64,000 nt of DNA from Polyangiaceae bacterium (GTDB taxonomy: Bacteria; Myxococcota_A; Polyangia; Polyangiales; Polyangiaceae). The notes under the pieces were generated by a model. It was not told where the DNA came from and ran no database searches. It saw nothing but the letters and a program-made list of their open reading frames with translations. Both the position numbers and the translations under genes were made by a program. Shown here in pieces: positions 1-64,000 of the stretch; positions within the stretch are counted from its first letter, which is position 1, and each line of letters opens with the position of its first letter. The stretch spans positions 244,333 to 308,332 of the forward strand of contig CANJMI010000004.1 in assembly GCA_947475525.1 (NCBI GenBank), given 5' to 3'.

Positions 1-229
1 GAGCGTGACGAACGAAGAGAGACCTGCGGTCAATTGAAGTCGAAGCATGGGTTCCATCACCTTCCGATGCGCAGACGTCCCTCGTCGCGAAGTCGGTGTT
101 GCGGAACTATCACAGGCGCGACCACAAAATAAAGTACGCGGCCAGGGTTGCGTTCACATCGCTTGCCATCTTGCGATGGCTCACGAAGCAAGAAACGTCC
201 CGAGCCGCGTTGCGAGAGCCGAAAAAGGC

Positions 230-391
230 TCAGGCCTTCTTCGCGACGGCCTTCTTTGCGACCTTTGCGACGGCCTTCTTTGCGGGGGCCTTCTTCGCGG
301 CCGCCTTCTTTGCGGGGGCCTTCTTTACGGCCGCCTTCTTTGCAGGGGCCTTCTTCGCAATCGCCTTCTTCGCGGTCTTCTTCGCTGCCAT
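230..391 (-). CDS. Lysine/alanine-rich histone H1-like protein
   Basis: The product is 53 residues, almost entirely Lys, Ala, Pro and Val, in a repeating AAKKA/APAKK pattern from residue 2 to the C-terminus. This resembles the C-terminal tail of histone H1 and bacterial H1-like proteins (the Hc1/AlgP class), which bind DNA through charge. The frame stays open upstream to 475, but the ATG at 391 is preferred. It has a GAGAGGA ribosome binding site about eight bases upstream and starts directly in the repeat, whereas the upstream extension is unlike it. Just past the stop, GAGCC and GGCTC can pair around a T-rich loop, a possible weak terminator. A role in nucleoid binding or compaction is inferred from composition only. 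Confidence 0.75.
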   Translation of the reverse strand: MAAKKTAKKAIAKKAPAKKAAVKKAPAKKAAAKKAPAKKAVAKVAKKAVAKKA

Positions 392-945
392 TTTGAAATC
401 CTCTCTCGCGTCGACGCGAGTGTTGCGCGCCAAAGCGGCGCGGTTGTGCGTTCTCCTTTTCAATCCCCGTGCCAACTCGTGAAGACGTGCTCCGCGAAGC
501 GCGCGCGCGACGCAACCTCGGCCCTACGTTGCATGGTTCACCTCTTGCTGAGATCTCGTTTCGTGCGGTCGTGCGCGGCCTCGTGCGCAGCGTGCGCGAG
601 TATCCAAAGGGTTGATCGCAGAGAGTCGCGCGCCGCTTCGAGCTCGCGCGGATCCAAAACGCGATCGCCCGATGGCGCAATACGCGCGCAGCGTGACGTG
701 CAAGCAATGCGCACTCGACGCAACGAGACGACGCGTGGCGCCTTCACGTCGATGGCTTCACGGCGATGTCACGACGCGACCACGTGCTCCGCGAAGTGGC
801 ACTCGCCGCGGAGGTCTTCCGTCTCCTCGGCCTTGATTGGCTGTTGTGGGCATGCGCGATCGGAGGAATGCTCGCCTCAGCAGGCTACGTGCAACGCACC
901 CAGGACGGCGCGGCATCGAGAGCTCGCTGACGGAGGCTCGAGCTC
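392..945. other. Intergenic stretch without a convincing gene
   Basis: About 550 bases lie between the divergent H1-like gene and yicC. Open frames exist on both strands (for example a 69-codon frame at 538-747 on the minus strand), but they are rich in Arg, Cys and Ser, overlap each other, and have no recognisable domain or clear ribosome binding site. The stretch must contain promoters for both flanking genes. I could not pick out convincing -35/-10 boxes. Confidence 0.5.
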
Positions 946-1815
946 GTGGCACGCAGCATGACAGGATACGGAGCGGGCGAAGCGCCGCTCGGACTTGGAC
1001 TACTGACGGTCGAGATTCGCGCGGTCAACCACCGCTACGTCGATCTACGACTCAACCTGCCGGATGAACTCGCGGGCCTCGCGTTCGACTTCGAGCAACG
1101 AATCCGACCGAAGCTGCAGCGCGGGCGCTTCGATGTCGCGGCCCGGCTGACGACTCAGGCCGCGCCGGCCGCGATCGACCGAGACCGGGCGGTAGCGGTG
1201 TACCGCGCACTCGCCGAGCTGCGCGACGAGCTTGCACCGGGGACCGAGCTGCCGTTGTCGGTGCTCGCCTCGATGCCGGACCTCTTTCGAAGGACCCCGA
1301 GCTGGAGCCGCGAGGCCCTGCTCGCGAGCTTCGATCTCGCGGCGGCGGCGGCACTCCTTGCGCTGTCGCACATGCGCGACATCGAAGGCCGGGCGCTCAC
1401 GGAGGACATGCGGCATCGACTCACCGAAGCCCGACAATTGCGTCACGCGATCGTTGCCGAACTGCCATCGGTCGTCACCGCGCACCGAATCAAGCTGAGC
1501 GAACGCATCGCGCGACTCGGCGAGCTGGAAGTCGCGCTCGATCCGGCTCGACTCGAACTCGAGGTCGCGATCTTCGCGGACCGCTCCGACGTGAGCGAAG
1601 AACTCGGGCGCCTGGAGAGTCACTTCAATCAACTCGACACGCTCTTCGATGGCAGCGACTCCGTTGGTCGAAAGGTCGACTTTCTACTTCAAGAAATCAT
1701 GCGAGAAACGAACACGCTCGGCTCCAAGAGCCAGAGCGCCAGCATCGCGCATGCCGTCGTGGAGCTAAAAACGGCCATCGAGCGCCTGCGCGAACAGGCG
1801 CAAAACCTCGAGTGA
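946..1815 (+). CDS. yicC: YicC family endoribonuclease
   Basis: This 289-residue protein has the full YicC architecture and the usual length. The N-terminus carries the hallmark SMTGYG (residues 4-9), followed by the YicC N-terminal domain. The C-terminal DUF1732 domain holds the conserved KVDFLLQEIMRETNTLGSKS segment near residues 245-265. YicC proteins are metal-dependent endoribonucleases linked to RNA turnover and stationary-phase survival. The start is a GTG at 946, chosen because family members begin with a few residues before SMTG and because GGAGG lies nine bases upstream. The usual gmk and rpoZ partners are not immediately next to it here. Confidence 0.93.
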   Translation: MARSMTGYGAGEAPLGLGLLTVEIRAVNHRYVDLRLNLPDELAGLAFDFEQRIRPKLQRGRFDVAARLTTQAAPAAIDRDRAVAVYRALAELRDELAPGTELPLSVLASMPDLFRRTPSWSREALLASFDLAAAAALLALSHMRDIEGRALTEDMRHRLTEARQLRHAIVAELPSVVTAHRIKLSERIARLGELEVALDPARLELEVAIFADRSDVSEELGRLESHFNQLDTLFDGSDSVGRKVDFLLQEIMRETNTLGSKSQSASIAHAVVELKTAIERLREQAQNLE

Positions 1816-1931
1816 CCGCACGGAGTTTGACCGCGCACGGCAGCGAGCTTCATTCCAAGTTTCGCTGATTTTTGCTGCCCTTTAGGAAAACCCAGGCGAT
1901 CGCGGCACGGCTCGCGGTGTAGACTCCCGCG

Positions 1932-3011
1932 ATGCGCATTCTCTATGGCGTCGTCGGCGAAGGCATGGGGCACGCGATGCGTTCGCGGGTCGTGCTCGAA
2001 CATCTTGTGGAGCAGGGACACGAGCTCGAGATCATGGCGTCCAGTCGGGCGGTCGACTTCCTCGAGAAGCGATTTCGCAAAGTGAACCGAATTCACGGGC
2101 TGCACATGGTCTACGAGAACAATGTCGTCTCGCGTAGCAAGACGCTGCTCTCCAACTTGGTGAACACGGCGCTCCGTGGCGTACCGGCCAACATCGCGGC
2201 GTACTTCGACCTCATTGGTGCATTCCGACCCGAGCTCGTCATCAGCGACTTCGAGTCGTGGACCTACGTCTACGCGCGCGCCCACGGCATTCCGATCATC
2301 TCCATCGACAACATGCAGATCATGAACCGCTGCAAGCATGGCCGCTCAATAACGGAGGGGCATGAGGCTTCATTTCGCCTGAGCCGAGCCTTCGTCAAAG
2401 GGAAGCTTCCAGGCTGCAGGCACTACCTGATCTCGACGTTCTTCCGACCACCTCTTCGCAAGAAGCGCACGACTCTCGTGCCGCCGATTCTTCGAAGCGA
2501 GATCATCGACGCGAAGGTCGACGTCGGAGAGCACGTCCTCGTCTACCAAACAGGAACGAGCCACGACGCGCTGCTCTCGGCCCTCGCCGCGAGTGGCGTG
2601 CCATGTCGGGTCTACGGGGTCGAGCGCGACCTCAAGCGCGACAAGGTCGTCGGCAACCTCGTGTACCGACCGTTTTCCGAGGCACAGTTCATAGCCGACC
2701 TTGCGTCATCGCGCGCGGTGATTGCCGGCGGCGGCTTCACGTTGATGGGCGAAGCCGTCTACTTACGAAAACCGATGCTCACCATCCCGCTTGGTCGGCA
2801 GTTCGAACAATTGATGAACGGGCGCTACCTCGAAGAGCTCGGCTACGGGCGCTGCGTCGAGCGCATCGAGGATCCGTCGGTCGTGCACGACTTCCTCGAG
2901 AAAGTGCCGAAGTACGCGAAGAACCTCGAAAGCTACCGGCAGAAGGGCAATCGCAAACTCTTCGAGAACCTCGATGCGTTGCTCGATCGCGCAGCCGCCG
3001 GCATGTTGTAA
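1932..3011 (+). CDS. MJ1255-type glycosyltransferase (GT-B fold)
   Basis: The 359-residue product starts MRILYGVVGEGMGHAMRS, the nucleotide-sugar transferase signature of the MJ1255/VC2487 family related to MurG and UDP-glucuronosyltransferases. The C-terminal half contains the donor-binding segment VIAGGGFTLMGEAVYLRKP (about residues 262-280) followed by TIPLGRQFEQ. Length and both half-domains match a complete GT-B enzyme, probably acting at the inner face of the membrane. Acceptor and donor are unknown. The stop lies eight bases before the start of the PFK-2-like gene, so the two are likely co-transcribed. Confidence 0.85.
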   Translation: MRILYGVVGEGMGHAMRSRVVLEHLVEQGHELEIMASSRAVDFLEKRFRKVNRIHGLHMVYENNVVSRSKTLLSNLVNTALRGVPANIAAYFDLIGAFRPELVISDFESWTYVYARAHGIPIISIDNMQIMNRCKHGRSITEGHEASFRLSRAFVKGKLPGCRHYLISTFFRPPLRKKRTTLVPPILRSEIIDAKVDVGEHVLVYQTGTSHDALLSALAASGVPCRVYGVERDLKRDKVVGNLVYRPFSEAQFIADLASSRAVIAGGGFTLMGEAVYLRKPMLTIPLGRQFEQLMNGRYLEELGYGRCVERIEDPSVVHDFLEKVPKYAKNLESYRQKGNRKLFENLDALLDRAAAGML

Positions 3012-3019
3012 TCACCCGC

Positions 3020-4264
3020 ATGCAGCATCGAGCCGAGAAGGTCGTCCTTGTGATGGTGGGCCTCCCCGCACGAGGCAAATCTTTTCTAGCGCGTAAAGTC
3101 TGCCGTTACCTGCGCTGGCTCGGGCATGACGCGCGCGTGTTCAATGTGGGCACGTATCGGCGCGAGCGCGTCGGGCAACACCAGCCGGCATCGTTTTTCG
3201 ATCCCGGCAATTCATCAGGCAATCAGGCACGGCAGCGGGTGGCACTCGAGGCTCTCGAGGATGCGCTTCGGTGGCTTCGCGCGGACGGCCAGGTGGCAAT
3301 CTACGACGCCACGAACTCGACGCGCGAGCGGCGGCGGATGCTCGAAGAACTCTGTCAACGCGACGGGATCCCGGTGCTCTTCATCGAGAGCGTTTGCGAC
3401 GATCCCGCCATCATCGAAAACAACATTCGCGAGACGAAACTGATGTCACCCGATTACGCGGGCGTCGGGATGGACGACGCGTTGAAGGATTTCAGGCAGC
3501 GCATCGCCCACTACGCCAAGGCGTATGAACCCGTCGAAGACGCACGCCAGAGCTTCGTCAAAGTGCTCGACGGTGGGCGCCAGGTGGTGGTCAATCGCGT
3601 GGATGGCCCGCTGCGAGCCCGCGTGGTCGCCCTCTTGATGAACACCAGGTTGACCCGCCGCACGCTGTGGCTGACCCGCCACGGCCAGAGCCTCTACAAC
3701 CAGCGAGGCCGCCTCGGCGGAGATTCGGAATTGAGCCATCAGGGCGAGGATTACGGGCGCGCGCTGGCGACCCATTTTGCAACGCCGCCCGAGGGATTCG
3801 AGGTGTGGACGAGCACGCTCAAGCGGAGCATGCAGACCGGTTCCTTTCTCGGATTGCCCACCACCGAATGGCGCGTGCTCGACGAGATCGACGCCGGCGC
3901 ATGCGACGGAATGACCTACGAGGAGGTCGCGCGACGCATGCCCGACGTCTACGCCGCGCGCAAAGCGGACAAGCTGCGCTTTCGTTTTCCGCAGGGGGAA
4001 TCGTACCTCGACGTCATTCGCCGCATCGAACCGCTCGTGCTCGAGCTCGAAAGGCAGACGACCCCAACCTTGATCATCGGGCATCAAGCGGTCCTTCGAA
4101 CGCTCTACGCCTACCTCATCGGGGATCCCGTCGAGCACTGTCCGCACCTGGCGTTCCCGCTCCACACGCTGATCGAGCTTAGCCCCAACGCCTATGGCTG
4201 CGACGAGAAGCGGTTTCCGCTGACGCGCGCCATCGAGGAGCGCCACAGCATGCCGCCGGGCTGA
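3020..4264 (+). CDS. Bifunctional 6-phosphofructo-2-kinase/fructose-2,6-bisphosphatase-like protein
   Basis: The protein has 414 residues and two domains. The N-terminal kinase has a P-loop GLPARGKS at residues 14-21 and the PFK-2 signature FNVGTYRR at 41-48. The C-terminal histidine phosphatase domain has LTRHGQS at about 218-224 (catalytic His221), the TSTLKRSMQT segment, an EIDAGACDGMTYEE segment, and GHQA with the second His near 355. This is the same order as eukaryotic PFKFB enzymes, which make and destroy fructose-2,6-bisphosphate. The frame is open upstream inside the glycosyltransferase gene, but the ATG at 3020 follows that gene's stop and lies just before the P-loop strand. The family is uncommon in bacteria. 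Whether the substrate is fructose-6-phosphate here is inferred. Confidence 0.88.
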   Translation: MQHRAEKVVLVMVGLPARGKSFLARKVCRYLRWLGHDARVFNVGTYRRERVGQHQPASFFDPGNSSGNQARQRVALEALEDALRWLRADGQVAIYDATNSTRERRRMLEELCQRDGIPVLFIESVCDDPAIIENNIRETKLMSPDYAGVGMDDALKDFRQRIAHYAKAYEPVEDARQSFVKVLDGGRQVVVNRVDGPLRARVVALLMNTRLTRRTLWLTRHGQSLYNQRGRLGGDSELSHQGEDYGRALATHFATPPEGFEVWTSTLKRSMQTGSFLGLPTTEWRVLDEIDAGACDGMTYEEVARRMPDVYAARKADKLRFRFPQGESYLDVIRRIEPLVLELERQTTPTLIIGHQAVLRTLYAYLIGDPVEHCPHLAFPLHTLIELSPNAYGCDEKRFPLTRAIEERHSMPPG

Positions 4265-4300
4265 GGTCGCGCGTGATCGCGACGTAGGATTTTTCCGGCC

Positions 4301-4627
4301 TCACTCAGCGGCGAGCGTGCTTTCGGAAACGAGCGGCAGCCCAACCTTCCGCGTCCACCACAAAAAGCCGACGACGAGCTGACGCCTATCCTCAACGAAG
4401 CTCGGCTTCTTCCCTTCGAAGGCGTGACCGACGAACTGGAAGGCCCAGCCAACGGAGAACATCGCGGCGGCGAGCGGCAGGCCGATCACCGTCGCGCCCA
4501 CCGGAAGTGACGCCACGATAAGTGGAATGCCCACGGTGTGGCAGGCTTGGTTGACGCGATTCTGATGGTCGAGGCGGTAGCTCTCCATCAGTTGGGTCCA
4601 TTCGGGGTTCAGATTGATCAGGCTCAT
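4301..4627 (-). CDS. Mpo1-like (DUF962) membrane protein
   Basis: The 108-residue product contains the Mpo1/DUF962 pattern: an N-terminal YRLDHQNRVNQACHTVGIP segment with conserved His residues, two hydrophobic segments (roughly residues 35-70), and FVGHAFEGKKP with another His. Yeast Mpo1 is an iron-dependent dioxygenase that alpha-oxidises 2-hydroxy fatty acids. Bacterial members are small inner-membrane proteins of this size. The ATG at 4627 is preceded by AAGGAA. It lies 45 bases downstream of the tetR gene on the same strand, so it is probably co-transcribed with its regulator. Confidence 0.83.
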   Translation of the reverse strand: MSLINLNPEWTQLMESYRLDHQNRVNQACHTVGIPLIVASLPVGATVIGLPLAAAMFSVGWAFQFVGHAFEGKKPSFVEDRRQLVVGFLWWTRKVGLPLVSESTLAAE

Positions 4628-4672
4628 CGGTGGTTCCTTGGGTTTCAGAGGTGAACGGTCACGCATACGCAG

Positions 4673-5290
4673 TCAGCGCGAAATCACGCGTATCAACGCG
4701 TCGACGAGCGCCGACATAAACCGGGCGTCGGACACGACGGGCGCGCCAAGCACGTGGCCGTGGACCGCACCCTCGACCATCGAAAAGAGGACGAACGCAA
4801 CGGCGCGCCTGTCACCCTCGAAGCCCCGACGCTGGAGCATCACCGCGATGCACTCGCAGAGAGCGTGCTCCGCAAGCGAGGTCGACGCGTCGAGCTCAGG
4901 ATCGGCGTGGCGACGTTCGGTCAACACCGCGTGCAGCTTGGGGTCCTCGCGATGCGCTCCCATCACGAGTTCCACCAAAGCGCGCGTCTGCTGCTCGAGC
5001 TTGCGTGCCGGACTTCGGGTGCGGCCCGGCTCCACGTCGAGCACCGCGAGGACCTCGGCGGCGACCCGTTGATTTCGGGTCCGTGCAAGCTCGTGCAAGA
5101 GCGCATCCTTGTCGACGAAGTATTGGTAGAAGCTGCCCGTCGCGACGCCGGCTCGCAACGCTATCGACTTGGTCGTCGCCGCCGCGTAGCCGTTCTCGGA
5201 AAACTCCGCTTCCCCCGCGGCGAGCAAGGCCTCGCGCGTTCGCTTGCTGCGAGCTTGCGCGGGCTCTCGAACACGGGTCGTCACTGCCAC
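4673..5290 (-). CDS. TetR family transcriptional regulator
   Basis: This 205-residue protein has a typical TetR N-terminal helix-turn-helix (about residues 17-63). It includes RTREALLAAGEAEFSENGY, the ATTKSIALRAGVATGSFYQYF recognition region and a following DKDALL. The C-terminal half is helical and variable, as expected for ligand binding. It is transcribed ahead of the Mpo1-like gene. A perfect 20-bp palindrome sits 23 bases upstream of its start, which suggests autorepression and joint control of the Mpo1-like gene. The ligand cannot be told from sequence; a fatty-acid-type molecule would fit the neighbour. Confidence 0.93.
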   Translation of the reverse strand: MAVTTRVREPAQARSKRTREALLAAGEAEFSENGYAAATTKSIALRAGVATGSFYQYFVDKDALLHELARTRNQRVAAEVLAVLDVEPGRTRSPARKLEQQTRALVELVMGAHREDPKLHAVLTERRHADPELDASTSLAEHALCECIAVMLQRRGFEGDRRAVAFVLFSMVEGAVHGHVLGAPVVSDARFMSALVDALIRVISR

Positions 5291-5312
5291 ACGAGAGAGG
5301 CTAGTTAGTACC

Positions 5313-5332
5313 TGAACTTGACGTCAAGTTCA
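5313..5332. promoter_or_regulatory. Perfect 20-bp palindrome, candidate TetR operator
   Basis: The sequence TGAACTTGACGTCAAGTTCA is an uninterrupted palindrome with dyad centre between 5322 and 5323. It lies 23 bases upstream of the tetR start codon, where an autoregulatory operator is expected, and downstream of the PAP2 gene's stop. The inner TTGACGTCAA half-sites have the spacing usual for TetR dimers. Binding by the adjacent regulator is inference. Confidence 0.75.
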
Positions 5333-5364
5333 TCTTATCGAGAGGCGCGCGGCTGGCCCGAAGC

Positions 5365-6411
5365 TCACGACGCGCGGCGCGACGGCCAGCTCGGCCAAAG
5401 CTCAGGCAAACCACGGCGTTCCCGGCGCGCGAACTCCCACGCGACGACGCGCTCGGATGCGGTGACGACTCCAAAAGCGAGCAGGAGCCCGGCAACGACG
5501 TCGATTAGATAGTGCCAACGTAGAAACATCGTCGCGATGACGGTGTTCATCGTGATGAATGCGACCAACATCCAGGCCCGGCCGACGTCGCGCCGATAGC
5601 GGAAGCCGAGCAGCGTGAATGACGTCGGGATCGCCGTGTGCAGCGAGGGGAAGATGTCTTTCTTTGCGCCGGCGTCCGAGACGAACGCATGCATCCCTCG
5701 GAAGATTGGGCCACCCGGAAGCTCGTGATGAAACGCTTCTCTGAGGGCCCGCAGCGGACCGTAGCCTGGCACCAAGACGTACAAGGTCTGGCCGATTCCG
5801 TAACCGACGAGCACAGTGAACGCGAGCTCGGCCGCGAGCCTCTTGCTCTTTCCGACGAAGACCAGCGGCATGAGAAAGAAGGCCAGCAGCGCGAAGTAGC
5901 ACAGGTAGAAAAACGAGAACCAATCGACCGTCAGCGGAGTGGCCCAGCGCTCCATCAACACCGCCGGCTCGAAGCCGAAGAGTTCCAGATCAAGGTGATA
6001 AAGCGGCAAATCGAGTTCGCGCGAGCTGAGAAGAGGCAGCGACTCGCCAAATAAAACGTAGGTGACGCTCATCGCTGAAGCGAGTCCGATTCGGTAGTAG
6101 ATCCCGGCGAACCACGAGCGCGGGCCGGTACCGGAACGCCCGACGTACACAGCTCCCGCGACGAAACACCACAAGATGACGTGGTTCGTGACCATGCGCT
6201 GACGCTCCCCCATCAGCGGGCCGCTCAGCGCCAAGGCGAGCGGGGCGAGCGCCAAGAAACCGAGCGCGACCCAATCGTGAACCGCGAGGTTCTGGACATA
6301 AGCCCCGAAGCCAGCCGCCGCATCCTCGGCAACGAGCACGCTGGGACTCCCCGCGGGAGGGCCGCTCTCCGACTGGGCGTCGGCAACCGCTGCGTCGGAG
6401 TGGTCCGGCAT
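5365..6411 (-). CDS. PAP2 superfamily membrane phosphatase/phosphotransferase (Aur1/Ipt1-like)
   Basis: The 348-residue protein has a hydrophilic N-terminus of about 35 residues followed by several membrane segments. The PAP2 active-site motifs are present: PSLHTA (His258) and RWHYLIDV (His300 and Asp304). The arrangement, with a long membrane N-terminal half and FPSLH rather than the soluble acid phosphatase form, resembles the PAP2_3 group. That group includes inositolphosphoceramide synthases and bacterial lipid phosphotransferases. It lies upstream of tetR on the same strand, but the operator palindrome separates them. A lipid phosphate or phosphodiester substrate at the outer face of the inner membrane is likely; sphingolipid or inositol chemistry is speculative. 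Confidence 0.8.
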   Translation of the reverse strand: MPDHSDAAVADAQSESGPPAGSPSVLVAEDAAAGFGAYVQNLAVHDWVALGFLALAPLALALSGPLMGERQRMVTNHVILWCFVAGAVYVGRSGTGPRSWFAGIYYRIGLASAMSVTYVLFGESLPLLSSRELDLPLYHLDLELFGFEPAVLMERWATPLTVDWFSFFYLCYFALLAFFLMPLVFVGKSKRLAAELAFTVLVGYGIGQTLYVLVPGYGPLRALREAFHHELPGGPIFRGMHAFVSDAGAKKDIFPSLHTAIPTSFTLLGFRYRRDVGRAWMLVAFITMNTVIATMFLRWHYLIDVVAGLLLAFGVVTASERVVAWEFARRERRGLPELWPSWPSRRAS

Positions 6412-6590
6412 CGTCGTGCGTTTCGTGGGTAGGGAGGCGGGGCGCGTTACCGGACTGCAGCCGGCAAGGAAAGCGCGGCCATCATACGGACCGCGCCGCG
6501 GAGCGCAAGAGTGCGCGCAGACGACGCCTCCATAGGCCAGGCTCGCTCGCGGCGGTATCGACTAAGTGCGCGCATAAGCCGCGACTCACC

Positions 6591-7343
6591 TCAACGTCCG
6601 ACGATCGCAACCAGCGCAGCATCCCAAAGTTGATGCCGCGCCCGGATTGCCCGGCGTCCATAGGCTTCGGCCGTGGCTCGTTTCGCCGCATCGCCATGGC
6701 AGATGGCGTCGAGGCACTTGCCCGCGAGTGGCCCGTGCTCATCGCCATCGAGCTCGATGTGCCGCTCCAAGTACCAGAGGAAGGTCTCGCATGGCACCGC
6801 CTCCTGTCGAAGCGTTCGCGTCGCCGACTCGAACATCGAGGGGATGACCCGCTCCCGACCAAAGAAAAAGGACGCGGCGATCTCGACTGGTTCCCGGTCA
6901 CGCACGGTCTCGAGGGTGAACTCGACGAACTCACGCGGGCCGACTGGAATTCGCTGCACGTCGAGATCGACCAGAAAGGCTTCGATGGCCCGCGTGTCGG
7001 CACCGATCTCGCGCATCGCGCGGAGGTAGAGGGCGAAATGGCTCGTCGGGTGCCCGGCCGCGTCGAGGTCGGACTCCTCGGCAAGGACGATCTCGTTCAG
7101 CAAGCGAACGACCTCGTGCGGATACTTCGAGGGCCTCCACGGGACGGTTACGCAGGTGACCTCGCGTTGCAGCGCCTTCACGAGCGACATGAAGTCCCAG
7201 ACCGCGAAAACGTGGATCTCCATGAAACGGCGCAGCGCTTCGAGGTGCTTCAGCTGGCCGAAAACCGGGTGTTCGCCGAGCGCACGTTGATCGGCAACGA
7301 GGGAATCGAGCATATCGGACATCGCCTCGAGAGTTCGTAGCAC
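6591..7343 (-). CDS. DUF3050 family protein (heme-oxygenase-like fold)
   Basis: The 250-residue product opens with the DUF3050 pattern HPVFGQLKHLEALRRFMEIH then VFAVWDFMSLVKALQ. It continues with conserved acidic and His residues typical of the family (EIVLAEESD, HFALYLRAM, YLERHIELDGDEHGP). DUF3050 proteins are predicted to adopt a heme-oxygenase-like helical bundle that can carry a di-iron centre. The conserved Glu/His positions seen here fit such metal binding. The reaction is unknown. The start used is a GTG at 7343; an in-frame ATG seven codons later is an alternative. It appears to stand alone. Confidence 0.8.
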   Translation of the reverse strand: MLRTLEAMSDMLDSLVADQRALGEHPVFGQLKHLEALRRFMEIHVFAVWDFMSLVKALQREVTCVTVPWRPSKYPHEVVRLLNEIVLAEESDLDAAGHPTSHFALYLRAMREIGADTRAIEAFLVDLDVQRIPVGPREFVEFTLETVRDREPVEIAASFFFGRERVIPSMFESATRTLRQEAVPCETFLWYLERHIELDGDEHGPLAGKCLDAICHGDAAKRATAEAYGRRAIRARHQLWDAALVAIVGR

Positions 7344-7421
7344 CGCCGTACGCGCCGCGCGACCCCAGGGTCTTGCGCACGTTGCCGCAGCGCTCGGATC
7401 GGCCGCGAACCTCAGCGCGGC

Positions 7422-7856
7422 TCAGGGTGCCGCGAGCTTCCGTAAGAGCACGTGCACATCGACTGGCGGCTCGAAGGTCCGCGAAAGCTTGTGGGTCTCG
7501 AGTGACTCGACGAGGCACGGCGTTCCGGGACCAGGTTCGGTCACGAGCTCGACTATCGCCTCGCCGCGCAGGCGCAGGCTGAGGGTGCGATCACCTTTGA
7601 ATTCGAGCGGGGCAGCACCCACGGTGCACGTGCGAATCGCCCGATGAAGCGCGGAGCTCATCGCCTCGACGACGGGTTGCGCGTCGAGCTTTTCCGGCAT
7701 GCTGAGCGCGATCTCGAGCTGCGCGGAGATCCCCGAGGCCTCGAGCTTGATGCTCACGGTCTGGAGCGCCTCCACCGGGGGCGCCTCGCGCTTCGTCGAA
7801 CAAGCCAAGAGGCACGGGCCGAAGCAGACCGCGGCGACGGTCGAGAGGATGCGCAT
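7422..7856 (-). CDS. Small lipoprotein of unknown function
   Basis: The 144-residue protein starts MRILSTVAAVCFGPCLLAC, a short signal peptide ending in a LLAC lipobox, so the mature protein should begin at Cys19 and be membrane-anchored. The rest has no recognised domain. It contains a VSIKLEASGISAQLEIALSM stretch with alternating hydrophobic residues that suggests beta structure. An upstream in-frame ATG at 7871 would add five residues; the start at 7856 gives the cleaner signal peptide. It lies downstream of the small lipoprotein gene at 7973 on the same strand. Confidence 0.65.
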   Translation of the reverse strand: MRILSTVAAVCFGPCLLACSTKREAPPVEALQTVSIKLEASGISAQLEIALSMPEKLDAQPVVEAMSSALHRAIRTCTVGAAPLEFKGDRTLSLRLRGEAIVELVTEPGPGTPCLVESLETHKLSRTFEPPVDVHVLLRKLAAP

Positions 7857-7972
7857 TGGGGCGAAGCACATCCCGCGGAGATGACAAGGCGTTGACGACC
7901 GGGGGCGCGTTCGAACACTCGAGATCGAGCGCTGCAACACGGACCCGCGGTTCGTCAACACGAAGGCAACCC

Positions 7973-8188
7973 TCAGGGGTTCTGCGAGGCGTTGCAGTCC
8001 GAGAGGCCCGCGTCGCTGACCTTGCAGACGTAGGCGCGGTTGAAGATACCGAAGAGGAACATGTTGCTCTTCAGAACGACGGCCTTGCTGCCATCGGCCG
8101 ACATCGCAGCGCCGCTGTACGAACAGCCCGAGAGCATCGAGAGTGCGAGGCCGCCAACGATGAGCGCCTTAGAGAAAACATTGGTCAT
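7973..8188 (-). CDS. Small exported lipoprotein
   Basis: The 71-residue product has a clear lipoprotein signal (MTNVFSKALIVGGLALSMLSGC, about 22 residues, lipobox LSGC). It is followed by a short mature part with two further Cys residues near the C-terminus (YVCKVSDAGLSDC) that could form a disulfide. The ATG at 8188 is preceded by a strong AAAGGAA ribosome binding site. I do not recognise a family. It diverges from the outer-membrane-type gene at 8359, with about 170 bases of shared upstream region. Confidence 0.75.
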   Translation of the reverse strand: MTNVFSKALIVGGLALSMLSGCSYSGAAMSADGSKAVVLKSNMFLFGIFNRAYVCKVSDAGLSDCNASQNP

Positions 8189-8358
8189 TGTAATTTCCTT
8201 TGATCCGTAGGTTTTTGAGAGGCAAAACGCTGGTGTGCAGAGTATTGCCGGGGCGAACGTGAACATGGTTCACATGGTCCGTCAAGCAATCGACCGCGCC
8301 TCCCCTTCGAGCGTCGTCGCCCTTCTTCCCACGCGGCTCCACCGACGCTAACAGTTGC

Positions 8359-8967
8359 GTGGTGACGCATCGAACCTCACTCCAACGTCGTGTTGCACGC
8401 GCGACACTTGGGTGCGCCGGCACCGCCTTTGGACTGGTCGTGGCTTCGACGGCCAACGCCGACGCGCCTCCGACGACGCCCGCCCCCACAACGACGGTGA
8501 CGCGACGGCTCGGCCATAGCTTCGGTAAAACCGACCGGTTCGAGCTGAGCGTCGAGGGCGGCATTGGTGCATACCGAGACGGTCCCCTTCGAGATGCCTC
8601 GCGCCTCGCGGGCTTCGGCCGGATCCGTGCCGGGCTGCTGCATATCTTCGAGAGCCGCTTCGACCCCGATGCGTCGCCTATCTTCGTCTCGGTTGGCGCA
8701 ACTTACGAGGCGTCGAACCTCTCACCCGCGACGCTCGGTCTTCAAACGGAGCTTGTTCACGTGAGCAGCGGACTGTGGGGCCAATTCGGCGGGCTCGTCG
8801 ACGTCACGCGCCTCGAGCCTGGCTGGATGGGAGCCCTCGGATGGAACGTGTTCGGCGCGGAAGTGCAGCGCCGGCGTTATGCACACGACGATGGCGTCGT
8901 GCAGAGCGACTGGGCGCTCTTCGGCAAGCTGCACATTCCGGTAACGCTGCTGATAGACGCTCTCTAA
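8359..8967 (+). CDS. Exported protein, possible outer-membrane beta-barrel
   Basis: The 202-residue protein has an N-terminal signal peptide (positive residues, then a hydrophobic stretch GCAGTAFGLVVASTANADA with a likely cleavage at ADA near residue 36) and a short Thr/Pro linker. The mature region alternates polar and hydrophobic residues with many Gly and aromatic residues, as in small beta-barrels. No family was recognised. The GTG at 8359 is followed by a second GTG codon that could also start translation. Confidence 0.6.
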   Translation: MVTHRTSLQRRVARATLGCAGTAFGLVVASTANADAPPTTPAPTTTVTRRLGHSFGKTDRFELSVEGGIGAYRDGPLRDASRLAGFGRIRAGLLHIFESRFDPDASPIFVSVGATYEASNLSPATLGLQTELVHVSSGLWGQFGGLVDVTRLEPGWMGALGWNVFGAEVQRRRYAHDDGVVQSDWALFGKLHIPVTLLIDAL

Positions 8968-9000
8968 TCGCCCGCGTGCACCGGTGCGGAACTCGAAACG

Positions 9001-10179
9001 TCAATCGCGGCGGTACATCGTCATCACGCAGGCGCCGCCGAGGCCGAGGTTGTGCTGCAAGCCGACACGCGCACCCTCAACCTGCCGTTTGTCGGCCTGA
9101 CCTCGGAGGTGCCAGACGAGCTCCGTCGCCTGCGCGCAACCGGTCGCACCGAGCGGGTGGCCTTTCGAGAGTAGACCGCCCGACGGGTTGGTGACGAACC
9201 GACCGCCGTACGTATTGTCACCGTCCATAATGAACTTCTCCGCGCCACCTTCGGGACAGAGGCCAATCGCTTCGTAGGTGATGAGCTCATTCGCGGAGAA
9301 GCAATCGTGGAGCTCGACCACCTTCAGATCCTCCGGGCCGAGAGACGCCTGCTCGTAGACCTGCTTCGCGCAGGCTTTCGCCATGTCGTAGCCGATCGCG
9401 TTCATCATGCTCCCGGACTCAAATGTCGAGGCAAAATCGGTCGTCATCGCCTGGGCTGCGATGTACACGGGGTTCGTGATGCCGTGCTTCTGCACGAAGG
9501 CATCGGACGCCAGCACGACGGCCGCGGCACCGCACGTCGGCGGGCAACACTGGTACCGCGTGAGGGGATCGAACACCTCATCGGAGGCGAGGATCTCTTC
9601 GACTGTGAGCCGCTCGTTGAAGAGCGCGTAAGGATTGTTCGATGCGTGCTTGCGAGCCTTTTCGGCGATTTTTGCCCAGGTTTCACGCTTCGTTCCGTAC
9701 TTCCAACGGTATTCACGCGCGGCTCCTCCAAAGAATTGCGCGGCGGGAGGCGCCTGAGTGAAACCCTGGATATCGTTCATCGCACCGGCGTGGCGATCCA
9801 TCGGGTTCGTTCGGTCGTCCCACTTCGCAGCCAGCGCCCCTTTTTGCATTTGCTCGAAGCCGACGATCAGCACGCAATCGACCGTCCCCGTCCGTACCGC
9901 CTGGGCGCCGAGCATGATGGCCGTCGACCCCGTCGAACAGTTGTTGTTCACGTTGAAGATCGGAATGCCCGTGAGGCCGACTTCGTAGAGCGCGCGTTGG
10001 CCGCAGGTTGAATCGCCGAACACATACCCGGCGTAAGCCTGCTGCACGTCGGCATAGCCAATCCCCGCGTCGGAGAGGGCCTTGCGCGCCGCCTCGGAAG
10101 CCATCGTGTTGTAGGGGTCGCTCTTGCCGGGCTTCTGGAATTTCACCATTCCAACGCCAATTACGTTCACTTTGCTCAT
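9001..10179 (-). CDS. SCP-x type thiolase (lipid-transfer protein/acetyl-CoA acyltransferase)
   Basis: This 392-residue enzyme matches the SCP-x/SCP2 thiolase subfamily. It has the nucleophilic Cys in NVNNNCSTGS (about residue 92), a QMQKGAL segment, VVELHDCFSANE, the catalytic His in SKGHPLGATG (about residue 346) and a C-terminal GLGGAC. These enzymes cleave 3-oxoacyl-CoA, often branched-chain or sterol-derived, in peroxisomes; bacterial forms are soluble. It lies 46 bases downstream of a MFE-2-like gene on the same strand. The two would supply hydratase, dehydrogenase and thiolase steps of one beta-oxidation round. The fused SCP2 domain of animal SCP-x is absent here, but two SCP2 domains sit on the neighbour. 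Confidence 0.92.
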   Translation of the reverse strand: MSKVNVIGVGMVKFQKPGKSDPYNTMASEAARKALSDAGIGYADVQQAYAGYVFGDSTCGQRALYEVGLTGIPIFNVNNNCSTGSTAIMLGAQAVRTGTVDCVLIVGFEQMQKGALAAKWDDRTNPMDRHAGAMNDIQGFTQAPPAAQFFGGAAREYRWKYGTKRETWAKIAEKARKHASNNPYALFNERLTVEEILASDEVFDPLTRYQCCPPTCGAAAVVLASDAFVQKHGITNPVYIAAQAMTTDFASTFESGSMMNAIGYDMAKACAKQVYEQASLGPEDLKVVELHDCFSANELITYEAIGLCPEGGAEKFIMDGDNTYGGRFVTNPSGGLLSKGHPLGATGCAQATELVWHLRGQADKRQVEGARVGLQHNLGLGGACVMTMYRRD

Positions 10180-10225
10180 CGTCGTTCTCCCGTTCGTCGT
10201 TCCGTTGAACTCAGTCGCACGGCGC

Positions 10226-12910
10226 TCAAGCGAGCCCCTTCAAGAAGCCTAGGCGATGCGCAACTCCGACGTCGCCATCGACCCGCAGCTTGCCGCGCAG
10301 GTAGAGTTCACGCGCGGTCGACTCTCCGCGGCAGAGCACGGCGAGATCCTCGTCGGCAACCGTGAGGGTTGTGTCTGCGTGGCTCGCCCCCGCGGTGACC
10401 GAAACGCTCCCCGACACGAGCGAGACGGCCCATGCAGAAGCGGGCTCGCGAACGACGAACGCAATCGTCGCGTTGACTTCGTCGGCGAGGCCTGGCTTCT
10501 CGGCGAGGCGTTTTCCAAGCGCGGCAAAGATCGCGGCCGCGTGGCCCGTTGTGTCCCCGCTGCTCGGGGCAGATCCGCTCGAGAGCGGCGGCGCGACCGG
10601 AGGCGCCGAGCTCGCGGTCGACGCTTGGCCAAACCCTCCTTCGGCGAGCAACTTCGTCACGGCCTCTTTTGCCCACGCGGCATCGATTTTTTGCAGAAAA
10701 TTAAGCTTCTGCGACGCCATGAGGTTGCCGCCGATTTTCATCTTTCCGCCGAAGTAGAGCTTCTGCGCGTCCGCTTTACCGCTCGTCATGTCGAGGAAAT
10801 CGCCGTTCGACATCTCGAGGGTGCAGTCGGCTTGTGCGGGAGCGCCGAGGGCCACCGAGCCATTGCCGTTCTTGAGGTCCAAGGTCCACGCGCTGTCCGG
10901 ACCGCTAAGCTTGAAAGCGTAGACGTTCTGGATTTTCGCCACGAGCTCGGGGTGCTCGGCGACGTACGCTTTGATGCCGAGGAAGACGAGCTCCGCCGGT
11001 GCGACGCCAGGAGCCGGTGCAGCGTTAGGAGCCGGTGCGGCTTGGGCGACTGCAGGTTCGGGGCTTATCGCCGGAGCCGCCGTTACCGACTTGCCCGACA
11101 CTTTCGGGATCACCGCGTAGAACTCGACCGCGGCGTTCGACAGCACGACCTCATCTCGCTCTTTCACCTTGGTGTGGAACACGATGCGCCCATCGCTCTC
11201 TTTCCACATCTCGGTGACGAGCGTGTCGCCGGGGAAAACGCTCTTCGTCATTCGCACCTTGATGCTCTTGAAGTAGCGCGGGTCGCCATCCTTCGCGAAG
11301 GCCCCGACGACGTGACGCGCCGCGAAGCCGAACGTGCAAAGCCCGTGGAGGATCGGCCGGTCGAATCCGAACAACGCAGCAAAAGACGGGTCCGCGTGCA
11401 GCGGATTGATGTCGCCGCTCAAGCGATAAAGGAGCGCCTGATTCTCGCCGACCCTTTCTTCGACGCGCGCATCCGGCTCGCGTGCCGGGGGTACGTTGAG
11501 CTCCGCGCTTGGGCCGCGATCGCCGCCGAACCCGCCCGCGCCACGGATGAAATACGTGTACTCATTGATCGCGAGGAGGTCCCCGCTCTCATCAAAGGTG
11601 CGCGCCTCGGTGTTGATCACGGCGCCTTTGCCCTTGTCGTAGATCGACTTGATGCGCGCTCGGTGAACGAGCTTTCCTGACTTCGGAAGGGGCCGCAGCA
11701 CCTCGGTGTATTGCTCTCCGTGGAGCAAGCGATCGATGCCGTAGTTGAGCCCGGGGACCTGGTGCCCCTGTTGAAAGAGCCCGATCAAACCCTTCATCGC
11801 CGGGATGACCGCGTAGGTCGGAAACGCGACGAAACCGTCGTTGTGCATCTCGTACACGAGACGCAAATCGTGTCCGACCGGATCACGCGCGGCTCCGATA
11901 CCGAGCGCATACATCGCGAGATCACGCTCGTCGTAGCTCGAGGTGAGTTCGGGATACTCGTAGCCGAGCGCGAGATCCGCATCGACGAGGTCGTTGCCTC
12001 CACGGCTCGGCCCAGCCTGAAGGTTCTCCATGATCGGCGCCATCGACTGTTGAATGTCCGTCGGATGCGTCGCCCCTTCGAAGGAGGTAATGCGGCTCCA
12101 GCTCTTCTTGACGAGCTCGGGTGTCACGGCCCGACCCATCCGTACGAGCTCGCCGCGGCTCCGTTCCCAGCGGAGCTTCGAGAAGAATCCGCCGCCGACT
12201 TCGAAGAGGCCGCCCGTCTCTTGGCACTCCTCGTGAGAAAGCCACAACACGATGGGGGAGACGTACTCGGGCGAGAGAGCGTCGACGACCTCCTTTGGCA
12301 TCACCGTCTCGGTGAGGCGCGAACCGGCGATCGGCGCGATGGTGTTCACGTGCACGCCCTTCTTCTTGCCTTCGACCGCGAGAGTGTTCGCGAACCCGAC
12401 GAGGCCAAGCTTCGCCATGGCGTAGTTGGCTTGGCCGAAGTTGCCGTAAATTCCGGCGGCAGAAGCCGTCATGACGATGCGTCCGTAGCCACGGTCGCGC
12501 ATGTGATTCCATGCGGCGTGCGTGACGCGAAATGCGCCGTTCACGTGAACGCGATAGACGAGGTCCCAATCCTCCTTCGTGAGCTTATGGAAGCTCACGT
12601 CGCGGAGGATCCCCGCGTTGTTAATCACGACATCGAGCTGCCCGTAGGTATCGAGCGCCGACTGCACGATGCGCTCGCCTTCCTCGACCGAGTCGTAGTT
12701 CGCCGTCGCTTCGCCACCGGCTGCTTTGATCTCCGCGACGACCGCATCGGCCGCACGCGTGCTCTTGCCATCGCCGTGCATCGAGCCGCCGAGGTCGTTC
12801 ACGATCACGCGTGCCCCGCGACTCGCGAACTGAAGCGCGTGGGAGCGCCCGAGTCCGCCGCCCGCGCCCGTAACGATCACTACCCTGCCATCGAAACGCA
12901 GCTCACTCAT
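10226..12910 (-). CDS. Multifunctional enzyme type 2: SDR dehydrogenase, hydratase 2 and two SCP2 domains
   Basis: The 894-residue protein is laid out like human HSD17B4. Residues 1-300 form an SDR (3R)-hydroxyacyl-CoA dehydrogenase with the NAD motif TGAGGGLGRSHA, NNAG and YAMAK. Residues of about 310-600 form the two-hot-dog 2-enoyl-CoA hydratase 2, with the motif DINPLHADPSFAALFGF then PILHGL. After an Ala/Pro linker come two SCP2-like sterol carrier domains, about 650-755 and 790-894, each with a LYLRGK or LYFGGK-type lipid-site segment. The second SCP2 copy is unusual. The ATG at 12910 was chosen because it has a GAGG upstream and begins MSELRFDGRVV; an ATG six bases earlier is possible. 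It probably forms an operon with the downstream SCP-x thiolase. Confidence 0.92.
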   Translation of the reverse strand: MSELRFDGRVVIVTGAGGGLGRSHALQFASRGARVIVNDLGGSMHGDGKSTRAADAVVAEIKAAGGEATANYDSVEEGERIVQSALDTYGQLDVVINNAGILRDVSFHKLTKEDWDLVYRVHVNGAFRVTHAAWNHMRDRGYGRIVMTASAAGIYGNFGQANYAMAKLGLVGFANTLAVEGKKKGVHVNTIAPIAGSRLTETVMPKEVVDALSPEYVSPIVLWLSHEECQETGGLFEVGGGFFSKLRWERSRGELVRMGRAVTPELVKKSWSRITSFEGATHPTDIQQSMAPIMENLQAGPSRGGNDLVDADLALGYEYPELTSSYDERDLAMYALGIGAARDPVGHDLRLVYEMHNDGFVAFPTYAVIPAMKGLIGLFQQGHQVPGLNYGIDRLLHGEQYTEVLRPLPKSGKLVHRARIKSIYDKGKGAVINTEARTFDESGDLLAINEYTYFIRGAGGFGGDRGPSAELNVPPAREPDARVEERVGENQALLYRLSGDINPLHADPSFAALFGFDRPILHGLCTFGFAARHVVGAFAKDGDPRYFKSIKVRMTKSVFPGDTLVTEMWKESDGRIVFHTKVKERDEVVLSNAAVEFYAVIPKVSGKSVTAAPAISPEPAVAQAAPAPNAAPAPGVAPAELVFLGIKAYVAEHPELVAKIQNVYAFKLSGPDSAWTLDLKNGNGSVALGAPAQADCTLEMSNGDFLDMTSGKADAQKLYFGGKMKIGGNLMASQKLNFLQKIDAAWAKEAVTKLLAEGGFGQASTASSAPPVAPPLSSGSAPSSGDTTGHAAAIFAALGKRLAEKPGLADEVNATIAFVVREPASAWAVSLVSGSVSVTAGASHADTTLTVADEDLAVLCRGESTARELYLRGKLRVDGDVGVAHRLGFLKGLA

Positions 12911-13012
12911 AATCATGCCTCGCCGATCATTGCGTGTGCGACACGGCGACGACGCCAACTGTTTCGCACACAGAGTTTCGCACGCGAAACATTCCCCACG
13001 GGCGCGCGCTCG

Positions 13013-14674
13013 TCAACGGTTGTCGAAGATCGTACCGTGCGGTCTCAGCGGCGTAGCGGCGTGCGTTGGGTCGTGGAGCGGGCGCGCGGGGATTGCGATT
13101 GGCGGCGGGGATTTCACGGGCCGCGGTTCGGCCGCGACCTTGGGCGTGCGTGAATTCGACCCTAGCGGAGTCACAGCCAGCGCGGCGGCAGGTGCGCTCG
13201 CCGAAGCCGCGGCAGCAACCGCCCGAGCGGATTCCGCATCGAGCCCGGGCTTGGCGGCCGAGGACGACGTAAGCATCGCCGAGGCCTGCGCCGCGGTAGC
13301 CGAAGACGAGGTCCCCGTGTTCGAGACGAGTCGCGGTCCGACCACGAAGCTCAACAACGCAAAGACCGTGATCGCGACCCCGAACGCAAGCACGCCGATC
13401 GTACGTGAGCTTAGCTCGCGCTTCGACGGACCCTCCGCGCCGAGGGGTTGCTGCCAGCTCTGCGCCGTCTGGTGACGCCGACGATGAGGCCCGGTCTGCA
13501 GCTCCCCGGAGAGCTCGCCCCATGGGGATCCAAGCCGCTTCGGGTTCGAGTCGAACGTCGTCGGCTGCTCGGGCACAGGGTCGGTCCGCGCTATCGCCGG
13601 CGCGGGCGGGAGGTCCGGAGGCGGGAGGTCTGGAGGCGGGAGGTCCGGAGGCGCGATGCCCGGGTACGACGCGGAGATGTTCGCGATTGCCTCATGGGAC
13701 AGGCGAGCGAGCTCCGACGACTTCATCAGCTGGTCGGCCTGGTCGAACATTCGGTTGATGCGAGCCGCAATCGCACGGCTCTCGGACCGACCATGCGGAG
13801 CTATCGCGGACGCGAACGCGCCGAGTGACTCAAAGCGATCCGCGGGACGCTTCTCTAACGCGCGACGAATCGCGTCATCGATCACGGCCGGCACCGACGG
13901 CGAGCGGACGAGCAGTGAGGGCGTCAGCCCGTGCAACACCGCCGAGCACACCTGCGGGAGCTGTTCGCCATCGAACGGCGGAACCCCAGCGAGCAGCTCG
14001 TAGAGGATCACGGCCAGCGACCATTGGTCCGAGGCGGGGCCGACATCGCGAGCCGATAACCATTGTTCAGGCGCCATGTAGTGCGGCGTCCCCATCGCTT
14101 GCTCGGTGGACGTGAGCGCACGCTCGCGCGTCATCGTGCCCGTGCTCGCAATCTTCGACAGCCCAAAATCGAGCACCTTGATGCGCAGGCGTCCATCGGC
14201 CGTTCGCGCCAGGAACAGGTTCTCGGGTTTGATGTCGCGGTGCACGATGCCACGCGCGTGCGCTTCGCTGACCGCATCGCAAGCCTCAACCACCCAGTCG
14301 ACCGCGTCCTCGAGCGAGCTCGGCTTTCGATCGACCAATCGATTCGCCAGGTCTTCACCTTCGAGGAACTCGAGGACAAGGAAAGGCGAGCCGCCCTCCA
14401 AACGTCCGACGTCGAGAACGCGACAGACATGCGGGCTCTTTATCTTGAAAAGGACGCGGGCCTCTCGCTCGAATCGAGCCACAGCCTCGGCGTTGGTGCC
14501 GAGCGAAGGCATCAAGAACTTGATCGCGATGCGCTCGTCGAAATCGAGATGCCACGCCTCGACGACGAGCCCCATTCCGCCTTCGCCGATCACACGCTCG
14601 ACGCGATACTTGCCGTTCAACACCGCGCCGGGTGCGACAAGTTGCTCTAGGACTTTTGAGCGCTCGGTCGGCAT
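13013..14674 (-). CDS. Membrane-anchored Ser/Thr protein kinase
   Basis: The 553-residue protein has a Hanks-type kinase domain at about 23-290. The Gly loop is GEGGMG (30-35), with the ATP-binding Lys52, the catalytic loop HRDIKPEN (His145) and DFG at 169-171. MAPEQW lies in the activation region. A proline-rich linker with a three-fold DLPPP repeat follows, then one membrane segment (TIGVLAFGVAITVFALLSF, about 424-445) and an Ala/Ser-rich extracytoplasmic tail without a recognised sensor. This is the common single-pass PknB-like layout of myxobacterial kinases, with the kinase inside the cell. Targets are unknown. Confidence 0.93.
   Translation of the reverse strand: MPTERSKVLEQLVAPGAVLNGKYRVERVIGEGGMGLVVEAWHLDFDERIAIKFLMPSLGTNAEAVARFEREARVLFKIKSPHVCRVLDVGRLEGGSPFLVLEFLEGEDLANRLVDRKPSSLEDAVDWVVEACDAVSEAHARGIVHRDIKPENLFLARTADGRLRIKVLDFGLSKIASTGTMTRERALTSTEQAMGTPHYMAPEQWLSARDVGPASDQWSLAVILYELLAGVPPFDGEQLPQVCSAVLHGLTPSLLVRSPSVPAVIDDAIRRALEKRPADRFESLGAFASAIAPHGRSESRAIAARINRMFDQADQLMKSSELARLSHEAIANISASYPGIAPPDLPPPDLPPPDLPPAPAIARTDPVPEQPTTFDSNPKRLGSPWGELSGELQTGPHRRRHQTAQSWQQPLGAEGPSKRELSSRTIGVLAFGVAITVFALLSFVVGPRLVSNTGTSSSATAAQASAMLTSSSAAKPGLDAESARAVAAAASASAPAAALAVTPLGSNSRTPKVAAEPRPVKSPPPIAIPARPLHDPTHAATPLRPHGTIFDNR
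13606..13650 (+). repeat. 15-bp tandem repeat, three copies, inside the kinase gene
   Basis: Three copies of a 15-base unit (GCGGGAGGTCCGGAG, with one C/T change in the middle copy) encode the PPPDL repeats of the kinase's proline-rich linker. The unit length keeps the reading frame, so copy-number change would alter linker length without a frameshift. Confidence 0.85.
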
Positions 14675-14731
14675 CTCGAATGGGTCATCAAGGTTCGACG
14701 ACGAAGGAACGAGCGTAACACGAGCGAGGAT

Positions 14732-15019
14732 TCAGGCCACCGATTCGATGAACCGCGCGAGTTCGATATCGAGCGTGCTGATGCCGCCGCAGTCATGCGT
14801 CCACAGGTCGATGCGCACCTTCCCGTACACGTTGAACCATTCTGGATGGTGGTCGGTACGCTCCGCGAACAATGCGACGCGCGTCATAAAAGCGAACGCG
14901 TCGATGAAGGACGGAAACGCGAGTTCCCGATGCAGCTTGCCCGCCACCAGGGCCCAATTCGGGAGGCTGGCGAGGGCGGTGAGAATTGCCGACTCTTCGA
15001 GCTTGCTTGGCCTAGGCAT
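14732..15019 (-). CDS. phhB: Pterin-4a-carbinolamine dehydratase
   Basis: The 95-residue protein carries the full PCD active-site pattern. [16 protein letters not shown] (His57 and His58) is followed by [11 protein letters not shown] (His75), the three His positions that act in dehydration of 4a-hydroxytetrahydropterin. Length is typical of the family (95-110 residues). The ATG at 15019 gives the usual short N-terminal helix; the open frame upstream has no family match. It diverges from the GST gene with only 26 bases between the start codons. No aromatic amino acid hydroxylase is nearby. Confidence 0.9.
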
Positions 15020-15045
15020 CGTAGGCTGATGGTAACCTCGACTGG

Positions 15046-15657
15046 ATGAAGATCCACACCTTCGCGAAGGCGCCGAACCCACGGCGCGTTCACCTCTACC
15101 TCGCCGAAAAAGGCATCGAGGTCGAGCGAGTCCCGGTCAATCTTCTCGGCGGCGAGACCCGGTCGGCAGAATTTTGCGCCAAAAATCCAATGGGGACGGT
15201 GCCTGTACTCGAACTGCCGGACGGCACCTTCGTCTCCGAATCGCTCGCGATCATCGAATATTTTGAAGAACTCCACCCGGAGCCGACGATGCTCGGAAGG
15301 ACCCCCGTCGAGCGCCTCCGCACGCGGGAACTCGACCGAATGTGCGAGTTCGGCGTCTTCATGCGCATCGCCCAGGTGCTGCAGAACACCCACCCCTACT
15401 TCGCCGCGAACGTAAAACAGAGCCCGGAAGCCGCCGAGATGGGGAGCCGAAGCCTTGAGCGTGCGCTCGACGTGATCGAGGCCCGCTTCGGAGACGCGCC
15501 CTTTCTCCTCGGAGACTCGCCGTGGATACCGGATTGCACCCTCTTCGCAGGACTGTCCTTTGCCTTTTCGATGGGACTAAAGCTCAATTTCGATGTTCGC
15601 CCAAAGCTTCGCCGCTTCAACGACGCCTTCCGACAACGCCCGAGCGCAGGGCGCTGA
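15046..15657 (+). CDS. Glutathione S-transferase family protein
   Basis: The 203-residue protein has an N-terminal thioredoxin-like GST domain starting [23 protein letters not shown]. It has the cis-Pro segment MGTVPVLEL, and the glutathione-binding [12 protein letters not shown] near residues 64-75. An all-helical C-terminal domain contains the [12 protein letters not shown] segment. A Ser or Cys in the AKAPNP region could be the catalytic residue, but the exact class is unclear. It could detoxify electrophiles or act as a lyase-type enzyme. Confidence 0.88.
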
Positions 15658-15864
15658 CGCTTCGCTCAATCAGCCCCGGGGCCCAGCCCGTAACGGCGAA
15701 AAGCGTCTTGTTTTGCAGGACCGCGCAGCCAGACCGGCTGGGGGTAGGCGCCGGGTTCCTGTGGACAACCTAGGGAAAACATTTCGTTCAAGATTTGGAG
15801 AACTTTGCCGTTCCACGAGACGAGAGAGGTTCCGCCATCCCCTTTGGGACCTCGAATCAACAAC

Positions 15865-16143
15865 ATGCGTATCCCTAGCAACAAAGGGCCTGACCGCGGC
15901 GGTCAGGTTGACCGGACAGGCTCGTCTTCCTCAAAAAAGACGGCCGATTCGAGCACGGCATCGGGCGCGTCCGGCAACACCGGAAACGTGACCGCGTCCG
16001 TCTCGGCTCGAGCCCGCTCGCTCGCATCCGACCACGGCGTCGACCTGCAAAAGGTCGACCGATTGCGAGGCGCGATCCAAGACGGCAGCTTCAAGATGGA
16101 TTTCCGCGTGGTAGCCGAGCGCATCGTCCAAGCCGGCGCTTGA
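15865..16143 (+). CDS. FlgM-like anti-sigma factor
   Basis: The 92-residue protein has a disordered Ser/Gly/Thr-rich N-terminal half. Its C-terminal half matches the FlgM sigma-28-binding region: VSARARSLASDHGVDLQKV, DRLRGAIQDGSFKMDF and VVAERIV (about residues 44-88). FlgM binds and silences FliA. No flagellar gene is in the window, so the partner sigma factor may differ. The ATG at 15865 was chosen over the longer frame from 15805 because family members begin close to the disordered region. Its stop overlaps the TTG start of the chorismate mutase-like gene, so the two are translationally coupled. Confidence 0.75.
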   Translation: MRIPSNKGPDRGGQVDRTGSSSSKKTADSSTASGASGNTGNVTASVSARARSLASDHGVDLQKVDRLRGAIQDGSFKMDFRVVAERIVQAGA

Positions 16144-16469
16144 ACGACGGCACTCGTGACCCCGCCGCGAGCCCCGAAAACTCCGGGCCGTTGGGACCCC
16201 AAGAGCTGAGCGAGACCCGCGCCGAGCTCGACAGACTCGATGCCGCGTTGTTCCGTCTGCTCGCAGAGCGGCGACGGATTGTTCATGACCTCTGGCGACG
16301 GAAGAAAGCCGCGGCGCTGCCCGTGCGCGACTTCGAACGCGAGCGTGCTCAAGAGCTGGCGGCGCAAACGCGAGCAACGGAGTTCGGCTGGCCTCCCGGA
16401 CTCGGAAGCCAGGTGAACGCGCTCGTCCTCGCCGCGATGCACGATCCCGCGAACGTGCAGCGACGGTAG
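16140..16469 (+). CDS. Chorismate mutase type II (AroQ) domain protein
   Basis: The 109-residue protein has a short disordered lead (about 20 residues). It is followed by the AroQ helical pattern: ELDRLDAALFRLLAERRRIV, a Lys-rich segment RRKKAA, VRDFERERAQEL and a C-terminal helix. These hold the Arg and Lys residues that bind chorismate in the AroQ dimer. The expected reaction is chorismate to prephenate. The start is TTG at 16140, overlapping the stop of the FlgM-like gene. The gene pair is odd, and a non-catalytic regulatory role cannot be excluded. Confidence 0.75.
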   Translation: MNDGTRDPAASPENSGPLGPQELSETRAELDRLDAALFRLLAERRRIVHDLWRRKKAAALPVRDFERERAQELAAQTRATEFGWPPGLGSQVNALVLAAMHDPANVQRR

Positions 16470-16534
16470 TGGTAGGTTCGCGCTCGAACGCGCCGTGAAC
16501 GCTGCGAAAACGGCGCACCTTCGAGGAGAGCCCC

Positions 16535-18196
16535 ATGACCACCGAGTCGAACCGGTTTGTGCCCGCGCCTATCCACGTCGTCGCTGAGCGTCTCGGGATC
16601 GACCCGCGCTACGTCATCCCGTACGGCCGCGACAAAGCCAAGCTCGACCTCGCCGCCCTCGACGCCCCGCGGCGCCGACAAGCAGACTCGAAGCTCGTGT
16701 TGGTGTCAGCGATCACGCCGACGCGCGCCGGCGAAGGAAAGACGACGACCACAATCGGGCTCACGCAAGCGCTCGCGAGACTCGGTCATTCGGCGTGCGC
16801 TGCGTTGCGCGAGCCATCGCTCGGTCCGTGCATGGGCGTCAAGGGTGGAGCGACCGGCGGCGGGGCGAGCCAAATCATCCCGAGCGCGAGCATCAACCTC
16901 CATTTCACCGGCGATCTGCACGCCATCACGACCGCACACAACCTGATCGCCGCGGCGCTCGACAACCGCCTCTTCCACGGCGACGACCTCGGCATCGATC
17001 CGCGGCGCGTCACCTGGCGACGCGTGATGGACATGAACGATCGCGCCCTGCGAAATTGTGTCATCGGCCTCGGCGGAACGGCGCAAGGCGTGCCTCGCGA
17101 AACCGGCTTCGACATCACCGCAGCGAGCGAAGTCATGGCGATGCTGTGCCTCGCCGAGAGCGTCGATGACCTGCGCAAGCGGGTTGATCGCGCGCTCATC
17201 GCGTACACGAAGAAGGGCGAGCCCGTCACCGCAAGTCGACTCGGCATCACGGGAGCCGTGCTCGCGCTTCTCAACGATGCGGTGATGCCAAACCTCGTCC
17301 AAACCCTCGAGGGGACGCCAACCGTCGTGCATGGCGGACCGTTCGCGAACATCGCCCACGGCTGCAACAGCGTGCTCGCCACCCGCATGGCGCTGCATCA
17401 TGCAGACTGGGTCGTGACCGAGGCGGGCTTCGGCTTTGACCTTGGCGCCGAGAAGTTCTTCGACATCAAGTGCCGCACGGCGAGACTCGATCCGGCAGCC
17501 ATTGTGCTGGTAGCCACGGTGCGTGCGCTGAAGCTACACGGCGGAGTCGGCTATGACGCGCTCTCCGAACCGAACCCGGGCGCCGTCGAGCGTGGACTCG
17601 AAAACCTCGAAAAGCACATCGAGAGCGCGCAAGGATTCGGCAAGCCCGTGGTCGTCGCGTTGAACCGATTTGCCACGGACTCGGACGACGAGCTCGCGGT
17701 CATTGCACGCGCCTGCGAGCGCAAAGGCGTCTTGCATTCGCTTGCGGATCACTTCGCACGCGGCGGCGAAGGCGCGCGCGACCTCGCCGAAAAGGTGGTC
17801 GCCGAGGGCTCAAAACCGACCGCGCCCTTCACACCGATGTACGCGCTCGAAGACTCGGTTGAAGCAAAAGTGCGCAGCGTCGCAACGCGGATCTACGGCG
17901 CGAAGGACGTGGCGTTCACACCCCAAGCGTCGAAGGCGATCGCAGCCGCCACGAAAAATGGCTACGGAAACCTCCCGATTTGCATCGCCAAAACCCAGAA
18001 CTCGTTGTCCGACGACGCAACGAAACTCGGCCGCCCACGCGACTTCACGGTGACCGTGCGTGACATCCAAATCAGCGCGGGCGCAGGTTTCATCGTGGTC
18101 CTGACCGGCGACATTCTTCGAATGCCGGGCTTGCCGCTCGTGCCCGCCGCAGAACGAATCGACGTCATCAATGGCGAGATTGTCGGCCTGATCTGA
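16535..18196 (+). CDS. fhs: Formate-tetrahydrofolate ligase
   Basis: The 553-residue enzyme has the N-terminal FTHFS features, including the ATP-binding loop TPTRAGEGKTTTTIGL (about residues 59-74) and EPSLGPCMGVKGGATGGG. Further conserved blocks are HFTGDLHAITTAHNL, PFANIAHGCNS and EAGFGFDLGAEKFFDIKCR. The C-terminal part ends in ILRMPGLP near residue 530. The length equals the usual 550-560. It makes 10-formyl-THF from formate, THF and ATP in the cytoplasm. The ATG has GAGGAGAG upstream. Confidence 0.98.
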   Translation: MTTESNRFVPAPIHVVAERLGIDPRYVIPYGRDKAKLDLAALDAPRRRQADSKLVLVSAITPTRAGEGKTTTTIGLTQALARLGHSACAALREPSLGPCMGVKGGATGGGASQIIPSASINLHFTGDLHAITTAHNLIAAALDNRLFHGDDLGIDPRRVTWRRVMDMNDRALRNCVIGLGGTAQGVPRETGFDITAASEVMAMLCLAESVDDLRKRVDRALIAYTKKGEPVTASRLGITGAVLALLNDAVMPNLVQTLEGTPTVVHGGPFANIAHGCNSVLATRMALHHADWVVTEAGFGFDLGAEKFFDIKCRTARLDPAAIVLVATVRALKLHGGVGYDALSEPNPGAVERGLENLEKHIESAQGFGKPVVVALNRFATDSDDELAVIARACERKGVLHSLADHFARGGEGARDLAEKVVAEGSKPTAPFTPMYALEDSVEAKVRSVATRIYGAKDVAFTPQASKAIAAATKNGYGNLPICIAKTQNSLSDDATKLGRPRDFTVTVRDIQISAGAGFIVVLTGDILRMPGLPLVPAAERIDVINGEIVGLI

Positions 18197-18205
18197 TACG
18201 GGCAA

Positions 18206-18223
18206 GCCGCGCGAAGAAGCGGC
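18206..18223. terminator. Possible bidirectional terminator hairpin
   Basis: GCCGC and GCGGC pair around an eight-base loop in the 30-base gap between the convergent fhs and PP2C genes. There is no T-tract, so an intrinsic terminator is only possible, not shown. Confidence 0.3.
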
Positions 18224-18226
18224 GCG

Positions 18227-19465
18227 TCAGATGGGATCGCGGTGACCGTCTGGAGCGAGGTCGGCCGCAAGCCGTGCACCGAGGCGGTCGAGGAGACTCA
18301 CGCCGAGCTGAGGGCGCTCCTTGACGAGGTCCCAAAACGGCTCCTTGCGAAGCACGAGGACGCGGGCGAAATCGACGGCGACGACCGTTGACCGCGCAGC
18401 ACGCGGAGCGAGCAAGGTCGTTGAGCCACCATGCCCCCCAGGAAAAAGCTCGCGAGTCGCGGACCCGGCTCGAATCGAGAGCTTTCCGTCGATCAGCAGG
18501 ATCAGCTGCGAGCATGGCGCACCCTCTCGAATGATGGTCGCGCCGTCGATGTGGTCCTCGAGTTCACAGCAGTGAAGGATTCGCGTGAGAACCGCGACGC
18601 TAAGCCCATCGAAGAGAAATGAGGACTCGAGGGCCGCGAATTTTCCTAGGACCTCGCTGCTGAGCTCGTCGGCGATCTGGAAGTTCGACTCATCGGAACC
18701 GATCTCCACAACGAGCACGGTGACGTTGTCATGACCGCCCGACGTGTTGGCGAACGACACGAGATCCTCGGGGATGCTTGCAAGGCGGTCGGCCTCCAGC
18801 ACGTCATCGAGCAAGGATTCTCCCTCGAGATGATCGGCGAGGCCATCCGAACACAGGAGGATACGGTCGCCGGGAACAACGTCGAAAAAGAGGACGTCAG
18901 CGTTCACCGAAGGCTGCGTTCCGACGGCGCGCGTCAGCACGTGCGCGTACGGATGGGTCGCTACTTCCTCGAAGCCGATGAGACCTGCGCGGAAGAGCTC
19001 GCTCGCCATCGTGTGGTCACTCGTAAGCTGGCTCGTCTTGCCATTGCGCCACAGGTAGAGCCGACTATCGCCGACATGCGCCAAGACGGCTTTGTCGCCA
19101 AGGACGAGCAACATGGTCAGCGTGCAGCCCATGCCGGCGTGGTCCAGGCTTTCAGTCGCGAGCGCGAACACGTTCTCACACGCGGCGCCGACCGCATCGC
19201 GCATGAGATTCATGATCGCGTCCGCATCGGACTCGCCGCGCTTGAACGCGGCAATCAGGTCCTCATGGAGACGCACTGCCTGGCCGACGGCCTCGACGCT
19301 CGTCGCTGAAGCCACCTCGCCTGCAAGGTGGCCGCCCATTCCGTCGCACACGACGTAAAGGCCGAGCGCATCATCGATGAGGAACGCATCCTCGTTCTGC
19401 TCTCGTCTGCGACCGACGTCTGTCTGCCCGTACCCACGCGCGTGCATGCCTCGATGGCGTACCAC
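18227..19465 (-). CDS. PP2C-type phosphatase fused to a cyclic nucleotide-binding domain
   Basis: The 412-residue protein has an N-terminal PP2C domain (about 8-250). It contains the family motifs RREQNED (20-26), DGMGGH (41-46), a GDSRLYL segment, and the metal-site segments CSDGLADHL and GGHDNVTVLV. From about 285 to 400 it has a cNMP-binding beta-roll, with EDHIDGATIIREGAPCSQLILLIDGKLSI and a variant phosphate cassette. The start is a GTG at 19465 with GGGGGAGG four bases upstream; the ATG at 19447 is the alternative. The phosphatase could oppose the Ser/Thr kinases in this genome, with the second domain as a sensor. The degenerate cassette leaves ligand binding uncertain. Confidence 0.9.
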   Translation of the reverse strand: MVRHRGMHARGYGQTDVGRRREQNEDAFLIDDALGLYVVCDGMGGHLAGEVASATSVEAVGQAVRLHEDLIAAFKRGESDADAIMNLMRDAVGAACENVFALATESLDHAGMGCTLTMLLVLGDKAVLAHVGDSRLYLWRNGKTSQLTSDHTMASELFRAGLIGFEEVATHPYAHVLTRAVGTQPSVNADVLFFDVVPGDRILLCSDGLADHLEGESLLDDVLEADRLASIPEDLVSFANTSGGHDNVTVLVVEIGSDESNFQIADELSSEVLGKFAALESSFLFDGLSVAVLTRILHCCELEDHIDGATIIREGAPCSQLILLIDGKLSIRAGSATRELFPGGHGGSTTLLAPRAARSTVVAVDFARVLVLRKEPFWDLVKERPQLGVSLLDRLGARLAADLAPDGHRDPI

Positions 19466-19516
19466 GGGGCCTCCCCCGCGGGAAACCCGCTGGACGCCGC
19501 TAGGTCCTCGCGACGG

Positions 19517-20164
19517 TCACTCGAAGCGCGACTCGAGACCGCTCCGCATGCGCGCGAGATTTCTCCGGTGGAGGGCGAAGACGAGGGCAGCCACCAGCAC
19601 CGCAAATACGACGTCGTTGCGGCCGCGACCAAGGGCTGCGACGGCGATCGGAAGCCCCGCCGCTGCCGCGAGAGAACCGAACGAGACCATGCGTGTCTTC
19701 GCGAAAACGACGACAAAAATCAGCAAAGATGCGCCGACGGCCGCAGGATCGATCACCAAGTAGACACCGAGGCTCGTGGCGACGGCTTTGCCCCCGCGGA
19801 AACGAAGCCACGGCGTAAAAGCATGACCCACAATGGCTGCCGCGGCGACGCCGAGGAGGCCGAGCGCAACCTGTCCCGGCACGCCCGGGCCCGCAGCCGA
19901 GCGGGCAAGAAGGACGGGCAACGCGCCTTTCGCTGAATCGCAAAAGAGAACGAGCGCACCGAGAGGCTTGCCCACCGAGCGAGCGACGTTCGCCGCCCCG
20001 ATGTTGCCGCTGCCCACGCGACGGACGTCGACTCCCCGCACGCGCGCGACGAGCAGCCCAAACGGGATCGAGCCGCACACGAAACCAAAGAGCGCGAAGA
20101 GGACATAGAGCACCACGTCGAGCAGTGTAGCCGCGGACTTACCGCATACCAGCCGCGCGTCCAT
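19517..20164 (-). CDS. plsY: Acyl-phosphate:glycerol-3-phosphate acyltransferase
   Basis: The product is a 215-residue membrane protein with the PlsY motifs in order: GSIPFG (31-36), VGSGNIGAANVAR near 50-62, and GHAFTPWLRFRGGKAVATSLG near 110-130. The five-segment hydrophobic pattern and length are typical. PlsY transfers acyl groups from acyl-phosphate to glycerol-3-phosphate, the first step of phospholipid synthesis, in the inner membrane. The ATG at 20164 is used; the frame is open further upstream, and an internal GTG near codon 17 could give the usual shorter N-terminus. It diverges from the acetyltransferase gene. Confidence 0.95.
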   Translation of the reverse strand: MDARLVCGKSAATLLDVVLYVLFALFGFVCGSIPFGLLVARVRGVDVRRVGSGNIGAANVARSVGKPLGALVLFCDSAKGALPVLLARSAAGPGVPGQVALGLLGVAAAAIVGHAFTPWLRFRGGKAVATSLGVYLVIDPAAVGASLLIFVVVFAKTRMVSFGSLAAAAGLPIAVAALGRGRNDVVFAVLVAALVFALHRRNLARMRSGLESRFE

Positions 20165-20202
20165 TCGACCGACCCCGAGAGGCGCGTTCGCGCTATACGG
20201 GC

Positions 20203-21384
20203 GTGAGCACTTCGAACCGTATGCGAACCTCGAACCCCACCGCCATTGAGACGCGCGTCGTCGGTCGCATCGCTGACGTCGACCCGGCCGCGTGGAATGC
20301 CTGCGTCGAGGGAGATCCCTTCGTTTCACATGAGTTTCTGCACGCACTCGAAGAGACGGGATGCGCCGTCCCCGAAGCGGGCTGGGCGCCCCGTCACGTC
20401 CTCATCGCCGACAGCGAAGGACTCGTGGCGGCCGCGCCGGTCTACCTGAAGACGAACTCTTACGGCGAGTACGTCTTCGACTGGGCTTGGGCGGATGCGT
20501 ATCGGCGGGTGGGCCTCGCCTACTACCCGAAGCTCCAATGCTGCGTGCCTTTCACTCCCGCGACGGGGCCTCGCCTGCTCGTTCGCGCCGGCGCGAGCAA
20601 ACCCACACACCAAGCGATGCTGGTGGCCGCGCTTGCCGAGCTCGCTCGCCACGAGCGCGCATCCTCGGCGCACATTACCTTTCCGACGAACAGCGAATCG
20701 GCGCTCGGTGAAGAGCTCGGGCTGATTCGGCGCGCTGGCATCCAGTACCACTGGCGCAACCGCGGCTACGGAACCTTCGATGAGTTTCTCGCGGCGTTGC
20801 TCCGCCGAAAACGGCGCCAAATCGTTCGTGAACGGCGCGAAGCCTGCGCGAACGTCACCGTCGAAACACGAAGGGGACACGAGATTCGCGGCGAGCACTG
20901 GGACGCGTTCCACGGCTTCTACGTCGACACCATCTCGCGCAAGTCGGGTCAGGCCTATCTGACGCGCGCTTTCTTTGAGGTGCTCGGAAAAACGATGGCC
21001 GACCGCGTGGTGATGTTCGTTGCGCGCGACGGTGAGCGCATCGTGGCGGCGGCACTCAATCTGATCGGAGACGGCGTGCTCTTCGGACGCTACTGGGGGT
21101 CGGCGGTCGAGGTGCCCTTCTTGCACTTCGAGCTTTGCTACTACCGTGCAATCGAGCTTGCGATTGAGCTTGGACTCTCACGCGTGGAAGCCGGCGCCCA
21201 GGGCGAGCACAAGATCGCGCGGGGCTACGAGCCTGTCGAAACGCAGAGCCTTCACTGGGTCCGCGAACCGCGGCTTGGCAAAGCGATTGGAGATTTCGTC
21301 GCGCAGGAGCGGCTGGCCATAAGCGCGCATATCGCCGCGCTCGCAGCCGAGAGCCCGTACGCTGACGTACGCCGAGGTGTGTGA
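20203..21384 (+). CDS. COG3146-type acetyltransferase-like protein
   Basis: The 393-residue protein resembles the DUF482/COG3146 family of double GNAT-fold proteins related to FemAB enzymes. Recognisable segments are FVSHEFLHALEETGC near residue 45, a DWAWADAYRR region and the YPKLQCCVPFTPATGPRLL block. Later come the GTFDEFLAALLRRKRRQIVRER basic helix, HFELCYYRAIELAIE and AGAQGEHKIARGY near 328-340. Such proteins may transfer acyl or aminoacyl groups; the substrate is unknown. The start is GTG at 20203, with an ATG six codons later as an alternative. Confidence 0.82.
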   Translation: MSTSNRMRTSNPTAIETRVVGRIADVDPAAWNACVEGDPFVSHEFLHALEETGCAVPEAGWAPRHVLIADSEGLVAAAPVYLKTNSYGEYVFDWAWADAYRRVGLAYYPKLQCCVPFTPATGPRLLVRAGASKPTHQAMLVAALAELARHERASSAHITFPTNSESALGEELGLIRRAGIQYHWRNRGYGTFDEFLAALLRRKRRQIVRERREACANVTVETRRGHEIRGEHWDAFHGFYVDTISRKSGQAYLTRAFFEVLGKTMADRVVMFVARDGERIVAAALNLIGDGVLFGRYWGSAVEVPFLHFELCYYRAIELAIELGLSRVEAGAQGEHKIARGYEPVETQSLHWVREPRLGKAIGDFVAQERLAISAHIAALAAESPYADVRRGV

Positions 21385-21425
21385 GACGCGCGGCCGTACG
21401 TGCGTTCGACTAAGCTCGGCGGACC

Positions 21426-21677
21426 ATGAGCTTGCTCGACAAAGTTGCGAAGAAGGCGCTCGACGCGATCGAATCCACGGTGCGGACAGTGGAGCGCGTA
21501 CGTTTGCGGATTGAGCCGCTGGTCAAAGGCACGGCCCTCGGCGCGCGGTGGAAGGCGCACGGTACGCACGAGGACACCACATCCGTGCCCACTCCCGAGC
21601 AAAACGCGTCACCATTCGGCAACAACGTTGGACCGAGCACGCCTCGCGAGAAACCGAGCGCGGACAAGGCCACATGA
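21426..21677 (+). CDS. Small hypothetical protein upstream of the exonuclease
   Basis: The 83-residue product begins MSLLDKVAKKALDAIESTVRTVERVR, a likely amphipathic helix. It then has a polar, Pro/Thr/Asn-rich tail. No family was recognised. Its last bases overlap the exonuclease start (ATGA), which supports real translation and coupling. It might assist the nuclease, but there is no direct evidence. Confidence 0.55.
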   Translation: MSLLDKVAKKALDAIESTVRTVERVRLRIEPLVKGTALGARWKAHGTHEDTTSVPTPEQNASPFGNNVGPSTPREKPSADKAT

Positions 21678-22606
21678 CGCTCGCGCCAGAGCGCCCACCG
21701 GTAAGCGTGCACCTCATCGACGGCACGTACGAGCTTTTCCGCGCGCACTTCGGGGCGCCACCGGCAAAAGACGCCCACGAACGCGAGGTCGGCGCAACAC
21801 GCGGACTCGTACGATCAATGGCGGCCCTGCTCACCCAGCCCGACGTCACGCACGTTGCCGCTGCCTTCGACACAGTGATCGAGTCTTTTCGCAACGCGCT
21901 CTTTCATGGCTACAAGACCGGAGACGGGCTCCCCGCAGAACTCACGCTCCAGTTCCCGCTCGCAGAACGCGCTCTCGCCGCAATGGGCATCGTGGTCTGG
22001 GGCATGGTCGAATTCGAAGCCGATGACGCGCTCGCCACTGCGGCGCATGTGCTGAACGGAGAACCGCGGGTCACTCAGATCCGGATCTGTTCACCCGACA
22101 AGGATCTCGCGCAGTGCGTCGTCGGCGAGCGTGTCGTTGCGTTCGATCGCATGCGTGAGCGTGTGCTCGACGAGGCCGGCGTCCTCGAAAAATTCGGCGT
22201 CGCCCCAAGCTCGATCCCCGATTGGCTCGCGCTCGTTGGCGACACCGCAGACGGGATCCCGGGGATCCCCCGATGGGGAGCGAAGGGCGCCGCTACGGTG
22301 CTCCGGCGTTACGCGAGCATCATGGCGATTCCAGACGATGCGGCTGACTGGGACGTGCCTATCCGGGGCGCCGCAACGCTTGCCCAGAATCTCGCCACCG
22401 CCCGCGCCGAAGCAAACCTTTACCGAACGCTCGCGACACTGCGACGCGACGTGCCGCTCGACGCATCACTCGAAGCGCTCGCTTGGCGTGGCCCCTCGGC
22501 GGAGCTCGCGACGGTCCTCGACGAGCTCGGCATGGGGACACGTGTGCTCACCACCCTCTCGGAGCGATGGGAGCTATCGCAGCGTTGCCTCGCAGCGAGC
22601 GGGTGA
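21674..22606 (+). CDS. 5'-3' exonuclease (FEN/Pol I N-terminal domain type)
   Basis: The 310-residue protein has the flap endonuclease fold signature without a polymerase. It shows VHLIDGTYELFRAHF at the N-terminus, a FEADDALATAAHVL acidic cluster near 115-128 and SPDKDLAQCVV near 140-150. The helix-hairpin-helix segment LVGDTADGIPGIPRWGAKGAATVL lies near 190-213. The Asp and Glu residues match the two-metal nuclease site. It probably removes RNA or DNA flaps in repair or replication. The ATG at 21674 overlaps the previous stop; an upstream open frame overlaps that gene and is rejected. Confidence 0.92.
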   Translation: MTLAPERPPVSVHLIDGTYELFRAHFGAPPAKDAHEREVGATRGLVRSMAALLTQPDVTHVAAAFDTVIESFRNALFHGYKTGDGLPAELTLQFPLAERALAAMGIVVWGMVEFEADDALATAAHVLNGEPRVTQIRICSPDKDLAQCVVGERVVAFDRMRERVLDEAGVLEKFGVAPSSIPDWLALVGDTADGIPGIPRWGAKGAATVLRRYASIMAIPDDAADWDVPIRGAATLAQNLATARAEANLYRTLATLRRDVPLDASLEALAWRGPSAELATVLDELGMGTRVLTTLSERWELSQRCLAASG

Positions 22607-22619
22607 CTATCGCCGTCGG

Positions 22620-23222
22620 ATGCAGATCGATCCGAAGGACTACAGCTCCGCGCAGATCTATCACCTGATGACGAGCGTGATCGTCCCGCGGCCTATCGCC
22701 TGGGTCTCGACCCTCTCGAAGGACGGCGTCCCGAACCTCGCGCCGTTCAGCTACTTCAGCGGCATCACCTCAACACCGCCACTCGTTTCAATCGCCGCGG
22801 GACGCCGCCACGGTGCGCGCAAAGACACGACGAACAACGCCTCGAGCACGCGCGAACTCGTGATCAACATCGTCACCGAGGCGCAGCTCGACAACATGGT
22901 GCGCACGAGTGGCGAGTACCCGCCCGAGTTGGACGAGATTGCCCTCGTCGGCGTGACGCCACTGCCGAGCGTGAAGGTAAAACCCTCGCGGATCGCCGAA
23001 GCGCCGATTCAGTTGGAGTGCCGAACGCGCGAGATCCTCGAGATCTCGCCGGGCATCGTCGACATCATCATCGCGGAGATCATCCTCGTGCATGTATCGG
23101 ATGAGCTGCCCATCACCGCAGACTTGTCGATACCGACCGAATCTTTTCGGCCGGTAGGTCGCCTCGGCGGCGAGCACTACACGACGCTCGGTGCCATCCG
23201 AGAGGTGAAGCGCCCGCGCTGA
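22620..23222 (+). CDS. Flavin reductase-like FMN-binding split-barrel protein
   Basis: The 200-residue protein matches the flavin reductase-like (flavoredoxin) family. It begins with a YHLMTSVIVPRPIAWVSTLS segment, then GVPNLAPFSYFSGITSTPPLVSI, a KDTTNNASSTRELVINIVTE segment and a C-terminal RLGGEHYTTLGAIREV. These form the FMN-binding barrel. The role is probably FMN-dependent oxidoreduction, partner unknown. It follows the exonuclease by 13 bases on the same strand. Confidence 0.88.
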   Translation: MQIDPKDYSSAQIYHLMTSVIVPRPIAWVSTLSKDGVPNLAPFSYFSGITSTPPLVSIAAGRRHGARKDTTNNASSTRELVINIVTEAQLDNMVRTSGEYPPELDEIALVGVTPLPSVKVKPSRIAEAPIQLECRTREILEISPGIVDIIIAEIILVHVSDELPITADLSIPTESFRPVGRLGGEHYTTLGAIREVKRPR

Positions 23223-23235
23223 CCCACGCCCCTAC

Positions 23236-24543
23236 TCAGAGCGTGCCGTACTCCGCGCAGCCCCAGGCCTGGACCGTAAGCTCCCAGTCCCAGCCGCCGT
23301 CGATGAAGTTGCCGTCATCGCCTCGACGCACCGACCACGAAACGCCATTGGTCATCTGAAGTTGGATGTCGAGCGGGATGATCTGCTGGGCGTTGAAGAG
23401 GTGGTCATCTCCGTTGAGGCCGAGCGCACCCGAGAGAACTGGGGCGAGCGCGCCGACGGTCGTGAAGATCCAGCCGCTATCACCGGGGATCACGCCTCCG
23501 ATGCTGCTCGCCGCTTTGCCCACCGCGTTGATCAGGTTCTGGTAACCATCACTCGAGTCCTGCTCGATGCAGTCGTACGTGAGCTGCATGTTTCCGAGGG
23601 GAATTTTCGGGCCTTTTTGACCCCAAATGACCCCGGATTCGAGGGAGTAATTGAAGGACTTTCCGTTCGAGAGCGACGAGGTGAGGGGCAAGAGACGAAG
23701 CTCCCCGCCGGCCGCGGCCTCGGCCTGGATGACGCAATAAATTTCATCGCCACCCGTGAGGTCATCCTTCTCGTGCACCTTGACGTTCGAGACTCCGATA
23801 CGGAGCTGCGGTGCGCCACATTCCACGGTGCCGCCGGGCGGGTCGGCATCGCCGAGTGACGGGGTCGGCAGTTGCGGGACGTGGAACGGGAATTTAGTGC
23901 GATACGCAGCCGGCGTCACCATACCCGCGGTCATCAGTTGCGAGCGGATAGTCGAGGTGAGCGTCGCGTTCTCCGCGAAGACCTTGCGCAGCGCCGGGAT
24001 GAGCGCGTGCTCGTTCGGGGTCGCGTGCGTGTCGAGGGCAGCGGCGAGGAGGCGAATCTCAGGGCCGGCCTTCGTCAGGGCGGTCTCGATGCGCGCGCTA
24101 ATTTCGGCGCGCGAGAGGAGCTTCATCTTTGGGATGTCGAGCGAGGGAAAGTGCATCGGATTCGGCTTTGGCACGAACACGTTTTCGCACTTCGGCGCGA
24201 GCGTGCAGGGCTCGCAGACCCCGCAGTCGAGCTCGCACGTGTGGCAGTTCTCATCGTCGGCACAGACGGAGTTGCCGCAGGGCTTCGGAGGCTCGCCCGT
24301 TCCGGTGCTCGTTGTCGCTCCTAAGCAATCGCACTCATCGAAACCCGAGCCGTCGTCGCGGCACGTCTGCATGCCCTCTAGCCCACCGAAGCAGGCGCAG
24401 GCCGTCTGATGGCCGGGGACGCAGACTTGCTCCCCCGTCGATGAGGTGGCGACGGCGGTGGTGTCTGAAGCGGAGCACGCAGCGAAAGCCGTCGCGAACG
24501 TGAAAACCGCAGCAGGAAACAGGACGAAGTTACGAATGCCCAT
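23236..24543 (-). CDS. Large Cys-rich lipoprotein
   Basis: The 435-residue product has a signal peptide with a lipobox-like end (FATAFAACSASD, Cys near residue 23). A Ser/Thr linker and a Cys-rich N-terminal region follow (about 40-120, 16 Cys including CVPGHQTACACFGG and DCGVCEPC). This resembles the disulfide-rich modules common in myxobacterial surface proteins. The remaining 300 residues are Cys-poor, with no recognised family. It is most likely anchored in the outer membrane, facing the surface. Function is unknown. Confidence 0.75.
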   Translation of the reverse strand: MGIRNFVLFPAAVFTFATAFAACSASDTTAVATSSTGEQVCVPGHQTACACFGGLEGMQTCRDDGSGFDECDCLGATTSTGTGEPPKPCGNSVCADDENCHTCELDCGVCEPCTLAPKCENVFVPKPNPMHFPSLDIPKMKLLSRAEISARIETALTKAGPEIRLLAAALDTHATPNEHALIPALRKVFAENATLTSTIRSQLMTAGMVTPAAYRTKFPFHVPQLPTPSLGDADPPGGTVECGAPQLRIGVSNVKVHEKDDLTGGDEIYCVIQAEAAAGGELRLLPLTSSLSNGKSFNYSLESGVIWGQKGPKIPLGNMQLTYDCIEQDSSDGYQNLINAVGKAASSIGGVIPGDSGWIFTTVGALAPVLSGALGLNGDDHLFNAQQIIPLDIQLQMTNGVSWSVRRGDDGNFIDGGWDWELTVQAWGCAEYGTL

Positions 24544-24769
24544 AAAACGATCAATATCACGCGGAGGGAATTTGTCGCCGTTTGCCAGCGTGTCTTGGCA
24601 CTAACAGCAAATCACGGGGACCATGAAGCACCTTCCATGCCCGCTTGGGCGAGCACTCGCCGACCACACGGAGCCGCCTAGATTGCTGGAAAATTGCAGC
24701 AACGCTACAAGCCGCACCGGACCCTGCGCGGTCCATCCACTGGATCGCTCAGGGTCCATCCGCCGGCGT

Positions 24770-26290
24770 TCAGCCCACGTCGAATTTGACACCCTGAGCG
24801 AGCGGAGCCCGGCCGCTCCAGTTCACCGTGCACGTCTGCCGACGCATGTACGCCTTCCACGAATCCGAGCCGGACTCGCGACCGCCGCCGGTGTCCTTCT
24901 CACCACCGAATGCGCCGCCGATCTCAGCACCCGAGGTGCCGATGTTCACGTTGGCGATGCCGCAGTCGGAGCCGATCGCTGAGAGAAACTGCTCCGAAGC
25001 GCGCATGCCTTCCGTGAAAATGGCGCTCGAGAGCCCTTGCGTCACGGCGTTGTTCGCGGCGATAGCCTCGTCGAGCGAATCCACTTCGAAGACGTAAAGG
25101 ATGGGCGCAAACGTCTCTTCCCAGGCGATGGGGAAGTCGGCTTGCGCGGGCGCTTTGACGATTGTCGGCTCGACGAAGTTGCCCGGCCGATCGACTTTCT
25201 TGCCGCCGCAGAGCACGGTGCCGCCCTGCCCCTTTGCCGTTTCGATCGCGGCTTCGTACGCGACGACCGCCTGCTGGCTGATCAGCGGCCCGAGCAGCGT
25301 GCCCTCCGCGAGTGGGTCGCCGATCGTGATGGTGCGGTACGCAGCGACCAAGCGTTCGGTTAGCTTTGCGGCGACGCCGCGCTGCGCGAAAATGCGACGG
25401 GTGCTCGTGCAACGCTGGCCTGCGGTGCCAACCGCGCCGAAGGTGATCGAGGGGACGGCCATGTCGAGATCGGCATCGTCCATGACGATGATCGCGTTGT
25501 TGCCGCCGAGCTCGAGGATGGTGCGGCCAAGGCGGGCCGCGACCGTCGCCGCGACCTTGCGACCGACGGCGGTCGAGCCGGTGAACGAGACGAGCGGAAT
25601 GCCGCGGTTGTCGCCTAGCCACGAGCCAACATCGGCATCGCCGACCAGAAGGTTGAAGACTCCGAGGCAGTCATGCTCGCGCATCACTCGGTTCGCGATT
25701 TGCTGCACGGCGAGCGCGGTTAGGGGCGTGCGAGGCGAGGGCTTCCACAGCATCACGTCGCCACAGACGGCGCCGAGTGCGGCGTTCCATGCCCAGACCG
25801 CCATCGGAAAGTTGAATGCCGTCACAATCGCGATGGGGCCGAGAGGGTGCCATTGCTCGAACATGCGGTGACGCGGGCGCTCCGAGTGCGTCGTGATGCC
25901 GCAAAGTTGTCGGCTCAGACCAACGGCGAAATCGCAGATGTCGATCATCTCCTGCACTTCACCGAGGCCTTCGCTTTTGATCTTGCCCGCCTCGAGCGAG
26001 ATAAGCGCGCCGAGGTCATCTTTGTGGTCGCGGAGTGCGTTGCCTAAAGCGCGGACCACCTCACCGCGGAGTGGAGCGGGTCGCATGCGCCAGGACTCGA
26101 ACGCCGCCGACGACCGCGCGAGCACCACTTCGGCGTCAGCGATGGTCGCCGCGCGGACCGTTCCGAGCACTTCGCCCGTCGTCGGATCCACGGAGACGAG
26201 CGCCTCACCCTTCGTCGCCAGCCAATCTCCGGTGCATGCACCCGACTGGAGTCCCTCGATTTCAAGCCGCGCTAGTACGTCTCGTCGCAT
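24770..26290 (-). CDS. ALDH7-type aldehyde dehydrogenase (alpha-aminoadipate semialdehyde dehydrogenase-like)
   Basis: The 506-residue enzyme has the aldehyde dehydrogenase motifs: GPIAIVTAFNFPMAVWAWN, FTGSTAVGRKVA, LELGGNN with the general base Glu, and AGQRCTSTRR with the catalytic Cys near 294. The Cys context and the C-terminal GTSGAEIGGAFGGEKDTGGGRESGSDSWK are characteristic of ALDH7A1/antiquitin. That group oxidises 2-aminoadipate semialdehyde in lysine breakdown. The start at 26290 is preferred; an ATG at 26317 would add nine residues. It is divergent from the E1 gene with a gap of about 50 bases. Confidence 0.93.
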   Translation of the reverse strand: MRRDVLARLEIEGLQSGACTGDWLATKGEALVSVDPTTGEVLGTVRAATIADAEVVLARSSAAFESWRMRPAPLRGEVVRALGNALRDHKDDLGALISLEAGKIKSEGLGEVQEMIDICDFAVGLSRQLCGITTHSERPRHRMFEQWHPLGPIAIVTAFNFPMAVWAWNAALGAVCGDVMLWKPSPRTPLTALAVQQIANRVMREHDCLGVFNLLVGDADVGSWLGDNRGIPLVSFTGSTAVGRKVAATVAARLGRTILELGGNNAIIVMDDADLDMAVPSITFGAVGTAGQRCTSTRRIFAQRGVAAKLTERLVAAYRTITIGDPLAEGTLLGPLISQQAVVAYEAAIETAKGQGGTVLCGGKKVDRPGNFVEPTIVKAPAQADFPIAWEETFAPILYVFEVDSLDEAIAANNAVTQGLSSAIFTEGMRASEQFLSAIGSDCGIANVNIGTSGAEIGGAFGGEKDTGGGRESGSDSWKAYMRRQTCTVNWSGRAPLAQGVKFDVG

Positions 26291-26342
26291 CTCCGTCTCG
26301 CTCCCTCTTGTCCGCATCGTCGCGTTATAGTTTGCTCCGCGC

Positions 26343-28598
26343 ATGAATCGTAGAGCCGACGCGAGCATGGTCGATCGCGTACCCTTCGTCGACGGGGGAT
26401 TCAGCGAGTACGTCCGATCGTTGCCTCAATCGCGCGCGCCACGCCGAGCGGACGACCGCGTGCGTGCCGCGAGCCCGCTCACGTGCCGACAAGCACTCGA
26501 CCTCTATCGCGTGCAGCTCGAGAGCCGTCACGTCGATTTCGCCGCGCGCAACTTGAAACGCGACGCGCAGGCCTTCTACACGATCGGCTCCTCAGGCCAC
26601 GAGGGAAACGCCGCCGTCGCGGCAGCCATCCGCCCGACCGACCCCGCCTTTTTGCACTACCGATCGGGAGCGTTTTTCCTCGAGCGCGCCCGTCAGCTCG
26701 GTCGAACTGACGGCGCCTACGCGATGCTGCTCGGCATCGTCGCGAGCTCGGACGAGCCGATGGCGGGCGGACGCCACAAGGTGTTCGGGCACGCGGAGAT
26801 GGCCATCCCACCGCAGACCTCCACGATCGCGTCGCACCTTCCGAAAGCGGTCGGCATGGCGTTCGGGATTGGCCGCGCCGCACGACTCGGCGTCGCAACG
26901 TCGAGCCCCCAAGACGCGATCGTCGTCGTCAGCTTCGGCGACGCCTCGGTGAATCACTCGACCGCGCAAGGCGCCATTAACGCGGCCTGCTGGGCTGCGG
27001 CGCAAGGCCAGCCCGTTCCCGTCCTTTTCGTTTGCGAAGACAATGGCATCGGCATCTCGGTGCAAACACCCGACGGCTGGGTACGCTCGGCGAACGCCAC
27101 GCGCGGCGGCCTCGAATACGCGGCCGCAGATGGCCTCGATCTCGCGGATACTTACGCGACCGCCACCGACCTCGCCAATTGGGTTCGACGCGAACAGCGG
27201 CCAGCGTTTTTGCACCTTCGCACGGTGCGCTTGCTCGGGCACGCGGGCTCCGACATCGAGACCGTATACCGATCGCTCGAGGAGATCGAAGCGAGCGAGG
27301 CCCTCGACCCGCTTCGCATCGGCGCCAGACTGCTCGTCGAGGCAGGCGCCGCCACACCCGAGCAACTCCTCGAACTCTACGAGGCGTCACGCGCGCGCAT
27401 CGCGGAGCTAGGTCGGCAAGCCACCACGCGGCCCAAGCTCACGACGGCCACGGAAGTGATGCGACCGCTCGCGCCACGCCAGGAAGACGCGCTCGCGCGG
27501 ATCACGACCGAGTCCGCGAACGAGAGCGAACGCCGGCGTTTCTGGGGGGACAAGCTACCGGAAGAGCAGCGGCCGAACGGCTTCGCTCAACACGTCAACT
27601 GGGCCCTCGGCGACCTCTTGGCGCAGCACCCCGAGGCCGTTCTCTTCGGTGAAGATGTCGCAAAAAAAGGCGGCGTCTACGGCGTGACGCGTGACCTCGC
27701 ACGACGTGCGAAACGCGGCCGAGTATTCGACACGCTGCTCGATGAACAGACCATCCTCGGGCTCGCCATCGGCTTTGGTCAGCTCGGGCTCTTGCCGATC
27801 CCCGAAATCCAGTACCTCGCGTATCTCCACAATGCGGAGGACCAGCTCCGCGGTGAGGCGGCGAGCCTCCAATTCTTTTCGAATGCCCAGTACCAGAACC
27901 CGATGGTCATTCGCATCGCGGGCTACGGCTATCAGAAGGGTTTCGGCGGTCATTTTCACAACGACAATTCGGTCGCCGTGCTGCGCGACATCCCGGGCAT
28001 CATCGTTGCGTCACCCGCTCGCGGGGACGACGCCGCCGCGATGCTCCGCACCTGCATCGCCGCCGCGAAGACCTCGGGATCGGTGTGCGTTTTCATCGAG
28101 CCGATCGCGCTCTACGGCGAGCGGGACCTGCTTGCGAAAGGCGACGGCTTATGGACCGCGCCGTATGCTCCTTCGAGCACCGCGGAGCGCGTTGCGATTG
28201 GCAAAGGACGCGTCTGGCGCGACGGTGAGCACCTCACCATCGTATCGTGGGCCAATGGGTTATGGATGAGCCTACGTGTCGCTTCGAGGCTCGAACGCGA
28301 GCACGGAATTCGGTGTCGCGTATTCGACCTCCGGTGGCTCGCCCCGCTGCCCGCGGCCGAGCTCCTGGAGCACGCCCGCCATACCGGCCGTGTGCTCGTC
28401 GTCGACGAGACGCGCAAAACAGGCGGGGTGTCCGAAGGAATCTTCACTGCCCTCGTCGATGGTGGCTTCGAAGGCACGATGCGTCGCGTGACCAGCGAGG
28501 ATTGTTTCATCCCACTCGGTGACGCCGCGAACCTCGTGCTCTTGCAGGAGAGTGCCATCGAAGCTGCGGCCCTCGCTCTCGCACAGCACACCCGATAG
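26343..28598 (+). CDS. 2-oxoacid dehydrogenase E1 component, fused alpha and beta subunits
   Basis: The 751-residue protein joins E1 alpha (about 50-380) and E1 beta (about 410-751). The alpha part has HYRSGAFFLERA, the thiamine diphosphate motif GDASVNHSTAQGAIN starting near 199, and ENDNGIGIS-like CEDNGIGISV. The beta part has LFGEDVAKKGGVYGVT, DTLLDEQTILGLAIGFG, a PEIQYLAYLHNAEDQ segment and a VVDETRKTGGVSEGI transketolase C-terminal domain. Such E1 proteins decarboxylate branched-chain 2-oxoacids, pyruvate or similar acids for an E2/E3 complex. No E2 or E3 gene is in the window. The divergent ALDH7 gene hints at amino acid breakdown, but the substrate is unknown. Confidence 0.92.
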   Translation: MNRRADASMVDRVPFVDGGFSEYVRSLPQSRAPRRADDRVRAASPLTCRQALDLYRVQLESRHVDFAARNLKRDAQAFYTIGSSGHEGNAAVAAAIRPTDPAFLHYRSGAFFLERARQLGRTDGAYAMLLGIVASSDEPMAGGRHKVFGHAEMAIPPQTSTIASHLPKAVGMAFGIGRAARLGVATSSPQDAIVVVSFGDASVNHSTAQGAINAACWAAAQGQPVPVLFVCEDNGIGISVQTPDGWVRSANATRGGLEYAAADGLDLADTYATATDLANWVRREQRPAFLHLRTVRLLGHAGSDIETVYRSLEEIEASEALDPLRIGARLLVEAGAATPEQLLELYEASRARIAELGRQATTRPKLTTATEVMRPLAPRQEDALARITTESANESERRRFWGDKLPEEQRPNGFAQHVNWALGDLLAQHPEAVLFGEDVAKKGGVYGVTRDLARRAKRGRVFDTLLDEQTILGLAIGFGQLGLLPIPEIQYLAYLHNAEDQLRGEAASLQFFSNAQYQNPMVIRIAGYGYQKGFGGHFHNDNSVAVLRDIPGIIVASPARGDDAAAMLRTCIAAAKTSGSVCVFIEPIALYGERDLLAKGDGLWTAPYAPSSTAERVAIGKGRVWRDGEHLTIVSWANGLWMSLRVASRLEREHGIRCRVFDLRWLAPLPAAELLEHARHTGRVLVVDETRKTGGVSEGIFTALVDGGFEGTMRRVTSEDCFIPLGDAANLVLLQESAIEAAALALAQHTR

Positions 28599-28671
28599 AC
28601 GACGGTGTCACGCGTGCCGTCGCGGCAGAAACGCCCTTGCCGCCGAGCGAAATCACCTGCATTTCAGGCGC

Positions 28672-29571
28672 ATGCTACGAAATTTCGCGGTGGGGACGGT
28701 GCTGTTGGCACTTGGAACGGGCTGCGTGACGAAGGCGGAGTTCGAACGGCAAATGGCCCTCGGAGCCGACCGTGAACGAACCCTTCACCAAAAATCAGCC
28801 GCGGAGCTCGCGGCAGCGGAAGCCAAACTCAGCGCGCTACGCAGCAACGTCGAGGCGCTCAAACAAGAGGTGGATTCGCGCGACCGCCAAGTGGGAGACG
28901 CTCACGTTCAGCTCGCCGACTTTCAAAAAAAGCTCGACGACACCACGGCGCTCTCGGACCAACTTCGCCAGGAGTTGCAGAAGGCCGGCAAAAACGTCGA
29001 CGGCCTGATGGCGGAGAAAGGCAAAATGCGCAACGCGCTGGACGACGCGAAGGTCCGCCTCGAAGAGCTCCGCCGAGCGCAAGAAGCCGCGCAAAAGCGC
29101 GCCGATCTATTGAAGAACCTGATCAACAAGTTCAAGCGAATGATCGATTCCGGAGACCTGAAGATCGTGCTGCGCGAGGGCCGCATGGTTCTTCAGCTCC
29201 GCAACGACGTGCTCTTCGACTCCGGCAAGACCGACGTCAAGCCCGCGGGCAAAGAAGCGCTGAAAGACGTCGCCGGAGTCCTCGTGACGCTAACCGACCG
29301 CAAACTTCAGGTCGTCGGACACACGGACAACATACCCATCCAGACGGATCGGTTCCCGTCGAATTGGGAGCTCTCGGCATCTCGCGCCATCTCGGTCGTG
29401 AGGTTTCTCGTGAGCGCCAACGTGAAAGCCGAACACCTCTCCGCCGCGGGCTACGGTGAGTACGATCCGGTATCGACGGCTGACACCGAGGAGGCCCGCT
29501 CGAAGAACCGGCGGATCGAAATCGTGCTGCAGCCGAACCTCGCCGAGCTCATCAGCATCCCCACCGATTGA
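28672..29571 (+). CDS. OmpA-family lipoprotein with long coiled coil
   Basis: The 299-residue protein has a lipoprotein signal (GTVLLALGTGC, Cys18). A Lys/Glu/Ala-rich coiled coil runs at about 25-155, followed by a C-terminal OmpA peptidoglycan-binding domain at about 175-290. That domain has LRNDVLFDSGKTDVKPAGKEAL, VVGHTDNIPI, NWELSASRAISVVRFL and SKNRRIEIVLQP. This layout ties the outer membrane lipid anchor to the cell wall by a rigid spacer. A related gene lies at 57879. The ATG at 28672 was chosen because it starts the signal peptide directly. Confidence 0.92.
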   Translation: MLRNFAVGTVLLALGTGCVTKAEFERQMALGADRERTLHQKSAAELAAAEAKLSALRSNVEALKQEVDSRDRQVGDAHVQLADFQKKLDDTTALSDQLRQELQKAGKNVDGLMAEKGKMRNALDDAKVRLEELRRAQEAAQKRADLLKNLINKFKRMIDSGDLKIVLREGRMVLQLRNDVLFDSGKTDVKPAGKEALKDVAGVLVTLTDRKLQVVGHTDNIPIQTDRFPSNWELSASRAISVVRFLVSANVKAEHLSAAGYGEYDPVSTADTEEARSKNRRIEIVLQPNLAELISIPTD

Positions 29572-29617
29572 CAGGGCGCTTGTCATCCCGAGCGCGCGGC
29601 GGCAGTCTCGTGAGGTT

Positions 29618-30559
29618 ATGGCTCGACATCTACGGACCCTTCGCGACCTGTCCTCGGCCGAATTCAACCGCGTCCTCAACCTCGCGCGCGACGTAAAGCA
29701 GAACCCGGACGCCTACCGGGAAAAGCTCGCCGGAAAAGCGGTCGCGATGATTTTCGCGAAGCCCTCGACTCGGACGCGCGTGTCATTCGAAGTTGGGATC
29801 CGACAACTCGGCGCGCAGTCGCTCTTCCTCCCTTACGGTGGCGACTCTGGGCTGCATCTCGGCCGAGGCGAGACTCCGCACGACACCGCGAAGTCTCTGT
29901 CGCGCTACGTCGACGCGATCGTGATTCGCACGTTCGGCCAAGACGAGGTGGACGCGCTCGCCGAACACAGCGCGATACCGGTGATAAACGCGCTGACAGA
30001 CCGGTTCTACCCGTGCCAGGTGCTCGCCGACGTGATGACGATGCGCGAACGCTTCGGGGATGATTTACGCGGGAAAAAACTGGTTTTTGTGGGTCCAGGC
30101 AACAACGTGACGCACTCGCTCCTTCACGCGGGACCGCGCGTGGGCTTCGACGTCGTCGTCGCGTGTCCGGAAGTGCTACCGCCCTCGCACCAGGTGCTCG
30201 AGATCGCGCGTGAAGAAGCGCTGCGAGTCGGCACGCAGGTGTTTGTCGAACACAACGCGCGCAAGGCCGTGAAGGACGCAGCGGTGATCTATACGGACAC
30301 CTGGGTCAGCATGGGTCAGGAGCGCGATGCTCACTCCTTGAGAGCGAAGCTGACGGCTTACACGGTCGATGACGAGCTCATGGAAACGGCTGCTCCCGAC
30401 GCGATTTTCATGCACGGCCTACCCGCGCGACGGGGCGAGGAAGTGATGGCTTCCGTGATCGACGGGCGCCAATCCGTGGTGTTCGACCAAGCCGAAAACC
30501 GGCTGCACGCACAGAAGGCGCTGATGCTGCTCCTCATGGGGGCCGAGCCGTGGAGCTGA
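29618..30559 (+). CDS. argF: Ornithine carbamoyltransferase
   Basis: The 313-residue enzyme has the carbamoyl-phosphate motif KPSTRTR (residues 48-54) and the HxxQxLAD equivalent FYPCQVLADVMT. The ornithine-type loop is TDTWVSMGQE. At 266-269 it reads HGLP where ornithine carbamoyltransferases normally have HCLP, so the Cys that contacts ornithine is a Gly. The SMG loop and overall match favour ornithine carbamoyltransferase of arginine synthesis, but the Cys to Gly change leaves some doubt about the amino substrate. The next gene overlaps its end by 10 bases. Confidence 0.87.
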   Translation: MARHLRTLRDLSSAEFNRVLNLARDVKQNPDAYREKLAGKAVAMIFAKPSTRTRVSFEVGIRQLGAQSLFLPYGGDSGLHLGRGETPHDTAKSLSRYVDAIVIRTFGQDEVDALAEHSAIPVINALTDRFYPCQVLADVMTMRERFGDDLRGKKLVFVGPGNNVTHSLLHAGPRVGFDVVVACPEVLPPSHQVLEIAREEALRVGTQVFVEHNARKAVKDAAVIYTDTWVSMGQERDAHSLRAKLTAYTVDDELMETAAPDAIFMHGLPARRGEEVMASVIDGRQSVVFDQAENRLHAQKALMLLLMGAEPWS

Positions 30560-31401
30560 AGCCGAGCGATCTCGCGCCCAACTACCGCGCGATCCTCGAG
30601 ACCTGCGAACCCTACCTCGTAAGCTACCCCGGAAATTACGGCGCGCTCGACCTCGAGCCGTTCGGCTTACGAATCAAACGCGAGCGGCTGTACACGGCGA
30701 CGACCCTCGCGAGTCGCGGCGTAGTCGATGGCCTTCACGTCCTCGACGCGGCCACCTTTGGCGGCCAAGAGATGCTGATGCCGAGATGGGTGCTCTTCGA
30801 CTGCGGAGAGTTCCCAGGAATTGTATTCGGCTTCGGCAAGCGAGCACGTGACCTTTCGCCGAGGCTGCGTGACCGCTACCGCGTAGGCCCACCGGCAAGC
30901 GACGACGCCTTCGTTCCGCTGTCGATGTGGGTCGCCATCCGCTGTGCCGAAGAAGGGGCGTGGTTCGGCCACAATTTGTCTTCGGCGAACGTGATGGGAG
31001 AGCCGCACGACGCGCTACCGGGGCTCGCGACAATCACGAAAGTTTTCGGAGTGAAGCTTGCGCGCTCGAGCAAGCAATACGGAGCGACGCAGTGGAAATC
31101 AGGCAGCCTCGCCCTCCACTTGAAGTTGGGAGAGATGCACGTCTTGTCGGCGTATACGCCAGCGCACACGCACGCCGAGACGCTCGCTTACCGCGTCGAT
31201 GTGGATGACGTACGACTCGTGCAAAGCTTGCAACCGGGGTATGCGCCCGCGGCAACACAAGGCGAACGTGTCCTCGCGGCCGATGACGTCGAGGGTATGC
31301 ACGCGCTCCACGACGCGCTCGAGCGGGGCGAGCGCTGGACGGTGATTCGCGCCGAAGCTCGCGGCCCACAGGCGCAGCTCGTGCACCTCGTCCGCGGGTA
31401 A
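30550..31401 (+). CDS. Conserved-looking hypothetical protein coupled to argF
   Basis: The 283-residue soluble product has no motif I recognise. It contains many aromatic and hydrophobic segments (GLRIKRERLYTATTLASRG, WVLFDCGEFPGIVFGFGKRA, MHVLSAYTPAHTHAETLAYR) and a C-terminal acidic helix. It is probably a folded cytoplasmic protein. Its GTG start overlaps the end of argF by ten bases, so it is probably translated together with it. Base composition is like its neighbours. Confidence 0.75.
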   Translation: MELKPSDLAPNYRAILETCEPYLVSYPGNYGALDLEPFGLRIKRERLYTATTLASRGVVDGLHVLDAATFGGQEMLMPRWVLFDCGEFPGIVFGFGKRARDLSPRLRDRYRVGPPASDDAFVPLSMWVAIRCAEEGAWFGHNLSSANVMGEPHDALPGLATITKVFGVKLARSSKQYGATQWKSGSLALHLKLGEMHVLSAYTPAHTHAETLAYRVDVDDVRLVQSLQPGYAPAATQGERVLAADDVEGMHALHDALERGERWTVIRAEARGPQAQLVHLVRG

Positions 31402-31419
31402 GTTGATGCGCGCCGTCGC

Positions 31420-34400
31420 TCAATCGGAACGGGGCATCGGCACGATGAGCCCGAGCCGCGTGCGCACCTCGAGGTGAGCATCGCTCACCAAGAACCCGAA
31501 GAGCTCGCGTGCCTCGCTGTGCTTCGCGAGCCAGCGCAAGCGCTCTCCACCCGATGCGGGTAAGGCGGCGGCGGCCGTAGCAAGAGCCATCGCGTCGAGG
31601 GTCAGGCTGATGTCCCCGACGGCCACGGCGGTGACATGCCAGGACCACGCCGCTGCGCTGCCTCCGAGCGAGGAGCCGCGCAAGCCGATCGAATCGAAGA
31701 CGTAGCGGGCGAGCGCGACAAGGCGGGGCTCCGCAACGAAGGATTGGGCGACGGCACGCATGCGGCTTTCAACCTCAGCCACCTTCGCGAGGTCGACCCC
31801 CATCGGAGCAATCGTGGGATCATGGAGTCGCAGATAAGCCACGAGTACCGCAAACTGATCGATCGGCGCGGTTCGAGCGAAGGCCGCCGTCCCACTGCGA
31901 ACCAAGGTGGCAGCCCGATGAAACGCGAGCTCGAAGAGCGCGGAATTGTCGGCGTCAAGGAGCTGCGCGGCAACGCAGAACACGGCCGGCGACATCGACA
32001 CGGGGACGATGGTCGCCGACAGCGCATTCGCTACGACGAAGTCGACGTCGGGGAGACCATGCTGCGCGGCGATCTCGCGAGCGCGGACAATCAGGTCATC
32101 GTGATGGGTCAGCGGCCGGGTGCGCATCGCGCGGGAATCGAACGGCGTCGCGGCATCGAGCAGTCCGCCCGTCGCGGCGAGCAGCTCCCTGAACTCGGGG
32201 CCAAACACCTCGGGTGCCAGCAAATCATCGAGGCCGCGATCCGTTGCGCGAACCCCGGCGGCACCTATGCGCGAAGGTCCGCCGTGGGCCGCTGTTCGGA
32301 CAGCTTCAGCAACGGCAATGCCGTCCACCCGACCACGGAGTTCGGCAACAGCCTTCGCAATTTCAAAAACTCCGTCATCCATCCGCCCCGAGACCAGCAG
32401 GCGCGAGAGCTCGTGTAGCGTTCGCTCGAGCAAGGCATCTGCGAGGCCGCGCTTCGACTGACGAACATAGAACGCGTGCAGCGCCTTGAGCGAATGGGGC
32501 TCGAGCGCGTGCTGACGTCGGAGCTCGAGCAAGACTTTCTCCGCCTCGGCAACCTCACGAACGCGCTCGTGCAGCCATGACAGGGCAATGGTTCGGGCAC
32601 AAACGTCTTGAGGTTGCGTCGCCTGTTCGCACAAAGCCCGCTGAGCCGCGAGCGCGCCCGCCGGATCGCCCATTGCGGCTTGCAGCTCGATCCAGCGCTC
32701 ACGTACGTCGATGCGGGTTGGGTCGAGTTTCTCCGCTTCGCGGTAGGCGCGACGCGCACGCTCGTGGTTCGGGCGCAGCCGCGAGTAAACGTCCCCGAGG
32801 CGGAGGTAAACATCGACCCGTTCGTTCGGGTCGGTGACGAGACGGCCGAGCTGCAGCAGCGCCTGTTCGGCAGCCTCGCCGTCCTGTTCGGTAATGGCGA
32901 CGTCTGCGTACGCGCGCCAGGCGGCGACGTCGTCAGGGCGAACCTTTAACGAGGCCGCAAGCGCCACCTTGGCCTCGCTGGACGCGCCAGCCTCGGCCAG
33001 CATCCGGCCGCGCAGCACCTCGAGTTCGCCGCGCTGGGTTGGGTCGACGACGGTCCGAACACGTTGCGAAAGAAGCTCGGCGAGCTCCATCCGGGCACCA
33101 CCGGCGAGGTAGATCGCTTGGAGACGCTCGAACGCGGCCACGTGTTGCGGGTCGAGGTCGCACGCGGCTTCGAGAAGCCGCTGGCCCTCGATAGCCGCGC
33201 GCGGGTCGTTCGAACCGAGCCACAATGTGGCAGCCTTGTAGCAGCGCTGCGCCCGATCGCGCCGACTGCGCGTCATGCCCGCGAGTTCCTCGTACGCGAC
33301 CGCCGCTTGCAAAATTGCGCCGGAACGTTCGAGGACGCTCGCTCGCAGAAGCCGAGCGACAGGATGCCGTGGCCATGCCGAGAACACGTCACCGAGTAGC
33401 GAGTTTGCGGAGGCGTCATCGCCCGATGAAAAAGCGGCCTCGGCGGCACGGCAGAGGAGTGCCGCACGTTCGAGGGGTCGAGTCGTGCGCTCCGCGAGAT
33501 CGCATGCCGCGCGCCACATTCCAGCAAAATCGCAGCGTAACTGGGAGAGCGCCGAGAGCTGTCGCAGCGCCCATGAGCCACGACGACTGACCACCGCCGC
33601 TTGACGGGCCGCGTCGAGTGCGAGCGCCTGTTGGTCGCTCCGAAGCGCGCGTCGAACGGCGAACATCGCGTGCGCAAGGCCTTCGCTACCCGTCGTGGCC
33701 CTCGCGAGCGCAAACTCGATCCACGCGTGATTCTGGGGATCGTCGACATGGAAGAACATCCGCTCGGCCTCGAGCAACGCCACGATATCGAGCGAGCCTG
33801 TCTCGAGCATGTCCCGCCAATGTCGCGCAGCGGCGCTGAAGTCACCTCGGCCATGCCACGCAAGTCTGGCAAGCTCCGCGTCGAGGTCACGCCGTTCCTC
33901 TGCCTCCTCGGCGCGAAGCCGCAACGAGGCCACCCGGTCCACGGCGGCCTGCGTCCCGTGCCCCTGCAAAGCCAAGCGACGCGCGAAGCTTTCGGCGAGG
34001 GGCGAGCGTTGCACGGCCCCGCGAATCGTACGCGCGGCCGAGGCGAGGTCGCCTTGGCACTCGTAAAGGAGAGCCGCCTCGAGGGCGAATGACACCGCAT
34101 CGACTCCCGCTTCGGCGCTGCGATCTTCGAGCCAAGCCGCGCGATCGTCCACTCCTCCGCCTGCGGCCTCGAATCGCTCGCGGAGTGCAATGTCCGCCGG
34201 TTTTTGACGCTGCGCGTCCGTCAAAAGCTGCAACCGCTCCGGCGAATCGAGGGGTGTGAGGCGAAGCGCATCGAGGATCTGCTCGTGAACCGGGTCGAGC
34301 TTGCAGCGCGTGAGCCACTGACGAGCAGCGGCGCGCACGCCGGTGCGGAGGGCACCCGCGAAGCCGAACAGAGGGGCGACTGGCGACTGGTCATCGCGCT

Positions 34401-37215
34401 CGTAGACGCGCGCCCAGAAGGCATCCGCGCGGACGGCATCGCCGCCGACTTTGACGGCCGCTTCGGTGAGGTAGAGCGCAGCGGTCGCGTCATCGACACT
34501 CGCGGCGCTACGCTCGAGGGCGGAGGCCCCCGCTTCATGCGCTGAGTGTGTGACAAACATCCTGAGCGCCGCGGAATTTTCCGAGGCAAAAGGCTCGACC
34601 GCCGTCATCATCGCGTCGACATCGCCGGCGAGTTCGGCGAACAAACCCGCGACGAGCGCCCGCTCGTCGGCGCGACCACCGGCCAGCGAAGCGAGCAGCT
34701 TTTCCTGCCGCCCTTCGACGAAGCGAGTCTCTACCGCGAACGCGCGTGCGAGGCCGTCGTCGGGTTCGAGCTCTCGCAGCGCGTCGATCGTAGGAGCGAG
34801 GACCACGTGTGCGTCCTCGAGCGCGGCATGGGAGCCGAGCGAGGCAAGCTGACGGGCGATCGCGATACGAAGTTTACCGTGCTCGTTGCCGAGCGCCTCC
34901 GACGCGAGAAGGGAGGCACCGAACATCGCCGCGGCCGCTGCGACAAGTGGACGCTCGGCACTATCGGTCGCCGCGCTTGCCGCGAGCAACTCCGCAATCG
35001 GGGGCACGCTCTCGCAGGCGGGCAGCATCGCCGCGAGAAACAGCCGGTCATTCGGAGCCAGGTCGTCCGCCTCGCGAATCGCAGCTGCAACTGCGGCGGA
35101 GTCACCTCGCTCGAGCGCATGCGCGACACCGAGACGCTTGGCCATCGCCGCATGCGAGCCTTTTCGCGCTCGGTCGAGAGCTCCACTAACGCGCGCGCGC
35201 AACTCCCCATTCGGGGCACCGAGCACCGCCGCGAGCCAGGCCGCCGCCCCGCCGAGCCCGGGCTCGTTGCCGACATCGAGCAGGAGCGACACGGCGGTGT
35301 CGGCGTCGCGACGGCGCAAGCCAACTCGCGCCGCGAGCAGCCTTCCGAAGCGGGTCTGCGCGCGCGCCCCATCCGCGCCGTTCGAACGCACCGCGGCGAG
35401 CTCAGCCTCAGCGGCAACGAACGCCGCCTCAGCCGGACCTTGCGGCGCATCGAGCAAAGCTTCGCGATTCTTGGCGTTCGCAACCCACTGCGCGAGAGGC
35501 CCGCGGACGTCCGTCGGATCGGCCGCGCGCACACGCTCCACCATCCGCGTGACGCCCTCCATGTCGGACAGCTTGAGCCGAGCGACCTCGGTCGCAAGGT
35601 AAGCTGCATGAGCGCGCGACGCGTCCGTTGGGGCCGTGCGCGCCTCTCGCGTGAGCTGCTCTACGACCTCTGGCCAAGCTCGCCGCGCAGCCTGCAAACA
35701 GCGCACCTGCCGCTGGATCATGGGTGAAGTCGGTGCGAGCGTCAGGGCTTCAATGGCCGTTTTCTCGGCGAGTTCTGATTCTCCGCCGATTGCAAAAAGC
35801 TCAGAGACGATGAGCAGTGACGACGCACGCGCTGGCGCACTCTCCGTCGGCGCCTCCGTGAGTAACCTGTGCGCGCGAGCGATCCATGCCGTGCGTTCGC
35901 CACGCTCAATCAGCGTGACGACAGCAGCATCGATGTCACCGGAAGGCTCGGCGAAAATATCCAGCGCCTCGAGGGGCCTGCGCGCCGAAGGCACCGGCAA
36001 TACGGAAGGCGGGACGTCCTCCACGTCCTCGATCGAGAGAACGAATTCCTCGAGTTCCTCCTGCGGGTGGGACGATTCGCCCGCCAAGAGCCAACCTGCA
36101 ACGGATTCCCGCGCGGCCACGACCGACGCACGCGAGGGCGGCGCGCTCGCGACGGCGTCGTCGAGGAACGCGTCTTCGTCGACGACAACGTCGAAGCCAT
36201 CCTCCGAAACAGGCGATGCAGGCATCAACGCAAACGGGATGCTGCGCGCCGGGGGCGGGATGAACTCCGCCGGAGCGTCATCCATCGGCGGAATATGGAC
36301 GATTGGAAACGCGCCCCGCGACCGCACCGAAGCGGATGACAGGCGCCGATCATCGACGGGGAGCTCGCCCACCTCCGGCTCGGCGAAAGCCGCCGCGTCA
36401 TTGACGATGCCTTCGGCACCGGCGGTGGACCCGGCCAGGAGCGTCGACGCCACAACGCCGCCCTCCATTGTCGCGAAGTCCGCCATCGCCTCCCACGATC
36501 GCGAGCCCAGCTCAAGGCCAGCGAAAGCATCGTCGAGTTCGGCAAGCAACTCGACGTCATCGAGCCCCAACTCGAGCGTCGAGGGGCGGTCCGATGGAAG
36601 CGCGTTGACGTCGAACACTAACGGAGCCGAAAATGCATTCCAGCCGCCTCCTGCTGGCGCAAGACGCGAACCGAGGGGCCCATCGACGCGTGCGGCAGGG
36701 CTCGGCTCCTCAACCTCCAGGTCCGATGCGAAGACCGGCTCGGCGACGGTGGAGGCAGAGGCCGAGAAAAGGTTTGTCGACGTTTGATCGGCAGACGCGA
36801 CGCTCGACGGGCCGTCCTCGTCCAAGTCGTCCGGCGGCTTGCCGGAGCGTAGAAAAAACTGTGTCTCGCGATCCTCCGAGGTGTCGTCGTCACCGTCGAG
36901 AGCGGCGGGCGCAAACGTTCGCGCGACATCACCGAACGTGAAGACGCGCGTCTCCGTCTCCCGGTCCTCGGACAGTGGCGCGAGCGTCGGAACTTGGTCG
37001 TCGGCCTCTGCTCCGCCATCGAAGAGTTGGTCGAGCAAAGCGTCACCCTCGTCGACGTTCGGCAAGGCATCGCGCAACTGGGACGTGTCGTGCGAGAAGA
37101 CCCTCCCTCCGCCGACCTGAGTCCTATCGAACTTCCGGCGGCTCCTCGGAACGTCCTGCGCTTCCTCGGAGGAATCAGGGGAATCCGTTGGTGGTTTGGG
37201 CGGCCTTTGACTCAT
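31420..37215 (-). CDS. Giant TPR-repeat protein (1931 residues), second in pair
   Basis: The first 420 residues or so are acidic and low-complexity, rich in Asp, Glu, Pro and Ser, probably disordered. Motifs like RTQVGGGRVF and ETRVFTFGDVAR hint at docking or phosphorylation sites. From about 430 to 1680 there are many helical TPR-like repeats (for example RRAYREAEKLDPTRIDVRER). The last 230 residues form a domain that also ends the upstream giant protein. There is no signal peptide or membrane segment, so it is cytoplasmic. Its ATG overlaps the stop of the 1575-residue gene (ATGA), giving coupled translation. It probably acts as a scaffold; function unknown. Confidence 0.88.
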   Translation of the reverse strand: MSQRPPKPPTDSPDSSEEAQDVPRSRRKFDRTQVGGGRVFSHDTSQLRDALPNVDEGDALLDQLFDGGAEADDQVPTLAPLSEDRETETRVFTFGDVARTFAPAALDGDDDTSEDRETQFFLRSGKPPDDLDEDGPSSVASADQTSTNLFSASASTVAEPVFASDLEVEEPSPAARVDGPLGSRLAPAGGGWNAFSAPLVFDVNALPSDRPSTLELGLDDVELLAELDDAFAGLELGSRSWEAMADFATMEGGVVASTLLAGSTAGAEGIVNDAAAFAEPEVGELPVDDRRLSSASVRSRGAFPIVHIPPMDDAPAEFIPPPARSIPFALMPASPVSEDGFDVVVDEDAFLDDAVASAPPSRASVVAARESVAGWLLAGESSHPQEELEEFVLSIEDVEDVPPSVLPVPSARRPLEALDIFAEPSGDIDAAVVTLIERGERTAWIARAHRLLTEAPTESAPARASSLLIVSELFAIGGESELAEKTAIEALTLAPTSPMIQRQVRCLQAARRAWPEVVEQLTREARTAPTDASRAHAAYLATEVARLKLSDMEGVTRMVERVRAADPTDVRGPLAQWVANAKNREALLDAPQGPAEAAFVAAEAELAAVRSNGADGARAQTRFGRLLAARVGLRRRDADTAVSLLLDVGNEPGLGGAAAWLAAVLGAPNGELRARVSGALDRARKGSHAAMAKRLGVAHALERGDSAAVAAAIREADDLAPNDRLFLAAMLPACESVPPIAELLAASAATDSAERPLVAAAAAMFGASLLASEALGNEHGKLRIAIARQLASLGSHAALEDAHVVLAPTIDALRELEPDDGLARAFAVETRFVEGRQEKLLASLAGGRADERALVAGLFAELAGDVDAMMTAVEPFASENSAALRMFVTHSAHEAGASALERSAASVDDATAALYLTEAAVKVGGDAVRADAFWARVYERDDQSPVAPLFGFAGALRTGVRAAARQWLTRCKLDPVHEQILDALRLTPLDSPERLQLLTDAQRQKPADIALRERFEAAGGGVDDRAAWLEDRSAEAGVDAVSFALEAALLYECQGDLASAARTIRGAVQRSPLAESFARRLALQGHGTQAAVDRVASLRLRAEEAEERRDLDAELARLAWHGRGDFSAAARHWRDMLETGSLDIVALLEAERMFFHVDDPQNHAWIEFALARATTGSEGLAHAMFAVRRALRSDQQALALDAARQAAVVSRRGSWALRQLSALSQLRCDFAGMWRAACDLAERTTRPLERAALLCRAAEAAFSSGDDASANSLLGDVFSAWPRHPVARLLRASVLERSGAILQAAVAYEELAGMTRSRRDRAQRCYKAATLWLGSNDPRAAIEGQRLLEAACDLDPQHVAAFERLQAIYLAGGARMELAELLSQRVRTVVDPTQRGELEVLRGRMLAEAGASSEAKVALAASLKVRPDDVAAWRAYADVAITEQDGEAAEQALLQLGRLVTDPNERVDVYLRLGDVYSRLRPNHERARRAYREAEKLDPTRIDVRERWIELQAAMGDPAGALAAQRALCEQATQPQDVCARTIALSWLHERVREVAEAEKVLLELRRQHALEPHSLKALHAFYVRQSKRGLADALLERTLHELSRLLVSGRMDDGVFEIAKAVAELRGRVDGIAVAEAVRTAAHGGPSRIGAAGVRATDRGLDDLLAPEVFGPEFRELLAATGGLLDAATPFDSRAMRTRPLTHHDDLIVRAREIAAQHGLPDVDFVVANALSATIVPVSMSPAVFCVAAQLLDADNSALFELAFHRAATLVRSGTAAFARTAPIDQFAVLVAYLRLHDPTIAPMGVDLAKVAEVESRMRAVAQSFVAEPRLVALARYVFDSIGLRGSSLGGSAAAWSWHVTAVAVGDISLTLDAMALATAAAALPASGGERLRWLAKHSEARELFGFLVSDAHLEVRTRLGLIVPMPRSD

Positions 37216-40200
37216 GACATCCCCATCCCGAGGCGGCGGCGAAGCTCCAGGTAATCGCGCGACAATGCGAAGCGCAGCAGAGAAATCGCCCGCACGTCAC
37301 CTTGCCACGTCGCTCGACCGGGCGTGCCACGCGCCCCAATGACGGCGTCGACGACGGTCGCCGCATCACCCGCGGCGAGCAGCGACATTCGATCGATGCT
37401 GCGCCGAGCAGCCGCAATCCACGGGAGCACATCCCGATTGTCCTCTGCGATTTGAGCACACAGGTCAGCCGCCGCCTTGCGGACCTTTCGATTCATCGAC
37501 TTTTGAATCGCACGATCGACTTCTTTGTAAACCGCGTACCGCGGCAGAGGTACCGCAACCCCAACCTCGTTGCTCACCGACGCAACGACAGAAGCGATGG
37601 TGTGATCGTCGTTGTGTAAAACCGCCGTGATGCCTCGGCGAAGTGCGAAAGCCTCGCGCGCCACCGCCGCGCGGCTTGCCGCATCGAGCGGAGCTTGCAC
37701 GTCAATGCCAACGATGAGCGTAGGCCGCTCCGCGGCGACACCGGCCACACCGTTCCGCCGCCGACCGCCTACGTAGAGCTCGAAGTCATCGATGCCAACG
37801 GCGCCCAGCCATCGCCCGACCTCGATACGAATCGGATCGCCCGCCTCGATGCGCTCCCGCTTGCCGACATTTTCGCTCCGCAACGAGGGACCGAGGGCCG
37901 CAGACACGACGTCCGCAATCACCGCGAAAAGCTCAGCAATTGGGCCTTCGTCAGCCGCATCGCAAATCGTGCCGAGCGCCCTGTCGTCGAGCGCGATCGC
38001 AGGCACATGCGCGACGCGCGTGTCCAAGCGGAGGAGAGTCTGGCGCAACGTTTCATCGGGCGGCACAAGGGCGGCAAGGACACCGAGAGCCGCGCGCTGC
38101 GCATCGAACTGTCCGGCTGCACCGGCGATGTCGGCGAGCACTCGTACGCGGCGCATATCCATCGGCTGCGCGGCGAGGCTGTGCTCGAGCGCGGCGCGGG
38201 CACGGCTCATCACGATGGGCTTAAGGGCCTCAACCGGTGCGCGCAACACGACCTCGATAGCGTCCGGATCGTCGGGAATTTCCTGAAGAAGACGCGCGAT
38301 GGCCGCTTCAGCGTTCTGGGGGGAACGCAGCTTGTCACGGTGGACCGCCATCGCGAGCCGCGCCGCATCCGAGCGTCCGGCCGAGGTATCACGCTCGCCC
38401 ATCAATTGCTCGAGAAGGCCGGCCGCTTCGACCCACTTGCCGAGTCGTCCAGCGAGTCGCGCGAGTCGCTCGCGCACCGCGAGCGTCGAGAGGTCACTCC
38501 GGTGAAGGAGCATCAGAACATCGAAGGCCTTCTCCCCTTGACCGAGTTGCTTTTCGTAGACGTCGGCCGCTGCGACCGCCGACACGCGACGCTGTTGCTC
38601 AGGCGCGGTAGCGAGCGCGGCAAGGCGGGCAAGCACCGGGGCCGCCTCGGCAAAGTCGCGGCGCGCGTCCTTGCCGGCTTCCACGCTGCTGCGAGCCTTG
38701 TTGATGCGAATCTCCCCTAATAACGCGAGCGCACCAACATGGTCGACATCGATTTCCGCGACGTTCTCGAGCGCCGCGAGCGCGCCAGCGAGGTCGCCTT
38801 TGCGCCGAAAGATGCGGGCTCGCTCCCAATACATCTTGGTGATCTCAGCGGTGTCGTTGGTCACTTCGATTCGCTTCGCGATCATGGCGAGCAAGCGCTC
38901 GTCTTCATTCCGCTGCCGCAGTCTCCGAAAGAGTCTATCGAACGCGACATCCCGCATTGGATCGCGAACGAGCGCCTTCGAAAATGCCTCTTCTGCCTCC
39001 TCGTGCGCGGCCGTCCGCTCGAGCAGCAGTACGCCGGCTTGTTCGAGAAGTTCCGCGCCCACTTTGTCGTCGCGCGTCAGCGAGCCAATTTGCAGCAGAG
39101 CCGCGCCGAGCGTGACGTGGTCTCCGAGCCCTTCGGCCGCAGCCCGCAAGCCCTCCCACGACGCGAGGTCGGCAACGTCTTCGCGGCACAGGACGAAGAA
39201 GGCCTCTTTCGCGTGTTCGTGGTCGCCGCGAGCGAGTTCGGACCAGGCCGCGAGCCGCGACGCGTGAGCATGCCCATCCTCGCCGAGCGCGGTCCCGAGT
39301 CGACCGAGTGCAGCCGAACGACGCCGCGGTGCCGAGCCCGGCCCTGCGAGTTCGAGGTTCAGCAAGCGCGCGGCATCCGAGTCGACGTCGAAGAGAGCGA
39401 TCGCGTCGCCCCGACCATCGAGGCTCGCCACCGTCGCGGCGCTCGCGAGAGCTTGCATTCGTGACTCGCCTTCGAGATGCCTTGCCACGGCGCGGCGCGC
39501 ATCAACCTCGGCAGCGCAGTCACCGGCGACAGCCGCAGCCGACAGCCACGCGAGCGCAGTGTGCAGCGCAGGTTCATCGTCGGCCCACGCTTCTGCGGCT
39601 GCCAGCGCAGTCTCGGGGTCGGCGTCGGAGAAGCGGGCTCGACGAAATCGTTCGGCGCGGACGAGATGAGCCGCCCCACCGCCGAGAGGCTCGATTCGAT
39701 CGAGCGCGGCGGCGAACGGCGCAGAATCGGCCGATTCGCTTGCCCATAAAAGACGCGCGAGCGCCGTTGCGAGGGCGATGTCACCTCCAGCGTCGAGCTC
39801 GTCGAGTTGCTCGAGCGCAGCCCACGCGTCGGCCTCGCCCCCCTTCTCGAGAACAGCGAGGCCAAACCGTTCGAGCGCCCCGACGGCGCGATCCGAGTCG
39901 CCATCCTCCTGAAGCTCGGCCACGCGATGACGAGTGGCGCGGTCATCCGGATCGGCGGCGCGCAGTGCCCACGCGAGTGCCCGACGGGCAGCCATCGGAG
40001 CAGGCTCGAGCGCCGACTCGAACGCAGCGACCGCAGCTTTTTGATTACCAGAACGCCAAAAAAGCAATCCGGATTCAATGTGCAACGCCCCCGCGAGCGA
40101 GGGCTCATCCATCTCTGCCGCTACACGGCCAACAACGCGGGCCGCGGCCGCGGGCTCATCCTTGCGGAGCGCCGCCGCGAGGAGCAACGCAACCGTGACG

Positions 40201-41939
40201 TCGTGCGGAGCGCGCTCGTGCTCTTTCGTGAGCCACTCAATTGCATAGGACGCCCTGCCCTCGCGCAACGCGAGCCAAGCGGCGACCGTAACGAGCCCCC
40301 GCGCAAGCTCCGCATCGGGCTGCAGCTCGGCTACCCGAGCGACCGATCGCGCGCGCTCACGGGCGGGTGAGCCGCTGTACGCCGCAAGCACGTGACCGAG
40401 CCACGACGTGGGTTCGTGCGCACCGACGACATCGGCAAACGCAGCGGCTGCACCCTCCGCGTCACCACGGAGCAGGCGGGCCCGACCGAGGTCGAATCCG
40501 AGAAACGCACGGGCGGAGCCTTCGCTCTCGCTCGCGAGCGCGCGCGCCGTGGCGTCCTCGTACCAAGACCAATTCTTGGCGAGCGCGGCGAACATTCGTG
40601 CCAGGCGTGCCGATTCGGCAGGCGGCATACCCGACTGCACACACGCGTCGAGGGCACGCTGGGCCTCTAGCGCGTTGCCGTTGCGCGCTCCCCACGCGTA
40701 CGCGGTAACAAGCCAACGAGCTCGAGCGTCGTCGCCGACCGAGCGGCGAGCCGCAGCTTCGAAGGCTTGAGCGAGGAGGGTGCCATCATCGACAGCGAGC
40801 AACGCGGGGAGGCGCTGCGCCTCGGCAAGTGCGCTAGCGGGGTCGAGTTGCAGCGCGCTTCCGTAGGCTTCGGCGGCGTCGGAGTGACGACCTTCTGCCT
40901 CCGCCGCGAGGCCGAGTCGAACCCACATCGCCGCACCTATGGGACCGCTGACACCGCGCTCGACCTCGCCCGCGGCAATCCGTAGTGCCAACGCCGAATC
41001 ACCCGCCGCATCCGCCGCAGCGAGCTGCATGCGAACAACGAGCGGCTCATCGGGCATGCGCGCAGAAGCCGCGTTGAGCGCCGTGATGGCCCCCCACGGG
41101 TCCCCGTTGCGACTCCGCAACGCGGCGGCACGAAGCCACGCGTCAACCGCATGCGCCACATCGCGTACGGTGCGGGGCACGCCTTCGCGATCGCCGCGCT
41201 TGGGTTCGCTCACGGCCGCGGCGATAAGCTCAGCTTGCCCTTCGAGCGCGACAGCCTGCAGCTCGGCATCGCCCGCATCACGCGCGACCGCCTCGAGCAC
41301 GAGACGCGAACGGTAGCGAGCACGTCCGTCGAGCGTGTTCACTTCGTCCAGAAGCTTCACTGCCCGGCCAAGGTCGCCCGCGTCCGCGACGACAAGCGCG
41401 AGCTCGGTGAGCAACGTGCCTTGCAGCGTCGGCTCCGTCGCCATTCGCGCTCTCGCATCGAGGGCACGCGCGCGTGACGCGGAATCGCCGGCCTTCGCCG
41501 CAACGATCTCGAGCGACAACCAACTCGCGGCATGTGCCGGGTCGGTCGCAAGGGCACGCTCGAGGCTGTCACGAGCCCCCGCGAGATCGCCTTGAACCTC
41601 CGAGCGGTACGCCGCCAACTCCCATAGGGTCGACGTCACCTCCTCCGGGTCGGCCGCGGCCCCAACGAACGTCTCAAGGAGCTTCGCTGTGCTGCGATCG
41701 TCGCCCGAACGCGAGAGCATCCGAGCCAGAGCGTGGAGCGGCTCGCGGAACTCCGGCGCGAGGTCGAATGCAGCGAGATATTCACTCGCAGCCGCCTTGC
41801 CATCGCCGCGAGCCTCCTCGAGCGTGCCTATCTCGTAGCGCAGCAGGGCGCGCTGAGACGCATCGTTCTCAAGCGGCTCCTCGGCTCTCAATTGAGCCAG
41901 AACCGAGTCGATTTTTTCGCCTGAGACGTGAACCGTCAT
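37212..41939 (-). CDS. Giant TPR-repeat protein (1575 residues), first in pair
   Basis: The protein is almost wholly helical TPR-like repeats from residue 20 to about 1290, such as EYLAAFDLAPEFREPLHAL and EAYGSALQLDPASALAEAQ. A C-terminal domain of about 270 residues follows (RPTLIVGIDVQAPL, REAFALRRGITAVLH, YLELRRRLGM). The last part aligns by eye with the end of the 1931-residue protein. It has no signal peptide or membrane segment. Alanine content is very high. The gene starts the pair and overlaps the next start by four bases. Its interaction partners are unknown. Confidence 0.88.
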   Translation of the reverse strand: MTVHVSGEKIDSVLAQLRAEEPLENDASQRALLRYEIGTLEEARGDGKAAASEYLAAFDLAPEFREPLHALARMLSRSGDDRSTAKLLETFVGAAADPEEVTSTLWELAAYRSEVQGDLAGARDSLERALATDPAHAASWLSLEIVAAKAGDSASRARALDARARMATEPTLQGTLLTELALVVADAGDLGRAVKLLDEVNTLDGRARYRSRLVLEAVARDAGDAELQAVALEGQAELIAAAVSEPKRGDREGVPRTVRDVAHAVDAWLRAAALRSRNGDPWGAITALNAASARMPDEPLVVRMQLAAADAAGDSALALRIAAGEVERGVSGPIGAAMWVRLGLAAEAEGRHSDAAEAYGSALQLDPASALAEAQRLPALLAVDDGTLLAQAFEAAARRSVGDDARARWLVTAYAWGARNGNALEAQRALDACVQSGMPPAESARLARMFAALAKNWSWYEDATARALASESEGSARAFLGFDLGRARLLRGDAEGAAAAFADVVGAHEPTSWLGHVLAAYSGSPARERARSVARVAELQPDAELARGLVTVAAWLALREGRASYAIEWLTKEHERAPHDVTVALLLAAALRKDEPAAAARVVGRVAAEMDEPSLAGALHIESGLLFWRSGNQKAAVAAFESALEPAPMAARRALAWALRAADPDDRATRHRVAELQEDGDSDRAVGALERFGLAVLEKGGEADAWAALEQLDELDAGGDIALATALARLLWASESADSAPFAAALDRIEPLGGGAAHLVRAERFRRARFSDADPETALAAAEAWADDEPALHTALAWLSAAAVAGDCAAEVDARRAVARHLEGESRMQALASAATVASLDGRGDAIALFDVDSDAARLLNLELAGPGSAPRRRSAALGRLGTALGEDGHAHASRLAAWSELARGDHEHAKEAFFVLCREDVADLASWEGLRAAAEGLGDHVTLGAALLQIGSLTRDDKVGAELLEQAGVLLLERTAAHEEAEEAFSKALVRDPMRDVAFDRLFRRLRQRNEDERLLAMIAKRIEVTNDTAEITKMYWERARIFRRKGDLAGALAALENVAEIDVDHVGALALLGEIRINKARSSVEAGKDARRDFAEAAPVLARLAALATAPEQQRRVSAVAAADVYEKQLGQGEKAFDVLMLLHRSDLSTLAVRERLARLAGRLGKWVEAAGLLEQLMGERDTSAGRSDAARLAMAVHRDKLRSPQNAEAAIARLLQEIPDDPDAIEVVLRAPVEALKPIVMSRARAALEHSLAAQPMDMRRVRVLADIAGAAGQFDAQRAALGVLAALVPPDETLRQTLLRLDTRVAHVPAIALDDRALGTICDAADEGPIAELFAVIADVVSAALGPSLRSENVGKRERIEAGDPIRIEVGRWLGAVGIDDFELYVGGRRRNGVAGVAAERPTLIVGIDVQAPLDAASRAAVAREAFALRRGITAVLHNDDHTIASVVASVSNEVGVAVPLPRYAVYKEVDRAIQKSMNRKVRKAAADLCAQIAEDNRDVLPWIAAARRSIDRMSLLAAGDAATVVDAVIGARGTPGRATWQGDVRAISLLRFALSRDYLELRRRLGMGMS

Positions 41940-42024
41940 CGTCCGGGACGCCTGTTGGGAACCCTAGCCACACCAACCCGATTGGCGCATCGAGCAACGC
42001 CAATGCGCCTGACCTTCCGCGCCC

Positions 42025-42315
42025 TCAAACCAGCAGCTTTCCTAGCTTTTCTTCGACTTTCCCAGAAATCGGGCCCTTCAATGCCCGCATCAAAAAAGGC
42101 AGGTCGATCTCGACGCGCACCTGAGAGACCGCCACCACCACCGAGCCGGCAACTCCCTTGGCCGCTCCGCTGGGGGCACTGAAGCGAATCGTATCGCCTT
42201 CCCAGCGCCACGCGATGCCGAGTCGCTCCTTCAAATCGTTCGCGAGCTGTTCGGCGCGCTGCTTCGCCGTGTCGAGGCCGAGCGCATGCGCGCGGTTGAT
42301 TTCGATGGTGGCCAT
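42025..42315 (-). CDS. Polyhydroxyalkanoate system (PHA_gran_rgn-like) protein
   Basis: The 96-residue protein matches the small PHA granule family. It starts MATIEINRAHALGLDTAKQR, then an ERLGIAWRWEGDTIRFS strand pair and VEIDLPFLMRALKGPISGKVEEKL. Family members are soluble alpha/beta proteins often found near PHA genes, though many occur without them. Here no phaC is near, so a role in PHA storage is inferred from family only. It lies between the parvulin-like gene and the giant TPR genes on the same strand. Confidence 0.78.
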   Translation of the reverse strand: MATIEINRAHALGLDTAKQRAEQLANDLKERLGIAWRWEGDTIRFSAPSGAAKGVAGSVVVAVSQVRVEIDLPFLMRALKGPISGKVEEKLGKLLV

Positions 42316-42351
42316 AAAAATAACGCTGCCCCAATCGCGAGCCGAACGCCA

Positions 42352-42933
42352 TCACTTGATCCGACGCACGATCCAGAAGCCTCTCGGCGTCTCGACCGGA
42401 CCGGTCACATGCTCAGGCTCCAATGAAAAAAGCGCGTACTCGGGGCCAGGCTCCAAAATACCTTGATACATTTTTCCAGCGTCATCGGTGGACCCCGCAT
42501 CGCCTCTTTTGACCGCGGCACCGAAGTCCTTCTGCGCGAGCTCCGCAAGCTCAGCCGCTAGCTTTTGTGCATCCACTTTGCTGCGCGCCGAGCGAGGGGC
42601 ACCCTGGGCCCCCGCGTAGGTGACGAGGACCACGCCAAACGTCAGGCTTTTCGGTGCGTTCGCGAGTTCAGGCGACGCGCTGCCCGCAGCTTCCGCAAGC
42701 TCGGAGCCGTCGGCCGTCGGTGCGAGTTCCGCCAGTTCGGGCAAAGCCAAGCTGCTCGATGGCGGAGGAAGCGGCACCACCAAAATGGAGGCGCTCGCGG
42801 AGCCGGCCGACGGCGAAGCCACACGCCCCTCGCGCATGCGGTAATCGCCCCGAGGCATCGCGACGAGCGCCACCGCCAAGCCTAGGACTGCGACAAACAC
42901 GGCGCTCCCCACCCTATTCACGGCGCCTCGCAT
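42352..42933 (-). CDS. Membrane-anchored parvulin-like (degenerate PPIase) protein
   Basis: The 193-residue protein has an N-terminal membrane segment (VGSAVFVAVLGLAVALVAM, about 8-26) and an Ala/Ser/Pro linker. Its C-terminal region resembles PpiC/parvulin domains: FGVVLVTYAGAQGAPRS, SKVDAQKLAAELAELA, DFGAAVKRGD and a closing EPEHVTGPVETPRGFWIVRRI. The closing PVETxxGFWIV segment is the strongest match. Some parvulin catalytic residues are not obvious, so it may be a chaperone without isomerase activity. The ATG at 42933 is used; a TTG five codons earlier is possible. Confidence 0.7.
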   Translation of the reverse strand: MRGAVNRVGSAVFVAVLGLAVALVAMPRGDYRMREGRVASPSAGSASASILVVPLPPPSSSLALPELAELAPTADGSELAEAAGSASPELANAPKSLTFGVVLVTYAGAQGAPRSARSKVDAQKLAAELAELAQKDFGAAVKRGDAGSTDDAGKMYQGILEPGPEYALFSLEPEHVTGPVETPRGFWIVRRIK

Positions 42934-43042
42934 AGCACGGCCGTCCAACGGGCCCCCAACAAACGAGCCTCACAAAAGTCCGCCTCGGAGCGACGCTCAC
43001 TCCGAGGAACCTGTCCGCTCGCGATCTGGTAGCGTCCGCACG

Positions 43043-43585
43043 ATGGACCCCCTCGCTTGGCTCGGCTTCTCCAAGAGCCGCACCGGCACGGCCCACCTGA
43101 GCGCGATTCATGCGCGGGTGAAGGCTCTGCTGCCGGATGACGAGTCGGTGGTGCACCGGTACATCGTCACCGTATCCATCCTGCTCACCCGCATTGCGCA
43201 AGCTGACGGCCAGGTGCGCCCGTGCGAATTCGACCGACTCGGCGCGTTGTTTCGGCACCTCGATCGTATGCCCGCCGAGGGTGCGGAGTCCCTCTGCAAG
43301 GTGCTCAACGATGTCGTGCCGGAGCTCACGCCAAGCGAGCTTGACCTCTGCTACCGCGAGCTGAAAGCCCTCTGCAATGCCGACGAACGGCTCCAGGTCA
43401 TGCGACTGCTTGCAATCCAGGCGACCGCAGACGGCAACATCGCGACGAGCGAACACAGCGAACTCGTCAGCATTGCGCACGCCCTCGACATCCCGGTGGA
43501 GTTGATCGAGCCGCTGGAAATCGAGGCGCTCTCAGCCGACGAGCTCCCCGATGCGCTCGGAGCCTCCGCGTCCGAAGCCCGCTGA
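43043..43585 (+). CDS. TerB-like tellurite resistance domain protein
   Basis: The 180-residue protein has a TerB/DjlA-N helical domain. The pattern VSILLTRIAQADGQVRPCEFDRL (about 47-69) and the later LLAIQATADGNIATSEHSELVSIAHAL (about 131-157) are the paired ADGxVxxxE segments typical of TerB, which can bind metal. No signal peptide is present. The function in tellurite resistance is only by family; many such proteins are of unknown role. Confidence 0.83.
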   Translation: MDPLAWLGFSKSRTGTAHLSAIHARVKALLPDDESVVHRYIVTVSILLTRIAQADGQVRPCEFDRLGALFRHLDRMPAEGAESLCKVLNDVVPELTPSELDLCYRELKALCNADERLQVMRLLAIQATADGNIATSEHSELVSIAHALDIPVELIEPLEIEALSADELPDALGASASEAR

Positions 43586-43625
43586 CCGCACGGGCACGCC
43601 GCTGGGCGTCGGGCGGCTGGCAATG

Positions 43626-43916
43626 TCACTTGCGGCGCAGCACGTTGGCGATTCGCTGACGAACCCCCGACGCGCTCGGAACGCCAACCTGTTTTAGGTG
43701 AGTGATGGCCGCAGAACCGATGAAAAGCGCGGCACCCAGGGCCATCAAACCTTCGCCGACATTGAACCAATAGTGACGGGTCATCGCGCCCGCGACCGCC
43801 ATGTTGATGAGGCCGAACGCTCCGAGCGCCACTCCCCAAACCGGATCCGGGCCGACATCGACGATCGGGGCAACGCGTGTCGGGGCACTCTCAGCAAGGA
43901 TCGATTCGTCGCTCAC
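43626..43916 (-). CDS. Small two-segment membrane protein
   Basis: The 96-residue product has two hydrophobic stretches (about 28-45 and 54-71), with a HYWFN turn between them, and a basic C-terminus (RQRIANVLRRK). No family was recognised. It is convergent with the TerB-like gene. Confidence 0.65.
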   Translation of the reverse strand: MSDESILAESAPTRVAPIVDVGPDPVWGVALGAFGLINMAVAGAMTRHYWFNVGEGLMALGAALFIGSAAITHLKQVGVPSASGVRQRIANVLRRK

Positions 43917-44161
43917 CGCCGCAACATAAGGGAATGCGCTCCGGCTGTCGAACCCGAGCCTCTAGGAAAGCATGGACGAGAAAATGTCCCCCGCGACGTT
44001 GGCGATATGGTCAATTTCGTGTCCATGCGTTCCCCGTTGCGCCTCGTCTCTTCGGCGCGGAATCGAGCCCGATATTCGGAATTTCGATTCATTGGCACCC
44101 GCGGCGGCGTCTCTGGCACACTAGCTGCTTGATGCGTGGACGTCTGGAGCTTCCGAGAAAC

Positions 44162-45364
44162 ATGGCTTCCCTTCCAACCCTCAATCTCGCGCGTTCGGCG
44201 GCAATGCTGCTCGCAGGGGTCGGCCTCGCCTGGAGCGACGCGGGCTGCGGGACTGAAGACTCGCCACTCTTGCTGTCGAGCTCATCCACCACGACGAGCG
44301 TGGGCAGCGGTGGAGCTGGAGGCGGAGGCGCGGTTGCGAACCAAGGCAAGGAGCTCTTCGACGCGCTCGAGCCTATCCTCGTCAAAGAGTGCGGCCCGTG
44401 CCACACGACGGGAGGTCCGGCGGACACGCCTTTCCTCGGCGACCCCGACTCCAAGATGCCCGACCCTTACACGACGATGACGAGCTGGCCCGGCTTCCTC
44501 GTGAAAAGTTCCGCGAAGAGCAGGCTGCTCACGCACTCAAGCTCGGTCGAGCACAAGGGCACCAAACCCAGCGACGCGCTCGTCGGCGCGCTGGAAGCGT
44601 GGCTTACCGAAGAGGCGAAAGCGATCAAGGACGTCAGCAAGGAAGAGATGCCGACGATCCCGCCATTCAAGCCAATCGTGCTCGGCTTCAACGCCGTCTA
44701 TCTCGGCGCGCTCGGGGAGAATTTCGACGGTATGGCCGTCACTTTCCTCGCGGAGGAGCTGACGCCTTCGACACTGAGCCTCACGGAAATCGAGGTGCAC
44801 CCAACCTCGAAGTTCGGCGTCAAGCTCACGCACCCGCTCTTCACTGTCTTCCCATCCGGCAGCGTGGACGGCGATCCCGATCCCGTCGACAGCTTCTCCA
44901 ACGTGATCCTCGAGCTTGCGGCCGGCCAGGCTGGGTTGCTCGGCCCTGGCCTCGTCGTGTTGGCGAATTGGAAGCCAAACGCACGGCTGTCGCTCGCGTT
45001 CGAGACCGCGCTCGCGGTCGACCCCAATGGCACAGTCGATCCGAACGCGACTCCGTGCACCGCCCTCGACTCGTTCAAGACCAATGCCGCACCGAAATTC
45101 ACCCCTTGCTTCGCCTGCCACAACGGCGCCGACGGGGCGGCGAACGGGGCTGTCGACATGTCCGAATTGATGTCGAATCCTGGACACGCATGCGGTCAGA
45201 TATTGAACCGCGTGAATCAGATGTCTCCGGCGAAGAGTCAGCTCTTCGTCACCACGAATCCCTCCGGCGCCGCAACGCATCCGTTTAAATTCGGTGGCAG
45301 TGCGGCGAACTACAACGCATTCAAATCCTCGGTGACTCTATGGATCAACGACGAAGCAAAGTGA
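44162..45364 (+). CDS. Exported c-type cytochrome-like protein, operon gene 1
   Basis: The 400-residue protein has a signal peptide (LARSAAMLLAGVGLAWSDAGC) that may be a lipoprotein signal ending at Cys. A Ser/Gly linker follows, then CGPCH (near residue 79), and CFACH near residue 318. Both are CxxCH heme attachment motifs, so it may carry two c-type hemes. The region between resembles the domains of planctomycete/myxobacterial surface cytochromes. The ATG at 44162 is preferred over 44132, since it directly starts the signal. Its end overlaps the next gene by 25 bases. Confidence 0.75.
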   Translation: MASLPTLNLARSAAMLLAGVGLAWSDAGCGTEDSPLLLSSSSTTTSVGSGGAGGGGAVANQGKELFDALEPILVKECGPCHTTGGPADTPFLGDPDSKMPDPYTTMTSWPGFLVKSSAKSRLLTHSSSVEHKGTKPSDALVGALEAWLTEEAKAIKDVSKEEMPTIPPFKPIVLGFNAVYLGALGENFDGMAVTFLAEELTPSTLSLTEIEVHPTSKFGVKLTHPLFTVFPSGSVDGDPDPVDSFSNVILELAAGQAGLLGPGLVVLANWKPNARLSLAFETALAVDPNGTVDPNATPCTALDSFKTNAAPKFTPCFACHNGADGAANGAVDMSELMSNPGHACGQILNRVNQMSPAKSQLFVTTNPSGAATHPFKFGGSAANYNAFKSSVTLWINDEAK

Positions 45365-46515
45365 CGCTCGGGCTCGGCGCGCTGGTGCTCGCTGCAGCAG
45401 CTTGCCAAGGCTCGCTCGGTGGCTCGACTCAAAGCGACCCGGAGAACGAACAAGGACAAACTCCCGTCGATCTTGCGGGAACTGCGATCGGGACGGACAA
45501 GCAGACCGTCCTCGATGAACGCAACCTAAGCTTTACGGACGCCATCCGCACGGCGTCGCTCAAGCTCACGGACAACCTGCCCTCGCTCCAGACGATCCGC
45601 GACATGGAGAAGGCGGCGGACCAGCGTGTCGCTTACGAGCAAGCCATCGACACGATGTTCGACAGCTCAACGTTCAAGCGCCGCATGCTGCGCTGGGCGC
45701 GTGACACCTTTCGCCAGGGCGGCGGAGCCATGGACAGCGCGCCGGCATTGCTCGCTCGGATCGTCGTCGAAGGCCGTCCGCTCGCCGAGCTCTTCACGGC
45801 ATCGAGCAACAACTGCCCATCGTTCGACGGTGCGACCAACGAGTTCGTCGATGGCGAGTGCGCGAACGGTGCGCCGGTACAAGCCGGCGTCCTCACGAAC
45901 CCCGGGACGATGAAGCAATTCTACTCCAGCATGGCGTTCCGCCGCGTTCGCTGGGTCCAAGAGGTCTTCGCCTGCACGAAGTTCCCGGCGGAGTATTCGG
46001 AGATTACCGTCGAGATGGGGGCCGGTCAGTTCACCTCACCGTGGGATTTCACCTCGATCTCGAACACGCCGATCAACTTCCACGACACGAGCGCGGTCGT
46101 ATGTGCGAACTGCCACACGTCGATGAACCACATCGCGCCGCTGTTCGCGAACTTCGACCAGAACGGCATGTGGAAAGACAGCGTCCAGGTGATGACGCCA
46201 ACCGCGCCGGATCCTCAGAAGACCGCATTCTCACACTGGCTAAGCCCTGGCGAAGCGACCGCATGGCGCTTCGGTAAGCCCACGAAGGACCTCGCAGAGC
46301 TTGGGCAAGCGTTGGCAAGCGACCCTGAAGTAACCAACTGCATGGTCGCGCGGCTGTGGAACCTCACGATGTCGAAGGAAGACATCGTAAGTGACCTCGC
46401 AACCGTGCCCATGAAGGTAGTCGCGCCGTTCATCGAGCAAACCGCAACGAACGGCGGCAATCTCAAAGAGACGCTCAAAGCTATGCTTAAGAGCGATGAC
46501 TTCACCCGCTTCTAG
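45340..46515 (+). CDS. DUF1592/DUF1588-like lipoprotein with one CxxCH motif, operon gene 2
   Basis: The 391-residue lipoprotein has a LVLAAAACQ signal. It shows a segment like the DUF1592 helical region (MFDSSTFKRRMLRWARDTF). The DUF1588-type block VVCANCHTSMNHIAPLFANF (near residues 250-270) holds a CxxCH motif that could bind one heme. These proteins typically sit with a DUF1552 or DUF1501 partner. The start overlaps the previous gene, so translation is probably coupled. Function unknown. Confidence 0.72.
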   Translation: MDQRRSKVTLGLGALVLAAAACQGSLGGSTQSDPENEQGQTPVDLAGTAIGTDKQTVLDERNLSFTDAIRTASLKLTDNLPSLQTIRDMEKAADQRVAYEQAIDTMFDSSTFKRRMLRWARDTFRQGGGAMDSAPALLARIVVEGRPLAELFTASSNNCPSFDGATNEFVDGECANGAPVQAGVLTNPGTMKQFYSSMAFRRVRWVQEVFACTKFPAEYSEITVEMGAGQFTSPWDFTSISNTPINFHDTSAVVCANCHTSMNHIAPLFANFDQNGMWKDSVQVMTPTAPDPQKTAFSHWLSPGEATAWRFGKPTKDLAELGQALASDPEVTNCMVARLWNLTMSKEDIVSDLATVPMKVVAPFIEQTATNGGNLKETLKAMLKSDDFTRF

Positions 46516-46533
46516 AGGCTGAGGGAAACGACC

Positions 46534-47295
46534 ATGAAGACCATTTCCATCGCGCTCCTCACCGCACCCCTGTTTTTCGGCGGAGCCCTCGTCGGCTGCC
46601 AATCGAAGCTTCCGGGCGGCAACATCCTCGGGGTCACGGACGACGGCCAAGTCGGCTCGGTCGACGACGACGACGACCCAACCACCGGCAACGAGAGCTC
46701 GACGCAGACGCCTGCGGCCGGCCCCAAAAACACCTTCGACCACATGAACGATCTCGGCGAGCAGGGTGGCAAGGACCCCTTCCAAGTGCTCGCACAGCGC
46801 CAGGAAGAAGGGGCACCCGAGATTCGAACGCGCCTACACAGCTGCCAAAAGCTGCGTGTGCAGACCCTTCGCAACGTCCTCACGACCTTCGGCGTCAACC
46901 TGGATGCGACAGGCACTCCCGAGACCGCGGGAGAGCTTCTCAACAAAGGCGCCGATGCGCTCGGCGGGGCGAATTACTCCGCCCGAGTAGGCGAAGCCAA
47001 CACCTGGACCAATTCTGGCGCGACCAAGCTGCACGATATCTTCGTACAGGCTGCGCCGGAGATCATCGCTGCGATGCCGACCCTCGAGCACTGCATGCTC
47101 GACGGCGTGGGCGTCGCAATGTTCGACGACAACAACGAGTGCAACGCGGATGCCCTCTCCTGCCTCATCGGCAGGCCGGCGACGCCGGAGCACGTTGCGG
47201 TGTGCAACCACGCCGTGACGAGCGCGACGAGCATCGCAAAAGGCAAAATCATCGCGGTCGCAGCCATTCTGAGCGCGGCCCACACCTGCGAGTGA
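46534..47295 (+). CDS. Lipoprotein of the cytochrome/DUF1501-like operon, gene 3
   Basis: The 253-residue protein has a clean lipobox (FFGGALVGC, Cys22), an acidic linker with five consecutive Asp, and a mainly helical body. The body holds Cys residues spread so that two or three disulfides are possible (HSCQKLR, EHCMLDG, NECNADALSCL, VCNHA, HTCE). It has no CxxCH motif and no recognised domain. It sits in a tight operon between the cytochrome-like genes and the Tat-exported gene. Confidence 0.7.
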   Translation: MKTISIALLTAPLFFGGALVGCQSKLPGGNILGVTDDGQVGSVDDDDDPTTGNESSTQTPAAGPKNTFDHMNDLGEQGGKDPFQVLAQRQEEGAPEIRTRLHSCQKLRVQTLRNVLTTFGVNLDATGTPETAGELLNKGADALGGANYSARVGEANTWTNSGATKLHDIFVQAAPEIIAAMPTLEHCMLDGVGVAMFDDNNECNADALSCLIGRPATPEHVAVCNHAVTSATSIAKGKIIAVAAILSAAHTCE

Positions 47296-47305
47296 GGAGA
47301 ACACC

Positions 47306-48682
47306 ATGGTCGATCAACGCATCAAAAATCTCAGCGGCAACTCGCGTCGTTCTTTCCTGAAGTTCGCATCCGCGGTGGGTGCAGGCCTCGCGGTCTCGCG
47401 CACCGACGTATTGAATTTCATCGCCGACACGGGTGGTCACGCGATGGCCGACGAATGCGTCGGGCGCAACCGTATGGTCAGCCTGATTGGCGGCAACGGC
47501 GGCTTCGCGTGGTTCCAGCTCCTGTGGCCCCACAATGACGTCGCAAAAAACGGCAACAGCGGCGTCGCTTTTCACGCGCTCGGCCAAGCCAAGGACGCGC
47601 CGGACACGGACCGCCCCCAAGTGTGGGCACCCGAAACACCGTGGCAGACGCTTAGCAAGCGCCGCCGCATGACCGCGATGATGGCGGGCACGAACCAAAC
47701 GCACTCCTCCACTCCATCGAGTGCGGTCGAACTCGGCGGCGGCATCAATGTGCTCGCCGCGGCGGCCTCGCTGCACCAGTCGCTCCCTTCGCTCCTCCCG
47801 GTCATCGGCGTTTCGCCATTCGACTTCGGCTCCGCACCAGGCGCGCCGCAGGTAACCACCGTCGGCAACCCCGAAGGCATGGTCGGACTCTTCGACAGTG
47901 CCGCTTCGAAGGCTGTCCTCGCAGCCCACAGCGACGCGGCGAACTACGAAGCTTATTACAAAGCGTTCCTCGGCCTGAACAAGGTGTCGGGCCGCTCCAC
48001 GTACCAGCGCCAGCTGCGCATCACGAAGGCCAGCGCGAATTTCCTCGGTAAAAACCTGGCAACCCTGCTCGAGCCGAGGCCCGAAGATCTCGCGCGGTAC
48101 GGCATCACCGGCGGCACTCCGAGCAAACTTCGGGACATCGCCTACGCGTTAATCGCCGCGGTCAACGCCTTCAAAATGGGCCTGACCAACAGCGTCATCA
48201 TGCCGGTGTTCCGCGACGACCCGCACGGGGCGTTCAACGACATGGCCAACTTGAACATGACGGTGAGCACGCTCGGAACGATCTTGAACGAGTTCATGAA
48301 GGACCTCGAGGCAGAGAAGGACCCGAACTGCTCGACGAAGTCACTCGCCGACACCACCGTCATGACGATCCACGGCGACACGCCCAAGGATCCGACCACG
48401 AGCAGCGGCTGGCCGGATGGCACCCCCGGCAACAGCAACTGGCTCTACGTCTACGGAGCGGGCCACCTCAAGACCGGTTGGTTCGGCGGCATCCAGGCGA
48501 ACGGTAACGTTCGGGGCTTCGATCCGAAGACCGGTGAAAGTGTCGCCGGCATGAGCTCGGCGCAAACGACCAACGCGGCGAACGCGGCCGTCCTTTACGC
48601 CGTCTCCCAAGGTGACAAAATCGCTATCGAGCAGTTCACGTCTCAGGGCATCAGCGGCCTGATCAACGAAAATCTCCAGTAA
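47306..48682 (+). CDS. Tat-exported DUF1501-like protein, operon gene 4
   Basis: The 458-residue product has a twin-arginine signal (NSRRSFLKFASAVGAGLAVS). The body resembles the DUF1501 group of the alkaline phosphatase superfamily in its last third (VMTIHGDTPKDPT, then GNSNWLYVYGAGHLKTGWFGG). The usual metal ligands are not clear, so it may be inactive or divergent. Tat export suggests folding in the cytoplasm. It is followed by a strong hairpin that ends the operon. The ATG has a GGAG ribosome site. Confidence 0.72.
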   Translation: MVDQRIKNLSGNSRRSFLKFASAVGAGLAVSRTDVLNFIADTGGHAMADECVGRNRMVSLIGGNGGFAWFQLLWPHNDVAKNGNSGVAFHALGQAKDAPDTDRPQVWAPETPWQTLSKRRRMTAMMAGTNQTHSSTPSSAVELGGGINVLAAAASLHQSLPSLLPVIGVSPFDFGSAPGAPQVTTVGNPEGMVGLFDSAASKAVLAAHSDAANYEAYYKAFLGLNKVSGRSTYQRQLRITKASANFLGKNLATLLEPRPEDLARYGITGGTPSKLRDIAYALIAAVNAFKMGLTNSVIMPVFRDDPHGAFNDMANLNMTVSTLGTILNEFMKDLEAEKDPNCSTKSLADTTVMTIHGDTPKDPTTSSGWPDGTPGNSNWLYVYGAGHLKTGWFGGIQANGNVRGFDPKTGESVAGMSSAQTTNAANAAVLYAVSQGDKIAIEQFTSQGISGLINENLQ

Positions 48683-48696
48683 AAAGCTGCCGCTTC

Positions 48697-48740
48697 GAGG
48701 CGCGAGCCATGGGGGCAAAACCTCCACGGACTCGCGCTTC
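48697..48740 (+). terminator. Long hairpin terminator ending the four-gene operon
   Basis: Bases 48697-48706 pair with 48731-48740 (ten pairs, one G-U). An inner GGGGG/CCTCC stem closes a CAAAA loop. The hairpin begins 14 bases after the stop of the DUF1501-like gene and is followed by GTCGTTTGTCG, a weak T-rich stretch. Confidence 0.65.
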
Positions 48741-48795
48741 GTCGTTTGTCGTGAGCACGATGGCGATCGCGCGGAGATAGCCGTAGACTCGGCCC

Positions 48796-49317
48796 GTGCT
48801 TCAAGTCGGAGAGCTAGCCCCGGACATCAACGCGGTCACGACGACAGGCGACCGCTTCGTGTTGAGCGAGCAGACGTCGATCTGCACCGTGGTTTATTTC
48901 TTCCCGAAGGCCTTCACGCCGGGCTGCACCAAAGAGACGCGATCTTTCTCGGACAACTACAACGAGATCACGCTGGCAGGCGCGTCCATCCTCGGCATCA
49001 GCACCGACGACCGCGAGACGCAATGCGACTTCGCGGCATCGGTTGGCGCTCCGTTCCCGCTCGTCGGCGACTCCGACAAACGCATCGCAAAGGCCTACGG
49101 CGTTCTGTGGCCGCTCGTCGGTATCGCGAAGCGCGCGACGTTCATCATCGGCGCCGATCAAAAAGTTCTCGCGGTGTTCCATCACGAGCTCGCCATCGGC
49201 AAGCATCGCGATGACGTGCTCCCGTTCGTTCACGATTATTGCGATGCCGTCCGAGTACGCTCGCAAGAGTTGTGGCGCGGCGTGCTGACGGGCAGTTCGG
49301 GCACAGCGAAAGCCTAA
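48796..49317 (+). CDS. Peroxiredoxin (Bcp/PrxQ-like)
   Basis: The 173-residue protein has the AhpC/TSA fold with the peroxidatic Cys in PKAFTPGCTKETRSF (about residue 47). The usual resolving Cys five residues after it is replaced by Arg. Other Cys residues (QCDFAAS, DYCDAV) lie further along, so it may be a one-Cys type or use a distal partner. It would reduce peroxides in the cytoplasm. Start is GTG at 48796. Its stop overlaps the convergent tsaB stop by four bases. Confidence 0.88.
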   Translation: MLQVGELAPDINAVTTTGDRFVLSEQTSICTVVYFFPKAFTPGCTKETRSFSDNYNEITLAGASILGISTDDRETQCDFAASVGAPFPLVGDSDKRIAKAYGVLWPLVGIAKRATFIIGADQKVLAVFHHELAIGKHRDDVLPFVHDYCDAVRVRSQELWRGVLTGSSGTAKA

Positions 49318-50009
49318 CGGCTCATCGGTCTCTGGACGCGCCAGTCGGGAGGCGTGGCGGGGAGGCTCGCATCGGGGCCGCGTACATAGACAGGCTCGAG
49401 GGCTGCGAGCTCATCGGGACCACGCGACCGTACGAGCGCGGCGCCCACCTTGCCGACCCAGCACGGGTCAGGCAAACGGCAAGCCGGAGCCAGCAGCCCG
49501 TTCGCATCGTCCAGCAAACCGCTTGCGTCGCCGCACCAGCGCCAGCCGTCGCCGAGCTCCGCCGCAAGCGAAGCTAGGTCCGCGTTCGCGACGTGGCGTG
49601 GCGCCATCCGAACTCCGTCGACGGCATACGCCGCAACAAAGCGTTCGCCACGGCGCGCGTCGATCACGGCCAAAACCGGCGCGCCAAGCGTACCGTGAAT
49701 GACGGCCGCGGCCATCGCCTCGAGCGAGCCGACTCCGACGATCGGGATCCCCAATCCGAGGGCGATCCCCTTCGCCGTCGCAAGCCCGACGCGCACACCG
49801 GTAAACGAGCCTGGCCCAAGGTCGCAGGCCACCAAGCCGAGCTCCTCTTTGGTCCACGCCGCCTCGAGCAGCGCGTCGTCGATCAGCGCGAAGATGCGTT
49901 CGGCGTGGAGGCGGTCCTCATCGACGATGCGCGCCGCAACGGGCTCCGCTCCGAGCAAGAGTGCGACGGCACAACGGTTCGTGGACGTGGTGATGGCGAG
50001 CGTCTTCAT
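49314..50009 (-). CDS. tsaB: tRNA threonylcarbamoyladenosine biosynthesis protein TsaB
   Basis: The 231-residue protein matches TsaB/YeaZ: MKTLAITTSTNRCAVALL, HAERIFALIDDALLEA and the diagnostic LGPGSFTGVRVGLATAKGIALGL block near 64-86. It forms the t6A-modifying complex with TsaD and TsaE in the cytoplasm. Length is as expected. No other tsa gene is in the window. Confidence 0.95.
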   Translation of the reverse strand: MKTLAITTSTNRCAVALLLGAEPVAARIVDEDRLHAERIFALIDDALLEAAWTKEELGLVACDLGPGSFTGVRVGLATAKGIALGLGIPIVGVGSLEAMAAAVIHGTLGAPVLAVIDARRGERFVAAYAVDGVRMAPRHVANADLASLAAELGDGWRWCGDASGLLDDANGLLAPACRLPDPCWVGKVGAALVRSRGPDELAALEPVYVRGPDASLPATPPDWRVQRPMSR

Positions 50010-50079
50010 GCGGAGGCCTCTACCGTGAAAGAGCGCGGGTCAGCCTGCTCGTTGGCAACGCTGGCAATAAGCTCATCGG

Positions 50080-51153
50080 TCATGGTCGCTTGCCGCGGGT
50101 TGTGGACTTCGCGGGCGCGAGGTCCGGCGCGGGGAGGGCCTCGCTCGCAAGGGGCGTATCGACGGCGAAGATCACGCGCGAGGCAGCAGCGTTGCCCATC
50201 GAAAAAATGAGCTCGTGGGCATCCTGCCAGCGCACATTCGCTCCGGCCTTCAGCGCGCGCGCACCTGGGGTGCTCGGCCGCGCGAGCGACAGCGTCACAC
50301 TCGAGCCAGGGCGCGGATTGCCGAAAAGCGCCCAATGCAGCGCACGCACCGAAGCGTCATCAACCGCACAGCCGCAGGCCTCGAGCGCGGCGGGAAGTTG
50401 TTCGACGAGCGCCTGCTGAACCTCAGGAACATCCTGACCGAATTGAGCGATGAGGTGCAGCGCCGACTGGCAGTCTTTGTAAACAAACGCGAGCGCCTCC
50501 GCGAGAATCTGCCCGCGCTTCGAGACGCCGGCGTGCGCCAACTTCGCAAGGTCGAGATCGATGGTCGATGGCGGCAACGGCAACGCGGCACGGCCTTCAT
50601 CGAGGAACACGAACGCCGCGCGCTCGGCACCTGCACCGACGACACGCTCGACCACTTCGGCCACGCGCGCCCACGCGACGTCCGCATCGAGCGCGATGTA
50701 CACACGGGGATTTGCTACAAAAGGAGAGGACTCAATCGTCCGGCGGCGCAGCTCGAACACGTCCGCAAGACGGTCGCCGAGCGACGAAAGATCCGCCGTG
50801 CGCACACCGTCAAGCGCCTGCTCCGACGCCGTGATGTGGATCACCGGAGCCGGCTCATCAAGCGCGGAACCCGAACGCACCACGAGCCTTGCGCCGCCGT
50901 CGAGCAGCGACGAGCCGAGCGGCCAACCGAGCTCATCCACCTCACGCAACCAACCTTGGACGAGGCCCGCTCGCTCGTGACACGCGGCCGCCGCGAGCGC
51001 TTGCGGCTCAACGGTTCGGACCGACACGGGCACGGATGTCGCCATCGGCGCTGGCACCGCGACCGGGAGCGCCGGAGCCGTGCAACCCGCCATCAGGAGC
51101 GACGCGAGCGCCCGAAAGCCGCCGCCTCGTCGGATGGGTTGGTGAAGCCTCAC
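50080..51153 (-). CDS. Lipoprotein with an ExbD/TolR-like segment
   Basis: The 357-residue lipoprotein has the lipobox LLMAGC (Cys near 24). In the middle, VYIALDADVAWARVAEVVERVVGAGAERAAFVFLDEG (about residues 150-186) reads like the periplasmic domain of ExbD/TolR (viraDkxvpYgxVvxVmdxxxxaG pattern). It lacks the usual membrane helix with Asp, so an ordinary ExbD role is unlikely. The rest is helical and Ala-rich. Function unknown. Confidence 0.65.
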   Translation of the reverse strand: MRLHQPIRRGGGFRALASLLMAGCTAPALPVAVPAPMATSVPVSVRTVEPQALAAAACHERAGLVQGWLREVDELGWPLGSSLLDGGARLVVRSGSALDEPAPVIHITASEQALDGVRTADLSSLGDRLADVFELRRRTIESSPFVANPRVYIALDADVAWARVAEVVERVVGAGAERAAFVFLDEGRAALPLPPSTIDLDLAKLAHAGVSKRGQILAEALAFVYKDCQSALHLIAQFGQDVPEVQQALVEQLPAALEACGCAVDDASVRALHWALFGNPRPGSSVTLSLARPSTPGARALKAGANVRWQDAHELIFSMGNAAASRVIFAVDTPLASEALPAPDLAPAKSTTRGKRP

Positions 51154-51334
51154 TCTGGCCGCAGACTACACTAAAGGTAGGTGCCGTTGAGTTGCGAGCG
51201 CGTCTTGTCAGCTGCGCGTCGCGGCGAACGTCCCGTGTCATTGTTCTCGCCCGTTACGCGCGGGTTGAGCTAATTGGTAGTGCTCAATCGCTGGGCCAAG
51301 GCTGCCCGCAGACCCTTCACTTCGGAGCAATTTC

Positions 51335-51928
51335 GTGAACGAACGACGCGTCTTTCTCAAGGTCCTCGGTGCGGGCGCCCTCGCCTCGGCCTGCAACACA
51401 GAAGAAACCGCACCGGCGACGAGCTCGTCCGACGCGAGCACCGGAAGCGAGGCGACCACCTCGACGGGCGGGGTCGGCGGCAGCGCCAGCTCCTCGAATG
51501 GCTCGACCGCAAACACGTCGTCGACAGCTTCCGGCGTAGGGGGCGGCGGCGCAGGTGGCGGCGGCGGCTCGGGCGGCGGCGGCCTGCCGGAGAACTACGC
51601 GATCGTCGGCAAGGTCAGCGACATCATGCTGGGCCTGCTGAAACAAGCAGGCCAAGGCTTGCTGCTGGGACGCGATGCGGGCGGGGTTTACGCGATGTCG
51701 GCGCTCTGCACGCACAAGTTTTGCGACATGAACCCGAAAGGGCAGGTATCGCCCTCAGGTGTGCGCTGCACCTGCCATAACTCGAAGTTCGACAACAACG
51801 GCGCGGTCACACAGGGCCCGGCCATAAAGGCGCTCGACCATTTTGACTGCGCGATCGATGCGGACGGCAACGTCGGCGTCGACAAGGCCAAGGTCGTCGC
51901 CGTCGAATTCCGCGCGCTGGTTCCCTGA
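51335..51928 (+). CDS. Exported Rieske [2Fe-2S] protein
   Basis: The 197-residue protein begins with a twin-arginine-like signal, RRVFLKVLGAGALASAC, that also ends in a possible lipobox. It has a long Ser/Gly/Thr-rich linker to about residue 85. The Rieske domain follows with the ligands C125-x-H127 and C145-x-x-H148, 17 residues apart. It would hold one [2Fe-2S] cluster outside the cytoplasm as an electron carrier. Start is GTG at 51335. No cytochrome bc1 subunit is next to it. Confidence 0.88.
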   Translation: MNERRVFLKVLGAGALASACNTEETAPATSSSDASTGSEATTSTGGVGGSASSSNGSTANTSSTASGVGGGGAGGGGGSGGGGLPENYAIVGKVSDIMLGLLKQAGQGLLLGRDAGGVYAMSALCTHKFCDMNPKGQVSPSGVRCTCHNSKFDNNGAVTQGPAIKALDHFDCAIDADGNVGVDKAKVVAVEFRALVP

Positions 51929-52008
51929 CGGCGCGGATTGCCCGGAGCGGAGTGTCTTGCTAGCCTGCCGCGCCCATGACCTACGAGGTCGCGGTGAGGA
52001 GAACAGCG

Positions 52009-53136
52009 ATGACGACGAGCAACGGCCAGCAAAAGCAAAACGTTTCCGGGCTGCAAATTCAAGGTGGGGCTGCGGTTGTCGCGCCCGCGAGCGCGTTCCA
52101 AGGAGCGATCCCGGCGAACGCGCTGATCGTCGTGCCGATCAGCAAGCCGACCGACGACCTCGTCGCGAAGCTCGAGCAGGGCCCCGTCGTCGTCACGAAC
52201 GACCAGCTCTGGGAGCTTCTCGGCTTCAACGGTCCCGCGGTCCAGGTGGCCGACGATCAAGGTCGCCCCATCGCCATCGGTCTCGAAGATTTGCTCTCGG
52301 GCCTCGAGCAGCACTGGACCGAGGACCCGAACGACCTGAACCGCGCCAGGATCTTCGCGCAAGAACTCTTGAAGCATCAGCGCCACGCCCGCGCCGAGCA
52401 AGTGCTCACCAAGCTCGTCGCAAAAGGCGGCACCGGTGATGACTGGCTCGCGCTCGGCATCTGCCAGCTGCAGCAAGACAAGCTCGACAAGGCCGAAGGC
52501 ACGCTAAAAGGCGCCGTAAACCTCCTCAAGCAGAGCCCGTACCCGAACCTTCATCTCGCCCGCGTCTACGCGAAAAAAAGCGACACGGCCCTCGAAGACG
52601 AGCACATCGAGAAGGCGCTCGCCCTCGACACCGGCTGCGTCGACGCCTGGGCGTACATGTTCCAAACGCACCGCGAGCGCGACGGCGAAGACAAGGCCAT
52701 CGAGTTTATCGAGGAGCGCGCCAAAGACCAGCCGAACGCGGCGCCGTGGGTTGCCCTTCAGGGTTTCTTCGCGAACAAAGAGGAGTCCCGTGACCGCGCG
52801 ATCGCCTTCGCCGAAAAGGGCGTCGCCGCCAATGACGGCGATACGCTTGCCCTGCTCTGCCTCTCCGCGCTCTACGGCCAGGCCGGCACGCTTGGCAAAA
52901 TCGTCGAGCTCCTCAGCAAGCACGAAGCGAAGATGCCGAACAACGTTCACCTCGCGAACAACTACTTCGAAGCGCTGTTCCAAACGGGTCAGCTCGACAA
53001 GGTGACGCGGCTTCTCAATGCGCTCGCGGGCTCGGCCAACAAGGAAGTAAAGCAGTTCGCGATTCAGCGCTCGCAGGTCGTCGCGCAGTTCCTGCAGCAA
53101 CAGCAGCAACGGCTCGCCGCTACCGCCAAGGCGTGA
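52009..53136 (+). CDS. TPR-like cytoplasmic protein paired with a CPBP protease
   Basis: The 375-residue protein has an N-terminal region of about 60 residues, then TPR-like helical pairs to about 345 (AEQVLTKLVAKGGTGDDWLALGI, DKAEGTLKGAVNLLKQSP and others). A Gln-rich C-terminus follows. There is no signal peptide. The ATG at 52009 was chosen because GAGGAGA lies eight bases before it; the frame upstream to 51976 lacks such a site. The stop overlaps the next GTG start (GTGA), so the pair is coupled. It may act as an adaptor for the protease, which is inference. Confidence 0.78.
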   Translation: MTTSNGQQKQNVSGLQIQGGAAVVAPASAFQGAIPANALIVVPISKPTDDLVAKLEQGPVVVTNDQLWELLGFNGPAVQVADDQGRPIAIGLEDLLSGLEQHWTEDPNDLNRARIFAQELLKHQRHARAEQVLTKLVAKGGTGDDWLALGICQLQQDKLDKAEGTLKGAVNLLKQSPYPNLHLARVYAKKSDTALEDEHIEKALALDTGCVDAWAYMFQTHRERDGEDKAIEFIEERAKDQPNAAPWVALQGFFANKEESRDRAIAFAEKGVAANDGDTLALLCLSALYGQAGTLGKIVELLSKHEAKMPNNVHLANNYFEALFQTGQLDKVTRLLNALAGSANKEVKQFAIQRSQVVAQFLQQQQQRLAATAKA

Positions 53137-53882
53137 ACGGAGAAACCGACGTTACGGGAAGCGACGGCCCTTCGAACTCTTCGGAGTGGCCGTCCTCCGG
53201 CCGCGCGCTCACCGTGTCGGTACTCGTGACGCTCGTGGTGACGGCAGCGTCGCACCTTCTGCCTGACGATTACGCGAACCTCGCCGTCGCGACGATTTTT
53301 CTCGGGGCGACATGGTGGCTCGTGCTGCGACGCGACACCGCGAGCGTTCGGGCGTTCGGCATGTCGCTCGGAGGTTGGTTCGAATCGGAACCCCTCGAGC
53401 GCCGCCGCGCCGTTCGCGCGTTGTTCGGTGCGCTCGCCTGGATGACCGCGCTCGGCATCTTAGTTTTCCCCGTGTTTATCCTCGCGTTCGGCAAGGTGTG
53501 GGCCCCGACGCGCACGTTCGTGTGGCACCTTCCGCGTGATTGGTTCGACCGCCTCGCGGGTCAGGTGCTCGTGGTCGCGCTGCCCGAAGAAGCGTTCTTT
53601 CGCGGCTACTTGCAAAGTGCGCTGGATGCCCGCTGGCGCTCACGCTTCCGCCTTTTCGATGCAGACATGGGCCCGGGCTGGCTCGTGTCCTCCGCTATTT
53701 TTGCAGTCGGCCACGTGATGACGGTGCCCGATCCCGCACGCCTCGCGGTGTTTTTTCCCGCGCTCGTGTTCGGCTGGCTGCGCACGCGAACGGGCGGAAT
53801 CGGGGCGGGCATCGCGTTCCACGCGGCATGCAACCTGCTCTCGACGATGTTGGCGCACGGCTACGGCTTGAGTCGCCACTGA
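53133..53882 (+). CDS. CPBP family glutamic-type intramembrane protease
   Basis: The 249-residue membrane protein has the CPBP/Abi motifs: EEAFFRG (Glu152, Glu153, Arg157), a second His in AVGH (194), and FHAACN (His230, Asn234). Several membrane segments surround them, and the N-terminal 25 residues are polar. Family members cut substrates in the membrane, for example CAAX-type and C-terminal sorting signals; some myxobacterial members process MYXO-CTERM proteins. The substrate here is unknown. It is translated with the TPR gene. Confidence 0.88.
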   Translation: MNGETDVTGSDGPSNSSEWPSSGRALTVSVLVTLVVTAASHLLPDDYANLAVATIFLGATWWLVLRRDTASVRAFGMSLGGWFESEPLERRRAVRALFGALAWMTALGILVFPVFILAFGKVWAPTRTFVWHLPRDWFDRLAGQVLVVALPEEAFFRGYLQSALDARWRSRFRLFDADMGPGWLVSSAIFAVGHVMTVPDPARLAVFFPALVFGWLRTRTGGIGAGIAFHAACNLLSTMLAHGYGLSRH

Positions 53883-53945
53883 GGCTCCATCGAGCACCCC
53901 GCGAGGCCTTCGTTGTCGCACCGATGAGCGGCGCGTTCTTGCCGC

Positions 53946-54386
53946 TTACACGAGCGATTGTTTGAGTTGCGCGGTGAGCTTGAAGTACTCGCTCCGCGGA
54001 TACGGACGATTCAAGATGTGAAACTCGCGGCCCGCGATTCCAACGCAACCGAAGCAGTAACGGCAGTCGTCGCAGTCGGTGCAACGCTCGAGGTAGGCCG
54101 ATCGGGAGCAGCGCTCCGCATGCGCACAGTGCGTGCACCCCACCAAGCCGCGCGAAGCGAAACAGTGATTCGAATCGACGCATGCTTCGCAATCGACGCA
54201 GTAATTGCACCGCGCGAGATCGCGCGAGTTTTTGCAAAACGTCGAATCGGTGCAGCGCGCGCAGGCGACACATTGGACACACCGCTCATTGTCACGGCGG
54301 GCCGCATGCTGCTTGACGAGCTCGGCGAGCGACCGGGAAAATTCGCGCGGTTCGATGACGGGGACCGACGGCACTTCAGGCGGCAT
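53946..54386 (-). CDS. Cys-rich repeat protein
   Basis: The 146-residue protein contains 18 Cys between residues 36 and 114. They lie in a near-regular pattern, CxxCxxCxxC, then five residues, Cys, then eight residues. Two units of 24 residues are complete and later ones are shorter. No signal peptide or known zinc finger pattern is visible. The spacing could bind several metals or build a Cys-lined solenoid. The stop/start overlap (TGATG) with the upstream gene implies coupling. I do not recognise a family. Confidence 0.72.
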   Translation of the reverse strand: MPPEVPSVPVIEPREFSRSLAELVKQHAARRDNERCVQCVACARCTDSTFCKNSRDLARCNYCVDCEACVDSNHCFASRGLVGCTHCAHAERCSRSAYLERCTDCDDCRYCFGCVGIAGREFHILNRPYPRSEYFKLTAQLKQSLV

Positions 54387-55027
54387 CAGGAACTCACCGG
54401 AGCGTCGTCGGAATCGGCAAGCACCGCGTGCCGCATGGCCTCGTTCACTTTGAGTTGAAGGAAACGCCGCAATGCACCGGCGACGGCGCGCGTCGTCGAT
54501 TCATCGGCGAGCTCCTCGATTTGACGCAACCGCGACTCGAGCACGGCGCGACGCTCGATTCCGACCTCCGCGTCAGCGAGAATCGCATGCAGCGTCTCTA
54601 TCGCTTGGGCCACCTTCGCCTCATCCCGATGCTCGAGCATCTGAAGCCAAACGGCCTGAGTGCGCGGGAGCTCGAACGATTTTCCGAGATAGTCATCCAC
54701 GGCGCGCGTGACCAACGCTCGTCCTTCCGCTGTGAGCACGCGTGCGAGCAAACGCTGGCGTTCTTGCTCCTTCGGATCCGTCACCGGCTTCGGTCCCCCG
54801 ACAAGCCGCGCCACACGCTTCACGGCGACGACCGGCCGAGCGTCCTCCGTCGGCGATGCGGCTTGCACGAAGACGTCGGGGCTTCCACTCCGCGCCCCAG
54901 CCGGCTTCAAGAGCGGATCGTGCCAGACTTGGGCCTCGGTCCGGAAGGACGCGTCGCGCGCGCCAGTCCTCCGACGGCCGTTGCCCCCGCCATTCGCTGC
55001 CCTCGATCCACGTCGCGCTTGCGCCAT
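54386..55027 (-). CDS. Hypothetical protein with helical C-terminal domain
   Basis: The 213-residue product has a polar, Arg/Gly-rich first half, probably disordered. Its second half is helical (about 90-205), with RLLARVLTAEGRALVTRAVDDYL and EAKVAQAIETLHAILADAEVGI. The start at 55027 was chosen because it begins MAQARRGSR, and the upstream frame runs into the divergent promoter region of ilvE. No family was recognised. It ends in a one-base overlap with the Cys-rich gene, so they are probably co-translated. Confidence 0.65.
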   Translation of the reverse strand: MAQARRGSRAANGGGNGRRRTGARDASFRTEAQVWHDPLLKPAGARSGSPDVFVQAASPTEDARPVVAVKRVARLVGGPKPVTDPKEQERQRLLARVLTAEGRALVTRAVDDYLGKSFELPRTQAVWLQMLEHRDEAKVAQAIETLHAILADAEVGIERRAVLESRLRQIEELADESTTRAVAGALRRFLQLKVNEAMRHAVLADSDDAPVSS

Positions 55028-55182
55028 AATCGGTCGGGTTGGATTAACACAAGCTTCGCGTAGCGGGGCTGAAAACTCGGCGGCATTCTTCAGGACCACG
55101 TCGCCACGCGCCTCACGCAAGGAAGGCCGAAAGGAGGCTTGGCTCCCCACGACAAAGCCTGTACTCGGGAGTCAACCGCGCC

Positions 55183-56106
55183 ATGGCCATCGAGAAGCTC
55201 AAGAAGATTTGGCTAGACGGAGAGCTCGTCGACTGGGAGTCGGCGAACATCCACGTTTTGTCGCATTCGCTTCACTACGGTCTCGGAGCCTTCGAAGGCA
55301 TCCGGGCCTACCAACGGACGAACGGCTCGACGACCGTGTTCCGCCTGCCCGAGCACATGCAGCGTCTTATGGACACCTGCAAGCTCATCGCGATGAAGCC
55401 AGAGTTCACGAAGGAGCAACTCTGCCGTGCGAGCACCGAGCTGCTTCGAGCGAACGACCTGACCGAAGGCTACCTCCGCCCGATCGTCTTCGTCGGTGAC
55501 GGAACCATGGGCGTCTACGCACCCGAGAACCGCATCCGAACCGCGATCATCGCGTGGAAGTGGGGCGCCTACCTCGGTACGACCGCACTCGAGCAAGGCG
55601 TGCGTACGAAGATCTCGGCGTGGGTCCGCCACCATCCGAGCATCGCGTTCGCCAAAGGCAAAATCATGGGCCAGTACACCAATTCGGTGCTCGCGAAGCG
55701 CGAAGCGAAGACCGCCGGGTACGACGAAGCCATCATGCTCGACACCCATGGCCACGTCTGCGAAGGCTCTGGTGAAAACCTCTTCATCGTGAAGAACGGC
55801 AAGCTCATCACGCCGCCGCTTTCGTCGTCGATCCTCGGCGGGATCACCCGCGAGTCGGTCCTCCAGCTGGCCCGCGAACTGGGAATTCCCGTCGCCGAGG
55901 AGCTGCTCACGCGCGACCAACTCTACCTCGCTGACGAGGCTTTCTTCACGGGCACAGCGGTCGAGCTCACTCCGATCCGCGAGGTCGACGACCGAGCGAT
56001 CGGCGAAGGCAAGCCGGGGCCGATCACGCTGCGGTTGCAGCAGCGCTACTTCGACGTCGTCAAAGGCAACGACGAGAGCCATCCTGACTGGCTTACGCTC
56101 GTCTGA
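55183..56106 (+). CDS. ilvE: Branched-chain amino acid aminotransferase
   Basis: The 307-residue enzyme is a class IV PLP aminotransferase with KKIWLDGELVDWESANIHV, HSLHYGLGAFEGIRAY and RLPEHMQRL. The PLP lysine segment is GQYTNSVLAKREAKTAGYDE, and VCEGSGENLFIV and TGTAVELTPIREVD are also present. Length and motifs match IlvE of valine, leucine and isoleucine metabolism. It is divergent from the 54386-55027 gene. Confidence 0.96.
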   Translation: MAIEKLKKIWLDGELVDWESANIHVLSHSLHYGLGAFEGIRAYQRTNGSTTVFRLPEHMQRLMDTCKLIAMKPEFTKEQLCRASTELLRANDLTEGYLRPIVFVGDGTMGVYAPENRIRTAIIAWKWGAYLGTTALEQGVRTKISAWVRHHPSIAFAKGKIMGQYTNSVLAKREAKTAGYDEAIMLDTHGHVCEGSGENLFIVKNGKLITPPLSSSILGGITRESVLQLARELGIPVAEELLTRDQLYLADEAFFTGTAVELTPIREVDDRAIGEGKPGPITLRLQQRYFDVVKGNDESHPDWLTLV

Positions 56107-56120
56107 GCGAACCCTTGCGA

Positions 56121-56777
56121 ATGCGCGCGCTCCTTCGAGACCGCGTCCTCATCGGCGCCCTGGCGGTCGCGCTCGGAGGCTGCACCGCGGCAAGAGACGG
56201 CGGCCTTCCTTCGAACGTGGCGCAAAAACCGCGTGCCCGCGTCGACACGCTGCGTGATCCCGCTACGAAGTTCGAGCGCCTGGCACTCAAGCGCTTCCGA
56301 TTGTCCCTTGAGCTTCCGGACGCGAGCGGCTGGCACCCGGCACGAAAAAAGAGTCGCTTCGTCGAGCTCGACCACGAGGCAACGGGCTCGACCCTCGTCG
56401 TGCGGAGCTGGCTCTCAAACGACCGCATGATCCCTGCGACGTGCGAGGCCGATGCCCGGCTTTATCGAGAGTTTCCGCGCGGCGGCGAGCTCTTGTCGAC
56501 GGAACATCGCCGCATCGCGGAATTCGAATCGGAGGTGCGCGTCGCCGTTAGTTTGGGGGCGCGGCCGACGGGCTATGTGACGGCATTTGGCGCGCGCGGT
56601 CGCACCTGCTTCGCCTTCGCGTTCACGACTGAAGCGAGTGGACCCGATGCACGCGCAGCCATCGACGAGCGCCTTGCCTTGATCGAGCAACGCACCCTCG
56701 CGACCCTGCGTGCGCTCGAAGCGCTCAGCCCGCAGTCTCGCGAATCTCACGAACGAGACGACACATCTCCGCCGTGA
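56121..56777 (+). CDS. Lipoprotein of unknown function
   Basis: The 218-residue product has a lipobox in GALAVALGGC. The mature part begins with Arg- and Lys-rich segments, then a region of alternating strands (FRLSLELPDASGWHPARKK, STLVVRSWLSND). No family was recognised. It follows ilvE by 14 bases. Its last 53 bases overlap the convergent isocitrate dehydrogenase gene. A TTG two codons before is another possible start. Confidence 0.7.
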   Translation: MRALLRDRVLIGALAVALGGCTAARDGGLPSNVAQKPRARVDTLRDPATKFERLALKRFRLSLELPDASGWHPARKKSRFVELDHEATGSTLVVRSWLSNDRMIPATCEADARLYREFPRGGELLSTEHRRIAEFESEVRVAVSLGARPTGYVTAFGARGRTCFAFAFTTEASGPDARAAIDERLALIEQRTLATLRALEALSPQSRESHERDDTSPP

Positions 56778-57744
56778 ACTCGCTCGTGCCAGCCTTGCCA
56801 CCGATGTCACCCGTGACAACCTTGCGCTCCTCGTATTGACGGAGAATCGCCTTGTGAATCGCATTGGCCGCGGCGGTCTCGCCGAGGTGATGCAACATCA
56901 TCACGGCACTTTGGATGAGCGCGGTCGGGTTCGCGAGGCCCTTGCCCGCGATGTCGGGCGCCGTGCCGTGAACCGCCTCGAAAACCGCGGCATCGTCGCC
57001 GATGTTCGCGCCCGGAACGAAGCCGAGACCGCCGACGAGTCCAGCTCCGAGATCCGACAAGATGTCGCCATAAAGGTTCTCGGTCACGAGGACGCCGAGG
57101 CTGTTCGGATCCCTCACCATCACCATCGCGGCCGCGTCGACGATCATCTCCCGAAGCTCGATGGTCGGGTGCAGCGGGGCGACTTTCCGCGTCGCGTCGA
57201 GGGCGAGCCCGTCCGATATTTTCATGATGTTCGCCTTGTGCACGAAGGTCACACGCGGCCGGCCATGGCTCTCGGCGTAGCGGAATGCGAACTCCGCAAT
57301 GCGCCGCGAGCTGCGCTCCGTGGTGAGCTTGATGCTCTGCGCGACGCCCTGCATGATCATCAGCTCGAGGCCCGCGTAGAGGCCTTCGGTGTTCTCTCGA
57401 ACGATGACGATATCGACGTCGAAGCGCGACTCGACTTGCGGCAAACTCTTAATCGGTCGGACGTTCGCGTAGAGGTCGAGTGACTGGCGCAGCGTGACGT
57501 TTACCGAGCGAAAACCGCCGCCGATCGGCGTGCCGCACGGGCCCTTCAAGGCGCAGCGATTCGCGCGAATGGACTCGAGCACCCGCGCGGGCAGAGGCTC
57601 GCCTTCGGTGCGCGCTACCTCGAGACCGGCGGTCTGGATGTCCCAGTCGACCGAGACGCCTGCCGCGGCGATGACGGTGCGAGTAGCCTCGCTGACTTCG
57701 GGTCCGATTCCGTCACCTGGAATGAGTGTGATGCGATGGGTCAT
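56725..57744 (-). CDS. NAD-dependent isocitrate dehydrogenase-type enzyme
   Basis: The 339-residue enzyme is of the isocitrate/isopropylmalate dehydrogenase family: ITLIPGDGIGPEVSEAT, then RSVNVTLRQSLDLYANVRP, VRENTEGLYAG and a C-terminal GTAPDIAGKGLANP. The Ser-x-Asn before the LR substrate Arg fits isocitrate rather than isopropylmalate. Length fits the short NAD-linked type (IDH3-like). It oxidises isocitrate to 2-oxoglutarate. Substrate assignment rests on this motif only. It overlaps the convergent lipoprotein gene. Confidence 0.88.
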   Translation of the reverse strand: MTHRITLIPGDGIGPEVSEATRTVIAAAGVSVDWDIQTAGLEVARTEGEPLPARVLESIRANRCALKGPCGTPIGGGFRSVNVTLRQSLDLYANVRPIKSLPQVESRFDVDIVIVRENTEGLYAGLELMIMQGVAQSIKLTTERSSRRIAEFAFRYAESHGRPRVTFVHKANIMKISDGLALDATRKVAPLHPTIELREMIVDAAAMVMVRDPNSLGVLVTENLYGDILSDLGAGLVGGLGFVPGANIGDDAAVFEAVHGTAPDIAGKGLANPTALIQSAVMMLHHLGETAAANAIHKAILRQYEERKVVTGDIGGKAGTSEFTAEMCRLVREIRETAG

Positions 57745-57878
57745 GGTTCGTTGCCGCGCATTCTGCCCTAAGCAGAGTCGAACAGGGCCTCGTTCGTGGG
57801 GCGGGAGGGTCGCATAGGCCGCGCCGGCGGTGCGAGTGCGCTTGCGGTGCTCCGAAGGGTTTGGTAGCGCTCTCCGTC

Positions 57879-58724
57879 ATGACGCGTTCTGGGTTGGGTA
57901 CCGCTTGTGTGGGTTTCCTCGTCTGCATGACGGCAGCGTGCGGCCACTCCGAAGAAGAGTGGCTCGCTCAGCTTGGCAAGTACGAGCAGCTCGTTACGCA
58001 GAACAACGACACCAAGCGCAAACATGCGGAGGTGAGCGCCCAACTCCAGGCCGAGAAGGACCGCGCGTTGAAGCTTGCTCACGACCTCGAGTCGATGGGC
58101 ATCGACATGAAGAAGCTCGGTGCCGACTTGGACACGCGTAACACCGAGCTCGGTCAGCTCTCGGCGACGCAGCGGGATCTCGAAGCCGCGCTCTCTGAAT
58201 ACAAGAAGCGCGCCGACCAGCTCGAGCGAATCAAGCAGCGCTTCGAACAGCTTCGCAAAAAACTCGAGACGCTGACGAGCCTCGGTCTGTCGGTCAGCAT
58301 CCGCAACAACCGGATGATGATCTCGCTGCCCGGTGACGTGCTCTTCGATACGGGCAGAGACAGCCTGAAGAAGGACGGCCAGTCGATCCTCGACAAGGTG
58401 GCGCAGATCATCAACGCGGACGCTTCGCTTCGATCGCGCTTCTACCAAGTTGCCGGACACACCGACAACGAGCCCCTCAGGGGCGGCGTGTTCCGGGACA
58501 ACTGGGGCCTCTCGCTGATGCGCGCGCGCACGGTGCTCCTCTACCTCATCGATCCGGATAAGGGAGCACTGCCCGACAAGCGCTGGAGCGCCGCCGGCTT
58601 CGCGGACACCGACGCTATCACCGAGAACGAGTCGCCCGAGGGGCGCCGGAAGAACCGTCGCTGCGAGCTTGTCGTCGTGCCAAGCGCTGAAGAAATGCTC
58701 GATTTGAAGAACATCGCTCAATAA
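57879..58724 (+). CDS. OmpA-family lipoprotein with coiled coil
   Basis: The 281-residue protein starts with a lipoprotein signal (GFLVCMTAAC, Cys21). A coiled coil follows at about 30-130 (LERIKQRFEQLRKKLETL and related). The OmpA-type C-terminal domain at about 150-270 has LPGDVLFDTGRDSLKK, VAGHTDNEPL, NWGLSLMRARTVLLYL and RRKNRRCELVV. It resembles the 28672 gene in layout. Only nine bases separate its stop from the selenoprotein start, so the two are probably co-transcribed. A TTG six codons earlier is an alternative start. Confidence 0.9.
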   Translation: MTRSGLGTACVGFLVCMTAACGHSEEEWLAQLGKYEQLVTQNNDTKRKHAEVSAQLQAEKDRALKLAHDLESMGIDMKKLGADLDTRNTELGQLSATQRDLEAALSEYKKRADQLERIKQRFEQLRKKLETLTSLGLSVSIRNNRMMISLPGDVLFDTGRDSLKKDGQSILDKVAQIINADASLRSRFYQVAGHTDNEPLRGGVFRDNWGLSLMRARTVLLYLIDPDKGALPDKRWSAAGFADTDAITENESPEGRRKNRRCELVVVPSAEEMLDLKNIAQ

Positions 58725-58733
58725 GGAGCCGTC

Positions 58734-58949
58734 ATGATTTACGAAATCCGCTACTGCGTAATGTGAAGCTACCTTCCAAAGGCCTCGAGTCTCGGGGCTG
58801 CGATGAAGGCGAAGACGGGCGTAAGTGTGAAGCTTACGCCAGGTGGGCGCGGTGAGTTCAGCGTGCTCGCCGACGGCAAGGTGCTCTGGGACAAGTCTCA
58901 GACGCACCGGTTTCCCGAGCACGCGGAGATCCTCTCGCAGTTGGCGTAA
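58734..58949 (+). CDS. selW: SelW-like (Rdx family) selenoprotein with in-frame UGA
   Basis: The frame from ATG 58734 to TAA 58949 holds 71 residues, with one internal TGA at 58764-58766. Read as Sec it gives MIYEIRYCVMUSYLPKASSL, so Cys8 and Sec11 form a CxxU redox motif in the exact place of the CxxC/U site of SelW/Rdx proteins. Downstream features also fit the family: KLTPGGRGEFSVLADGKVLW and the FPEHAEI ending. A thioredoxin-like fold of about 70-80 residues is usual. The ribosome site AAGGAG lies five bases before ATG. A SECIS-like hairpin follows the TGA. Ordinary gene callers see a 10-residue peptide. SelW is a small cytoplasmic redox protein, possibly glutathione- or thioredoxin-linked. 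An unsuppressed pseudogene is the alternative, but is unlikely given the placement. Confidence 0.88.
58772..58809 (+). promoter_or_regulatory. Bacterial SECIS-like hairpin after the UGA codon
   Basis: Bases 58782-58788 (GCCTCGA) pair with 58792-58798 (TCTCGGGGC region), with one G-U, leaving a GTC loop. A lower stem CCTTC (58772-58776) pairs with GAAGG (58805-58809) across an internal loop. The loop G at 58789 is 22 bases after the TGA. Bacterial SECIS elements have a small apical loop with an early G about 16-37 bases after UGA, bound by SelB. The structure was folded by eye. Confidence 0.7.
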
Positions 58950-58994
58950 CGGCGGCGCGCATGGCGAGTGCACACGGGCACAATCGCGACCGAC

Positions 58995-60158
58995 TCAGAA
59001 GGTACCGACGAGCCCCATCCCCGTAGGTCCGAGGTACGGCGCGATGCTGGCCTGCGCCTTCGTGAAGCCTGGAAACATCGGTCCGGGCACGACGAAGGCC
59101 GACACGGTACCTGCGACCGCTCCGAGCCCGCCGAATACGAGCGCGACGTTCGATGCGTTGGCGAGCGTGATGGCGCGATCGTAATCGGGCCGCGCAGCCT
59201 CGCTGCAATTGAGCAAACTTGGGCAGAGGTCACGCGCGCGGGAAGCCGCGGAGAGCGACAGTCCGCCGGTCACCACCCAAGTGACGAAGCCGACGGCGCC
59301 GACGCCGAAGGAGCCCCACACGAGCCACGGCTTGATGGCCGCGTTCGGCGACTCGGGAACACGCGGTGGCGGCGCAATCAACGCGGGCGGCGGCGCAATC
59401 AACGCGGGCGGCGGCGCAATCAACGCGGGCGGCGGCACAATCAACGCGGGCGGCGGCGCAATCAACGCGGGCGGCGGCTCCGGTGGCAGCGGCTCCGGTG
59501 GCAGCGGCTCCGGTGGCAGCGGCTGGAGCACGAGCCGAACGGGCTGGGTGTCTTTCTCCGCAACGTTGAGCGTCATGGGCTCGGCGCGATACCTTTTCGC
59601 CGTCGCTGCGACGACGTGGGCCCCGGGATTCACTTTGCGCGGCAACGTCGCGCTGAGGCCGGTGAGCTCCACGCCATCGATCACAACCTTCGCGTCTTCG
59701 AGCTGGCCGCCGTCCGCCGCCTCGAGCGTCGCGAGCAGCGACGGGATGCGCAGCGCGAGCTCCGCCGCGAGAGACTTAGCCTTCGCGCGCGCCTTGGCAA
59801 AAGCCGCAGGTTCATTCCGCTGCGCGGGCATCAACGCGACTTGCACGCAGGTGTCGTGAGCCTCGAGGAGTTGCTCCACTTTCGTTTGGGCCAACGCGAG
59901 CAGGATCCCGGTCGTAGGCACGCCCATGATCGCGTGGGCTTGGTTGTACGCGTCGAGCGCGCCCGCAAAGTCGCTTTGCTTCGTCTTGTCGTGGCCGAGG
60001 CCGACGAGTGTGCGCGCCGTCTCTTTGTCTGCCGCGCTCGGTTCGAGACGCGCCGAGGGCTCACCGGCGTGCGCAATCATAGGTAAAACGCTACTCATCG
60101 CGAGTGCCGCGACAAGCAAGACCAAGGGGCGTGTCCGCTTAGAAGCCAAGGTCTTCAT
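58995..60158 (-). CDS. Exported PEGA-like protein with proline repeats and two membrane segments
   Basis: The 387-residue protein has a signal peptide (LVLLVAALAMSSVLPMIAHA). A TPR-like helical region follows at about 40-145. A short PEGA-like strand domain runs at about 150-210 (DAKVVIDGVELTGLSATLPRK, then PGAHVVAATAKRY). A low-complexity linker has three LPPEP and five PPALIAP repeats. Two hydrophobic segments lie near the C-terminus, WLVWGSFGVGAVGFVTWVV and VALVFGGLGAVAGTVSAFVV. This is a common myxobacterial partner of a nearby kinase. Its start overlaps the kinase stop by 20 bases. Confidence 0.8.
   Translation of the reverse strand: MKTLASKRTRPLVLLVAALAMSSVLPMIAHAGEPSARLEPSAADKETARTLVGLGHDKTKQSDFAGALDAYNQAHAIMGVPTTGILLALAQTKVEQLLEAHDTCVQVALMPAQRNEPAAFAKARAKAKSLAAELALRIPSLLATLEAADGGQLEDAKVVIDGVELTGLSATLPRKVNPGAHVVAATAKRYRAEPMTLNVAEKDTQPVRLVLQPLPPEPLPPEPLPPEPPPALIAPPPALIVPPPALIAPPPALIAPPPALIAPPPRVPESPNAAIKPWLVWGSFGVGAVGFVTWVVTGGLSLSAASRARDLCPSLLNCSEAARPDYDRAITLANASNVALVFGGLGAVAGTVSAFVVPGPMFPGFTKAQASIAPYLGPTGMGLVGTF
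59371..59520 (+). repeat. Tandem repeats: five 21-bp units then three 15-bp units
   Basis: Five copies of a 21-base unit (GGCGCAATCAACGCGGGCGG plus C, one copy with a single change) run from 59371 to 59475. They are followed directly by three exact copies of GGCTCCGGTGGCAGC at 59476-59520. Both unit lengths are multiples of three and encode the PPALIAP and LPPEP repeats of the overlapping gene, so slippage would change linker length in frame. Confidence 0.92.
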
Positions 60159-61746
60159 GCGAGCTCGACTTCGGTACGGTGACGCGAGGTGGCGCAACGA
60201 CGGGACGGCCGTTGTGCGCGGCTACGGTAGTTTTCCGGGTGACAGGAGCCGAAGGCTCGGCGGAGACGACCGACGTCGCGCTCGGTGCGGACGCGGCGAC
60301 CTCGGCAACGGGATTTGCAGAATCCACCGAAACAGCGGCGGAGCTGCCCAAACCAGCAGCGGGCCTCGCCACCGCAACGGTGACTGTAGGCTCGGGCGGC
60401 ACGGCCACGGTGTCGAGCGTTGCGGCGCTACTCGGTGCACGCGACGCACTCGGGGTACTGCCACTCGGAGCGCGCGTCGCAAACCAGGTTACGACGCCGG
60501 CCAACGCGAGTGCCGCGAAGGCCGCGCCAACCAGCTCGAGCCGCATCTTGCGAACCGGAAGCGGCTCGTCGGCGCCAGGCCCCGCGATCGAATCGACGTA
60601 GGAAGGTCGGTCGTCGACGTCCTCGAGCTCATCGACGATTTCGAGCACACGCCGAGAGGAGCGTGGCGCATCCGGTCCGCGCGAGGTCGAGCGCGACGAA
60701 CGCGGCGGCGGCGTAAGCTCGAGCGACATGTCCAAGCTGTCATCTTCGAAGTCGTCTTCGAGGTCACCGTCGGCGAGCGAGAGCTCGCGCCCACGCGGAA
60801 GCACGCCAACCTTCGTGCCGTGTCTGATGCCCGCAGGCATCACCGAGAACCGCGCTTCTCCGACATCCAGAAGCTCGGACTCGATGTCGCCGACGCGCGT
60901 AGGCACCGCACGAACGAACGCGAGGGCCATGTCGCGAGCGGAGATGAAACGCTGCTCGGGGTCGGTCGCGAAGCATTTCGCGAACCAGTCATCGATCGCG
61001 GACGGCACGTCCTCGCGCAGCTGCGAAGGCAACGCGTAAACCCCAAGGACGATGTTGGCGCACACCATTCCAATCGTCGAGCCACCGAACGGCACCTCAC
61101 CTATCAGGCACTCGTAGGCCACGACCGCGAGCGCCCAGAGGTCGGCGCGATGGTCGGCCGCGGAGCCGTCTACAATCTGCTCGCGCGAGATGTACTCCGG
61201 TGTGCCGATGAGCAACCCGTCGCCGGTAAGCTTGCGGGCCTCAGGCATTCGAACCGACTTCGCCACGCCGAAGTCGACAAGCTTGATGAGCTTCCCCTCG
61301 TCGACGGGCACGAGGAAAATATTCGAGGGCTTGATGTCGCGGTGAACGATGCCGACCTTGTGGGCCGCCCGCAGGCCCTTCGCGACTTGCGAGACGATTT
61401 GCGCGGTTTGACGCATCGTCAGTCGACGGACACGCTCGAGCCGAAGGTCGAGGCTCTCACCTTCGAGGCGCTCCATCACGATGTAGGGCGTGCCGTCCTC
61501 CATCTGCCCTTGGTCAAAGACCTGGACGATGTGCGGGCTCTTGATCTTCGCGGCGACGGCGGCCTCGCGCTTGAAGCGCGTGACGGCCTCTTCCCGGTTC
61601 GCGACTTTCGCGAGGATGAATTTGACGGCCACTTCCGTCTCGAGCGTCAAGTGCTCCGCCAGCCACACGGACCCCATCGCCCCCTCGCCAATCGGCGACA
61701 CGAGGCGGACGTTGGTGGTCACCATCGTCCCGGATTCAAGCGGCAT
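60139..61746 (-). CDS. Membrane-anchored Ser/Thr protein kinase
   Basis: The 535-residue protein has a kinase domain at about 14-280. It contains GEGAMG in the Gly loop, the Lys in VAVKFI, HRDIKPSN and DFGVAK, and TPEYISREQ in the activation loop. An acidic linker with DLEDDFEDDSLDMS and many Arg/Ser follows. One membrane segment (LELVGAAFAALALAGVVTWFA, about 425-445) leads to an Ala/Val/Ser-rich outer tail. Layout equals the kinase at 13013. It is followed by the PEGA-like gene, overlapping by 20 bases, so they are probably co-transcribed. Confidence 0.93.
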   Translation of the reverse strand: MPLESGTMVTTNVRLVSPIGEGAMGSVWLAEHLTLETEVAVKFILAKVANREEAVTRFKREAAVAAKIKSPHIVQVFDQGQMEDGTPYIVMERLEGESLDLRLERVRRLTMRQTAQIVSQVAKGLRAAHKVGIVHRDIKPSNIFLVPVDEGKLIKLVDFGVAKSVRMPEARKLTGDGLLIGTPEYISREQIVDGSAADHRADLWALAVVAYECLIGEVPFGGSTIGMVCANIVLGVYALPSQLREDVPSAIDDWFAKCFATDPEQRFISARDMALAFVRAVPTRVGDIESELLDVGEARFSVMPAGIRHGTKVGVLPRGRELSLADGDLEDDFEDDSLDMSLELTPPPRSSRSTSRGPDAPRSSRRVLEIVDELEDVDDRPSYVDSIAGPGADEPLPVRKMRLELVGAAFAALALAGVVTWFATRAPSGSTPSASRAPSSAATLDTVAVPPEPTVTVAVARPAAGLGSSAAVSVDSANPVAEVAASAPSATSVVSAEPSAPVTRKTTVAAHNGRPVVAPPRVTVPKSSSHEDLGF

Positions 61747-61921
61747 ACACTATCGAGGCTACAGCAACCGCCACGGGAACGCTTGGAAACGCCGGGGTTT
61801 GTCGACGTGCGCAGGGACGCGCCGCTCGGCCCGGGCTCATACGTGAAGCCGTCACTCAGGCGCGCGCTCGCCACGGGATGGCGTGCCGCGACGCGCCGTG
61901 GTAGGGCTTGTCCAACCACAT

Positions 61922-62267
61922 GGGGCCGAAGGGTTTCGACGTGGGGACGGAAGGTACGTCTGCGTGCTGCGGCGCCTGGACCGCGAAATAACCGGGCCGT
62001 TTAGTTGCGAACGACAACGCGCTTGCTCTTGCTGCCTGAATAAAGGGTAGTGAGCATCTGAGGGGAAGGTCGTCCTAGTACCCCAAAGGTGTCAATCACA
62101 GGGCTGGGTGACACGAGGCTGCTCGACGTAGCGTCACCGAGAAACACGGCGAGATAGGTCGTGGCCGAATCCACGAACCCCGCCTCTTGGGTAATGAGGC
62201 TACGCACGTGAACGAAGGCGCACTGGAAGCCTTGCGGACGCGGGTTCAATTCCCGCCGGCTCCACCA
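61922..62267 (+). ncRNA. ssrA: Transfer-messenger RNA (tmRNA)
   Basis: The 5' end GGGGCCGAAGGGTTTCGACG is the classical tmRNA start. The 3' end GCGGGTTCAATTCCCGCCGG then CTCCACCA gives a T-arm and acceptor ending in CCA. The acceptor strands GGGGCCG (61922-61928) and CGGCTCC pair over seven bases with one G-U. The tag reading frame starts at GCG 62007 and ends at TGA 62037-62039, encoding ANDNALALAA, which ends in the expected ALAA-type degradation signal. It rescues stalled ribosomes with SmpB. Length 346 is normal. Confidence 0.95.
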
Positions 62268-62271
62268 AATT

Positions 62272-62320
62272 CCGAGGGGTTACGTACGCGCACATGAAAG
62301 TTGCGTGCGAAACCCCTCGG
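62272..62320 (+). terminator. tmRNA terminator hairpin
   Basis: CCGAGGGGTT at 62272-62281 pairs perfectly with AACCCCTCGG at 62311-62320. Part of the loop can also pair (CGCGCAC with GTGCG-like bases). It lies five bases after the tmRNA CCA and is followed by ATGAGGTTTTCGG, a short T-run. It probably ends ssrA transcription. Confidence 0.7.
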
Positions 62321-62371
62321 ATGAGGTTTTCGGGGAGCGGATCGAAGGGCGTGCCGAAGCCTTCGCGAGCC

Positions 62372-63634
62372 TCAGTGTCGTGGCCACTCGGCCGCAATTG
62401 CGGTCTCCGCCTTCTGGATGCGTTCCTCCGCCAATTTGCACGTGCCCATGTCATCGATGCACGACCAGCAGTCCGATATGTAGATCGCCGCAGTGGCCAA
62501 ATACTGCGCGCCGGGAATGTCGAAACAAATGCGTTCAAGCTCTCGCTCCAGCGGCTCGATCTTAAGCTTGCGCGTCTCGAGCATCACTTTGACGCAGTCG
62601 GGCGCACGAAAAACAACCTCGCCCTGCTTCTGGCGGTCGATCCCTGCGCGCAGAACTGCTTTAAGCATTGTTAGCCGTTTCCACATTGACTCGCTGTGCT
62701 TCGCATTGATGTTCCGGCGGATCTTTTCGAGCTTCGTCTTTTCCGCGACGCTGCGTGCATGACTCAGGATGTCCTCGAAGTCATAAGTCGAGCAGAATGC
62801 GGATGAGCGGCGACAGGCTTCTCGAACGCTAGCTTCCCTTCCCGACTCCGATTCATAGTCGATGACGAGCGGCGGCTCGGGCGAAGGCTGCGGGGCCAAC
62901 GCCGTTGCAGAGGCCGACGCAGTAGTGTCACTCTTCTTGTCATCTTGGAGCGAGGCGTAATCGATCTTGTGCCAGGCGACGGAGTCGACTGTCCTGACTT
63001 GAACGAGCGCCCCCCTAAAACGCACACGCGTGCCTTTCTTAAGCGCCTTCGCGCCACCTTTGGATAAGTACACCTTTGCCAGCTCCCGCGGCAGCGCGTC
63101 CGCACGAACGGTGAGTTCAACGGTGAGGTCATAGTCGGACTCGACGTCAACGACACTGCCGGAAAAGTCGAGTTCGAGGTGGCCAAACCCATCAGGACGC
63201 TCGGTCTCCGTCGACTTGCAGTCGCCCTTCTGGACCTTAGTAAGCGCGTCATCAGTGCACTTCCGGATTACCAGATGACCACTTAGGTCGGCATCCTCGG
63301 GTCGCGTGTCGGAGTTCTTTTGTGGAGCGGCCCGCTGGGTTCTGGTGGACGAAAGCACTGCTACCGAGACGGCCAATACTGTGACGACCAATATGGCGAG
63401 GAGTGCCAAGAGTTGCTTGGCGACGCTGCTTGTCGCGCGCTGTACTGCGGGGCGCGCGAATTCAGGCCAGCACTCGACCGACCTCCACTCCGAGCCTCCA
63501 GCACGGCTCACCGGTGAGGAGGACGCTATCACCCGACCCCGCAGACGAGCGCGGATCTCGTCGGTTGTATAAGGACCGGCTGGTTTGCCGCTCGGGTCCA
63601 CGAGATACCAGCCGGAATCTAAATCCACAATCAT
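62372..63634 (-). CDS. GYF_2-domain membrane protein in a probable insert
   Basis: The 420-residue product has an N-terminal GYF_2-like domain (GWYLVDPSGKPAGPYTTDEI, then VSRAGGSEWRSV; residues 8-60). One membrane segment follows (LLALLAILVVTVLAVSVAVL, about 75-95), then a charged, mostly beta C-terminal half with seven Cys. Such domains are common in myxobacterial proteins, but no function is known. The base composition looks lower in G+C than the rest of the window, with more AAA and TTT codons. It lies just after tmRNA and before an IS3 element, as foreign inserts often do. Confidence 0.75.
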   Translation of the reverse strand: MIVDLDSGWYLVDPSGKPAGPYTTDEIRARLRGRVIASSSPVSRAGGSEWRSVECWPEFARPAVQRATSSVAKQLLALLAILVVTVLAVSVAVLSSTRTQRAAPQKNSDTRPEDADLSGHLVIRKCTDDALTKVQKGDCKSTETERPDGFGHLELDFSGSVVDVESDYDLTVELTVRADALPRELAKVYLSKGGAKALKKGTRVRFRGALVQVRTVDSVAWHKIDYASLQDDKKSDTTASASATALAPQPSPEPPLVIDYESESGREASVREACRRSSAFCSTYDFEDILSHARSVAEKTKLEKIRRNINAKHSESMWKRLTMLKAVLRAGIDRQKQGEVVFRAPDCVKVMLETRKLKIEPLERELERICFDIPGAQYLATAAIYISDCWSCIDDMGTCKLAEERIQKAETAIAAEWPRH

Positions 63635-63717
63635 TCTAAATACAATGTAACGGCTTCAGCGAACGGGTGCTGGTACGACCAAAAGCAGCCTAACTCAACG
63701 CCCGCGTCAGGAGAAAG

Positions 63718-64000
63718 TGAGCTCCCCCCGTTTAGCGGACACCCCGGATAGCATGAAGATGCGAGAGGAGTGTTCCATGAAGAAGCAGAATATTGGTCGT
63801 CGAGCGCGACGGTCGTTCGCACCGGAGTTCAAGGCGGATGCGGTGCGGTTAGTGAAGAGCGGCAAGTCGCCGGGGCAGGTGGCGGAGGCCCTTGACCTGA
63901 CCGAGACCTCACTTCGCGAATGGATACGGCGTGCCGATGCGGATGCGGGCGTCGGGAGCCCGGACGTGTTGACAACCGAGGAGCGGCAGGAGCTCGCGCG
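63718..64000 (+). mobile_element. Left part of an IS3-family insertion sequence (runs off the window)
   Basis: The candidate left terminal inverted repeat begins TGAGCTCCCCCCGTTTAGCG at 63718 and continues to about 63743, in the style of IS3-family ends. It is followed by a transposase orfA. The right end lies beyond 64000, so completeness is unknown. Confidence 0.75.
63777..64000 (+). CDS. IS3-family transposase OrfA, N-terminal part
   Basis: The frame starts at ATG 63777 with GAGAGGAG eight bases before it and is open to the window end (74 codons). It encodes a helix-turn-helix OrfA: RRSFAPEFKADAVRLVKSGK, then GQVAEALDLTETSLREWIRRA. OrfA binds the IS ends. OrfB (the DDE catalytic part) would be beyond the window, normally made by a frameshift. 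Confidence 0.9.
   Translation, partial: MKKQNIGRRARRSFAPEFKADAVRLVKSGKSPGQVAEALDLTETSLREWIRRADADAGVGSPDVLTTEERQELA

Follow-up and report, generated by a model that had tools for sequence, protein, structure and literature searches.

A selW-like gene with an in-frame UGA predicted to encode selenocysteine in a Polyangiaceae genome

The selW-like gene and its surroundings

The window, that is the whole stretch of 64,000 nucleotides that was analysed, comes from a Polyangiaceae genome and carries a small gene of the SelW-like (Rdx) family with a TGA in frame at codon 11. The features of this locus, in window coordinates, are the following:

57861-58724, plus strand: upstream OmpA-family gene (PF00691)
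58723-58728, plus strand: AAGGAG, a Shine-Dalgarno-like site by its sequence, 5 nt 5' of the ATG
58734-58949, plus strand: predicted selW-like selenoprotein gene, 71 codons plus TAA, TGA at codon 11
58734-58736, plus strand: ATG start
58764-58766, plus strand: in-frame TGA, predicted selenocysteine codon (U11 of C8-V-M-U11)
58782-58798, plus strand: apical hairpin of a predicted bacterial SECIS (bSECIS), 7 bp (58782-58788 with 58792-58798), loop GUC
58803-58805, plus strand: internal ATG, in frame, start of a truncated call of 48 residues
58947-58949, plus strand: TAA stop

The readthrough product comprises 71 residues with the redox motif C8-V-M-U11, where U comes from the TGA, and 60 codons lie 3' of the latter. 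When U was entered as C, PF10262 (Rdx/SelW) spanned residues 4-69, nearly the whole length of the product, with 57.3 bits (E 1.8e-15, cut-off 22.6), and TIGR02174 scored 45.2 bits (cut-off 34.2). Given this E value over residues 4-69, the readthrough frame is not a product of chance. The best-scoring NCBIfam model was NF041051 (the SelTWH_Campy equivalog) with 72.6 bits, which is below its cut-off of 88 and places the product outside this narrower subfamily. Seven distinct PDB sequences were matched at E <=1, the best being 3dex (SAV_2001) at E 5.6e-6, and the TGA aligns with the second Cys of CxxC in both PDB alignments shown. A preliminary description of this DNA had located an in-frame TGA at the second redox residue of a CxxC/U motif, with 60 further codons of Rdx/SelW residues after it and an AAGGAG before the ATG. 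The first is borne out by the PDB alignments and by the matches in the class, the second by the PF10262 E value and by TIGR02174 scoring above its cut-off, and the third by the site at 58723-58728; the coordinates given there for the gene, the TGA and the ATG at 58803 all hold.

Ordinary annotation was expected to truncate the gene from the ATG at 58803, and this is what was found in a search of 5.8 billion predicted proteins, where only two were returned (P0002 and P0003), each of 48 residues. P0002 is the window's protein from ATG 58803 and represents 6 sequences on 36 contigs; P0003 is the equivalent piece of a relative, 85% identical. This start is not conserved: of 108 aligned rows, only 3 have ATG at the position, one being that of the window's gene and the other two a double count of its nearest relative, and 6 others have GTG or TTG.

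The OmpA-like gene upstream ends in a TAA (58722-58724) that overlaps the AAGGAG, and both genes are probably co-transcribed. A direct OmpA protein search identified an OmpA gene upstream in 10 of 108 loci from 9 genomes (L022 and L029 are the same record), and this pairing says little on SelW function. No neighbour common to the SelW loci across the class was found, with flanks of only about 500 nt in 72 of the 108 loci, where neighbours lying farther away or of low similarity may have escaped. A neighbour clustering of the 36 loci with long flanks was set aside, as it apparently mixes overlapping antisense frames. Elsewhere in the window there is a tmRNA gene (61922-62267, plus strand) with the tag ANDNALALAA, and short tandem repeats at 59370-59530 form PPPALIA and PLPPE runs in a minus-strand frame (58995-60197) in which no Pfam match was identified at E 0.001.

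Hairpin after the UGA and selenocysteine genes of the genome

The hairpin was analysed in a gap-free alignment of 108 rows, with numbering that starts at the T of the UGA. Positions 19-25 pair with 29-35, and 93.4% of the hairpin cells are paired. Covariation was 0.438 against 0.173 in shuffled alignments, with none of 500 shuffles as high and slid versions of the hairpin reaching 0.175 at most; cells changed on both sides numbered 91 against 27.8 in shuffles. Two further measures were close to the shuffled values: pairs with change on both sides (3 versus 3.9, not above shuffles) and further pair types (11 versus 9.7, a value reached in 53 of 500 shuffles). RNAalifold, unaided, proposed five of the hairpin's pairs as the only structure. 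The clearest sign of the predicted hairpin is the two-state wobble covariation at positions 24 and 30. Each is the third base of its codon, and the two form C-G in 65 and G-C in 35 of 101 distinct sequences, with one sequence left unpaired. The loop G at 58789 (position 26) is invariant in all 101; the six counted pairs are all formed in 81 of them, and at least four in every one. This wobble covariation provides a clean and testable candidate SECIS.

When the hairpin was scored as retained if the 48-nt fold had four or more of its five core pairs, 83 of 97 distinct TGA sequences retained it versus 1 of 21 Cys sequences; after synonymous recoding (20 trials) only 13 to 28 of the 97 did. Single-sequence folds were only mildly better than shuffles (z -1.04 and -1.56, with 29/200 and 12/200 shuffles folding as well) and would not, alone, have settled the hairpin. 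The hairpin lies 22 nt from the UGA, with 7 bp, loop GUC and -18.4 kcal/mol for 49 nt. These values fall within the bSECIS constraints stated in the relevant part of PMC13188914, namely a stem of 4-16 bp, a loop of 3-9 nt whose first two positions include a G, a distance of 16-37 nt to the UGA and an MFE of at most -7.5. Compared with its nearest relative (L029), the window's gene has no changes in the 36 nt of codons 12-23, while the 32.3 synonymous sites of codons 24-70 have 26.5 changes. Against two other genomes of its genus (L030 and L031), 5 and 4 of the 12 residues of codons 12-23 are changed, respectively, whereas the synonymous changes there number 1.3 for about 9 sites.

The genome of the window (5.15 Mb, 59 contigs, 98.9% complete) contains the full set of selenocysteine genes. 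One tRNA-Sec was identified above the cut-off (71.6 bits, anticodon TCA), with selB about 1 kb from it on contig 3. SelB (303 bits, 635 aa) possesses the winged helices SelB-wing_2 and SelB-wing_3, SelA was identified with 481 bits (470 aa) and SelD with 321 bits. The last of these has its own in-frame TGA, and the predicted fold of its gene contains a hairpin after the UGA:

L018:1390-2439 (contig C22), minus strand: selD, itself a predicted selenoprotein gene, motif GGGU-ARK

The preliminary description had implied a host that uses selenocysteine, which is supported by the presence of selA, selB, selD and tRNA-Sec, all searched for and all found in the same genome.

Among the other families searched in this genome (SelD, Fdh-alpha and AhpC-TSA), an in-frame TGA was identified only in SelD; none of the 6 stretches matching Fdh-alpha (TIGR01591) and none of the 14 AhpC-TSA matches (PF00578) has an in-frame stop. 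A covariance model (R1), with SelW included in its own alignment, gave 31 matches at E <=10, SelW being the only one below 0.01. Among the other 30, 11 loci were inspected by eye, none of which showed a convincing TGA in a plausible reading frame; the length filter of this inspection skips SelW itself too, which has only 10 codons 5' of its TGA.

TGA and Cys forms across the class

The search for SelW-like genes covered 317 genomes of the window's class and gave matches in 118 of them, at 124 places, all taken as loci. The codon at the Sec position is TGA in 102 and Cys in 21, with L111 as the only match that does not reach it, and neither TAA nor TAG was found there in any of the 124. Homologues with C or U at this position, which the preliminary description had proposed to look for, are both abundant. 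TGA-form SelW is widespread in the class (100 of 317 genomes), while 18 genomes contain only the Cys form. Of the 123 matches extending to residue 11, 122 have the first Cys of the motif. The exception, L137 (G146), is Rdx-like and carries a Cys at the Sec position. The residues between the TGA and the ATG at 58803 are conserved among TGA-form rows as NY-PRAASLAA. L111 and L149, both from G059, are partial matches at contig ends with overlapping sequences, and look like halves of one gene.

Seven further matches were identified in named contig records, where six have TGA (Acidobacteria, Blastocatellia, two Planctomycetota, Polyangiaceae and one further bacterium) and one, from a Chloroflexi genome, has Cys; the Polyangiaceae record (L022) is the same as L029 and is counted twice. 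Three other genomes of the window's genus (L029, L030 and L031) have TGA at the same codon, and in a fourth (G290, 67% complete) a SelW match was not found. Two different TGA-form genes were identified in each of G184 (L048, L148) and G185 (L053, L113), two genomes of a single genus, and the two genes of each pair stand far apart in the tree.

This tree comprises 128 proteins and 77 columns, with 33 of its 125 inner branches open. A single clade (support 100/100) holds 20 of the 22 Cys rows, with motif CRW or CRF, and the remaining two are long branches. Since nearly all Cys rows form one clade with this support, the Sec and Cys forms are mostly separate subfamilies, rather than recent swaps.

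A tRNA-Sec was identified in 87 of the 100 genomes with TGA-form SelW versus 51 of the 217 others, counted per genome and uncorrected for relatedness. In 6 of these 138 tRNA-Sec genomes the best match is weaker than 1e-10 and 85-90 nt long, possibly a tRNA-Ser; without them the table reads 87, 13, 45 and 172. Two strong tRNA-Sec matches are present in some genomes (G050, G084, G086, G129 and G118). The 13 genomes with TGA-form SelW in which the strict tRNA-Sec match is absent gave, in a laxer search, two matches above the cut-off, of 84 and 86 nt, which are perhaps tRNA-Ser. SelA was above the cut-off in 9 of these 13 and a fragment was present in a tenth; it was not found in G309 (93% complete), G043 (73%) and G103 (71%). 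As these 13 assemblies are drafts, each in 190 to 1550 contigs, the absent tRNA-Sec and SelA probably lie on contigs that are missing.

Reading of the UGA and comparison with known systems

The gene is a SelW-like member of the Rdx family whose in-frame UGA at codon 11 is very probably read as selenocysteine. This is a strong inference from sequence, and the hidden SelW-like selenoprotein of the preliminary description is supported by the frame, the family match, the conserved TGA, the hairpin and the Sec genes of the same genome. In the expected mechanism, SelA and SelD would make Sec-tRNA(Sec) with anticodon UCA, SelB would carry it and bind the hairpin loop through its C-terminal winged helices, and translation would then go on past residue 10 with Sec inserted at the UGA. 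From its family, the product would be a small thioredoxin-fold protein with a redox role, whose C-x-x-U pair could form a selenenylsulfide and act in thiol redox chemistry, perhaps with glutathione.

Were this TGA a true stop, selW would be dead or split, and no more than a 48-residue protein could be made from ATG 58803. Gene callers do give that protein, and UGA ends 8 of the 10 window ORFs taken as genes, so it is not generally reassigned. However, a stop that has decayed or split a gene accounts poorly for a TGA kept at one codon in 102 of the 124 class matches with TAA or TAG in none, for the conserved NY-PRAASLAA in a segment that the shorter protein lacks, for an internal ATG confined to 3 of 108 rows and for the wobble covariation 3' of the TGA, which together make this explanation highly unlikely. 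A full-length protein would equally be expected if a near-cognate tRNA read the UGA, for example as Trp or Cys, with no selenium involved; this is very improbable in view of the complete Sec set of the genome, the bSECIS layout of the hairpin and the tRNA-Sec found in 87 of 100 genomes with TGA-form SelW.

The last alternative is that the TGA is a Cys codon (TGC or TGT) corrupted by an error of sequencing or assembly, and Cys is indeed the alternative of the family at this position (21 of 124 class matches). Nevertheless, 20 of the 22 Cys rows lie in a separate CRW or CRF clade (support 100/100), and the hairpin is present in the fold of only 1 of 21 Cys sequences. As the same TGA occurs in three other genomes of the genus (L029, L030 and L031) and, across the class, at 102 of 124 matching places, and is followed by a covarying hairpin, an error is exceedingly unlikely. 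The preliminary description had named as grounds for rejection either the lack of Sec machinery and of homologues or such an error; both were checked and neither speaks against selenocysteine at codon 11.

A more tentative proposal is that SelW is Sec-only across the class, and that the Sec apparatus of this 5-Mb genome serves mainly SelW and SelD. This is possible rather than probable, and entails that UGA and hairpin were retained in about 100 species and practically never replaced by a Cys orthologue. If so, the Sec residue of SelW would be functionally irreplaceable in these bacteria, and not a convenience.

The SelW family, its CxxU motif and its omission by annotation are already in print (PMC1088965, PMC1794560, PMC4607533, PMC13188914). 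The SelW passages of these sources describe bacterial SelW-like (SELENOW-like) selenoproteins that resemble the window's gene in the CxxU motif, the Rdx family (PF10262), the single Sec and a bacterial SECIS just 3' of the UGA (PMC1088965, PMC1794560, PMC13188914). They have been in print since 2005, when they were the most abundant selenoprotein family in the Sargasso Sea set with 48 genes (PMC1088965), so the window's gene is one more member of a known family. Their function is described in the same source as unclear, with CXXU suggesting a redox role and an interaction with glutathione found. The table of PMC1794560 counts 10 SelW-like, and that of PMC5029168 gives 35 and 35, taken as organisms and genes. 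According to the SelW passage of PMC1794560, Sec-containing organisms have few or no Cys homologues of SelW-like, and the hosts are Desulfotalea, Geobacter, Alkaliphilus, Desulfotomaculum and Symbiobacterium; Polyangiaceae, the family of the window, is not among the hosts listed there.

Open-licence literature searched by myxobacterial names gave no papers on myxobacterial selenoproteins or selenocysteine, a search whose words Anaeromyxobacter escapes. Anaeromyxobacter is a myxobacterium. PMC1794560 attributes 11 selenoproteins to this genus, none of them SelW-like.

The epsilonproteobacterial SelW (PMC4607533, NF041051) is likewise reported there as missed by annotation, and the window's product differs from it in scoring 72.6 bits, under the NF041051 cut-off of 88. 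The Cys-type Rdx proteins 3dex (SAV_2001), 2fa8 (Atu0228) and 2ojl belong by sequence to the same family, with CxxC in 3dex and 2ojl versus CxxU in the window's product; the Cys-type rows of the class, unlike the TGA form, constitute a separate clade mostly lacking the hairpin. Mammalian SELENOW also has CxxU, as stated in the passage on it in PMC8508763, and is likened here by motif and not by sequence; the eukaryotic SECIS is placed in the 3' untranslated region, unlike the bacterial one, in the corresponding part of PMC3328465. The window adds one more gene cut short by standard annotation at a UGA predicted to be recoded. What may be new is how widespread TGA-form SelW is in the window's class, whose family goes unnamed in the SelW passages of the selenoproteome surveys.
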